A stretch of 30,065 bases of DNA from a virus. The DNA lies in the IMG/VR virus record IMGVR_UViG_3300009068_000129, positions 1 through 30,065 of that record; one strand, 5' to 3'. This document shows, piece by piece, positions 1 through 30,065 of the stretch. Each line of letters opens with the position of its first letter. Within the stretch, counting starts at the first letter, position 1. The notes below the pieces were generated by a model that did not search any database, was not told the DNA's origin, and saw only the letters and a program-made list of their open reading frames with translations. Both the position numbers and the translations under genes were made by a program.

Positions 1-1109
1 CAGTTTGGGATACTCCATCTGAAATGCAACCACTAGCTCAAGGGCCAGTACAAGCGCAACCAGCGCAACCACAACCAGCGCAACCGCAAGAGCAATTTAA
101 GCCACCAAAGGCAATGCTAGAAAACTATTTCAAGTTCTCAAATAGATTTGATAAACTTGATTCTGTTGAGAGAGCAACTGTGATGGATAATCAATCCATC
201 TTATTTCCAGATCAAAAGAAAGCTACTGACTTTGTAAATCAACCATCTAAAGATAAATCATTCTTCCCTGTAAATCCAGTTACAACAATCGGCGTTCCCG
301 GTGTTGTTGCTGTTGAGATGCCAAAAGAATACGAGAAGTGGATTGAATCTGGAAGATCACAAAGCGCAAAAGGTGAATGGTCATATCACATTAAACCAGA
401 AGCGCAGAACAAACCAGAAGCTCAGGCTGCAATGAAGTGGCTTCAAGATTGGCAAAGCGCAAGTATAGCTGTAAGTTCTGATCCTAAGCTAAGAAGTCTA
501 ATTGATAATGCTAGTGGAGATATTCTTAAAGTTGATTTAACTCAAGAAAATAGATCACCAACAAAAGAAGAAGTAATTATTGATCCAAATATAAAGCAAG
601 TTAAAGAAAATCTAGCATCTGTGCAAGGTGCAGATGGCGGGAAGATCCGTCTTACAGACGATCAGTTTAAGAATCTCCAGATGCTTAGAAATCAAACTGC
701 TGTTGCGCAAACAAACAAAGCTAGGTTCATTCGTGTTGATCAACCATCTAAAAAATCGGCAGAAGGAAAACCTCAAGACTTCATGGCTACAATGAATGCG
801 CAATTTGGGCAACCAAAACAAACAACGCAGACACCAAAACAGCCAACATCTGAATCAGAAGAGACTATACAACAAGATAATCCATTCTACGAACAAATAG
901 TAAAACAGAAATCTCTAGTTACAGAAAATCAAAAGCAATCATCTAAAAAACAATTAGAAAATGATATTGTAAATCTTGAAACAAAAATAAGAGTTTTAGA
1001 AGGAATTGCAAAACGCGGAGAAAAGCGTCCAGATGCTCGTGTTCTTGCTACTGATTATGTAAACGCTAAAAAAGAACTTGAGAAACTAAAATCTCAATTA
1101 AGCAAATAA
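1..1109 (+). CDS. Q/P-rich phage protein of unknown function, 5' end possibly outside window
   Basis: The frame is open from base 3 with no stop before the first ATG at 24, so the true start may lie upstream of the window. The first 25 visible residues are low-complexity Ala-Gln-Pro repeats. The middle is polar and mixed, and the last 70 residues are rich in Lys, Glu and Leu with heptad-like spacing, suggesting a coiled coil. No catalytic motif is visible. It lies 43 bases upstream of the giant virion-type gene on the same strand, so a structural or internal virion role is plausible by position only. Confidence 0.75.
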   Translation, partial: VWDTPSEMQPLAQGPVQAQPAQPQPAQPQEQFKPPKAMLENYFKFSNRFDKLDSVERATVMDNQSILFPDQKKATDFVNQPSKDKSFFPVNPVTTIGVPGVVAVEMPKEYEKWIESGRSQSAKGEWSYHIKPEAQNKPEAQAAMKWLQDWQSASIAVSSDPKLRSLIDNASGDILKVDLTQENRSPTKEEVIIDPNIKQVKENLASVQGADGGKIRLTDDQFKNLQMLRNQTAVAQTNKARFIRVDQPSKKSAEGKPQDFMATMNAQFGQPKQTTQTPKQPTSESEETIQQDNPFYEQIVKQKSLVTENQKQSSKKQLENDIVNLETKIRVLEGIAKRGEKRPDARVLATDYVNAKKELEKLKSQLSK

Positions 1110-1152
1110 AAAGATAGCTTGAACTAAATAGTAGTTTGTGTAAAACAATACG

Positions 1153-4100
1153 ATGAACTTTTCGTTCGATGATCTATCTAAGGCTAGAGATGCAGGATAT
1201 ACAGATGAGCAAATCTTAAATGTATTATCAAATCAAGAACCTCAAGTCATTGATGCACATAAATCAGGATATTCACTTGATCAGATTACATCAGTCTTAA
1301 CAAATACACCAATCCCACAAGAACCAGAACCAGAACCATCTGGTGTACTAAGGCAAGCCGCAGACATCCCTATTAAAGTAGCTGAGGGTGCGATTGGATC
1401 AGTGAAGAGTTTTGCTGATTTGTTTGGGGCAGACAATGCGGTATCAAAAGAATTAGCTGGATATGAAGAATGGGTTGGTGGACTAGTGTCCGCTGAATCA
1501 AAGCAAGACTCTAAAGAGATCGCTAGGATTCTAAAAGATGCAGAAGACAAAGGAGTCTACGATAAAGTAATCGCTGGTCTTGAGGCATTCTCTAAAGCAC
1601 CACTAGAAATGTCAGCACAAAGCGTTGGGTATATGGTTCCCCAACTTGCCGCTGGTGTACTAGGAAAAGCGGCTCAGTTCACTAAAGCTGGTATCATTGG
1701 AACGCAAGCTGCCATTGGATTTGCTCAAGGGGTAGGCTTGATCAAGGGTGATATCTATACTGCCACAACAGATTACCTCCGCGAAAAAGGTGTACCAGAA
1801 GATCAGATTGATCCCATTGCAACCAAGGCACAATCCTATGGAGGTGGAAACCTAGATCAAATGCTTATCGGTGGAGGGTTGCTTGCAGTAGATGCAATTA
1901 CAGGTGCTGACGCTATCTTGACCCGTGTGTTGACTAAGCAAGGGAAGCCTGTAAATGATGGAATTATTAAGGGAATAATAAAAGGCGCACTTACAGAAGG
2001 GCCGATTGAAGTTCCTCAAGAAGGACAAGAACAAGTTGCATCAAACTTGGCATTACAAAGACTTGGTTATGATGTTCCAACATATGAAGGAGCAGTATCA
2101 CGGGCAGCTATGGGTGGTGCTGCTGGGTTTGCAATGGGCGGCGTACTTGGCGGATTTGAATCAATGAATCCAGAGAGGAAGGCAGAGATAAAAATAGATG
2201 AAGCTGCTGAACAAGCCGCTAGAGATTTAGAGACTCCAAGTGATAACCCTGCCGCAATGGCATTATCAACTGAGATAACAAGGAATCAAGATGCCATCGA
2301 GAACCTTAGATCAGACTTGGATGCAATGGAGCCAAACGATCCTAGAGCGCAGAAACTTCGCTTTGATATATCCGATAGGCAGAAAACATTAACTGATCTA
2401 CAGCTTCAATACCAAAAGATAACTGGTAATGATCAAGAAATTCCTGCTGTAAGCATAGCTGCATCCAAACGGATGGAGCTTGATAACAAGATCGAATCTC
2501 TTAGTGAAGAGATTGGGATGGATGAAGAAGCATTGGCTACAATGGCAGAAGGATCACAAGAGAGGATCGACGCGCAAGCTGCATTGGATAAAAAGAAAAC
2601 AGACCTAGATGCCGTAAACAAAGAGGTTGAAGGATTATCGTTAACGATAAAACCACCAGTCACAAAAACTGGAAAGCAAATTGATCCAGAACTTACTAAT
2701 TCAATCGGTAAGATGGTTGGTCTTCGTAGAGAGGGTGGTCTTACACTTGAAGATGGATTTGCTTATCGAAGCGTTAGTGAGGGAGAAGTTGGCAGCATTG
2801 TTCAAGAGGGATACATGGTCACAGACCCAAGGCTTATTGGGAAAGCTAAAAAACCTCGCGGACAAGTTAACCAAAAAATGTTTAGTGAATTTAACCAAGA
2901 CGCTCCAAATGCGGCGTATGGAAAAGGCGAGATTATTATTCGCGCTAAAAAAGAAAATGTTCCAACTGGAACTAAAGGGCAAGCTGTCAGTGAAAATAAT
3001 GTTGAAGTTTTTTCATATGATGGAACGCAATGGACATCCCAAACACCAGCAGAATTTGCGGCATCTCGAAAACTTAATGTCGCAGCAACTGCAACACCCT
3101 CCACTACTATCGAAGAAGCCAAGGCAAAGATTGAAGAACTCAACACAGAGTTCGACGCTTTGGATGAGAATGATAAGGCCGGCATTGATAGGGTAAACAC
3201 ACAAATTTTCGCAGAGCAGAATAAGATAGCTGAACTAACAGCAATCGAACAAGGGGTCGAACCACAAGGCACAACTCCAACCCGTGAGATGGGTCTACCA
3301 GAGTCTGGGCGCAGATCACCATTCGGAACCTTCTATCCAGACCGCCCAGTCCTCCAAGCATTCATGTCTGCTACAGACAAAGTAATAAGCGCATTACCAG
3401 CTTTCAATAAGGGGACGCAGAAGCTCAAGAACGCCATCAGAACGGGCATTGCAAACAATGCAGGGTTCTTAGCTGGAACGAACACCAAAGTCATTACAAG
3501 CGAGGAATTCGGCAAGCTAACTGGGCGCAAGCAAGTAGCCGCCGACACAGGCACATACAAAGCCGTATTCGTTAAAGGACAAAAGTACCTTGTAGTTCCA
3601 GACATCAATCAATTGGCAGGAATATCAATCCAAGGTGAGCAACGAGCGGCAAGTAGAGACGCTGCACTGGATCAAGAGTCACGGGCGGCAGCCAAGAAAC
3701 TGGAAGAGGAGATGCTCCACCTTTCTGTTTTCCAAATACTTCAAGATGAGTATAAATCTCTCAAGAAACCTAAACTCACAGAACAAAAACATATTGAAAA
3801 AAGGCTATTAGATATAGCAAAAGAAATAAATCGCACGAACCCTAATGCGTTACCGAGAGTTTCAAATGCATATTTAAACGATAAAACAAAACTCCTCGAT
3901 GACCTTACCTTCTCTCAAGAATTCTTGCGAATCGTTGCCCAGAGAATAAGGACAGGGCAGATCACAGAAGACTTGAATGCTATCAGAAAAGCAGAGCAAG
4001 AAGCATTTTCCGATCAAGACAAGGGAATAATTAGGGCATGGAAAAACTCAATCCTCAATGCCCTCCAATTACTCCGTAACTCAATCGCTCGCTACCTTGG

Positions 4101-7100
4101 AAAAGGAACTTCTACAAGAGAAGTAGAGAAGATGTTGAACGCGATGAATACCATCTTAGATGAGTATGGTATCGTGAAGGGTGAGGCTAACTACGAGTTT
4201 AAAGATTATTCTGCTGCACAATCTAAAGGTGAAGTGAAGGTAGCAGAGGAAGCTGCACCAGTCACTGAGCAAGCTGCGGAAGTTGATAAAAACAAAGTCA
4301 GAACTATCGAAGAAGCAAGCCAAGAGACTGGAGTTCCTCAAGAAAAAATTCTTGCCGCCGCTCAACGTGGAGAGATAGCGGCGGTAAAAGTTGGAAAGAA
4401 CTGGAGGTTTGGTCAGCAAGCAATAGACGAGATCAATTCTAAATTATCGGAAACGATAACTCCAGCAATCGAAGCGAGTGCAGGGGCAACGCCACAACCA
4501 TCCGCAAGATCAGTCAAGATCGAGAAGAAGATTACCCAGCAAATCATCAATGACATTGAGGGTTTGATCAATGATCTCAAGCCAATGGAAGATAAGAGTG
4601 GTAGACCTTATGTATCTAGGACAACTCTTAAAGGGAAGACGTATGCTAAGTCTTTAGTATCTCCTTTCTCGAAAGCGGTGAACTTGTATACTACATCTGC
4701 CCACACTGAAGCACTGAATGCATTCAATAAGGTACTGAAGGGAAATCCAGATGCATCTTTCTTTGATATCATATCTAACCTTTCATTGAGAGATATAAAT
4801 GGTGATCCAGTAGTTACTTATGGATTAAGTCAAAAGGAGTTGGCTAACATAATACCACTACTTAATACGGTTGCTCCAACGTACAGGCAGATGATCATGG
4901 ACTCTGATGCTTCTTTTGAAGAGAGATCAAGGATTGCATTGAGTATGCCAGCAATCGAGTTTGGTTTAACAAAGGCGGTAGTTAAACTAATGCAAGCTGC
5001 TGGACAAACTCTTAACTTTGCAAAGACACTTCGTCAGACAGGCGGCTACGGGATGGCAGTAGCTAACTACAAGTCTAACGTCCAAAAATCTATTGGTAAT
5101 CTCTGGTCTAAAATCGGAGGGGATATGAATGATATCGCTTCCTATGCCAGAGGAGACAGAAGGAAGGCCGTTGATAATGTAGCAAGTCTCTCAAAGGTTA
5201 TTAGTAAGTTGGCTTCTCTACAGAAGATGGCGATTAAGAATCCAGAGAAAGCTAGGGATTCAATCCGCAAAGCTATCTCTGGGAAGAAAACAATCGAAAC
5301 CAAGAAAATCCTATTAGCATTCAGTGCTAGTACCTTTGATGATAAAACTGAGAAGTTTGCTAACATGATCATTGATGAGACAGCTAAAGCTATCTTGTCA
5401 ATCGGAACAAAGAAAGGCAGTTCTAATACTGACTCTACCTACAAAAAGATTTATAAAGCTATCTCAAGTGTTGCTAAACAAACAGCACAGGAAGAGGAGA
5501 CGAGAAAGCAAGAGCAAGAAGGTAAACCTAAAGAGAAAAAGCAAGTTGCTAAACGCGAAGGTAAGTTCTTAGAACAAGTTGGGATGGTTATCGGAAACGA
5601 TAAAACCTACAAGCAGTTCATGGATGAGGTAAGGAACTCTATCCGACAAGAGTACCAGAGTGACGCTGAATTCAATGCAGACTACAAAGACCTTTTCGAT
5701 ATGCTTTCTAATAGAGAGTGGAGTGAGTCGATGCGCCAGCAAGCCATCAAAGACTCTGCTGATGCTTTAGACTATAAGTTCGCAGAGCTATTCCAATATA
5801 TCGGCAGTCAGAGAAACGCCGCCCAAGAAAGCGTCAAGACTCATATGCGATTTGAACTGCAATCGATGGGGGCAACCGCTGAGATGGTAGATAAATTCAC
5901 CGCTGATGTAGACAACTATCTGAACGAAGAGACAAGGAAGGTTCTAGAAAAGAAACTTGGATTCGTAGTAGATGAGGAGACAGGCAAGATCACTGGGGGG
6001 CAAATCATCAAAGACAAGATGAAAGAGTTATCGACTACAGATGGTCAGTTCAAAATAGCTAAGACATTAAAAGGTCTAACTAGATTAGCTGCTTCCGATC
6101 AAAGAAACTTTATCGATAAGCTCAATGAACTTATCATTACTGAACTAGGGTTTGATGAGAAAACCTCAAACGAACTTAGTAAGACAATCGAAGATGAGAT
6201 CAATAAAGCGGTGGCTGCACAGCAAAGTGAGAACTTAAAGCAAGCTATCGCCCGTGTTACGAAAACTCTAAGTGATAACAATATCAAACCCAAAGGAACT
6301 CAGCGTACAGTATTAAAACGCTTGATTGAACTAGCAAACATGGGTCAGCTAGATGATATGAAAGTCTACGAGGCATTTCGTCAGACTCATAACTTTGATA
6401 AGGGCTACCTAGAGTACAGCCCAGATATGGTTCAGACTCTACGCGAGTGGGGAGATAGAATATCTGCACTACCAGAAGGTGTGCTGCGAGGCATAGAAGA
6501 GCAGAAGATGGGAAGGTATATGTTAGAGAAGGGAGTCTTCACGACAACCGATTACCTTTCTAGTTACTGGTACTTCTCGCTTCTTTCCCAGACAGGAACT
6601 CAAGCTATGAACGTACTTGGAAGTTCATTCAATCTGATGGGTAACATTGCGACATGGGCAATCTACACAAAAGGAAAATCCCTTGGGCCAATGATTCGCG
6701 GACTAGCAAGAGCGGTATCAGGAAAGCAATCACCAGCAACTAACTCATTCTTATACGTCATGCAGACTGGGCTTAATCCATCTGGATTACAAGATGAGAA
6801 GATGATGATCTATCCTAAAGGAAATCTATTTGAGAATGCCACTCCAGAGAACGTACCTAAGTTAGTCTATAATCTCATTACATTCGGTGCTGATGGGGTA
6901 CAAACTCCAGCATTAAACGCTCTTCTTAATACCATGTCTCCACGAGGAATGATGAGGATGATGAGGGCTACTGATGCATACATGAGAGAGGTTGCTTATG
7001 AAGTCAGGGCAGCATCTTTGGGTGCAGAAGAATTTTCTCAAGAGCAATACGATGCGGCATTCAGACAAGCCGAGGTTGAACTTCAAGCATCTAAATCTTC

Positions 7101-8460
7101 TGCAAAAGAAAAGAAGAAAGAGATCATCATTAGAGCAAATGAGATTCTAGCAAACCAAAGACTAGGAGCTAAGAAGAGGGAGTTTGCAGAGCAAGATTCA
7201 CTTGAGGTAATGTATAGCCAGAAATCAGAAGGTTTAGTTGGACTGATTGCTAGTTTTGCAAACAAGATGCTAGATGCATATCCAGTTACTAGATTATTCA
7301 TTCCATTCACAAACGTGTGCGCTAACGTATTGAATGAAAACTTGAACTACGCTCCGCTCGTTAGCCAGTTTAGGTTAATGAGGGCAGTGGAATTATCCCC
7401 ACTCCTTAAAGGAAAAATCAAGTTGCGTCCCGGAACAGAGAAGAATCCATTCATTAAAGGAAGGGAAGAAAAGGCTGCTGATCTAGCTATCAAATCAGCT
7501 ATCGGTCTAGCTGCATCAGCGGTTCCATTTATCATTGCCGCAATAGCTGGTGGAGATGATGAAGATCAAGATAAGGAACGACCATTCGTTCAGTTCTATT
7601 CTCAAGGGCCAAAAGACCCAGAGCAGAATAAGATCTGGTCAGAGAATGGTGGGACTAAATATTCAATAAGATTTGGAAACACATATGTCTCTTACCTCTT
7701 CACCCCTCTGGTTATTCCATTATCATGGGGTCAGATGATGAAAGAGGAAGCAGATGCTTTCAAAAAAAAGACTGGTGAAAAAGGAATCGGTGACGTTAGT
7801 GAGGCTGTATTCAAATTACTGGCATCTCCTGTGTCTATTGGATTTGTTGCGGCACTAGATCAATCCTTCTTAACTGGTATATCTGACTTGATCGAACTCA
7901 AGGAAGCTAGGGATTTGCCCAAAGCTGGCGCGGGGATCGCAAGGAACATTATATCCCGTATGCTAGTCCCCGGCGTTGCCCGTGATATTCAAAAGCTAAT
8001 GGTGGATGAGAGATTGGAGGGTGATCTTTACATCACAAATATGCTGAAAGAATTCCCCGGCTCATCGGCATTCTTAGATAAGGATTTGAATTACTTCGGT
8101 GATCCAGCTAGGTACAATTCAATCATGCAAGAGAATGGGTTTACTCGCCGTGCATTCTCATTGGTGGGACGTATCACATCTACAGAAAAACCAGACCAAG
8201 CATTTGAGATATTGTACAGAAACGGAATTACACCACCTAACTGGAGTCAATCTATGAGTTGGAGAGATAAGACTCCAATGACTAAAGCAGAGCAACGTGA
8301 GTTCATTGCTTCCGCTGGGCCAAGTATGAAAGAATTTATAATTAGGAATGAGGAAATCCTAAATCAAATGGATACGGAGACTGCACAGAAATATGTAGCT
8401 AATTCATTCTCGGCTATTCGCGGTAATGCAAAAAGGGTAATGCAGATTAAAAAATTATAG
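1153..8460 (+). CDS. Giant polyvalent phage protein (internal virion / injected protein type), 2435 aa
   Basis: This has the architecture of the large polyvalent proteins carried in phage particles. Residues 1-55 hold two copies of a short helical repeat (GYTDEQILNVLSN, GYSLDQITSVLTN). Residues 140-335 contain several Gly/Ala-rich hydrophobic helices. Around 520-645 is a segment starting YRSVSEGEVGSIVQEGY that resembles an ADP-ribosyltransferase-like fold (tentative). A LEEEMLHL helix lies near 850. An excisionase/MerR-like helix-turn-helix lies near 1049-1098 (EKILAAAQRGEIAAVKVGKN). Long charged helices follow. The C-terminal third carries the segment typical of phage giant proteins: TRLFIPFTNV near 2047, a membrane helix near 2112-2135, and GPKDPEQNKIWSENGG followed by YSIRFG. 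It probably enters the cell with the DNA or forms a channel. No Shine-Dalgarno precedes the ATG. Three TATCG palindromes lie inside the gene. Confidence 0.8.
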   Translation: MNFSFDDLSKARDAGYTDEQILNVLSNQEPQVIDAHKSGYSLDQITSVLTNTPIPQEPEPEPSGVLRQAADIPIKVAEGAIGSVKSFADLFGADNAVSKELAGYEEWVGGLVSAESKQDSKEIARILKDAEDKGVYDKVIAGLEAFSKAPLEMSAQSVGYMVPQLAAGVLGKAAQFTKAGIIGTQAAIGFAQGVGLIKGDIYTATTDYLREKGVPEDQIDPIATKAQSYGGGNLDQMLIGGGLLAVDAITGADAILTRVLTKQGKPVNDGIIKGIIKGALTEGPIEVPQEGQEQVASNLALQRLGYDVPTYEGAVSRAAMGGAAGFAMGGVLGGFESMNPERKAEIKIDEAAEQAARDLETPSDNPAAMALSTEITRNQDAIENLRSDLDAMEPNDPRAQKLRFDISDRQKTLTDLQLQYQKITGNDQEIPAVSIAASKRMELDNKIESLSEEIGMDEEALATMAEGSQERIDAQAALDKKKTDLDAVNKEVEGLSLTIKPPVTKTGKQIDPELTNSIGKMVGLRREGGLTLEDGFAYRSVSEGEVGSIVQEGYMVTDPRLIGKAKKPRGQVNQKMFSEFNQDAPNAAYGKGEIIIRAKKENVPTGTKGQAVSENNVEVFSYDGTQWTSQTPAEFAASRKLNVAATATPSTTIEEAKAKIEELNTEFDALDENDKAGIDRVNTQIFAEQNKIAELTAIEQGVEPQGTTPTREMGLPESGRRSPFGTFYPDRPVLQAFMSATDKVISALPAFNKGTQKLKNAIRTGIANNAGFLAGTNTKVITSEEFGKLTGRKQVAADTGTYKAVFVKGQKYLVVPDINQLAGISIQGEQRAASRDAALDQESRAAAKKLEEEMLHLSVFQILQDEYKSLKKPKLTEQKHIEKRLLDIAKEINRTNPNALPRVSNAYLNDKTKLLDDLTFSQEFLRIVAQRIRTGQITEDLNAIRKAEQEAFSDQDKGIIRAWKNSILNALQLLRNSIARYLGKGTSTREVEKMLNAMNTILDEYGIVKGEANYEFKDYSAAQSKGEVKVAEEAAPVTEQAAEVDKNKVRTIEEASQETGVPQEKILAAAQRGEIAAVKVGKNWRFGQQAIDEINSKLSETITPAIEASAGATPQPSARSVKIEKKITQQIINDIEGLINDLKPMEDKSGRPYVSRTTLKGKTYAKSLVSPFSKAVNLYTTSAHTEALNAFNKVLKGNPDASFFDIISNLSLRDINGDPVVTYGLSQKELANIIPLLNTVAPTYRQMIMDSDASFEERSRIALSMPAIEFGLTKAVVKLMQAAGQTLNFAKTLRQTGGYGMAVANYKSNVQKSIGNLWSKIGGDMNDIASYARGDRRKAVDNVASLSKVISKLASLQKMAIKNPEKARDSIRKAISGKKTIETKKILLAFSASTFDDKTEKFANMIIDETAKAILSIGTKKGSSNTDSTYKKIYKAISSVAKQTAQEEETRKQEQEGKPKEKKQVAKREGKFLEQVGMVIGNDKTYKQFMDEVRNSIRQEYQSDAEFNADYKDLFDMLSNREWSESMRQQAIKDSADALDYKFAELFQYIGSQRNAAQESVKTHMRFELQSMGATAEMVDKFTADVDNYLNEETRKVLEKKLGFVVDEETGKITGGQIIKDKMKELSTTDGQFKIAKTLKGLTRLAASDQRNFIDKLNELIITELGFDEKTSNELSKTIEDEINKAVAAQQSENLKQAIARVTKTLSDNNIKPKGTQRTVLKRLIELANMGQLDDMKVYEAFRQTHNFDKGYLEYSPDMVQTLREWGDRISALPEGVLRGIEEQKMGRYMLEKGVFTTTDYLSSYWYFSLLSQTGTQAMNVLGSSFNLMGNIATWAIYTKGKSLGPMIRGLARAVSGKQSPATNSFLYVMQTGLNPSGLQDEKMMIYPKGNLFENATPENVPKLVYNLITFGADGVQTPALNALLNTMSPRGMMRMMRATDAYMREVAYEVRAASLGAEEFSQEQYDAAFRQAEVELQASKSSAKEKKKEIIIRANEILANQRLGAKKREFAEQDSLEVMYSQKSEGLVGLIASFANKMLDAYPVTRLFIPFTNVCANVLNENLNYAPLVSQFRLMRAVELSPLLKGKIKLRPGTEKNPFIKGREEKAADLAIKSAIGLAASAVPFIIAAIAGGDDEDQDKERPFVQFYSQGPKDPEQNKIWSENGGTKYSIRFGNTYVSYLFTPLVIPLSWGQMMKEEADAFKKKTGEKGIGDVSEAVFKLLASPVSIGFVAALDQSFLTGISDLIELKEARDLPKAGAGIARNIISRMLVPGVARDIQKLMVDERLEGDLYITNMLKEFPGSSAFLDKDLNYFGDPARYNSIMQENGFTRRAFSLVGRITSTEKPDQAFEILYRNGITPPNWSQSMSWRDKTPMTKAEQREFIASAGPSMKEFIIRNEEILNQMDTETAQKYVANSFSAIRGNAKRVMQIKKL
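2635..2650. promoter_or_regulatory. TATCG palindrome inside giant gene
   Basis: TTATCGTTAACGATAA, fully symmetrical copy. Confidence 0.65.
4444..4459. promoter_or_regulatory. TATCG palindrome inside giant gene
   Basis: TTATCGGAAACGATAA, shortly after the embedded HTH segment. Confidence 0.65.
5588..5603. promoter_or_regulatory. TATCG palindrome inside giant gene
   Basis: TTATCGGAAACGATAA, identical to the copy at 4444. Confidence 0.65.
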
Positions 8461-8462
8461 TG

Positions 8463-8495
8463 ATTGACTATCAGAATTACTGATGTAGTCTATCA
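8463..8495 (+). other. Imperfect hairpin after the giant gene
   Basis: Immediately after the giant gene's stop, GATTGACTATCAG can pair with CTGATGTAGTCTATC around an AATTA loop, with one mismatch and a two-base bulge. It has no following T-run, so it is more likely an mRNA 3'-end structure than a terminator by itself. Confidence 0.4.
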
Positions 8496-8546
8496 ATAGC
8501 AGTCGGCTTGCTGATTGTTGTTTTCATTCGTGTTCATTCATTAGTG

Positions 8547-8584
8547 GCGCACCTTGGAGAAATCTGGGGTGCGCTTCTTCTTTT
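8547..8584 (+). terminator. Rho-independent terminator of the virion-protein operon
   Basis: GCGCACC (8547-8553) pairs with GGTGCGC (8568-8574) across a 14-base loop and is followed by TTCTTCTTTT. It lies about 90 bases after the giant gene's stop. The T-run merges into a TATCG palindrome. Confidence 0.65.
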
Positions 8585-8598
8585 ATCGTTTCCGATAA
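8583..8598. promoter_or_regulatory. TATCG palindrome (operator-like)
   Basis: TTATCGTTTCCGATAA, a near-perfect copy of the dispersed palindrome, lies in the intergenic region between the virion terminator and the promoter of the next operon. Confidence 0.75.
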
Positions 8599-8628
8599 AA
8601 ATATTTTCACATTTACTATAAATATATG

Positions 8629-8656
8629 TTGACGATTATCGGTGAAATGATAGTAT
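8629..8656 (+). promoter_or_regulatory. Putative promoter of the recombination/ssDNA operon
   Basis: TTGACG (8629-8634), a 16-base spacer, then TAGTAT (8651-8656). The spacer holds a degenerate form of the dispersed palindrome (TTATCG, seven bases, GATAG). A start site about seven bases after the -10 would fall next to the GTG at 8664. Confidence 0.45.
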
Positions 8657-8696
8657 CTATCTTGTGATCGGAACAACCTCCGTCCACAAAAAACTA

Positions 8697-8930
8697 ATGA
8701 AAGATAAACCAACACCAACACAAGAAACAGAAGTAAAAACAGAATGCAAAACAGAAGCGAATACAACAATAGATTTCGCACTCAAGCGTGAGATTTATCT
8801 CCGTTTGATTTCAGCATCAGCATCGGACGGAAAGTTCGACCTCGGCAAGCTCCCGAATGCAAAGGCAGTAGTGAATCAGGGAGATCACCTTCGCGGCGTA
8901 GCCGAACTGCTGACTCAGTGCCTCAAATGA
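8697..8930 (+). CDS. Small phage protein of unknown function, 77 aa
   Basis: First gene of a rightward operon. The N-terminal third is Lys/Thr/Glu-rich and probably disordered; the rest (IDFALKREIYLRLISASASD onwards) is amphipathic and ends in a helix. I chose the ATG at 8697 because its context (aaaactaATG) matches the starts at 9789 and 10628. The frame is open back to a GTG at 8664, and the promoter geometry would make that GTG a leaderless start, which adds 11 residues. The next gene overlaps by ATGA. No family recognised. Confidence 0.7.
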   Translation: MKDKPTPTQETEVKTECKTEANTTIDFALKREIYLRLISASASDGKFDLGKLPNAKAVVNQGDHLRGVAELLTQCLK

Positions 8931-9796
8931 CCATCACTAATAATCATGGGCTACCAGCCCCAATGTTCAGAGCATTGTCACATGATGGTTACACGCCCGG
9001 CACAAGGAGAGCAGACATATCGGTAACTTCCTTAATCGGCCCACCGAAAATCAACCAACTCAAGAAGAGACATTCTGAGTCTATCACAGAAGACGCAGCA
9101 GACAGAGTGTGGGCATTGTTAGGTCAGTCCGTACACAAGGTAGTCGAACTGGCTGGCGGCGAGACTGAGATGACAGAGAAGCGTCTCTACATGGAGATCA
9201 ATGACTATACAATAACTGGTCAGACTGATCTCTACGAGACAGAGAACCATACCATCTCAGACTTCAAGGTTACATCGGTCTTCTCGTTCTTACTTGGAAC
9301 CAAGCAAGAGTGGGAAGCGCAGATCAATCTGAATGCTATGCTCTGGCGAGAGTACGGATACGAAGTCAAGAAAGGTCAGATCGTAGCTATCCTTCGGGAC
9401 TGGCAAGCGAGTAAGGCTGAGTTTGACAAAGAGTATCCTCAGTGTGCAGTTCACATCGTTGACATTCCACTATGGGATAACGGCGAGTGTATCCGCTACG
9501 CTACTGAGCGCATCAAGATGCATCAGGCAGCGGCGGCAATGGCAGATGATCACATCCCAGCTTGTGATCCCAAGGAACGCTGGGCAAAACCAGATACCTA
9601 TGCCATCAAGAAAAACGGCAACAAGAGAGCAGCAAAAGTGTGTGAGTCCAAGGAAGAGGCAGAGAACCTTCTACCTACCTACGGAGTTAACCACTCGATA
9701 GAGAAACGAAACGGTGGAGATATGCGATGTGAGCGTTATTGCTCAGTCGCTCCCTTCTGCCATTACTACCAAGCAAACTACAAAACTAATGAGTAA
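8927..9796 (+). CDS. PD-(D/E)XK nuclease, RecB/Cas4-like, with C-terminal cysteine cluster
   Basis: Predicted DNA nuclease of the RecB/Cas4/AddB type, likely acting on DNA ends in phage recombination or replication. In order, the visible motifs are the upstream histidine (GQSVHKVVE, His70), the acidic motif GQTDLYE (Asp101), SDFKVTS (Asp112, Lys114), and the following QIN at 132-134. The C-terminus has a cysteine group (one Cys in CDPKERW, then CERYCSVAPFC) spaced as in iron-sulfur Cas4/AddB proteins. The 289 aa length fits a stand-alone phage member. The ATG at 8927 overlaps the preceding stop (ATGA); a GTG at 8918 is possible. There are no CRISPR repeats or other cas genes nearby, so a role in adaptation is not implied. 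Confidence 0.85.
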   Translation: MTITNNHGLPAPMFRALSHDGYTPGTRRADISVTSLIGPPKINQLKKRHSESITEDAADRVWALLGQSVHKVVELAGGETEMTEKRLYMEINDYTITGQTDLYETENHTISDFKVTSVFSFLLGTKQEWEAQINLNAMLWREYGYEVKKGQIVAILRDWQASKAEFDKEYPQCAVHIVDIPLWDNGECIRYATERIKMHQAAAAMADDHIPACDPKERWAKPDTYAIKKNGNKRAAKVCESKEEAENLLPTYGVNHSIEKRNGGDMRCERYCSVAPFCHYYQANYKTNE

Positions 9797-10586
9797 CCAA
9801 CTAGAGGGTCTTGAACCCAAAGACATCATCAAAAAAGTCACAGGAACAATCACAAAGTTGTTCCCAGAGAAACAACACGAAGGCAACTTCGGCCCATACA
9901 CCATCCAGAACGGTGAGATCGAAGTGGATGGTAAGAACTACAAGCTGGCATTCTGGAAGAACACCCAGCCAGAGTCCGCTAAAGGCAGGACAGTAACCCT
10001 ATCCTCAACCCGTGGTAAGCATGGGTTGAACGGAGTTACTTTCGAGGAGGAGAACTACAAGAACAAGGAAGGTCAGTCAGTCCATAACGAGGTGATCAAA
10101 GTATCTGCATCCGCTAGGGTGGAGTACGATGGAGCGAGTGATGAACCAGTCAGAGTTTCACCCAAGAGTATCGTTACCGATAATCCTGTGGAAGCATTGG
10201 ATAAGATCGTTGAGCTACATAAGTATGTAGATTCGCTCGTCCGCCATGCCTACAAGGGAGTGGAAGACGAAGAAACCCTACGAGCATATGTCTCATCGGT
10301 CTTCATCGAAGCCAACCGCAAGGGGATTGCGTTCAAGTCTGAGAAGGCAGAACCAGTAAAGGTAGAACCACCAAAAGTTGACCCTGCTGACTGGGCATCT
10401 GCCATCGTTCCTAGTGGAACACAGAAGGGCAAGAAGTTGGCAGAGATCGGCAAGCCAGCATTGACTAAACTCTATGAGTTCTACTTGGAGAAGGGGTTCA
10501 ATACTCCATTCGCTAAGTGTGTTGAGCAAGCCGCCGCTGACCTCGACCTCGATGCGCCAGTAGAAACTGACGATATCCCATACTAA
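9789..10586 (+). CDS. Probable OB-fold ssDNA-binding protein with SSB-like acidic tail
   Basis: The N-terminal 120 residues read as alternating beta-strands typical of an OB fold (GNFGPYTIQNGEIEVDG, YKLAFW). A Lys/Pro/Val-rich linker near 170-190 follows, then a small domain with the motif SGTQKGKKLAEI. The protein ends in VETDDIPY, close to the DDDIPF tip with which bacterial SSB recruits partner proteins; that match is the main reason for the call. Its place just after the nuclease gene (8-base overlap) fits ssDNA handling. The ATG at 9789 is preferred over upstream non-ATG codons. A TATCG palindrome lies inside at 10168-10183. Confidence 0.65.
   Translation: MSNQLEGLEPKDIIKKVTGTITKLFPEKQHEGNFGPYTIQNGEIEVDGKNYKLAFWKNTQPESAKGRTVTLSSTRGKHGLNGVTFEEENYKNKEGQSVHNEVIKVSASARVEYDGASDEPVRVSPKSIVTDNPVEALDKIVELHKYVDSLVRHAYKGVEDEETLRAYVSSVFIEANRKGIAFKSEKAEPVKVEPPKVDPADWASAIVPSGTQKGKKLAEIGKPALTKLYEFYLEKGFNTPFAKCVEQAAADLDLDAPVETDDIPY
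10168..10183. promoter_or_regulatory. TATCG palindrome inside SSB-like gene
   Basis: GTATCGTTACCGATAA, an intragenic copy of the dispersed palindrome. Confidence 0.7.
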
Positions 10587-10627
10587 TCCCCCTCGGTTCC
10601 TCCCAGAACACAACCTAAACAACACTA

Positions 10628-11584
10628 ATGAAAAAAGAACTAGAACTATTCAGCCCAACGCAAGAAGGAATTCTTGTACCAGTAGCAACCTACCTCCGCC
10701 AAATGGCAGAGTTTGTTAAGACCGAATGGCCCGGCTTTGCCATCACCGAAACCCACATTAAGAAGGCATGGGCCAAGCTCCAGAAGAACGAGTACCTCGA
10801 TGATGGTACACCAGATGAAATGTTAGAAATGTATGAGAAGATGTCCGCTGACTGGGACATGGCCCTTGAACTGGAAGAGGAACGGATTAACGTAGCCAAT
10901 AGCCCTGTTGAAGAACCAGTCAACGAATCCCTAGCGTTGATTGAAAGCGTCAAGGATGGGCTAGAGTTGTCCTCCTTCACCAAGAAGTTCGACATCGGCG
11001 CAGGAATGACGCAGTGCGTCCCCCGTGGTAAGGTAGAGATGAAAGACTGGGTGGCAGCATTTGCCTTTGGTCTGACCCTCGAAAGCGGAGCGCAATGGAT
11101 CGTAGGTGATTCCGTTGTAGCACTAGAGAATGCTGGTCACGATGACGTGATCAACCAACTCTGTGCTAACTTCAAGAAGAGCTACAGCACCGTCTCTGGG
11201 TACGCTAGGGCTTGCAGGGCATTCCCTGCGGCGAAGAGGGACGCGAGTCTACCCTTCACGGTCTATCGTGAGATTGGTAATGCCAACTTCGGTGATGCCA
11301 AGACCAACGCTAAGAAGCAACAAGCCATGCTGGAGGTAGCCAAGGTGGAAGGGCTATCCTCTACTGAAGTCAGGAACAGGGTCAGGAACGAGCAAGGTAA
11401 GGATGATAAGTCTGTCCTGCCACATCGGTATCTGGTCTTGAACGTAGGCAACTACGGAAACTCTGAAGTCAAACGCTCAGTGCCAAAGAAACTAGAAGCT
11501 CACCACTTCCTCATCGACAGACAAGATATGTCATGGTTCGATGCGGCACAAGGTGAGTGGGTCAAATTCGCGAAGGAACAATAA
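10628..11584 (+). CDS. Phage protein with HTH-like helices, function unknown, 318 aa
   Basis: The N-terminal 100 residues are acidic and helical. From about residue 140 there is a segment of the kind seen in plasmid/phage DNA-binding proteins: WIVGDSVVALENAGHDD, then YSTVSGYARACRAFPAAKR (helix-turn-helix-like), FTVYREIGN, and GLSSTEVRNRVRNEQG as a second helical pair. This is inferred from pattern only. It could be a regulator or a replication/partition factor and is one candidate for the protein that binds the dispersed palindrome. The stop overlaps the next start (TAATG). A 41-base gap without structure separates it from the SSB-like gene. Confidence 0.65.
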   Translation: MKKELELFSPTQEGILVPVATYLRQMAEFVKTEWPGFAITETHIKKAWAKLQKNEYLDDGTPDEMLEMYEKMSADWDMALELEEERINVANSPVEEPVNESLALIESVKDGLELSSFTKKFDIGAGMTQCVPRGKVEMKDWVAAFAFGLTLESGAQWIVGDSVVALENAGHDDVINQLCANFKKSYSTVSGYARACRAFPAAKRDASLPFTVYREIGNANFGDAKTNAKKQQAMLEVAKVEGLSSTEVRNRVRNEQGKDDKSVLPHRYLVLNVGNYGNSEVKRSVPKKLEAHHFLIDRQDMSWFDAAQGEWVKFAKEQ

Positions 11585-11724
11585 TGAAACGAGATTACGA
11601 AAACGATCCAGAGCAATACTGGAGAGACAAGGAAGAACGCAAAGAACAAGACGGGCAAGAGAAACTGAAACGCTGGGAGAAAGAAAACCCGAACTGGCCC
11701 TACGGATTCAAACCGAAAGATTAA
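11584..11724 (+). CDS. Small highly charged protein, 46 aa
   Basis: ATG at 11584 overlaps the previous stop (TAATG) and has AAGGA seven bases upstream, one of the few SD-like sites in the window. The product is almost all charged and aromatic (NDPEQYWRDKEERKEQDG, ending NPNWPYGFKPKD), with no membrane segment. The tight spacing on both sides (three bases to the next ATG) supports it as a real gene. Function unknown. Confidence 0.65.
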   Translation: MKRDYENDPEQYWRDKEERKEQDGQEKLKRWEKENPNWPYGFKPKD

Positions 11725-11727
11725 TTT

Positions 11728-12009
11728 ATGTCAGAAAAAAACCAACAAAACGAAACATCTAAAACAATTCTTGAGGCATTCAGCTTCATCAAGTGTGAGG
11801 ATGAAAAACTAAACGAACGAGTCCACGCCTTCGCCAGCCTCCTGCACACAGCAGCGATGATGGTGATCAAATCGGAATCCCGCAAGGGTGAAGGGTTTGA
11901 GTGTATCAAATACTTGGAGCTTGGCTTCCTCTACTACAAAGAGAGTCAGTTCCGCAAGCGTTTCGATACTGAAGAGAAGGAAGAAGAAGCTCCTCGTATC
12001 ATCACCTAA
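11728..12009 (+). CDS. Small helical phage protein, 93 aa
   Basis: Last gene of the rightward operon, starting three bases after the preceding stop. The protein is predicted largely helical (ILEAFSFIKCEDEKLNERVH; CIKYLELGFLYYKESQFRKR) with an acidic tail. No enzyme motif is seen. A TATCG palindrome and a bidirectional terminator follow directly. Confidence 0.7.
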   Translation: MSEKNQQNETSKTILEAFSFIKCEDEKLNERVHAFASLLHTAAMMVIKSESRKGEGFECIKYLELGFLYYKESQFRKRFDTEEKEEEAPRIIT

Positions 12010-12025
12010 TTATCGGAAACGATAG
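12010..12025. promoter_or_regulatory. TATCG palindrome between convergent operons
   Basis: TTATCGGAAACGATAG starts at the stop codon of the 93 aa gene and lies 5-10 bases from the bidirectional terminator stem, a stoperator-like position. Confidence 0.7.
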
Positions 12026-12029
12026 AAAC

Positions 12030-12066
12030 AAAAAAGCCCACAGGGATTTTACTCCTTGTGGGCTTA
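12030..12066. terminator. Bidirectional terminator between convergent operons
   Basis: AAGCCCACA pairs with TGTGGGCTT around a GGGATTTTACTCCT loop that can pair further (AGG/CCT). On the minus strand the stem is followed by TTTTTTGTTTC, a good intrinsic terminator for the helicase operon. On the plus strand it is followed by ATTGCTTT, weaker. Confidence 0.8.
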
Positions 12067-12071
12067 TTGCT

Positions 12072-13694
12072 TTAGACTTTCGGTGCTACGGATATCGAAC
12101 CATCTATCTCCCCATCCATGAGGGTATCCATCCGCTTGAGCTTGGCATCGAGCGAACTACAGACTGACTCCTCGATGTCTACACCAGCGGCGTAGATGAG
12201 GTACTGGATTGACTTAGACTTACCTCCAGCCCGGTGTACCCTACCTAGAACTTGCTTGAGATCAAAGACCGAATAGGTAGGCATGATCAGAGCAACTCTA
12301 GAATGCTGACCAGTTACATCGTGGAGGTTTAATCCTTCACGACAGGCTTGGATGATCCCAATCATCACCCGTGATCGATCACCTTGGAAAGAATCGATAT
12401 TCCCTCGTCGGATGAGGTCACTCTGACCTCCATGAATCGCACAAGTAGTCTTCAACTGATCTTGCATGAACTTGAGGGTTTCGGTGAAGTTGACTGCAAT
12501 GAACACGCTATTCCCTTCCTCAATCAAATCCTTGACCATAGCACATACTGCTGGTGCTTTGAAGAGTTCGATCTTCTGACGGGCGCGGGTCATCTCTGCT
12601 AGTACTGCACCCATAGAAGAGGCAGCGTTCTCTTGCATACGAATCTGTTCTACTCTGACCATCACGTCTTCGTACTCTTTCGCTATCTCTCTGGCGGTAT
12701 CCATATCGAATGCTCTGGCTTGGATGAGCGTCTCTGGGAATGCATCACCTACATCAGAGGGCTTGAGCCGATTACCCTTGTCGGGGAAGATCAGACCATG
12801 AAGGTTCTTGAGAACCTTATTGCCACCTCTGAACTGCATACCGAACTGGGTCTGGACGCATCCGCAACCATTGAGGAAGCGGAAGTAGTCTTTGCCACCT
12901 TGATGCAGACCTAAGAACTGACCGATTGCCCACATCTTTGTGGGATCATCTGCCATTGTCGCAGAAAGAGCAATCGTGGGTACGTTCTGCACAACGCAAT
13001 CCCGAAGCATGAAAGCATTCTGGGTATTACCTTGTGCCTTGGCACGGTGAACCTCATCAATGATAAGATCGGTATCTGGTGGAAGAGTGAACTGGAAATG
13101 CTTCTTCTTGTCATCTGTCCATTTGCCAATCTTACTCTTGCCTGTCTTCGCCCACTCCCATCCGCAAACTTCGTAGGTTTCAACGCCGAAGTATTTCGCC
13201 ATCCTATGCCAATCGGTAGTGATCGGCTTAGGACAGATAACAGCTACCTTCCTGCCCCGTTCCCGCGCAACTGCAAGAGCAATAGCTGTCTTGCCCATCC
13301 CAGTCCCATGACCAAGTAAGGCGCGATTATACTTGAGCATGGAACGAAGAGCCAACTGAACTGAAGTGAGTTGGTACTCAAACAACTTTTCTGGGTATAC
13401 CAGAGCAGGAAGATCATACTTAATCTCTGGTTCAGGTTGTTTCTCAGCGGAAGGGATTATCGGAAACGATAGGTCTTCCCTAGACCACCAAGCTAACTCC
13501 CAAGCATCTCTGAACTTGGAAAGCTGGAGGCCGAGGTCACCCATTGCTTGTTTGTAATCATCACGATCCTCGCGGTAAATATCCCAGAACTCCTGCGTGA
13601 CACTCGCCTTCCGAAGAAGACGAGGGCCACGTTTGGTTGAAGTGGACATTGGCTGCGAGAACTCAACGGAATCTAGTAATGCTTTAAGATTCAT
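12072..13694 (-). CDS. Superfamily 2 (SNF2-type) DNA helicase/ATPase
   Basis: Two RecA-like domains are visible. Domain 1 has a Q-motif-like YQLTSVQLAL, Walker A GHGTGMGKT (residues 128-136), Walker B IIDEVH (DEVH at 213-216) and motif III ALSATMA (SAT at 244-246). Domain 2 has motif V ACREGLNLHD and motif VI QVLGRVHRAG near residue 485 with the arginine finger. The first 95 residues are family-specific. It probably remodels or unwinds DNA in replication or repair. It is the last gene of the leftward small-gene operon; its start overlaps the 50 aa gene by 11 bases and has AAGGGAAG upstream. A TATCG palindrome lies inside at 13457-13472. Confidence 0.93.
   Translation of the reverse strand: MNLKALLDSVEFSQPMSTSTKRGPRLLRKASVTQEFWDIYREDRDDYKQAMGDLGLQLSKFRDAWELAWWSREDLSFPIIPSAEKQPEPEIKYDLPALVYPEKLFEYQLTSVQLALRSMLKYNRALLGHGTGMGKTAIALAVARERGRKVAVICPKPITTDWHRMAKYFGVETYEVCGWEWAKTGKSKIGKWTDDKKKHFQFTLPPDTDLIIDEVHRAKAQGNTQNAFMLRDCVVQNVPTIALSATMADDPTKMWAIGQFLGLHQGGKDYFRFLNGCGCVQTQFGMQFRGGNKVLKNLHGLIFPDKGNRLKPSDVGDAFPETLIQARAFDMDTAREIAKEYEDVMVRVEQIRMQENAASSMGAVLAEMTRARQKIELFKAPAVCAMVKDLIEEGNSVFIAVNFTETLKFMQDQLKTTCAIHGGQSDLIRRGNIDSFQGDRSRVMIGIIQACREGLNLHDVTGQHSRVALIMPTYSVFDLKQVLGRVHRAGGKSKSIQYLIYAAGVDIEESVCSSLDAKLKRMDTLMDGEIDGSISVAPKV
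13457..13472. promoter_or_regulatory. TATCG palindrome inside helicase gene
   Basis: TTATCGGAAACGATAG, intragenic, in the N-terminal part of the helicase coding region. Confidence 0.7.
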
Positions 13695-13836
13695 GTCTTC
13701 CCTTTAGTAAAGCATGGATGAGCTTTGATTCTTTCTTGGAGATTTTGTTTCCTGATCTATTGGAAGATTCTATGCATTTCTGCACGGCTTCTTTGGAGTA
13801 GATGGGTTTCTGTTCATGTATGTTATAGGTTCTCAT
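13684..13836 (-). CDS. Small basic protein, 50 aa
   Basis: ATG at 13836-13834 overlaps the stop of the 91 aa gene (ATGA), and the frame runs 11 bases into the helicase gene. The product (MRTYNIHEQKPIYSKEAV...) is rich in Lys, Ser and Ile and helical (KESKLIHALLKG). No family recognised. It fills an otherwise unexplained 138-base gap with overlaps at both ends, which is the main support. Confidence 0.65.
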   Translation of the reverse strand: MRTYNIHEQKPIYSKEAVQKCIESSNRSGNKISKKESKLIHALLKGRHES

Positions 13837-14108
13837 ATAACTTCCTCCAATTCGTTGTCATCCTCCCATTGCATTGGCAAACTAACCAATCTTTCGGCAA
13901 TCCATTCGATGACTTGGCGAGGAGTGGTTTGTTCGCCGAAATAATCTCCGAAGTCTTCCACAAGGTTTCTGGCCTCATCGAAGCATCCTGAGTCAAACAT
14001 TACTTTGAGGGTTGCTTCGCGGTGATCTTTGCGTGATGCGTATAAGGGACAATCCGGGCCTTCAGCAAGGTCGATCAGTTGCCAAACTTGGTTTGCTAAT
14101 ATTTTCAT
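13833..14108 (-). CDS. Small acidic phage protein, 91 aa
   Basis: Acidic helical protein (FDEARNLVEDFGDYFGEQ, TPRQVIEWIAERL, then an acidic tail). It starts in an ATGA overlap with the upstream 50 aa gene and ends in an ATGA overlap with the downstream 50 aa gene, so the three are translationally coupled. Function unknown. Confidence 0.75.
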   Translation of the reverse strand: MKILANQVWQLIDLAEGPDCPLYASRKDHREATLKVMFDSGCFDEARNLVEDFGDYFGEQTTPRQVIEWIAERLVSLPMQWEDDNELEEVI

Positions 14109-14257
14109 TTCTTGAATGGGATGGATTTAATGTTTTTTTTAGGATAGACAGTTGACTTGAACTTTGGCATCTCTTGTGACTTGGAAGAGGTTTGCCAGAG
14201 TCGGATGTATGCCTCTGGTGGAAGGCACGTTGCTTGGTTCTTTTCGGTGTAGCTCAT
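14105..14257 (-). CDS. Small basic protein, 50 aa
   Basis: ATG at 14257-14255 overlaps the stop of the 72 aa gene by ATGA, and its stop overlaps the next ATG in the same way. The product contains CLPPEAYIRLWQTSSKSQEM and a basic tail ending KSIPFKK. No conserved domain recognised; the double ATGA overlap is strong support for translation. Confidence 0.65.
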   Translation of the reverse strand: MSYTEKNQATCLPPEAYIRLWQTSSKSQEMPKFKSTVYPKKNIKSIPFKK

Positions 14258-14472
14258 TTGACTATATCAGTATTGTATTTATTATTGATGTAAGCAATCA
14301 GTTGTTTGAGAACTGATTGTTTGTTTCCTTTGAATCCAAAGCTGCTCTTTGCTATTCCATAGGCGGTATGTCCTTTGCTATGCTTCATGCCAGCACACTC
14401 TAATTTGAGTGCTGACTTGAGTTTTAGAAGAGCATAAAGCTCAAACTGCTGTGGTTCTATTATGGTGTTCAT
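14254..14472 (-). CDS. Small conserved-type phage protein, 72 aa
   Basis: Helical protein with the pattern LKLECAGMKHSKGHTAYGIA followed by FGFKGNKQSVLKQL, a layout I associate with small conserved phage/plasmid proteins of unknown role (from memory, not searched). It is the gene directly downstream of intercistronic RNA element A. Its last bases form an ATGA overlap with the next gene. Confidence 0.75.
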   Translation of the reverse strand: MNTIIEPQQFELYALLKLKSALKLECAGMKHSKGHTAYGIAKSSFGFKGNKQSVLKQLIAYINNKYNTDIVK

Positions 14473-14490
14473 TATGTTTTGGTTTCTCCA

Positions 14491-14554
14491 GTAGCACTAT
14501 GCTACCAGACTGCCAGCCACTATCGTTTCCGATAATGACTGGAGTGTCTGGTTA
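14491..14554 (-). ncRNA. Intercistronic RNA element A
   Basis: Read on the minus strand from the stop codon of the 183 aa gene: CCAGAC, ACT, a 13-bp stem with two G-U pairs and a GAAA tetraloop (TATCG-GAAA-CGATA at 14520-14535), CA, GTCTGG; then a second hairpin GTAGCA-TAG-TGCTAC (plus 14491-14505). On the plus strand the two G-U pairs become C-A mismatches, so selection appears to act on the minus-strand RNA. It ends 18 bases before the ATG of the 72 aa gene. Confidence 0.75.
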
Positions 14555-15103
14555 CAACTCTGCTTTTGCAAGTAACTCGCCCATCACTTTGACGTGGGAA
14601 AGTACAATTACATTAGGGTTTGTAATGACAACTAGCTTCTCGCCATCTGTACCCCTGCATAACCCTTCAATAATGCCATTCAAAACTTTACTCTCGCGAG
14701 ATTTATCAAAAACCTCTGATCCGTAGAATACTCTCATGTTTGGTTCGCATGAAGAGTAAACACGAATAGTTCCAACTGCACCGAACCCCTGACTATGCCG
14801 AATATCAATGTAATGGTGATGAGTGCCATAGATGTTTCCATTGAACATGGTAATGCCATCTGGATCACTAGCATCATGGCGATGAGTTATAGTGATGCCC
14901 AACTTGGATAGCTTGTGAGAATCCTCAAAAACTACCTTTAGCCTTTCGACTAGGCATACCAATCCGCAACGGGCAAGCCCATCACGAACCTCTCTCTGTT
15001 CTATTCTAGTTCTTTCTATTCCCTGCTCCGATTGAAGATGGGCAAGATGCTTCTCTTTGGCTTCTTTTACTGCGGTTCTTATATTTTGTTGGTCTGTTAT
15101 CAT
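14552..15103 (-). CDS. Phage protein of unknown function, 183 aa
   Basis: The N-terminal 45 residues form a charged helix (KEAKEKHLAHLQSEQGIER). The rest is predicted mixed alpha/beta with a His-rich segment (ITHRHDASDPDG, GTHHHYIDIRHSQGFG) that could bind metal, though no known enzyme motif matches. It lies between RNA elements B (upstream) and A (downstream; its stop codon is the first part of A). No family recognised. Confidence 0.75.
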   Translation of the reverse strand: MITDQQNIRTAVKEAKEKHLAHLQSEQGIERTRIEQREVRDGLARCGLVCLVERLKVVFEDSHKLSKLGITITHRHDASDPDGITMFNGNIYGTHHHYIDIRHSQGFGAVGTIRVYSSCEPNMRVFYGSEVFDKSRESKVLNGIIEGLCRGTDGEKLVVITNPNVIVLSHVKVMGELLAKAEL

Positions 15104-15125
15104 ATTTTATGTTTCGTGTTTTACC

Positions 15126-15192
15126 GATTACACCATGTAATCAGACTGCTCCCCACTATCGTAAAACGATAATGAGGAGAGTGTCTGGTTAC
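15126..15192 (-). ncRNA. Intercistronic RNA element B
   Basis: Minus strand: GTAACCAGAC / ACT / 13-bp stem CTCCTCATTATCG-TTTTA-CGATAGTGGGGAG (two G-U pairs, no mismatch) / CA / GTCTGATTAC, then second hairpin GATTACA-TGG-TGTAATC. The stop codon of the 139 aa gene (TAA, 15189-15191) is inside the outer stem. ATTAC can pair either upstream with GTAAC or downstream with GTAAT. The ACACGAAA box follows, then the ATG of the 183 aa gene. Confidence 0.78.
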
Positions 15193-15608
15193 GGACAAGC
15201 GTGATTGTAGCAATCTTCTGCTGAGTCAAACGGGCCTTGAGCCATAGCCATATCATCATGGTAATACCATCCGGGATGCTCGACACCTGTCACTTGGAAG
15301 GGGTCAACATCCTTGATGGATGAGGTGATATAGTCGATGAGCTTCTTGGCTTCTGGAAGCCAACAGGCTTGACCGTATTCGATCCAACTACCATCACGGA
15401 TCATTGCATCTTGATAGTTGTTTACTTCCTCGCGAAAGGCAGCATCATCATACTCCTTTAGAACAACCCCAGCTAGCATATAGGTGAACGGGCCACCTAA
15501 AGGGGTTAAGTTATATGTTTGATTGAGCATCTCGATAGTAGCTTCTTCGACATCTATGGAGTCATTTTCATCATAGACTCTATCTAGTATGTATTGTTCT
15601 CTTGTCAT
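15189..15608 (-). CDS. Phage protein of unknown function, 139 aa
   Basis: Acidic protein with helical segments (YILDRVYDENDSIDVEEATI; FREEVNNYQDAMIRDG) and a C-terminus VTGVEHPGWYYHDDMAMAQG followed by PFDSAEDCYNHACP, where Trp, His and two Cys could contact a metal (speculative). Its stop codon lies within RNA element B. A 38-base gap without a hairpin element separates it from the 60 aa gene. Confidence 0.75.
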   Translation of the reverse strand: MTREQYILDRVYDENDSIDVEEATIEMLNQTYNLTPLGGPFTYMLAGVVLKEYDDAAFREEVNNYQDAMIRDGSWIEYGQACWLPEAKKLIDYITSSIKDVDPFQVTGVEHPGWYYHDDMAMAQGPFDSAEDCYNHACP

Positions 15609-15646
15609 GTTATTCTATTGGTTTGTTGTTTTGAATTAAACATTTA

Positions 15647-15829
15647 TTACCAATGGAGTTCTCCATCAGCACCATATCCTGCGGGTTCTAAGGCTTCACG
15701 CTTATCATCAGCAATTTTTTTATCAACTATTGCTGACGCTTCTTCCCAAGAACGAGCTTCCACACTATAAACTTCTACATAGTTAGGATTTTCTGGAATT
15801 GGAACTATTTCTATTTTATAGATATTCAT
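15647..15829 (-). CDS. Small phage protein, 60 aa
   Basis: A beta-strand/helix protein (IYKIEIVPIPENPNYVEVYS, then ARSWEEASAIVDKKIADDKR). It is the gene downstream of RNA element C; here the ACACGAAA box is about 22 bases from the ATG, farther than in the other elements. Function unknown. Confidence 0.7.
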   Translation of the reverse strand: MNIYKIEIVPIPENPNYVEVYSVEARSWEEASAIVDKKIADDKREALEPAGYGADGELHW

Positions 15830-15865
15830 ATATTTTCTTTCTATTTATTGTTTCGTGTTTTTCCA

Positions 15866-15930
15866 CTTACACTATGTAAGCAGACTGCTGGCGTTATCGT
15901 AAAACGATAACACCAGAGTGTCTGACTACG
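15866..15930 (-). ncRNA. Intercistronic RNA element C
   Basis: Minus strand: CAGAC / ACT / 12-bp stem CTGGTGTTATCG-TTTTA-CGATAACGCCAG (one G-U) / CA / GTCTG, then second hairpin CTTACA-TAG-TGTAAG. The TAG stop of the 54 aa gene (15926-15928) is in the outer strand. The plus-strand palindrome is 15894-15910 with a five-base centre. Confidence 0.78.
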
Positions 15931-16090
15931 CATAGAATCTGCCGTCACATACCCGGATGACTTGCTTGTCCTTCTTGGTAATGATTGTGACGATAGACTT
16001 CTTGGGAGTGATGGCGCGACATACGCCGATTGACTTCTTGGGGATAGCATCGAAGAGCTTTCGCGCCTTCGACTTGGTTACTTCAAGCAT
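15926..16090 (-). CDS. Small basic protein, 54 aa
   Basis: ATG at 16090-16088, stop TAG within RNA element C. The product is Lys/Ile/Val-rich (MLEVTKSKARKLFDAIPKKS; AITPKKSIVTIITKKDKQ; ends VCDGRFYA), predicted as a helix plus beta-strands. It explains a 200-base interval that would otherwise be empty. No family recognised. Confidence 0.65.
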   Translation of the reverse strand: MLEVTKSKARKLFDAIPKKSIGVCRAITPKKSIVTIITKKDKQVIRVCDGRFYA

Positions 16091-16157
16091 AAATAAGATA
16101 GAATTATAGTGATTTGGAATATGAGAATAAACCCTACGAAGATAATTGTATCTCTAC

Positions 16158-16835
16158 TCACACGATAGCCTCCTTAGCTTTCTTGAGTTGGTAACCATGA
16201 GGGTTAATCCAGACTGAAGGAAGAGAAGAGCGGCGATTGTTACCATCACACAAGCCGCATTCAGAGCATTGAAGACCCTTGGCATCTGCTAAACATTCAA
16301 TATCGTTAACGAGAGGTTTCTCGCTGACAGTGAATGTGCGAAGACCGAGGTTCTTGGCATACTCCACATTGTGAGTATTGGTAGATGCCATGAAGTAACG
16401 TCCATAGGACTTGGCTAGATCAACTGGCATCTGATGCCAATCATGGAAGTAGCCTGTAATCCTACGGGCTAGGCTAGTGATGCTATGGATCATCTCAAGT
16501 GGGAGATGAGATGGATTGCCATAAGCCCCGAACCTAACGTAAGGCACAGAGAAGAAGTCATGCCACTCGCGTGTACCCATATGAAGGTATTCATATGAGC
16601 CGCGCTTGTATGCTCTCCAGATTGAACCGAGAGGATTGTCATTTACATAACACCCCTGCTTGGATGCAAACTCGCATCCATTGCATTGATTGTCTGCGTC
16701 AGCACCTTTCCGAGATTCGGTAGGATGCATACGAGCATCCATAATCCAAATCTGGATAGACTTGCCTGTCTTGATGTTTTTGCTTGCTCTTGTGGCTATG
16801 ACCACAATGTCGTTGGTTTCGTGTATAATATACAT
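16158..16835 (-). CDS. Cys-rich conserved phage protein, probable metal binding, 225 aa
   Basis: I recognise the layout of a widespread phage family (from memory, possibly DUF7227): CNGCEFASKQGCYVN near residues 51-65, a WRAYKRGSYEY segment, VRFGAYGNPSHLP, ITGYFHDWHQMP, FMASTNTHN, LGLRTFTVSEK, and a C-terminal CSECGLCDG. The two cysteine clusters suggest bound zinc or an iron-sulfur cluster. The order (Cys cluster, aromatic/Gly-Asn core, Cys cluster) is conserved in such proteins, but their biochemical role is unknown to me. It lies between RNA elements D (upstream, 5' end) and the 54 aa gene. Confidence 0.8.
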   Translation of the reverse strand: MYIIHETNDIVVIATRASKNIKTGKSIQIWIMDARMHPTESRKGADADNQCNGCEFASKQGCYVNDNPLGSIWRAYKRGSYEYLHMGTREWHDFFSVPYVRFGAYGNPSHLPLEMIHSITSLARRITGYFHDWHQMPVDLAKSYGRYFMASTNTHNVEYAKNLGLRTFTVSEKPLVNDIECLADAKGLQCSECGLCDGNNRRSSLPSVWINPHGYQLKKAKEAIV

Positions 16836-16847
16836 TTCGTGTTTTCC

Positions 16848-16912
16848 GACATGGTTGTATGTCAGACTGCTACCGACTATCGTTTACGATAATCGGCAGA
16901 GTGTCTGAATTA
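16848..16912 (-). ncRNA. Intercistronic RNA element D
   Basis: Minus strand: TCAGAC / ACT / 13-bp stem CTGCCGATTATCG-TAAA-CGATAGTCGGTAG (two G-U) / CA / GTCTGA, then second hairpin GACAT-ACAACC-ATGTC. It begins at the TAA of the 172 aa gene and ends at GGAAAACACGAAATG, where ATG is the start of the 225 aa gene, so the box directly abuts the start codon. Confidence 0.78.
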
Positions 16913-17428
16913 ACCTATCAATTCAGAATCCCATCCGCAGAAGAAATCTCCACGGACGCATTCGCGCAGATGAGCAAAATTTGAGAAGTCAAATTGCTCT
17001 TTGTTTTCTCTGATATATTTGATGCGCTCTTTTGTATTAAAGCAATCAGACCAGATGCGTTGAGCTTCTTCCGATTGCTTGTCTGAATAGTCAGACTCAT
17101 CAAGACAAGGATAGTCATCAAGTTCATCGACTATTTTGACAGCTTCATCATAAGATGGAGTGCCAGCGCGGACAGCAAGAGCTTCCCACCATCCACAAGC
17201 CCAATGACCAAAGCGATGAATTTTAACATCATTACTTTCGCCACCGAGCCGCTGCAATGCGCATTCCCAATTAGATTCTGTAAGTAAATCAGAATCGCGG
17301 GAGCGAGTAAGAACTTTGTGCCACTCGTTTGTTGGAACATCTCCGAGGTAATTATCGAGAGAGTCGAATGCTGATGGTCTTGCGATTACTTCACTCAAAA
17401 GAGGAAGTGTTGTAGTTGTAGTATTCAT
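16910..17428 (-). CDS. Conserved phage protein of unknown function, 172 aa
   Basis: It carries a motif series that recurs in a broad phage family of unknown role (recognised from memory): TRSRDSDLLTESNWE, VKIHRFGHWACGWWEAL, then DELDDYPCLDESDYSDKQSE and a C-terminal helix with an invariant-looking RIKYI. The central GHWACGWW suggests a compact domain, but no catalytic assignment is possible. Downstream of RNA element E, upstream of D; its TAA is the first codon of D. Confidence 0.82.
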   Translation of the reverse strand: MNTTTTTLPLLSEVIARPSAFDSLDNYLGDVPTNEWHKVLTRSRDSDLLTESNWECALQRLGGESNDVKIHRFGHWACGWWEALAVRAGTPSYDEAVKIVDELDDYPCLDESDYSDKQSEEAQRIWSDCFNTKERIKYIRENKEQFDFSNFAHLRECVRGDFFCGWDSELIG

Positions 17429-17443
17429 TTGTTTCGTGTTTTC

Positions 17444-17510
17444 GCTGATTGGTTGTAATCAGCCTGCTGCCCTGCTATCGTAAACGATAACAGAGCAGAG
17501 TGGCTAACTA
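17444..17510 (-). ncRNA. Intercistronic RNA element E
   Basis: Minus strand: GTAGTTAGCC / ACT / 14-bp stem CTGCTCTGTTATCG-TTTA-CGATAGCAGGGCAG (two G-U) / CA / GGCTGATTAC, then second hairpin GCTGATT-ACAACC-AATCAGC. The outer pair AGCC/GGCT replaces AGAC/GTCT of the other copies, a compensatory change. The 47 aa gene's TAG is in the outer strand; the ACACGAAA box and the ATG of the 172 aa gene follow. Confidence 0.8.
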
Positions 17511-17647
17511 CGCAGGTAGCGTAGGGCTTCGATGTAGGAACGAATCCGCTTTCTGAAGTAAGGGTTGTGGCGTAATAGCCAGAATTCCTTGATGGATTTT
17601 AAGGTAGCAACATGGAGTGTTACCTTGATGTCGTATGGAATGTTCAT
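17504..17647 (-). CDS. Small basic aromatic protein, 47 aa
   Basis: ATG at 17647-17645 overlaps the stop of the 86 aa gene (ATGA), and the TAG stop lies in RNA element E. The product is Arg/Tyr/Leu-rich (KSIKEFWLLRHNPYFRKRIR; SYIEALRYLRS) and may form an amphipathic basic helix, for example for nucleic-acid contact. No family recognised. Confidence 0.68.
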   Translation of the reverse strand: MNIPYDIKVTLHVATLKSIKEFWLLRHNPYFRKRIRSYIEALRYLRS

Positions 17648-17904
17648 TTGATGATTAGTAAGCCCATGATGAGAAGCTCCTCATACCCATAGACGGTTTT
17701 GTTATCACAAGCCTCACAGAGGTAACGACGAGCGTCAGGTTCAACGCCATCAACTTCCTCGCCACAAGTGAGACACCATCCTCGACATCCCATGCCGAAC
17801 ATCACATCTTTCATCTCTTCATCGGACATGACTGGGATGACATACTTCTTACCACTATCGGAAACGATATCTTTAGTAGTCATATTATGAGTGAGCGTAG
17901 CCAT
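17644..17904 (-). CDS. Small zinc-ribbon phage protein, 86 aa
   Basis: Contains a four-cysteine ribbon, CRGWCLTCGEEVDGVEPDAR then YLCEAC, followed by VYGYEELLI. This GxCxxCGxxxxGVEPDA...CExC pattern is common in short phage-encoded proteins of unknown role, likely zinc binding. It overlaps the upstream 74 aa gene by 20 bases and the downstream 47 aa gene by ATGA. AGGAGG lies one base before the ATG, too close to be an optimal ribosome site. A TATCG palindrome is at 17855-17870. Confidence 0.82.
   Translation of the reverse strand: MATLTHNMTTKDIVSDSGKKYVIPVMSDEEMKDVMFGMGCRGWCLTCGEEVDGVEPDARRYLCEACDNKTVYGYEELLIMGLLIIK
17855..17870. promoter_or_regulatory. TATCG palindrome inside zinc-ribbon gene
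   Basis: CTATCGGAAACGATAT, intragenic, near the 5' end of the 86 aa gene. The flanking sequence does not form the larger RNA element. Confidence 0.7.
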
Positions 17905-18109
17905 CCTCCTCGATGCCGATTGTTGACCAAGGAAACTCGACCATCACGACATTGTCACTCCCAAAACCTTTGTAAAGGTTCAGAGGTTCTCCATGCCGCT
18001 CGACGAGGCGTTTGAATACTAACTGCTGGGTTGGATTGGCAAATACAAACTTTGCGCCGTGAACGGGCGAATTGATTGTAATTGTTCCACTTTCTTCGAT
18101 TATGTTCAT
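17885..18109 (-). CDS. Small phage protein, first gene of leftward operon, 74 aa
   Basis: Predicted beta-rich then helical (GTITINSPVHGAKFVFANPT; QQLVFKRLVERHGEPLNL), acidic C-terminus. It is the promoter-proximal gene of the 12-18 kb operon and follows a leader of about 190 bases with its own hairpins. Function unknown. Confidence 0.75.
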   Translation of the reverse strand: MNIIEESGTITINSPVHGAKFVFANPTQQLVFKRLVERHGEPLNLYKGFGSDNVVMVEFPWSTIGIEEDGYAHS

Positions 18110-18230
18110 TTGTTTTCGTGTGTTATGACTCTGCGTTTGCGTTATGCTTTACGGGCTTGTCACCGATTGATTATCGTAAAACGATAACCAAGCCGCATTA
18201 ACCTTGCCGCCCAAAGCGAACGACAAGGCC
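18107..18230 (-). ncRNA. Structured leader of the small-gene operon (element F, divergent copy)
   Basis: On the minus strand an 8-bp hairpin CCTTGTCG/CGGCAAGG is followed by GGCTT-G-GTTATCG-TTTTA-CGATAAT and, after a ten-base interval, AAGCC: a relative of elements A-E with the TATCG tip (18171-18187) but without the ACT/CA internal loop. The ACACGAAA box precedes the ATG of the 74 aa gene as in elements B-E. Confidence 0.55.
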
Positions 18231-18309
18231 ACGAAAAACCGAAACTGAAAACCTAAAATGGTAAATGAGCAATTGTCATTGGAAGACGCTACCTTCCCCG
18301 ACTATTAAT

Positions 18310-18338
18310 AGTATAGCACAAGACCCCTCCTTTGTCAA
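18310..18338 (-). promoter_or_regulatory. Strong sigma70-type promoter of the leftward small-gene operon
   Basis: Minus strand TTGACA (18338-18333), exactly 17 bases, TATACT (18315-18310). The expected start is near 18303, giving a leader of about 195 bases. A perfect 12-bp palindrome ACTATTAATAGT (18301-18312) overlaps the -10 and start region and could be an operator. Confidence 0.82.
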
Positions 18339-18380
18339 TAGTTTAGTGTAAATAAATGATAATAAATCAAAATAATTTTA

Positions 18381-18409
18381 TTGATTTATCGTGAACGATA
18401 CCCTAAATT
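18381..18409 (+). promoter_or_regulatory. Putative promoter with operator in its spacer
   Basis: TTGATT (18381-18386), a 17-base spacer and TAAATT (18404-18409). The spacer is filled by a TATCG palindrome (TTATCGTGAACGATAC, 18386-18401). The expected start near 18416 would make the ATG at 18417 leaderless. A second weaker option is TTGTCA (18332) with AATGAT (18355). Confidence 0.5.
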
Positions 18410-18416
18410 TTCGCCC

Positions 18417-18983
18417 ATGAAACAGAAAACCCCGAACGCCAGAAAGAAGTGGGACATGGATAAAGTGAGATCGTTATACATCCAAGGCCATGAAGTGGCG
18501 GACATCGTGAAAATGCCTGAGTTTACTGGGCTATCCAGATTCTACGTTAAAAACGTGATGATCAAAGGGCAATGGTCAAAGCAGCGTCAACTCATTAGAA
18601 CCCAGTCCACGGGGCTTATAGAGCGAACAATCATCGATGCTATGAAAGAGCAGACAGAGCAACATCTACGCTTTATGCTCAAGGAAGTGGCAGATGAAAG
18701 AGCCGAGATAGTAGCCAGAAAAAAGCAAGGCAACATAAAAGACCAGAAAGAGAGACTAGAAGTGCTGGCAGAATTAGACAAAACATCACGCCGAACACTA
18801 GGATTGGATGACCAGAACGTAGGAGACAGAAAGGCGATGAGCGTAAATGCCATGATTTCTCTACACGTTACCGGGCCACAAAGAGCGGAAGAGGTGGAAG
18901 TGGTAGCCACGCAATATAACAAGGTCGAAGTGGAAGAGGGAATTATCGTATCCGATAACGTGAAAGAGGAAGAGGAAGCGTGA
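18417..18983 (+). CDS. HTH protein resembling a terminase small subunit, 188 aa
   Basis: Residues 10-60 form a helix-turn-helix of the kind found in phage small terminase subunits (KVRSLYIQGHEVADIVKMPE, VKNVMIKGQWSKQRQL). Helical residues 65-125 follow and could mediate oligomerisation, then a flexible acidic tail ending EEEEA. This would be the DNA-recognising packaging subunit, but the gene is 10 kb from the large-subunit gene and on the opposite strand, so another DNA-binding role is possible. I use the ATG at 18417; a TTG at 18381 is in frame but lies in the -35. It stands alone between a divergent promoter region and a terminator. Palindromes lie in its promoter and near its 3' end. Confidence 0.6.
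   Translation: MKQKTPNARKKWDMDKVRSLYIQGHEVADIVKMPEFTGLSRFYVKNVMIKGQWSKQRQLIRTQSTGLIERTIIDAMKEQTEQHLRFMLKEVADERAEIVARKKQGNIKDQKERLEVLAELDKTSRRTLGLDDQNVGDRKAMSVNAMISLHVTGPQRAEEVEVVATQYNKVEVEEGIIVSDNVKEEEEA
18943..18958. promoter_or_regulatory. TATCG palindrome near 3' end of TerS-like gene
   Basis: TTATCGTATCCGATAA, intragenic copy, centre TATC. Confidence 0.65.
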
Positions 18984-19032
18984 AGAGGAAGAGCAGATCA
19001 ACCGGGCGGATTTGAGCCAAAAAAAAGAGCCG

Positions 19033-19067
19033 AAAAAAGGCGACCCCCGAAGGGATCGCCTGATTTC
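19033..19067. terminator. Bidirectional terminator
   Basis: AGGCGA-CCCCCGAAGGGA-TCGCCT hairpin with CCC/GGG extension. On the minus strand it is followed by TTTTTTC (termination of the 241 aa/28 aa pair); on the plus strand by GATTTCTT (TerS-like gene). The 15 bases AAAAAAGGCGACCCC are repeated exactly at 27368, before the replication operon. Confidence 0.8.
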
Positions 19068-19154
19068 TTAGCTGTACATCAATATTAAAATGCCTTCACA
19101 TATTGCAATCAATATGAGCAGGCGGACGATAAACGTCCAATGGTATGCTTTCAT
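19068..19154 (-). CDS. Candidate 28 aa single-pass membrane peptide
   Basis: ATG at 19154-19152, one base after the stop of the 241 aa gene; the stop at 19068 touches the terminator. After MKAYHWTF it is almost entirely hydrophobic (IVRLLILIAICEGILILMYS), one membrane helix. The exact fit between the upstream stop and the terminator supports it, but it is short and has no obvious ribosome site. Possible roles include a holin-like or regulatory micropeptide. Confidence 0.45.
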   Translation of the reverse strand: MKAYHWTFIVRLLILIAICEGILILMYS

Positions 19155-19155
19155 C

Positions 19156-19881
19156 TTATTTCTTCGCTTTCAAATCATGAATTGCCTTAATCGCATCTGT
19201 ATGGCCTAAGATATAATTCCCTAGGCTCATCTTCGAGACGATTTGGCGTGTTAGGCGCAAACGGGCTTCATTGTCGGCAAGAATCGCGTAACGTTCAATC
19301 GCCGTCAGAATTATCTGCTCTTGAATGGCCGCTTTATTTTCGAGCGATTCACTTTCTACGGGTGATTCTTGCTTTGGTTCGCTTTCTTGCTTTGGGCTCA
19401 ACTTTTCCTTCACTTTGCGCGGGCTTTCCCCTTCGTTCAATAGCGCGACCGCTTGTTTGCTAGTGTCATCACCTTTGAGAAGCTTTGAACATTCGCGCAG
19501 ACCGTATAAATCGCGGACGTTCGCAATACTGAGACCCTTGCTCTCGAATTTTGCCAATTGCTTTGAGATACTGATCATGTTCGGCAAAGTGCTTCCGCTC
19601 CACCTATCTTTCAGCATATCAGCAAAAGCTTTCCCCTCTTCCTCGGGCTTATTCTTAAAAACCCACCCACTAAACAAGATCGCGTCTCGGATGGCAGATT
19701 GGCCGCTTTCAAGCTTTGATACGACATATCCAACCGAATCCTCTATGGCGACTTCCTCTCCCTTGAATGATGGATTAGCCGTCAAATAGCCAAGCGCATT
19801 TCGCTTGAACATTTGATCTATATTCGCTGGCTCATTGACTACCGCTAATTTTACCGCTTGTTTTACTGTTTTAGTTTTCAT
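19156..19881 (-). CDS. Phage protein of unknown function with structured leader, 241 aa
   Basis: Helical, lysine/glutamate-rich protein: a basic N-terminus, a central region with AIRDAILFSGWVFKNKPEEE and LPNMISISKQLAKFESKGLS, an acidic linker rich in Glu, Pro and Ser near 160-185, and a C-terminal helix bundle. No motif identifies an enzyme. A good promoter at 20056-20084 and a leader of about 165 bases with a multibranched fold precede it, so expression is likely regulated at RNA level. A DNA-binding or replication-accessory role is possible but unsupported. Confidence 0.75.
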   Translation of the reverse strand: MKTKTVKQAVKLAVVNEPANIDQMFKRNALGYLTANPSFKGEEVAIEDSVGYVVSKLESGQSAIRDAILFSGWVFKNKPEEEGKAFADMLKDRWSGSTLPNMISISKQLAKFESKGLSIANVRDLYGLRECSKLLKGDDTSKQAVALLNEGESPRKVKEKLSPKQESEPKQESPVESESLENKAAIQEQIILTAIERYAILADNEARLRLTRQIVSKMSLGNYILGHTDAIKAIHDLKAKK

Positions 19882-19882
19882 C

Positions 19883-19990
19883 TGCTTTGGTGTATGTACG
19901 TACCATGCGCTTGTCTAATTATTAGACTCACAAGCTGTTTTCGTTTCAGCTTCCGATTTATTCGGACATTGCCCGCACATTACCAAAGCA
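19883..19990 (-). ncRNA. Multibranched leader/replication-type structure before the 241 aa gene
   Basis: A perfect 9-bp closing stem (TGCTTTGGT at 19883-19891 with ACCAAAGCA at 19982-19990) encloses, on the plus strand, GTACGTAC, a hairpin GCTTGTCTAA-TTA-TTAGACTCACAAGC (19909-19935), AGCTG-9-CAGCT (19933-19951, competing for three bases) and TCCGA-TTTAT-TCGGA (19952-19966). On the minus-strand RNA the closing stem ends one base before the AUG of the 241 aa gene. Confidence 0.55.
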
Positions 19991-20055
19991 AAGAAATAAG
20001 ATTTAAACTGTCAGAGATCGATTTCGTTGCAACTCATGCGTTGCCCGATGCTTTA

Positions 20056-20084
20056 AAGATAGGATAAAACCCCTAGAAAGTCAA
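20056..20084 (-). promoter_or_regulatory. Promoter of the 241 aa gene
   Basis: Minus strand TTGACT (20084-20079), 17 bases, TATCTT (20061-20056); start expected near 20049. A degenerate TATCG palindrome (20094-20110, TTATCGTTTTCAGATAA) lies ten bases upstream of the -35. Confidence 0.65.
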
Positions 20085-20110
20085 TAAAAACATTTATCGT
20101 TTTCAGATAA

Positions 20111-20327
20111 TTCTACGAGGGCAAATCAGATTATTTGTCCACTGGTTTTTATTGGCATGGCAGATTAAAGGAATCTCTTTCTTTATAGGAGGGCCGACGG
20201 CATGGGGGGACTACCGGCACACCCCAAACTGGCGAAGGCTTCAGCGTTGACGTAGGCTCCAAAAACTACAAAAACTGACATTTCAGCTTGGAAGACTGGT
20301 GTTTCCCTTTGTCAATAGACTATATGG
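20111..20327. other. Non-coding stretch with a GC-rich island (20187-20260)
   Basis: No convincing gene. 20124-20139 is a small hairpin (CAAAT/ATTTG). From 20187 the sequence turns markedly GC-rich for about 75 bases, starting with a perfect AGGAGG and containing an ATG at 20202 with an 18-codon frame (17 residues, MGGLPAHPKLAKASALT). GGGG/CCCC and GAAG/CTTC can pair within it. At 20311-20338 a TATTGACA box on the minus strand lacks a good -10, and a half palindrome (TTAACGATAA) follows. Confidence 0.4.
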
Positions 20328-20408
20328 TTAACGATAACGGTTCTCTAGGAAGAAGCAGAGTAGTACTGTTACCCAAGCTAGAAGTAGGGCTAGGGTTTGG
20401 TCGGACAT
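20328..20408 (-). CDS. Candidate 26 aa single-pass membrane peptide
   Basis: ATG at 20408-20406 within the end of the 58 aa gene in another frame. The product MSDQTLALLLAWVTVLLCFF plus a charged tail ENRYR is a textbook short membrane helix with polar ends. Its stop lies in a half TATCG palindrome. It is the last possible gene of the long leftward operon. Short length limits confidence. Confidence 0.42.
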   Translation of the reverse strand: MSDQTLALLLAWVTVLLCFFLENRYR

Positions 20409-20566
20409 TTCTTATTTTTCTGGAAGAAGGAGGTACTTACTCCACGGGATTCTAGGAATTTGTTACAGGCTTTATTTATCTCGTCTGTCCTTCTTGGAGT
20501 TTTGTAGCCTACTCTAGCGTCATCTGGTGTTACGTTAGATTCTAGGTTAAGTTTATTATGTTTCAT
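20390..20566 (-). CDS. Small basic phage protein, 58 aa
   Basis: ATG at 20566-20564; product MKHNKLNLESNVTPDDARVG, then YKTPRRTDEINKACNKFLES and a basic tail. Polar and probably helical, no membrane segment. It follows the dCMP deaminase gene after 61 bases that contain a 14-bp direct repeat. Function unknown. Confidence 0.6.
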   Translation of the reverse strand: MKHNKLNLESNVTPDDARVGYKTPRRTDEINKACNKFLESRGVSTSFFQKNKKCPTKP

Positions 20567-20615
20567 AGAGTTGTCGAGGATTCCTCAGTAGCTGGAATAG
20601 TAAAACTTTGTTTGC

Positions 20616-20650
20616 AGGCATACGACTTTATGGAATAGGCATACGACTTT
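20616..20650. repeat. 14-bp direct repeat at end of deaminase gene
   Basis: AGGCATACGACTTT at 20616-20629 and 20637-20650, separated by 7 bases. The right copy encodes the last residues of the deaminase and the left copy overlaps its stop, so it is probably a local duplication at the gene end. Confidence 0.7.
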
Positions 20651-21035
20651 GTTTGATTAAGGTGACTCCCATTTTCTGGGCTGTTAGGAGGGCGGCGGGG
20701 TCAGTTTGGTAGATGTCTTTATAGAGGACTCTCTTTATTCCATAGGCTACTATGGTCTTTAAGCAGTCTGTACAGGGGAGTAGGGTGGAGCAGAGTGTCT
20801 TTCCTTCGCCGGGTTGGGTGTATCTGAGGGCGTTCTGTTCTGCGTGGATGACGTACTTCCTTCTCTCTTCTCTGTCTGACCAGTCTTCTTCGATACCTTG
20901 GGGGAATCCGTTGTACCCTACTGAGGCTATGGAGTTATCTTCTCTGAGGATGACTGCGCCGACTTGTCTCCACGGGTCTTTGCTTTTCTTAGCTACTACC
21001 TCAGCTATAGACATAGCGTATTCGTCCCAGTTCAT
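20628..21035 (-). CDS. Deoxycytidylate (dCMP) deaminase
   Basis: Converts dCMP to dUMP, feeding thymidylate synthesis during phage replication. Zinc site: HAE (residues 64-66, His and the proton-shuttling Glu) and PCTDC (87-91). The N-terminal DPWRQVGAVIL and VGYNGFPQG match the dCMP/ComEB type rather than cytidine deaminase, and 135 residues is the usual length. It starts in an ATGA overlap with the methyltransferase gene. No thymidylate synthase is present in the window. Confidence 0.93.
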   Translation of the reverse strand: MNWDEYAMSIAEVVAKKSKDPWRQVGAVILREDNSIASVGYNGFPQGIEEDWSDREERRKYVIHAEQNALRYTQPGEGKTLCSTLLPCTDCLKTIVAYGIKRVLYKDIYQTDPAALLTAQKMGVTLIKQSRMPIP

Positions 21036-21574
21036 GCTATATTGTAGTAGGCTTTTCCGTAGCAGCCCGATCTTGCTAGTTGGGTTGTACTACCTTCCTT
21101 ACCTAACCATTGGTCTAGGTTTTCTTTTGTGAGTTCTATGGGATGACCTTCGTGTGGTGGGATGTCTACCCATTCAAAGAGTCTGACTATCTTAGCTGCG
21201 CGTTTTGCGTTTTGGATTATTAGCTCTGGGTCATCGGTGTGCTGGAGACAATTGTAAATCCACGCTTCATCGAATTTATCGTTACCGATAAAATCTTCCC
21301 CTCGGATTACTAAGCAATCTATTTTCTTAGCTTCGTACCTAGCGTAAGTCCATTGAGGATACATTAGGGGATCAACAACCAATCCTTTTTCTAGGTTAGT
21401 TGTTTTCAGTAACATGGAAGTTGGCCCTCCCCCTATATCTACTACGGACTTTCCTGACATAGAGAACGAATACCCTACGATATGTAGTCCCATGTATTGG
21501 GCATAGACATAGTGTTTCTGATCCTCGTCGTAAGTATTACAGCAGTCTCCCCAGTATTCTGATTCAAAACTCAT
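21032..21574 (-). CDS. SAM-dependent methyltransferase
   Basis: Class I methyltransferase with the SAM-binding loop VVDIGGGPTS (residues 44-53), an acidic residue in the following strand (GLVVDPLMY), and a third strand FDEAWIYNCLQHTDDPE. The N-terminus EYWGDCCNTYDEDQKHYVYA is characteristic of its subfamily. The substrate is unknown; lying in ATGA overlap with the glycosyltransferase upstream suggests a shared sugar or glycan substrate, but DNA or a small molecule is not excluded. A TATCG palindrome lies inside at 21276-21291. Confidence 0.85.
   Translation of the reverse strand: MSFESEYWGDCCNTYDEDQKHYVYAQYMGLHIVGYSFSMSGKSVVDIGGGPTSMLLKTTNLEKGLVVDPLMYPQWTYARYEAKKIDCLVIRGEDFIGNDKFDEAWIYNCLQHTDDPELIIQNAKRAAKIVRLFEWVDIPPHEGHPIELTKENLDQWLGKEGSTTQLARSGCYGKAYYNIA
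21276..21291. promoter_or_regulatory. TATCG palindrome inside methyltransferase gene
   Basis: TTATCGTTACCGATAA, intragenic copy. Confidence 0.7.
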
Positions 21575-22683
21575 GGATAGTATTTGTAGAGTGAGTTAAG
21601 GCCGTTTCCGTCTGCGTACCATCCCCGACCTTGGTAGATGTCTAGGATGTCATTAAAGTACTTCTCGTACATTGGGGCTACTTTATCTAAGGTGAAGTTC
21701 TTCCCGAAGGCTAGGCAGTCCGCTGGTCTGATCTTTTTAATGTTGTGCATGGCATCTATGAAGTCTCCCATAGTCCTGCATCGGTATCCTGTGATTCCGT
21801 GTGGGTTGTTTTCTGCGAAGCAGCCCCAGTCTGTCGTTATAGTTGGAGTACCAGAGAGTAAGTTCTCTACTTGGACTCCGCCGAAGGGTTCTACATACAT
21901 CGAAGGGATGAAGGAAGCTGTTGCGTTGGACATTAACTTCTTTCTTTTATTCACATCTGCGTAGCCTACATACTCAACGTGATCTGGGAGATTGTAACCT
22001 TCCTCTTTTTGCCCAGCTATAACTAGTTTTTTGCCTAAGATTTCAGTCGCTTGAATAGCGATTTCAACTCCTTTACCAGAATATACCCGACCAAGGTAAA
22101 GATAGTAATCTTCTTTTTTCTCGTTATAATCGAAATCATCAATATCAAAATAGTTGGGTATGACAACTTCATACCAGTCTTGTCTACAATTACCTACCCC
22201 TTGCATACCAGCATAAGCGTGGTAGATAGCATAGGATTCAAATACTTTAAATCTGGCCCAGTGACCACCAGCATAACCAATGCCCGGTTCAACACAGATT
22301 AGGTCTGGATTAGCGTCACAGATCGGTCTGACTCCCGATCCCCAGAAGGGGAGGATAAAGTCATTTTTTTGTTTTCTCTTATCTACTTCTTCAATAGCGT
22401 TTTTGTAGAAGGTTTGATAAGCATGGTCGTTAGTATCAAACTTAAAAAATGTCTTACGCCAGTCATGGCTTCCATAAGATTTCTTAAAGTCATCATTGGT
22501 TAATACAGTGACGTGTTCCGTACATTGCAAGTTAGAGTCTTCATGCCCGTAGTGGATGACTTCATGCCCACGTTCCGTCATCATCTTTCCGAATTTAACT
22601 ACTTTTTGTGTATAAGCACAGGCGTTAAATTCTTTAGATGAGACGGTATGAGGAAGCCCTAAAATATGATATCGGTGTTTCAC
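21571..22683 (-). CDS. GT4-type glycosyltransferase, 5' end rebuilt after HNH insertion
   Basis: GT-B-fold retaining glycosyltransferase: donor-binding domain with LYLGRVYSGKG (195-205), VIAGQKEEGY, and the signature EPFGGVQVE (265-273). It transfers sugar from a nucleotide donor to an unknown acceptor. The current start is a GTG at 22683 in a GTGA overlap with the HNH stop. The sequence HILGLP at its N-terminus occurs again 0.8 kb upstream right after the 68 aa gene, where an ATGA-coupled start would be expected; the HNH gene appears to have been inserted between the two copies. The stop overlaps the methyltransferase ATG by ATGA. Confidence 0.88.
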   Translation of the reverse strand: MKHRYHILGLPHTVSSKEFNACAYTQKVVKFGKMMTERGHEVIHYGHEDSNLQCTEHVTVLTNDDFKKSYGSHDWRKTFFKFDTNDHAYQTFYKNAIEEVDKRKQKNDFILPFWGSGVRPICDANPDLICVEPGIGYAGGHWARFKVFESYAIYHAYAGMQGVGNCRQDWYEVVIPNYFDIDDFDYNEKKEDYYLYLGRVYSGKGVEIAIQATEILGKKLVIAGQKEEGYNLPDHVEYVGYADVNKRKKLMSNATASFIPSMYVEPFGGVQVENLLSGTPTITTDWGCFAENNPHGITGYRCRTMGDFIDAMHNIKKIRPADCLAFGKNFTLDKVAPMYEKYFNDILDIYQGRGWYADGNGLNSLYKYYP

Positions 22684-23414
22684 TTTGATTTACAATTATT
22701 AAAATGCCATCTGCCCATTGCTGCATAATGTCCAATAGTATTGCAATAAGGGCACTTAACTTTTGGTTTATTTATTTGTGCATTTCTCATTTTCTCTTTT
22801 GTTTCAATTGTTCTTTTAGAACCTTTTCTTTTTTTATTACTTTCAATAACTGCTAGTTTTGTTTTTTCGGATATTTCTCTTCCTTTATTTTTTTCTGATA
22901 TTTTTCTTTTTGTTTCTTCGGAGTGAATAACCACTCTTCCCATTAATGCCTTACTCAATTTTGCTCTAGTTTCTTCTGAATGTTTCCTTCCCTTCATTGG
23001 ATGATTTTTCAAAAGAGCTTCACTAATTTTTCTCCTATGCTCTGCTGAAAATGATTGCGAGTCTTTACACGGATTATTTTCTCCACGCATTGACTCACTT
23101 CTCATTTTCTTGCAGAACTCATATCTTCTAGAATTGAATTGAACGCAATTCCTCGTCTGCATCCAGCAAAATGCTTTTGCCATTTTAAAACACCTTGTAG
23201 AATTTCCACCATTTCTAAAAAGAAAAATCTTGTGCAACAACTTATGTGCCACAAAATGTTGTCTAGGAGTAAGCGAAACAACTTTTTTGTTTTTTCCAAA
23301 TATGCTTTGCGGGAAAATATGATGTTTTTCCATCAACTCCTCATTTTTAATATGTGAAGATTTAACCAATGAAATGTATTTCTTACAATATTTGCGCCAT
23401 AACCGATATTCCAT
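22680..23414 (-). CDS. HNH homing endonuclease with NUMOD3-type repeats
   Basis: Residues 30-65 hold the HNH core (KHHIFPQSIFGKNKKVVSLT, then RQHFVAHKLLHKIF). Residues 115-205 contain repeated NUMOD3-like DNA-binding units (HSEETRAKLSKAL, HSEETKRKISEKN). The C-terminus has a Cys/His cluster (CPYCNTIG, RWHFNNC), a zinc finger common in these enzymes. The region is visibly richer in A/T than its neighbours, in keeping with a mobile element. It disrupts the junction between the 68 aa gene and the glycosyltransferase gene. It would cut phages lacking the insertion and spread by repair. Confidence 0.9.
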   Translation of the reverse strand: MEYRLWRKYCKKYISLVKSSHIKNEELMEKHHIFPQSIFGKNKKVVSLTPRQHFVAHKLLHKIFLFRNGGNSTRCFKMAKAFCWMQTRNCVQFNSRRYEFCKKMRSESMRGENNPCKDSQSFSAEHRRKISEALLKNHPMKGRKHSEETRAKLSKALMGRVVIHSEETKRKISEKNKGREISEKTKLAVIESNKKRKGSKRTIETKEKMRNAQINKPKVKCPYCNTIGHYAAMGRWHFNNCKSK

Positions 23415-23429
23415 TCAAGTATGATTTCA

Positions 23430-23459
23430 CGTTTTATGTTTTAGTCAAGACATAAAACG
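23430..23459. repeat. Perfect 10-bp inverted repeat at the HNH insertion boundary
   Basis: CGTTTTATGT (23430-23439) and ACATAAAACG (23450-23459) with a 10-base loop, located exactly between the residual glycosyltransferase codons and the HNH gene. It may be a structure of the mobile element. Confidence 0.7.
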
Positions 23460-23486
23460 AGGAAGCCCTAAGATATGGAATCTCAT
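23445..23486 (-). pseudogene. Orphaned 5' end of the glycosyltransferase gene
   Basis: ATG at 23486-23484 in ATGA overlap with the 68 aa gene opens MRFHILGLPRFMS and stops. The HILGLP part is duplicated, with the bases TTAGGGCTTCCTC conserved, at the present start of the glycosyltransferase (22650-22683). This is best read as the original start codon left behind by the HNH insertion, or less likely as a first exon. Confidence 0.65.
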
Positions 23487-23689
23487 ATACTTGTCATAAA
23501 CTCTTTAAGTTGTTTAATCTTCTCATGTAGGTCTTCTATATGTTTAATATAAGAAGAGTCCACTTCATAGGTTGTCCAGTTTGTTCTACACCCTAACTTG
23601 GTGCAGTCGCGCCTTCTCTTTATCATGTTTGCTTTTTCTCTTGAGTCACAGACACTAGAGTTTGATCCACACTTAGGGCATCGCTTCAT
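23483..23689 (-). CDS. Zinc-ribbon protein resembling the NrdR N-terminus, 68 aa
   Basis: CPKCGSNSSVCDSREKANMI then RRRDCTKLGC and WTTYEV match the zinc ribbon found at the start of NrdR-type regulators, with the DSR and RRR-C-x-x-x-x-C-x-x-x-x-TTYE features. The ATP-cone that follows in NrdR is absent; instead there is a 25-residue coiled-coil-like helix. Likely a small nucleic-acid-binding phage protein. ATGA overlaps at both ends. Confidence 0.75.
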   Translation of the reverse strand: MKRCPKCGSNSSVCDSREKANMIKRRRDCTKLGCRTNWTTYEVDSSYIKHIEDLHEKIKQLKEFMTSI

Positions 23690-23928
23690 TTAGTTGATTT
23701 GCTTCCCTTACACTTCCACTTCTTACGGGATAGGTTATTTGGGCTATTGGGGTCTGACTTCCAATCTCCCTTGATCTTAGCTGAACGAGCGCAATAAGCA
23801 TCTCCTTTAGCTGTGCCGGGGCGAATTCGATCACCACCATCCTTAGCCTTCCCAGCCTGTCCAAACTTGATAGTCTTTGTCCTGCCAGTAGCTGGGTTCT
23901 TTACTACTTTAGCGAATCTCTTTATCAT
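23686..23928 (-). CDS. Small conserved basic phage protein, 80 aa
   Basis: Has the recurring phage pattern FAKVVKNPATGRTKTIKFGQ, IRPGTAKGDAYCARSAKIKG, and DPNSPNNLSRKKWKCKG, which I recognise as a widespread family without known function. Strongly basic with two cysteines; could bind nucleic acid or be packaged in the virion. Stop overlaps the 68 aa gene's ATG. Confidence 0.8.
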   Translation of the reverse strand: MIKRFAKVVKNPATGRTKTIKFGQAGKAKDGGDRIRPGTAKGDAYCARSAKIKGDWKSDPNSPNNLSRKKWKCKGSKSTK

Positions 23929-23929
23929 A

Positions 23930-23977
23930 TTATCTTCCGTAGGGCCATTTGTCCCAATACCATCTTTTGTGTGTCAT
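23930..23977 (-). CDS. Possible 15-residue micro-ORF
   Basis: ATG at 23977 to TAA at 23930 encodes MTHKRWYWDKWPYGR and exactly fills the 53-base gap between two small genes. Its WPYG ending recalls the 46 aa protein at 11584-11724. Too short to be sure it is translated. Confidence 0.25.
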   Translation of the reverse strand: MTHKRWYWDKWPYGR

Positions 23978-23980
23978 ATA

Positions 23981-24124
23981 TTAGGATTTGTATCCACGCT
24001 TGGCTTCTTTTTTCTTCATGGCTTTAGATTCCATTTTCTCATGCATTTTCTCATGCGCGGAATTTTTCATCATTTTGCCATTTGGCATTTTGTGCGTTTT
24101 TGATTTAGTTGTTGGTTTTTTCAT
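23981..24124 (-). CDS. Lys/Met-rich small protein, 47 aa
   Basis: ATG at 24124-24122, one base after the preceding gene's stop; product MKKPTTKSKTHKMPNGKMMK with further HEKMHEKMESKAMKKKEAKR and RGYKS. Very basic and helical. Its first residues (MKKPT) resemble those of the neighbouring 58 aa protein, suggesting a local duplication. Function unknown. Confidence 0.6.
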   Translation of the reverse strand: MKKPTTKSKTHKMPNGKMMKNSAHEKMHEKMESKAMKKKEAKRGYKS

Positions 24125-24125
24125 A

Positions 24126-24302
24126 TTATTTTTTCTTTGATTTGCCAGCTTCGCTTAGTGCGATTGCAATGGCTTGTTTCCTGCTCTTTGCTAGGGGTGC
24201 TTTCTTTGGGCCTTTAGGGTTGATACCAGAGTGGAGAGTTCCACGTTTGTACTCACCCATGACCTTAGCTACTTTTGCTTGTTTAGCGGTTGGTTTTTTC
24301 AT
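24126..24302 (-). CDS. Small basic protein of the DUF6496 type, 58 aa
   Basis: The pattern KVMGEYKRGTLHSG, GPKKAPLAKSRKQAIAIALS and EAGKSKKK matches DUF6496, a short basic family seen in phages and bacteria. No biochemical role known. The ATG (24302-24300) overlaps the stop of the resolvase-like gene (ATGA). Confidence 0.78.
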   Translation of the reverse strand: MKKPTAKQAKVAKVMGEYKRGTLHSGINPKGPKKAPLAKSRKQAIAIALSEAGKSKKK

Positions 24303-24628
24303 AGTCCGTCTAGTCCTTCTCTTAATAGTTTAAAGAACGTGGAGGCAGAGATTGTAACCTTCCAGTCTTTGTTATTTTTCTTGTGAGCAACTGCCCACGC
24401 AATGCCATTAGCATCACGCTCGGCCTGTTCGCAAGCCTTATCTAAATTTAAATTCTGAACGCACTTTACTTCAAAGTGCAGTACACCTTTCATTTCTTCG
24501 CATACTACGTCTGGAGAGTCTTGTCCTCCTGCGTGTTGTTGCCCACGTTCAGCCGTGTAACCTTCAGCGCGGAGTTCGTCTCTCCACATCCTTTCACCTC
24601 TGGCTCCTTTAGCTCTTGAGTTGATCAT
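24299..24628 (-). CDS. Holliday-junction-resolvase-like PD-(D/E)XK nuclease, 109 aa
   Basis: Compact nuclease fold: RAKGARGERMWRDELRAEG (conserved Arg/Glu helix), an aromatic turn, SPDVVCEEMKGVLHFEVKCV giving Asp and Glu-x-Lys (PD...EVK), then a helix with QAERDA. This matches phage Holliday junction resolvase/VRR-type endonucleases that resolve branched replication products. It overlaps the upstream coiled-coil gene by 20 bases. Catalytic residues appear intact. Confidence 0.82.
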   Translation of the reverse strand: MINSRAKGARGERMWRDELRAEGYTAERGQQHAGGQDSPDVVCEEMKGVLHFEVKCVQNLNLDKACEQAERDANGIAWAVAHKKNNKDWKVTISASTFFKLLREGLDGL

Positions 24629-25010
24629 ATTCTATATCTAACAACTTGCATTGAGCCTCAACTAACTCTTTATGAGTTTGATGATGCCATTTTATTTCGT
24701 TTTCAAGTTTCTCCCGCGCCTCGTCGCGCTCGTTCTCTAGTCTTGAAATTACTTTCATGGCGAGGTCACGCTGGTATTGCATATTATCCAACTCGACAAG
24801 AGCTTGAGCGAGTTTCTGCCTAAGCTCAACGGCAGCGTTGATTTCCTCTGTTCCGTATTCGGTAATGTGTTTTAACGATTCCCGCGCCTCGTCGCGCTCT
24901 TTAATAGCTCGCAATGTTCCTAAAGCAATTTCCCTTCTTTCTTGTGGTATTGCCATCACTTCGATGAGTGATAAACACTTAAGTTCATCTGTTTCTGGTG
25001 TCTCTCTCAT
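24609..25010 (-). CDS. Coiled-coil phage protein, 133 aa
   Basis: Largely continuous heptads from residue 30 to 125, with two ERDEAR modules (AIKERDEARESLKHI; LENERDEAREKLENEIK). No catalytic motif. Similar coiled-coil proteins with this repeated module are common near replication genes of phages, but the role is unknown. Its first four bases overlap the 64 aa gene. Confidence 0.75.
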   Translation of the reverse strand: MRETPETDELKCLSLIEVMAIPQERREIALGTLRAIKERDEARESLKHITEYGTEEINAAVELRQKLAQALVELDNMQYQRDLAMKVISRLENERDEAREKLENEIKWHHQTHKELVEAQCKLLDIEYDQLKS

Positions 25011-25201
25011 GGAAGCAAGGTATCTATATCTTGTAGCTCTGTCAATACATTTCTCTGAATAAAGTGTTCGTTGTAGATTTTCATTCCTTCGTTCCAGTAA
25101 TTCTCAGCTATACAATATCTTTCTTTGTCTTGTGACTCCCATATAGTAAGTGCGGCATCCATGAATCTGGATGCCTTCTCGTATGCTTTATCTGTTGACA
25201 T
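25007..25201 (-). CDS. Small helical phage protein, 64 aa
   Basis: Helical, acidic (MSTDKAYEKASRFMDAALTI, YWNEGMKIYNEHFIQRNVL). The start codon is adjacent to the DnaB stop (one-base overlap at 25201), and the end overlaps the next gene by four bases. No family recognised. Confidence 0.7.
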   Translation of the reverse strand: MSTDKAYEKASRFMDAALTIWESQDKERYCIAENYWNEGMKIYNEHFIQRNVLTELQDIDTLLP

Positions 25202-26451
25202 TAGAATACCTCCTCGATGCGTGAAGTCTCCCCGTGCATGATAATATCTATCCTGTAATCCTTGGGGCCGCGCCTGTTCTTCTTAACTGTCACTTGGCTC
25301 TTTGTTTTCAGATGCTCAACATAAATAATCTGATTACTATGCATCCCAATCGCCCGGCTCTCTCGTAACCTTCCTTCATCATTTAACTGGGAGGCTGTTA
25401 GCAGTACGAGTTTATTAACGGATGCTGATACTTTTAACCTTCTTGTGATCTCAGAGATAGCGTTCTCGCGGTTGTCTACACCTTCAATTGATACGATCTG
25501 GAGATAATCTACGATAACAACATCTGCGCGGTTTTCTCCCACATAGCGGTTAATATTGGCCTCAATATCGTTAATATCACTGATGGCATCTATGATTTGG
25601 AGTGGCATACCATGTAATTTGGTCAGTGCATTGGTGATTGCGTCCAGTTCTACCTTGTTTGCGTTGAGATATTCTGCTCTTTCGCGGATCGGATAGCCAG
25701 CCAAGTTGCAAGCCATACGAGTTAAGATGTCTTTCGCGTTCATTTCCAGTGAAAAGAAGATAACGGACTTGTTGTTGAGCAGATTTGCTACTGCTGCTTG
25801 CACTAGGAAGATGGATTTACCGCCACCTGTCTCTGAAGCTACCGTTAAAAGCTCTCCATGATGCAGCCCTCCCCTCAAAGTTCTGTCTAATCGAATCATT
25901 CCTGTGGTGAAGCACTCTTCTTTGGCCTTACCTTCCATCTCGTCGATGATTTCCAAGATAATATCTTTGACTGGTTTGATTTTCACTCCCCGATCCTCTG
26001 AACATCTCATTATCGTTTCCGATAATTTCTTCAAATCAGACTTTCCTACGCGAATATTTGGTTCTTCTTCCTCGATAACCTTGATGGCATCGCGGTATCC
26101 TTTGTTTCTGACTAACTGCTTTCGGTAATCATCCGCCATATCCTGACAAACCTTCCCAGAAGCGATCTTCATGGTAGAAAGAATCTCGTGGACTTCGTTC
26201 TCTCCTCCCGCCGCCTCGATCTCGCCTGTCGCTTCTAACTCAGCAATGGCAGAAAACGGGCAACAAGCCCCTGTCCGCTGGTGAACCCCTTGGAGGGCAG
26301 TAAAAACCTTCCTGTGAGGCGGCATAGCGAAATAATCCACATCCCACGTTTGTTGTGCGAGGATGTTTCTGTCTATTGCGATTAAAGCTAACGCTGCCGC
26401 TTCGCTTTTGGTTGCTATTGGTACTGTTTTCATTAGTGGTGTCTTTTTCAT
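25201..26451 (-). CDS. DnaB-type replicative DNA helicase
   Basis: Hexameric helicase that unwinds the fork 5'-3'. The N-terminal helical domain is present (residues 15-115: LIAIDRNILAQQTWDVDYFA). The RecA-like domain has Walker A SETGGGKS (206-213), Walker B VVIVDYLQIV (311-320), the arginine/sensor region VLLTASQLN, and a late KNRRGP segment. At 416 residues it is slightly shorter than host DnaB. The first ATG overlaps the preceding stop (TAATG); a second ATG six codons later is possible. A TATCG palindrome is at 26010-26025. It works with the DnaD-like protein upstream. Confidence 0.93.
   Translation of the reverse strand: MKKTPLMKTVPIATKSEAAALALIAIDRNILAQQTWDVDYFAMPPHRKVFTALQGVHQRTGACCPFSAIAELEATGEIEAAGGENEVHEILSTMKIASGKVCQDMADDYRKQLVRNKGYRDAIKVIEEEEPNIRVGKSDLKKLSETIMRCSEDRGVKIKPVKDIILEIIDEMEGKAKEECFTTGMIRLDRTLRGGLHHGELLTVASETGGGKSIFLVQAAVANLLNNKSVIFFSLEMNAKDILTRMACNLAGYPIRERAEYLNANKVELDAITNALTKLHGMPLQIIDAISDINDIEANINRYVGENRADVVIVDYLQIVSIEGVDNRENAISEITRRLKVSASVNKLVLLTASQLNDEGRLRESRAIGMHSNQIIYVEHLKTKSQVTVKKNRRGPKDYRIDIIMHGETSRIEEVF
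26010..26025. promoter_or_regulatory. TATCG palindrome inside helicase gene
   Basis: TTATCGTTTCCGATAA, intragenic copy in the dnaB-like gene. Confidence 0.7.
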
Positions 26452-27365
26452 TAGAAGGATTGTTTGTAGGGATTGTAACTTTGTGTTTGTTTTTCTTTAG
26501 GTTGGAATACCCCCTGATACCCGCTCTCCATAGACGCATTGAGAGAAGCTATTGCGTCTTCCTTGCCCCAAGAGACTAGCTTCTTAAAAAGTTTTGCTCT
26601 CCAGATTTCGACTGTCTTCCATTTGTTCTGTTTTCTGAACTGAAGATATTCTTCCCATACTTCACGAAAATCTGGTGAATCTAATTCCGCTGGAAAATTA
26701 TTTTCTGGGGGGGCTTCGCAACGGGGGGGCTTTTCTTTGCCATCGGCAGATTTCAGTTTGGCGTTAGCCGAACCCGAAGTGTGACCTTCATTTGGGTAAG
26801 TCGGGAATAGATTTGGTTGAGTAGATTCAACTGAGGAATGTGAGGCCATTGCCGAATTTTCCTCTTCCCCTTGAAAAGGGGTTAGGGGTTTTTGATTCTC
26901 TGTTTGATTCTCTGTATATTCTTTAATTAGACGCGCCCGCGCGGAACGGGAAGAATCTTCCAAATGGTCTGGAAGAATCTTCCAAATGGGTGTGGAAGAA
27001 TCTTCCATATGGTCTGCCTTTTCTGAAGTCAAAATCGTAAGTGCTGCATTACTAATTGTGTAGTATTTCATGGCCTTTCCGGCCTGCAAATCGAACTGTT
27101 TTGACTTAATCAAACCCATGCTTTCAAGCGTCCGAAATATCTCACCGATTGTTCTAGTTGACCAAAAAGGAAAAGAAAATTCACGCCATTGTTCAGCCGT
27201 ATTAAATATCCAACGCTCATCATCTACAACTTTTCCAGATCGTTTTTGACCGCACCAAAACTTTAATGTCTGAAGAACGATAGCTTCATGCAGCCCGATT
27301 AATTTTGCCAATGTTGGCTGAAAGACGATGGGTGTTTCGTCAATCAATAGATTTGATTTACTCAT
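26451..27365 (-). CDS. DnaD-like replication initiator / helicase loader
   Basis: Two parts joined by a low-complexity linker. Residues 1-115 form a winged-helix domain (LIGLHEAIVLQTLKFWCGQK, WSTRTIGEIFRTLESMGLIK). The C-terminal 80 residues (FREVWEEYLQFRKQNKWK, then WRAKLFKKLVSWGKEDAI and SGYQGVFQP) match the DnaD/DnaT-type helicase-partner domain of phage replisome organisers. The linker-coding DNA carries three 13-bp palindromic iterons, so the origin probably lies in this gene as in lambda O. First gene of the leftward replication operon; its ATG is directly preceded by an attenuator-like hairpin and T-run. Confidence 0.85.
   Translation of the reverse strand: MSKSNLLIDETPIVFQPTLAKLIGLHEAIVLQTLKFWCGQKRSGKVVDDERWIFNTAEQWREFSFPFWSTRTIGEIFRTLESMGLIKSKQFDLQAGKAMKYYTISNAALTILTSEKADHMEDSSTPIWKILPDHLEDSSRSARARLIKEYTENQTENQKPLTPFQGEEENSAMASHSSVESTQPNLFPTYPNEGHTSGSANAKLKSADGKEKPPRCEAPPENNFPAELDSPDFREVWEEYLQFRKQNKWKTVEIWRAKLFKKLVSWGKEDAIASLNASMESGYQGVFQPKEKQTQSYNPYKQSF
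26891..26914. repeat. 12-bp tandem repeat in AT-rich part of candidate origin
   Basis: TTTGATTCTCTG occurs twice without gap (26891-26902, 26903-26914) and is followed by the AT-rich TATATTCTTTAATTAG. In protein this codes the repeated ENQTENQ. It could be the unwinding region next to the iterons. Confidence 0.65.
26949..27006. repeat. Three palindromic iterons, candidate replication origin
   Basis: GGAAGAATCTTCC at 26949-26961, 26971-26983 and 26994-27006, spaced 22 and 23 bases (about two helical turns), each followed by an A/T-ATGG tail. They lie in the linker of the replication initiator gene, between the winged-helix and C-terminal domains, next to an AT-rich tandem repeat. Confidence 0.7.
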
Positions 27366-27367
27366 TT

Positions 27368-27442
27368 AAAAAAGGCGACCCCTTGTAGTGGCGAAGAAAA
27401 GCGGCAACAGACGCATAGGAGTGCGAACCACCACAAGGGATC
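27368..27442 (-). terminator. Attenuator-like hairpin before the replication operon
   Basis: On the minus strand GATCCCTTGTGGTGG (27442-27428) pairs with CCACTACAAGGGGTC (27391-27377): 15 bp with two G-U pairs and no mismatch, with a 36-base loop. It is followed by GCC and TTTTTT (27373-27368), three bases before the initiator ATG. A transcript from the promoter at 27556-27584 would have to read through it. Confidence 0.6.
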
Positions 27443-27555
27443 ATATATTTTGTTTGTTAATTTAATTTCCTTCTGCTCCGGCTCCTACCCCGAAGGCACG
27501 ATTGCTCGTACAAGACAGACACTACTACATCTAGTGATACTGTCAAATCTTTTTT
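27443..27555 (-). other. Leader region of the replication operon
   Basis: Contains short hairpins on the minus strand: CACTA-GATGTAG-TAGTG, GTACGA-GCAA-TCGTGC (GNRA loop) and CC-UUCG-GG. No credible gene. A TTGACA at 27546-27541 lacks a good -10. The region may modulate the downstream attenuator. Confidence 0.4.
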
Positions 27556-27584
27556 ACAATATTTTTATCGGTAACGATAGTCAC
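27556..27584 (-). promoter_or_regulatory. Putative replication-operon promoter with operator in its spacer
   Basis: Minus strand GTGACT (27584-27579), 17 bases, TATTGT (27561-27556). The TATCG palindrome TTATCGGTAACGATAG (27565-27580) fills the spacer, the same geometry as at 18381-18409. Four of six matches in each box, so moderate only. Confidence 0.5.
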
Positions 27585-27958
27585 TCTATGTTTACGGACT
27601 TAATCTCATCCCGTGACCACTGATGTATACGATGATTGATCTTGTCCCAGATTTCATCAGCATCATCTTCGTTCTCACATTTGTAGATGCAGCGTTGCTC
27701 ACCGATAGAATCATCCTTGATGAAGAAGTTAGACTGGTAGATTGTCAGACCAGTTGCGGCGGTAGTTGCAACAACAGCAGTATTGTTGGGTTTGAGTGCC
27801 ATGTTGCAGATGCCTTGGTCAGATTCATATTGTGCAATGAAACTGGTATTAAGGGCAGCAGCTAGAGACATATTTGTAATTAGAACTGTTTGCCTGACTG
27901 CGGCAAGCATACGTTCTGCTTCTTTATCTAGTTCGTTGTTTTCGTTAGTGTTATCCAT
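27581..27958 (-). CDS. Acidic phage protein divergent from the XRE regulator, 125 aa
   Basis: Acidic N-terminus (MDNTNENNELDKEAERMLAA), a hydrophobic Ala/Thr/Val-rich middle (AVVATTAATGLTIYQSNFFI), then a Cys-containing segment QRCIYKCENEDDADEIW and a helical tail. No enzyme motif. I use the ATG at 27958; an upstream TTG (27976) lies in the promoter. With the -10 at 27967-27972 the message would be leaderless or nearly so. It may be the counterpart of the XRE gene in a switch. Function unknown. Confidence 0.65.
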   Translation of the reverse strand: MDNTNENNELDKEAERMLAAVRQTVLITNMSLAAALNTSFIAQYESDQGICNMALKPNNTAVVATTAATGLTIYQSNFFIKDDSIGEQRCIYKCENEDDADEIWDKINHRIHQWSRDEIKSVNIE

Positions 27959-27966
27959 AAGTAAAT

Positions 27967-27995
27967 AGACTATCAAAAAAGTGTTGACTTGTCAA
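27967..27995 (-). promoter_or_regulatory. Leftward promoter of the divergent pair
   Basis: Minus strand TTGACA (27995-27990), 17 bases, TAGTCT (27972-27967). Start expected near 27960, next to the ATG at 27958. Confidence 0.65.
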
Positions 27996-28012
27996 TAGGA
28001 TTGGTTTATTTT
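27984..28012 (+). promoter_or_regulatory. Rightward promoter of the divergent pair
   Basis: TTGACT (27984-27989), 17 bases, TATTTT (28007-28012). Start expected near 28019, next to the ATG at 28021. Its -35 interlocks with the leftward -35 in the inverted repeat TTGACTTGTCAA (27984-27995), so the two promoters probably exclude each other. Confidence 0.6.
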
Positions 28013-28020
28013 TATTTGAA

Positions 28021-28428
28021 ATGAAGCATCCATTATACGAAGCATATGAATCCTGCATGACTGCCTATGAGCAGTCTCGCTACATTCGTTCCATTGGACG
28101 CAAGACCTTTGCCAATCAGCTTAGGGAAACCCGCAAGAAGCTAGGCATGACAGTTAGGGAGCTTGGAGATAACATTGGCGTGACTGGATCGTTAATCAAC
28201 CAGATTGAAGTAAATTCAAAGAGCATTCTGAAGAAAGAACAAGTAGATAAAGTGATAGAACTATGCACACCTTCCTCGAAATCGAAAACGGCAAGTACTA
28301 TGTCCGAGTCAGTCCCTACGCTGCCAGCAATCCCAGCCCAATGCACGAGCGAGGAAAACCTTTCCCAGACAGCCTCAGACCAGAGTATGAGTCACTGGAG
28401 TTGGCCACCATCGGACTTCAAGAGCTAA
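28021..28428 (+). CDS. XRE-family HTH regulator, 135 aa
   Basis: Cro/CI-type helix-turn-helix at residues 28-80 (FANQLRETRKKLGMTVRELG, DNIGVTGSLINQIEVNSKS). The last 55 residues are Ser/Thr/Pro-rich and overlap, in another frame, the better-looking 74 aa gene at 28263-28487, so the natural protein may once have ended near residue 80. It likely regulates the divergent promoter pair, with TTGACTTGTCAA as possible operator. No TATCG palindrome occurs in this promoter region, so it is not clearly the palindrome-binding protein. Confidence 0.8.
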   Translation: MKHPLYEAYESCMTAYEQSRYIRSIGRKTFANQLRETRKKLGMTVRELGDNIGVTGSLINQIEVNSKSILKKEQVDKVIELCTPSSKSKTASTMSESVPTLPAIPAQCTSEENLSQTASDQSMSHWSWPPSDFKS

Positions 28429-28487
28429 CAAACTACTACCAATGCTTAGTAGAAAAAAAGGTTTCAAAAAAACGGGGGCAAGGTTAA
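28263..28487 (+). CDS. Small phage protein, 74 aa, overlapping the XRE gene
   Basis: ATG at 28263 inside the XRE frame (-1 relative). The product MHTFLEIENGKYYVRVSPYA, with EYESLELATIGLQELTNYYQ, looks like a real beta/alpha domain, more so than the overlapping XRE tail. It overlaps the XRE gene by 166 bases and the HNH gene by 46 bases. Either overlapping genes or a second domain reached by frameshifting. Confidence 0.6.
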   Translation: MHTFLEIENGKYYVRVSPYAASNPSPMHERGKPFPDSLRPEYESLELATIGLQELTNYYQCLVEKKVSKKRGQG

Positions 28488-28741
28488 AGCCTGTTTCAGA
28501 TAAGCGTAAGGTTCTTAACAAAGAATACTCTGAAGCAAGAAAGAAATACTTTGAAAAAGTTCAAGGAAATTGCGAAGTCTGTGGAGCGCAAGCAACGGAT
28601 ATACATCACAAAAGTAAAAGAGGAAAAAACTTATCTTCACAACAAACTTTTATGGCGGTATGCAGAAATTGCCACACCAGAATCCACGATAATCCTGCGT
28701 GGGCAAGAGAATTAGGATATTTAATATATGAGTTCAAATAA
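28442..28741 (+). CDS. HNH endonuclease (NinG/terminase-associated type), 99 aa
   Basis: Basic N-terminal region, then CEVCGAQATDIHHKSKRG, NLSSQQ, and VCRNCHTRIHDNPAWA: a Cys4 zinc structure around a His-His-Asn metal site. This short HNH form is typical of phage genomes near terminase genes, where it can assist DNA packaging by nicking. The overlap with the preceding gene gives an N-terminus KKGFKKTGARLK shared in a different frame. Ends 14 bases inside the next gene. Confidence 0.85.
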   Translation: MLSRKKGFKKTGARLKPVSDKRKVLNKEYSEARKKYFEKVQGNCEVCGAQATDIHHKSKRGKNLSSQQTFMAVCRNCHTRIHDNPAWARELGYLIYEFK

Positions 28742-28955
28742 TACATTCGTTTCAATGATCATCTGCGAGGGCTACCATGAAGATGAGAACCAAACTAAGA
28801 TTCTTTTCCAACAGCAGTTCAATCAATGCTGGGTAAAGAAAGCGGACATCAAGACAATGGAAACACTAGGCTTCCACGATGGACGTAAGTTCGTTCGTAT
28901 AGTCATTCCAGAGGAAGTGGCAAACACGCTAGAGCTTCAAGGCATTCTGGATTAA
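28728..28955 (+). CDS. Small phage protein, 75 aa
   Basis: Begins inside the HNH gene and ends immediately next to the terminase stop codon (28955/28956, convergent with no gap). The product has a beta/alpha pattern (TFVSMIICEGYHEDENQTKI; DGRKFVRIVIPEEVANTLEL). No family recognised. There is no terminator between it and the terminase gene. Confidence 0.65.
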   Translation: MSSNNTFVSMIICEGYHEDENQTKILFQQQFNQCWVKKADIKTMETLGFHDGRKFVRIVIPEEVANTLELQGILD

Positions 28956-30065
28956 TTACCAGTCACCATTCTCATCAGATGAATAGCTATCATCATCTGA
29001 GAAGGATTCGACTGGCTTTTCTTCTCTTGCCCAGAATCGGTTAGTGGGAACAGCTTTATCGTTTCCGATAAAAACTAGTCCAAACCTACGAGACATTTCT
29101 AGGCAATAGAGAAAGCTATCTGCCAAATCGGGCGAGTATCCAGTGCGTCCCTTGTAGTCATCTTTAGTCTCTACAGAAATCTTCTTGGATTTAATGAAAT
29201 ACCTACGGATACAAAGTTCTCGCGCCAACTCAGACGCTGCGCCAACCCCGTAGATCACTCGACTCTTAAAGCCGTGATAGGCTGAGTACCAATATTCCGA
29301 GACAAGTCTATCATAAACATCCTTACACGGGCGTTTATCAACCTCTGCTGCCATACGGTCAGTAGGTTTACCCATAGAGGAAATAAGAGCGATAGAATGA
29401 CCACTGGCATCAAATCTCAACCACTCGCGTATGATAGCTTGAGCGACTCGACCGCCATCACCAGATACGTCCATACCAAATTTGGTAGGTTGAACTCCAG
29501 AAGCCCGGCATAGCTCGACTACTTCCTTAGCTAGACCAACTTCAAACTCAGCGGCTTCACGGGCAGATAGCTGAATGACCTTCTGTTTCTCCAACCACAT
29601 AACACGATTGCGAGTCCCGCGAATGTAACCCAGTTTAGCTATGGTAAGCACACACCTATCTCCACCAACCGTAAAAGCGGTATCGAATCCAGCAACCTTG
29701 TGGAAACCTTCTGAATCCCAAAGCGGTTCTTCGTCGGTATCAGCGTTACGAATCAAGTCAGCGGTTAGAATTGTCTGGGCGAATCCCGATTTCGGCCACC
29801 AGCCAATAGCGTTACGAACATAGTCAATTGCATTCTCGTCACCATAACACTGCTTGAGCATGATCTCCTGCTTTTTACGATCCATCAAGAACGGGAATGG
29901 AGATGGTTCATTTGCTGGTGCAGAAAAGTTAGGACTCCGCATACCATTGTAAAACAAGCAAACTCCAGTCTCCGTCTCCCACTTATCCATCTCTGGACTG
30001 ACAGTATCAAAGTTAGAAGCACCTTTAGGCATAGCCCAGCGAGTGTGAGGATTGTCACCAGCAGA
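28956..30065 (-). CDS. Terminase large subunit, C-terminal nuclease part (gene continues beyond window)
   Basis: Packaging motor nuclease. The frame is open to the right edge (SAGDNPHTRWAMPKG is visible across the ATG at 30032), so the N-terminal ATPase lies outside. RNase H-like nuclease residues: VAGFDTAFTVGGD (first Asp), KFGMDVSGDG (second Asp), GYSPDLADSF (third Asp). A Ser/Asp-rich C-terminus follows. It cuts concatemers during DNA packaging. A TATCG palindrome lies near its 3' end at 29056-29071. Confidence 0.88.
   Translation of the reverse strand, partial: SAGDNPHTRWAMPKGASNFDTVSPEMDKWETETGVCLFYNGMRSPNFSAPANEPSPFPFLMDRKKQEIMLKQCYGDENAIDYVRNAIGWWPKSGFAQTILTADLIRNADTDEEPLWDSEGFHKVAGFDTAFTVGGDRCVLTIAKLGYIRGTRNRVMWLEKQKVIQLSAREAAEFEVGLAKEVVELCRASGVQPTKFGMDVSGDGGRVAQAIIREWLRFDASGHSIALISSMGKPTDRMAAEVDKRPCKDVYDRLVSEYWYSAYHGFKSRVIYGVGAASELARELCIRRYFIKSKKISVETKDDYKGRTGYSPDLADSFLYCLEMSRRFGLVFIGNDKAVPTNRFWAREEKPVESFSDDDSYSSDENGDW
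29056..29071. promoter_or_regulatory. TATCG palindrome inside terminase gene
   Basis: TTATCGTTTCCGATAA, intragenic copy close to the 3' end of the terminase gene. Confidence 0.7.

Follow-up and report, generated by a model that had tools for sequence, protein, structure and literature searches.

A previously uncatalogued family of intercistronic RNA elements with two predicted, mutually exclusive folds in a phage operon

The window analysed here is a 30,065-nt stretch of viral DNA (IMGVR_UViG_3300009068_000129), whose minus strand carries an operon of small genes. A predicted sigma-70 promoter (TTGACA-N17-TATACT, 18310..18338 (-)), which has 11 of the 12 consensus bases and is kept in relatives, lies upstream of a candidate type-P1 twister ribozyme at 18123..18204 (-), with the core UUAAUGCGGC / CGGUGACAAGCCCG / CAAACGCAGAG. 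The twister is directly upstream of the first gene (17885..18109 (-), 74 aa, no family), and an A-rich tail (ACACGAAAACAA, 18110..18122 (-)) sits between it and the first ATG. Then follow F4 (17644..17904 (-), 86 aa), F10 (17504..17646 (-), 47 aa), whose 3' end lies inside the first of five intercistronic elements, E, and a 172-aa gene between elements E and D (16910..17428 (-)). F5 (16158..16835 (-), 225 aa, PHROG 2554, unknown function) is found between D and C, F9 (15926..16090 (-), 54 aa) ends at element C and is followed by a 60-aa gene (15647..15829 (-)), F2 (15189..15608 (-), 139 aa) ends at element B, F13 (14552..15103 (-), 183 aa) lies between B and A, and F3 (14254..14472 (-), 72 aa, PHROG 19182) comes after A.

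The leader matches the type-P1 twister family (RF03160) with 34.7 bits (E 6e-5), below the Rfam gathering score of 67.2 bits. It has the conserved core, twister stems P2 and P4 and both pseudoknots; twister stem P1 is weak, and this stem is dispensable in twister (PMC5408937). Compensatory changes are seen in the T2 pseudoknot (C-G to A-U) and in twister stem P2 (G-C to A-U). The fold is conserved in all relatives with an available leader and was found in the close clade only. Judged from its sequence, the operon leader is likely a self-cutting, twister-type ribozyme. The intercistronic elements are not themselves twisters; the twister core lies beside them, in the leader, and a AAAACACGAAA tail is common to the twister leader and to the 3' side of each of elements B-E. 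The leader twister had been overlooked in an earlier note on this DNA, as had the P1/P3 competition, the fixed stop-codon position and the module swapping described below.

That note had proposed that five gaps share one minus-strand architecture, and the element is indeed present in all five. On the minus strand the order is stop codon, outer stem P1, internal loop ACU/CA, inner stem P2, hairpin P3, A-rich leader and ATG. Element A (14488..14554 (-), CM score 90.1 bits) has stop TAA at 14554-14552, the P1 5' strand at 14550-14546 (CAGAC), ACT at 14545-14543, P2 at 14542-14513, CA at 14512-14511, the P1 3' strand at 14510-14506 (GTCTG) and P3 at 14508-14488, the CTG being shared. Each of the others likewise has ACT before and CA after P2. 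Element B (15124..15191 (-), 90.5 bits) has stop TAA, P1 at 15187-15183 and 15146-15142, P2 at 15179-15149 and P3 at 15144-15124; element C (15863..15928 (-), 85.3 bits) has stop TAG, P1 at 15924-15920 and 15885-15881, P2 at 15916-15888 and P3 at 15883-15863; element D (16846..16912 (-), 77.1 bits) has stop TAA, P1 at 16907-16903 and 16867-16863, P2 at 16899-16870 and P3 at 16865-16846. In element E (17445..17510 (-), 71 bits) the stop TAG (17506-17504) lies inside P1 (TAGCC, 17506-17502, with GGCTG, 17464-17460), P2 is at 17498-17467 and P3 at 17462-17445. Within the window P1 has 5 bp and P2 13-14 bp; over all copies P1 ranges from 5 to 10 bp and P2 from 10 to 14 bp, the internal loop measures 2-3 nt, and some copies are short.

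Covariance models built from the five elements retrieved 53 distinct close copies and about 12 divergent ones from 23 viral records; reversed-sequence controls gave no matches in the divergent-copy search. Rfam returned nothing at gathering thresholds, and in a relaxed search elements A-E matched no family even at E<=5, in line with the remark in the earlier note that no described family was recognized. The intercistronic element is thus a previously uncatalogued RNA family, absent from Rfam. Among INPHARED phages, blastn with the operon and tblastn with the terminase found no match. A pattern scan with TAGCAGACACTC...GCAGTCT hit five new contigs that had no fold and were dismissed as chance; in bacterial genomes, pattern scanning turned up three matches, a number close to the chance estimate, and the one inspected had no fold.

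The stems are maintained as RNA. P1 and P2 are paired in > 99% of cells (P1 265/265, P2 656/660 in the 53 copies), and two-sided changes occur at 19 of 24 pairs, or at 20 of 24 when divergent copies are included (62 copies). None of 500 shuffles did as well, and the element structure scored far above slid controls. As previously noted, AGAC/GTCT has become AGCC/GGCT in element E with pairing kept, and the inner stems differ in sequence yet stay paired. The proposal that RNA is the selected form, made on the basis of G-U pairs, is borne out: P1 and P2 of the 53 copies contain 119 G.U cells on the mRNA strand versus no A.C cells, which points to the sense strand as the form under selection. Minus-strand folding of the five elements gave z-scores of -5.4 to -6.6 (0/200 shuffles as good); plus-strand folding of the same gaps was weaker (-1.8 to -4.5). 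The earlier note had held that a lack of covariation, or absence of the elements from relatives with the same gene order, would count against the family; covariation is present, and the same operon contains the elements in 16 related records.

The internal loop had been described as constant, which holds within the window but not in relatives, where the third 5' and the first 3' positions vary (ACU, ACA or ACG with CA, UA or AA; AAG, AAA or AUU in a few divergent copies). Both A's are nonetheless invariant and the C is kept in 61/62 copies, making these the most conserved unpaired positions. All hairpin loops of the element vary, and strong conservation of unpaired core bases is limited to about three.

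A second hairpin had also been recognized before; P3 is present, but it is not independent, since it has three nucleotides in common with the outer stem. P1 and P3 compete for one strand, the CUG of the P1 3' strand. In the modelled State 1, P1 (5' CAGAC with GUCUG) would stack beneath the AC/A internal loop and P2 to form an irregular hairpin of about 20 bp in height. In State 2, the same CUG is predicted to pair with a YRG after P3, extending P3 to 6-11 bp. Counted with the shared CUG, P3 pairs perfectly in 49/53 copies and is one mismatch short of this in the other four. A divergent copy in two contigs (L135/L140) has P1 CAAGC/GCUUG and the P3 3' strand GCAAG, and because all three strands are altered together, both folds appear selected; the divergent copy in L071 has UCU:AGA in place of the shared pairing. 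These sequences suggest that the element evolved toward two mutually exclusive folds.

Predicted folding of the intact elements gave P1 at 0.96-0.99 in A, B, C and E, and a mixture (0.35) in D, for which the two states have almost the same predicted energy. When up to 8 nt beyond the start of P1 were masked, or everything 5' of GUCUG was deleted, extended P3 reached a predicted 0.98-1.00 in all five elements. It exceeded 0.9 in 50 of 52 scored copies, the other two (window A and L013:1984) being mis-indexed; window A was scored correctly in the five-element folding, and for L007:1889 the scoring script located no P3. The zero for L155:8640 in the divergent-copy folding carries no meaning, as the wrong P3 was picked. 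State 2 is already favoured in the predicted fold of about 10 close and several divergent copies. Support is good for the family and for its two-state fold, but not for function.

The element had been said to run from one stop codon to the next ATG. Its start is exactly at the stop, but it ends about 10-35 nt before the ATG, leaving an open leader in which the start site is not hidden. In some divergent elements the stretch from P3 to the ATG contains additional structure. In nearly every copy the upstream stop codon ends 0-1 nt before P1 or lies inside it, and this position is kept after unrelated genes. Stop-codon readthrough was rejected, since by eye the reading frames in B and C run into a further stop inside the element. 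No minus-strand promoter-like site was found within the five elements and no intrinsic terminator was called in the gaps, where no T-run (U run) follows the hairpins.

The elements bound swappable gene modules, which are gained, lost and moved with them. Element A is missing wherever F13 is missing, F7 travels with its own element, F14-F15 occur in two different slots, and the slot of the 172-aa gene is empty, absent or occupied by other genes in relatives. In L029 two elements lie back to back, flanking a 3-codon mini-ORF. F5 was rejected as the partner of the element because most phages encoding an F5 homologue (57-62% identity) lack the element; they mostly lack the twister and the palindrome (see below) as well.

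We tentatively propose, as the best reading but one somewhat short of an even chance, that a cis-acting RNA with two states, built in at the 3' end of each gene module, serves as a processing site; the cleavage, the nuclease, the cut position and the ribosome effect are all inferred. The leader twister would cleave the operon transcript immediately before the first gene. In each gap a double-strand nuclease, likeliest host RNase III, would cut the State 1 hairpin 3' of the internal loop; a host enzyme would be needed, since no RNase III domain was found in the phage records. The GUCUG strand released by the cut would zip into P3, so that a stable hairpin stands 1-2 nt from the 5' end of the downstream mRNA, ahead of an unstructured AAAACACGAAA...AUG leader, and the upstream mRNA would retain P2 as a 3' hairpin past its stop codon. 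With the stop codon at the base of P1, a ribosome terminating there would cover P1 and the loop and hold the RNA in State 2, which would tie processing to translation. One long message would become several separately protected ones. A leader twister that shares the 3' tail, and gaps free of promoter and terminator, are consistent with such processing. Counting against it are the copies whose predicted fold already favours State 2, the additional structure ahead of the ATG in some divergent elements, and a twister confined to the close clade. That the element is a new phage RNA switch that senses the terminating ribosome, the P1/P3 strand swap deciding both mRNA cutting and re-capping with a 5' hairpin, is a more doubtful proposition, though worth entertaining.

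The likeness to the RNase III sites between T7 early genes, drawn in the earlier note, is fair as regards placement and the irregular hairpin between genes of one transcript. T7 sites also have an asymmetric internal loop, of 4/5 nt in the 60-nt R1.1 (PMC6121014); the elements differ in being locked to the stop codon, in their adjacent competing hairpin and in forming a covarying family across diverse phages, and cleavage is putative here. With a P1 of only 5 bp in many copies, the duplex may be too short for RNase III, whose T7-type sites span about two helical turns, and the AC/A loop is conserved beyond the apparent need of that enzyme, which could mean a protein-binding site instead. A phage or host protein would then bind P1/AC-A/P2 and coordinate translation or stability of the operon, with P3 competing and no cleavage. 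The top unpaired conservation of the internal-loop bases beside variable hairpin loops fits such an operator, and repeated copies in one operon suit common control; but the element lies after stop codons with start sites exposed, and no candidate binding protein was identified, so we regard this as rather unlikely. A self-cleaving ribozyme of a new class is suggested by analogy with the leader twister, which shares the operon and the downstream tail. With about three strongly conserved unpaired core bases against at least 10 strongly conserved bases in twister (PMC5408937), every hairpin loop free to vary, and no Rfam ribozyme match, we consider it very improbable.

Two further alternatives were considered. 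The elements resemble HK022 put, a cis-acting phage RNA of ~ 70 nt with two adjacent stem-loops (PMC9378689), and they are located right where ribosomes leave the message, as might suit processive antitermination or anti-polarity that keeps RNA polymerase elongating through the operon. put acts by binding RNA polymerase, with less pausing and termination as the result. However, each early operon has a single put site, downstream of its promoter (PMC9378689), whereas the elements follow each gene and the promoter-proximal site is taken by the twister; competition of two hairpins was not found described for put, and a put-type role seems improbable. A cassette boundary, with repeats serving mainly for recombination that swaps modules, would account for the gains, losses and moves set out above and for the back-to-back elements in L029. 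As described second-hand in PMC4503421, T4-type PeSLs (promoter early stem-loops) are short repeated stem-loops among small variable genes, with module shuffling (Arbiol 2010, Comeau 2014); by that account the elements are alike in bounding shuffled modules and differ in having neither promoter nor terminator and in their conserved two-state fold. Unlike in integron attC arrays, the tyrosine recombinase PF00589 is absent from 12 records, which are possibly incomplete (control genomes were 14/14 positive). Strand-specific G.U pairs and covariation of two competing folds point instead to RNA selection, and homologous recombination at any conserved repeat looks alike, so swapping may be a by-product; we think a cassette function unlikely, if a little less so than a put-type role.

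As a structured RNA family new to Rfam, the elements occur in at least 23 viral records and have two competing folds readable from evolution. Processing at these sites could offer a testable answer to how many small genes are served from one promoter in phages without RNA-processing enzymes of their own, and the elements could be used to study translation-termination control of mRNA processing. If the switch reading is true, the elements and the leader twister would divide the operon into separately protected messages with no need of a phage-encoded nuclease, and the pairing of twister and intercistronic switches in one operon would give twister a concrete natural role.

The inner stem had been described as ending in TATCG-loop-CGATA, but this cap is a palindrome in its own right that recurs throughout the genome (20 times in the 30-kb window, 10 of them within ORFs), and it is missing from some copies of the element, including many divergent ones. 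A DNA-operator reading of the element, based on TATCG...CGATA, was rejected, since the RNA fold is kept with GAAA-type or UUCG caps and in divergent phages without TATCG sites.

The operon of this 30,065 bp virus record lies on the minus strand, from a predicted promoter (18338–18310, TTGACA-N17-TATACT) to about 13.8 kb. The earlier note described one architecture repeated in five gaps, and the element is indeed present in all five (A–E, with E nearest the promoter). On the mRNA strand the order is stop codon, 1 nt, YAGAC (5′ strand of the outer stem P1), ACU, the 5′ arm of the inner stem P2 and the cap, followed by the 3′ arm of P2, CA, GUCUG (3′ strand of P1), a second hairpin (P3), an A-rich leader (AAAACACGAAA in B–E) and ATG. 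All five elements fold much better than shuffled sequence, and the mRNA strand folds better than the opposite strand. Shine-Dalgarno motifs are almost missing 5′ of the window genes, inside the operon and outside; together with the predicted canonical sigma-70 promoter, this is a hint to the host.

A covariance model of the five window copies (R1), used together with a pattern, identified 53 distinct copies in 16 close records (2–6 each), every one in the same operon, and no convincing further copies outside the operon of these records. A later scan without the TATCG cap added six other records of greater divergence (L135–L140), and an R1 match in the viral record L071 a seventh, bringing the family to 23 records. 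A second covariance model (R2), run with a sequence-neutral descriptor, places one to three elements in each divergent record; the descriptor has no matches in the reversed sequence of these loci.

Pairing in the 53-copy set is 100% for P1, 99.4% for P2 and 75% for P3, the last counted in a single register, relative to which P3 is shifted in types D and E. When the structure is slid, pairing collapses. In alignments fitted to the model, which therefore lean toward structure, two-sided changes occur at 19 of 24 pairs (53 rows; matched by 0 of 500 shuffles) and at 20 of 24 with the divergent copies added (62 rows). Independently of model fitting, the P2 stems of L135, L136, L138, L140 and L071 are by eye wholly different yet paired. 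The proposal that the stems vary but stay paired is thus borne out. P1 and P2 contain 119 G.U pairs on the mRNA strand versus 0 A.C; therefore the selected strand is RNA, as had been argued.

The CUG that ends the P1 3′ strand is also able to pair with YRG after P3, so that P1 (State 1) competes with an extended P3 (State 2). With this extension included, 49 of 53 copies have a perfect P3 and the others contain a single mismatch. L135 and L140 have CAAGC/GCUUG in P1 and GCAAG as the P3 3′ strand; all three strands have therefore altered together. In L071 (= L156) the shared pairing is UCU:AGA. The predicted fold of the intact RNA has P1 in A, B, C and E and a mixture in D. Masking to 8 nt beyond the P1 start, or deleting everything 5′ of GUCUG, yields a predicted extended P3 in 5/5 window elements. 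Both treatments have the same predicted outcome family-wide, and in a minority of copies the intact RNA is predicted to be nearer balance.

Nearly every copy in the close group has its upstream stop codon ending 1 nt before P1, abutting P1 or, as UAG, within it, a position that is fixed despite unrelated upstream genes. The stop codon of the divergent records is likewise at P1, within a few nucleotides. When a stop codon occupies the A site, the ribosome also covers about ten nucleotides beyond it, here N, the P1 5′ strand and ACU. We infer that a terminating ribosome holds the RNA in State 2.

Comparison of 14 operon copies shows that modules between elements are gained or lost jointly with an element; thus the elements act as module borders. 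The two-gene module F14–F15 occupies a different slot in records L024 and L030 than in L034, bordered by elements each time. In L013 and L029 (L029 3441–3608) two elements adjoin each other, separated only by a 3-codon ORF, as if a gene or cassette had been lost. No tyrosine recombinase was found in 12 possibly incomplete records.

The operon leader contains a candidate type-P1 twister ribozyme (18204–18123, minus strand; relaxed Rfam search, E 6e-5, below the Rfam gathering score). Its core is kept in every close relative with the leader available, with compensatory changes in the ribozyme's own P2 (G-C to A-U in L023) and T2 pseudoknot (C-G to A-U in L013 and L036). Stem P1 of the window twister is weak; twisters cleave even without it (PMC5408937). 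The tail 3′ of the twister, ACACGAAA, is that found 3′ of elements B–E, and the twister before gene 1 therefore fills the place of the elements before later modules. No twister is detectable in the divergent records. The unrelated viral contig L047 (1565–1620, plus strand) shares this core, has a full P1 and looks like a complete type-P1 twister (CATTTTAATGCGGCC...GGTGACAAGCCCG...AAACGCAGAGTCAAAATG). The window twister carries a TATCG palindrome in P4.

TATCG-loop-CGATA had been taken to close the inner stem. It does so in the window elements but is not specific to them: the window contains 20 copies of TATCG-N4-CGATA (2636, 4445, 5589, 8584, 10169, 12011, 13458, 14521, 15157, 15895, 16878, 17476, 17856, 18172, 18387, 18944, 21277, 26011, 27566 and 29057), 10 of them within ORFs, and each close record has 7–33 (reversed control, 0–2). 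The spacer is 4 nt at 103 of 109 sites outside elements and 5 nt at 16 of 63 inside elements or the twister. The palindrome is conserved throughout the close phage group and is missing from L064–L080 and from most of the divergent records. Some elements carry the TATCG cap in P3, and their P2 is closed by a GAAA- or GCAA-type loop. Genome-wide copies, absence from most of the divergent records and placement in P3 therefore mark it as a separate genome-wide site. It resembles a stoperator or partition site on DNA; a DNA-binding protein probably recognizes it, and it is tolerated at hairpin tips.

Processing plus capping is the account that draws on more of the facts than any other; within it we infer cleavage, the cut position and the ribosome effect. 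The twister would cut the leader and double-strand cleavage would occur in the gaps, leaving extended P3 as the new 5′ hairpin and P2 as the 3′ hairpin. 5′-terminal stem-loops stabilize mRNA in E. coli (Emory et al., 1992, as cited in PMC3997798). The candidate enzyme would be RNase III, by likeness to T7 (PMC6121014); a search of 12 records for an RNase III domain encoded by the phages found none. The strongest rival is protein binding without cleavage. Intercistronic processing hairpins, mutually exclusive RNA folds and shuffling at repeats are each already known; this element family and the combination of its ingredients appear new. Rfam has no family for the element, INPHARED gave no nucleotide match, and no paper describing it was found, the last being weak evidence since most subscription papers lay outside the search.

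Elsewhere in the window, a glycosyltransferase (PHROG 3408; 21571–22683, minus strand) shares about 72% identity with a counterpart in Synechococcus myoviruses, yet neither the operon nor the terminase matches any isolate, which suggests transfer between phages. Between convergent genes at 12011–12073 lies a strong hairpin with a T run (AAGCCCACAAGGAGTAAAATCCCTGTGGGCTTTTTTG), likely a bidirectional terminator; a mir-7180 match there is false. A terminator-like hairpin at 19021–19060 (minus strand; AGGCGATCCCTTCGGGGGTCGCCTTTTTT) is the source of a weak CsrC match.
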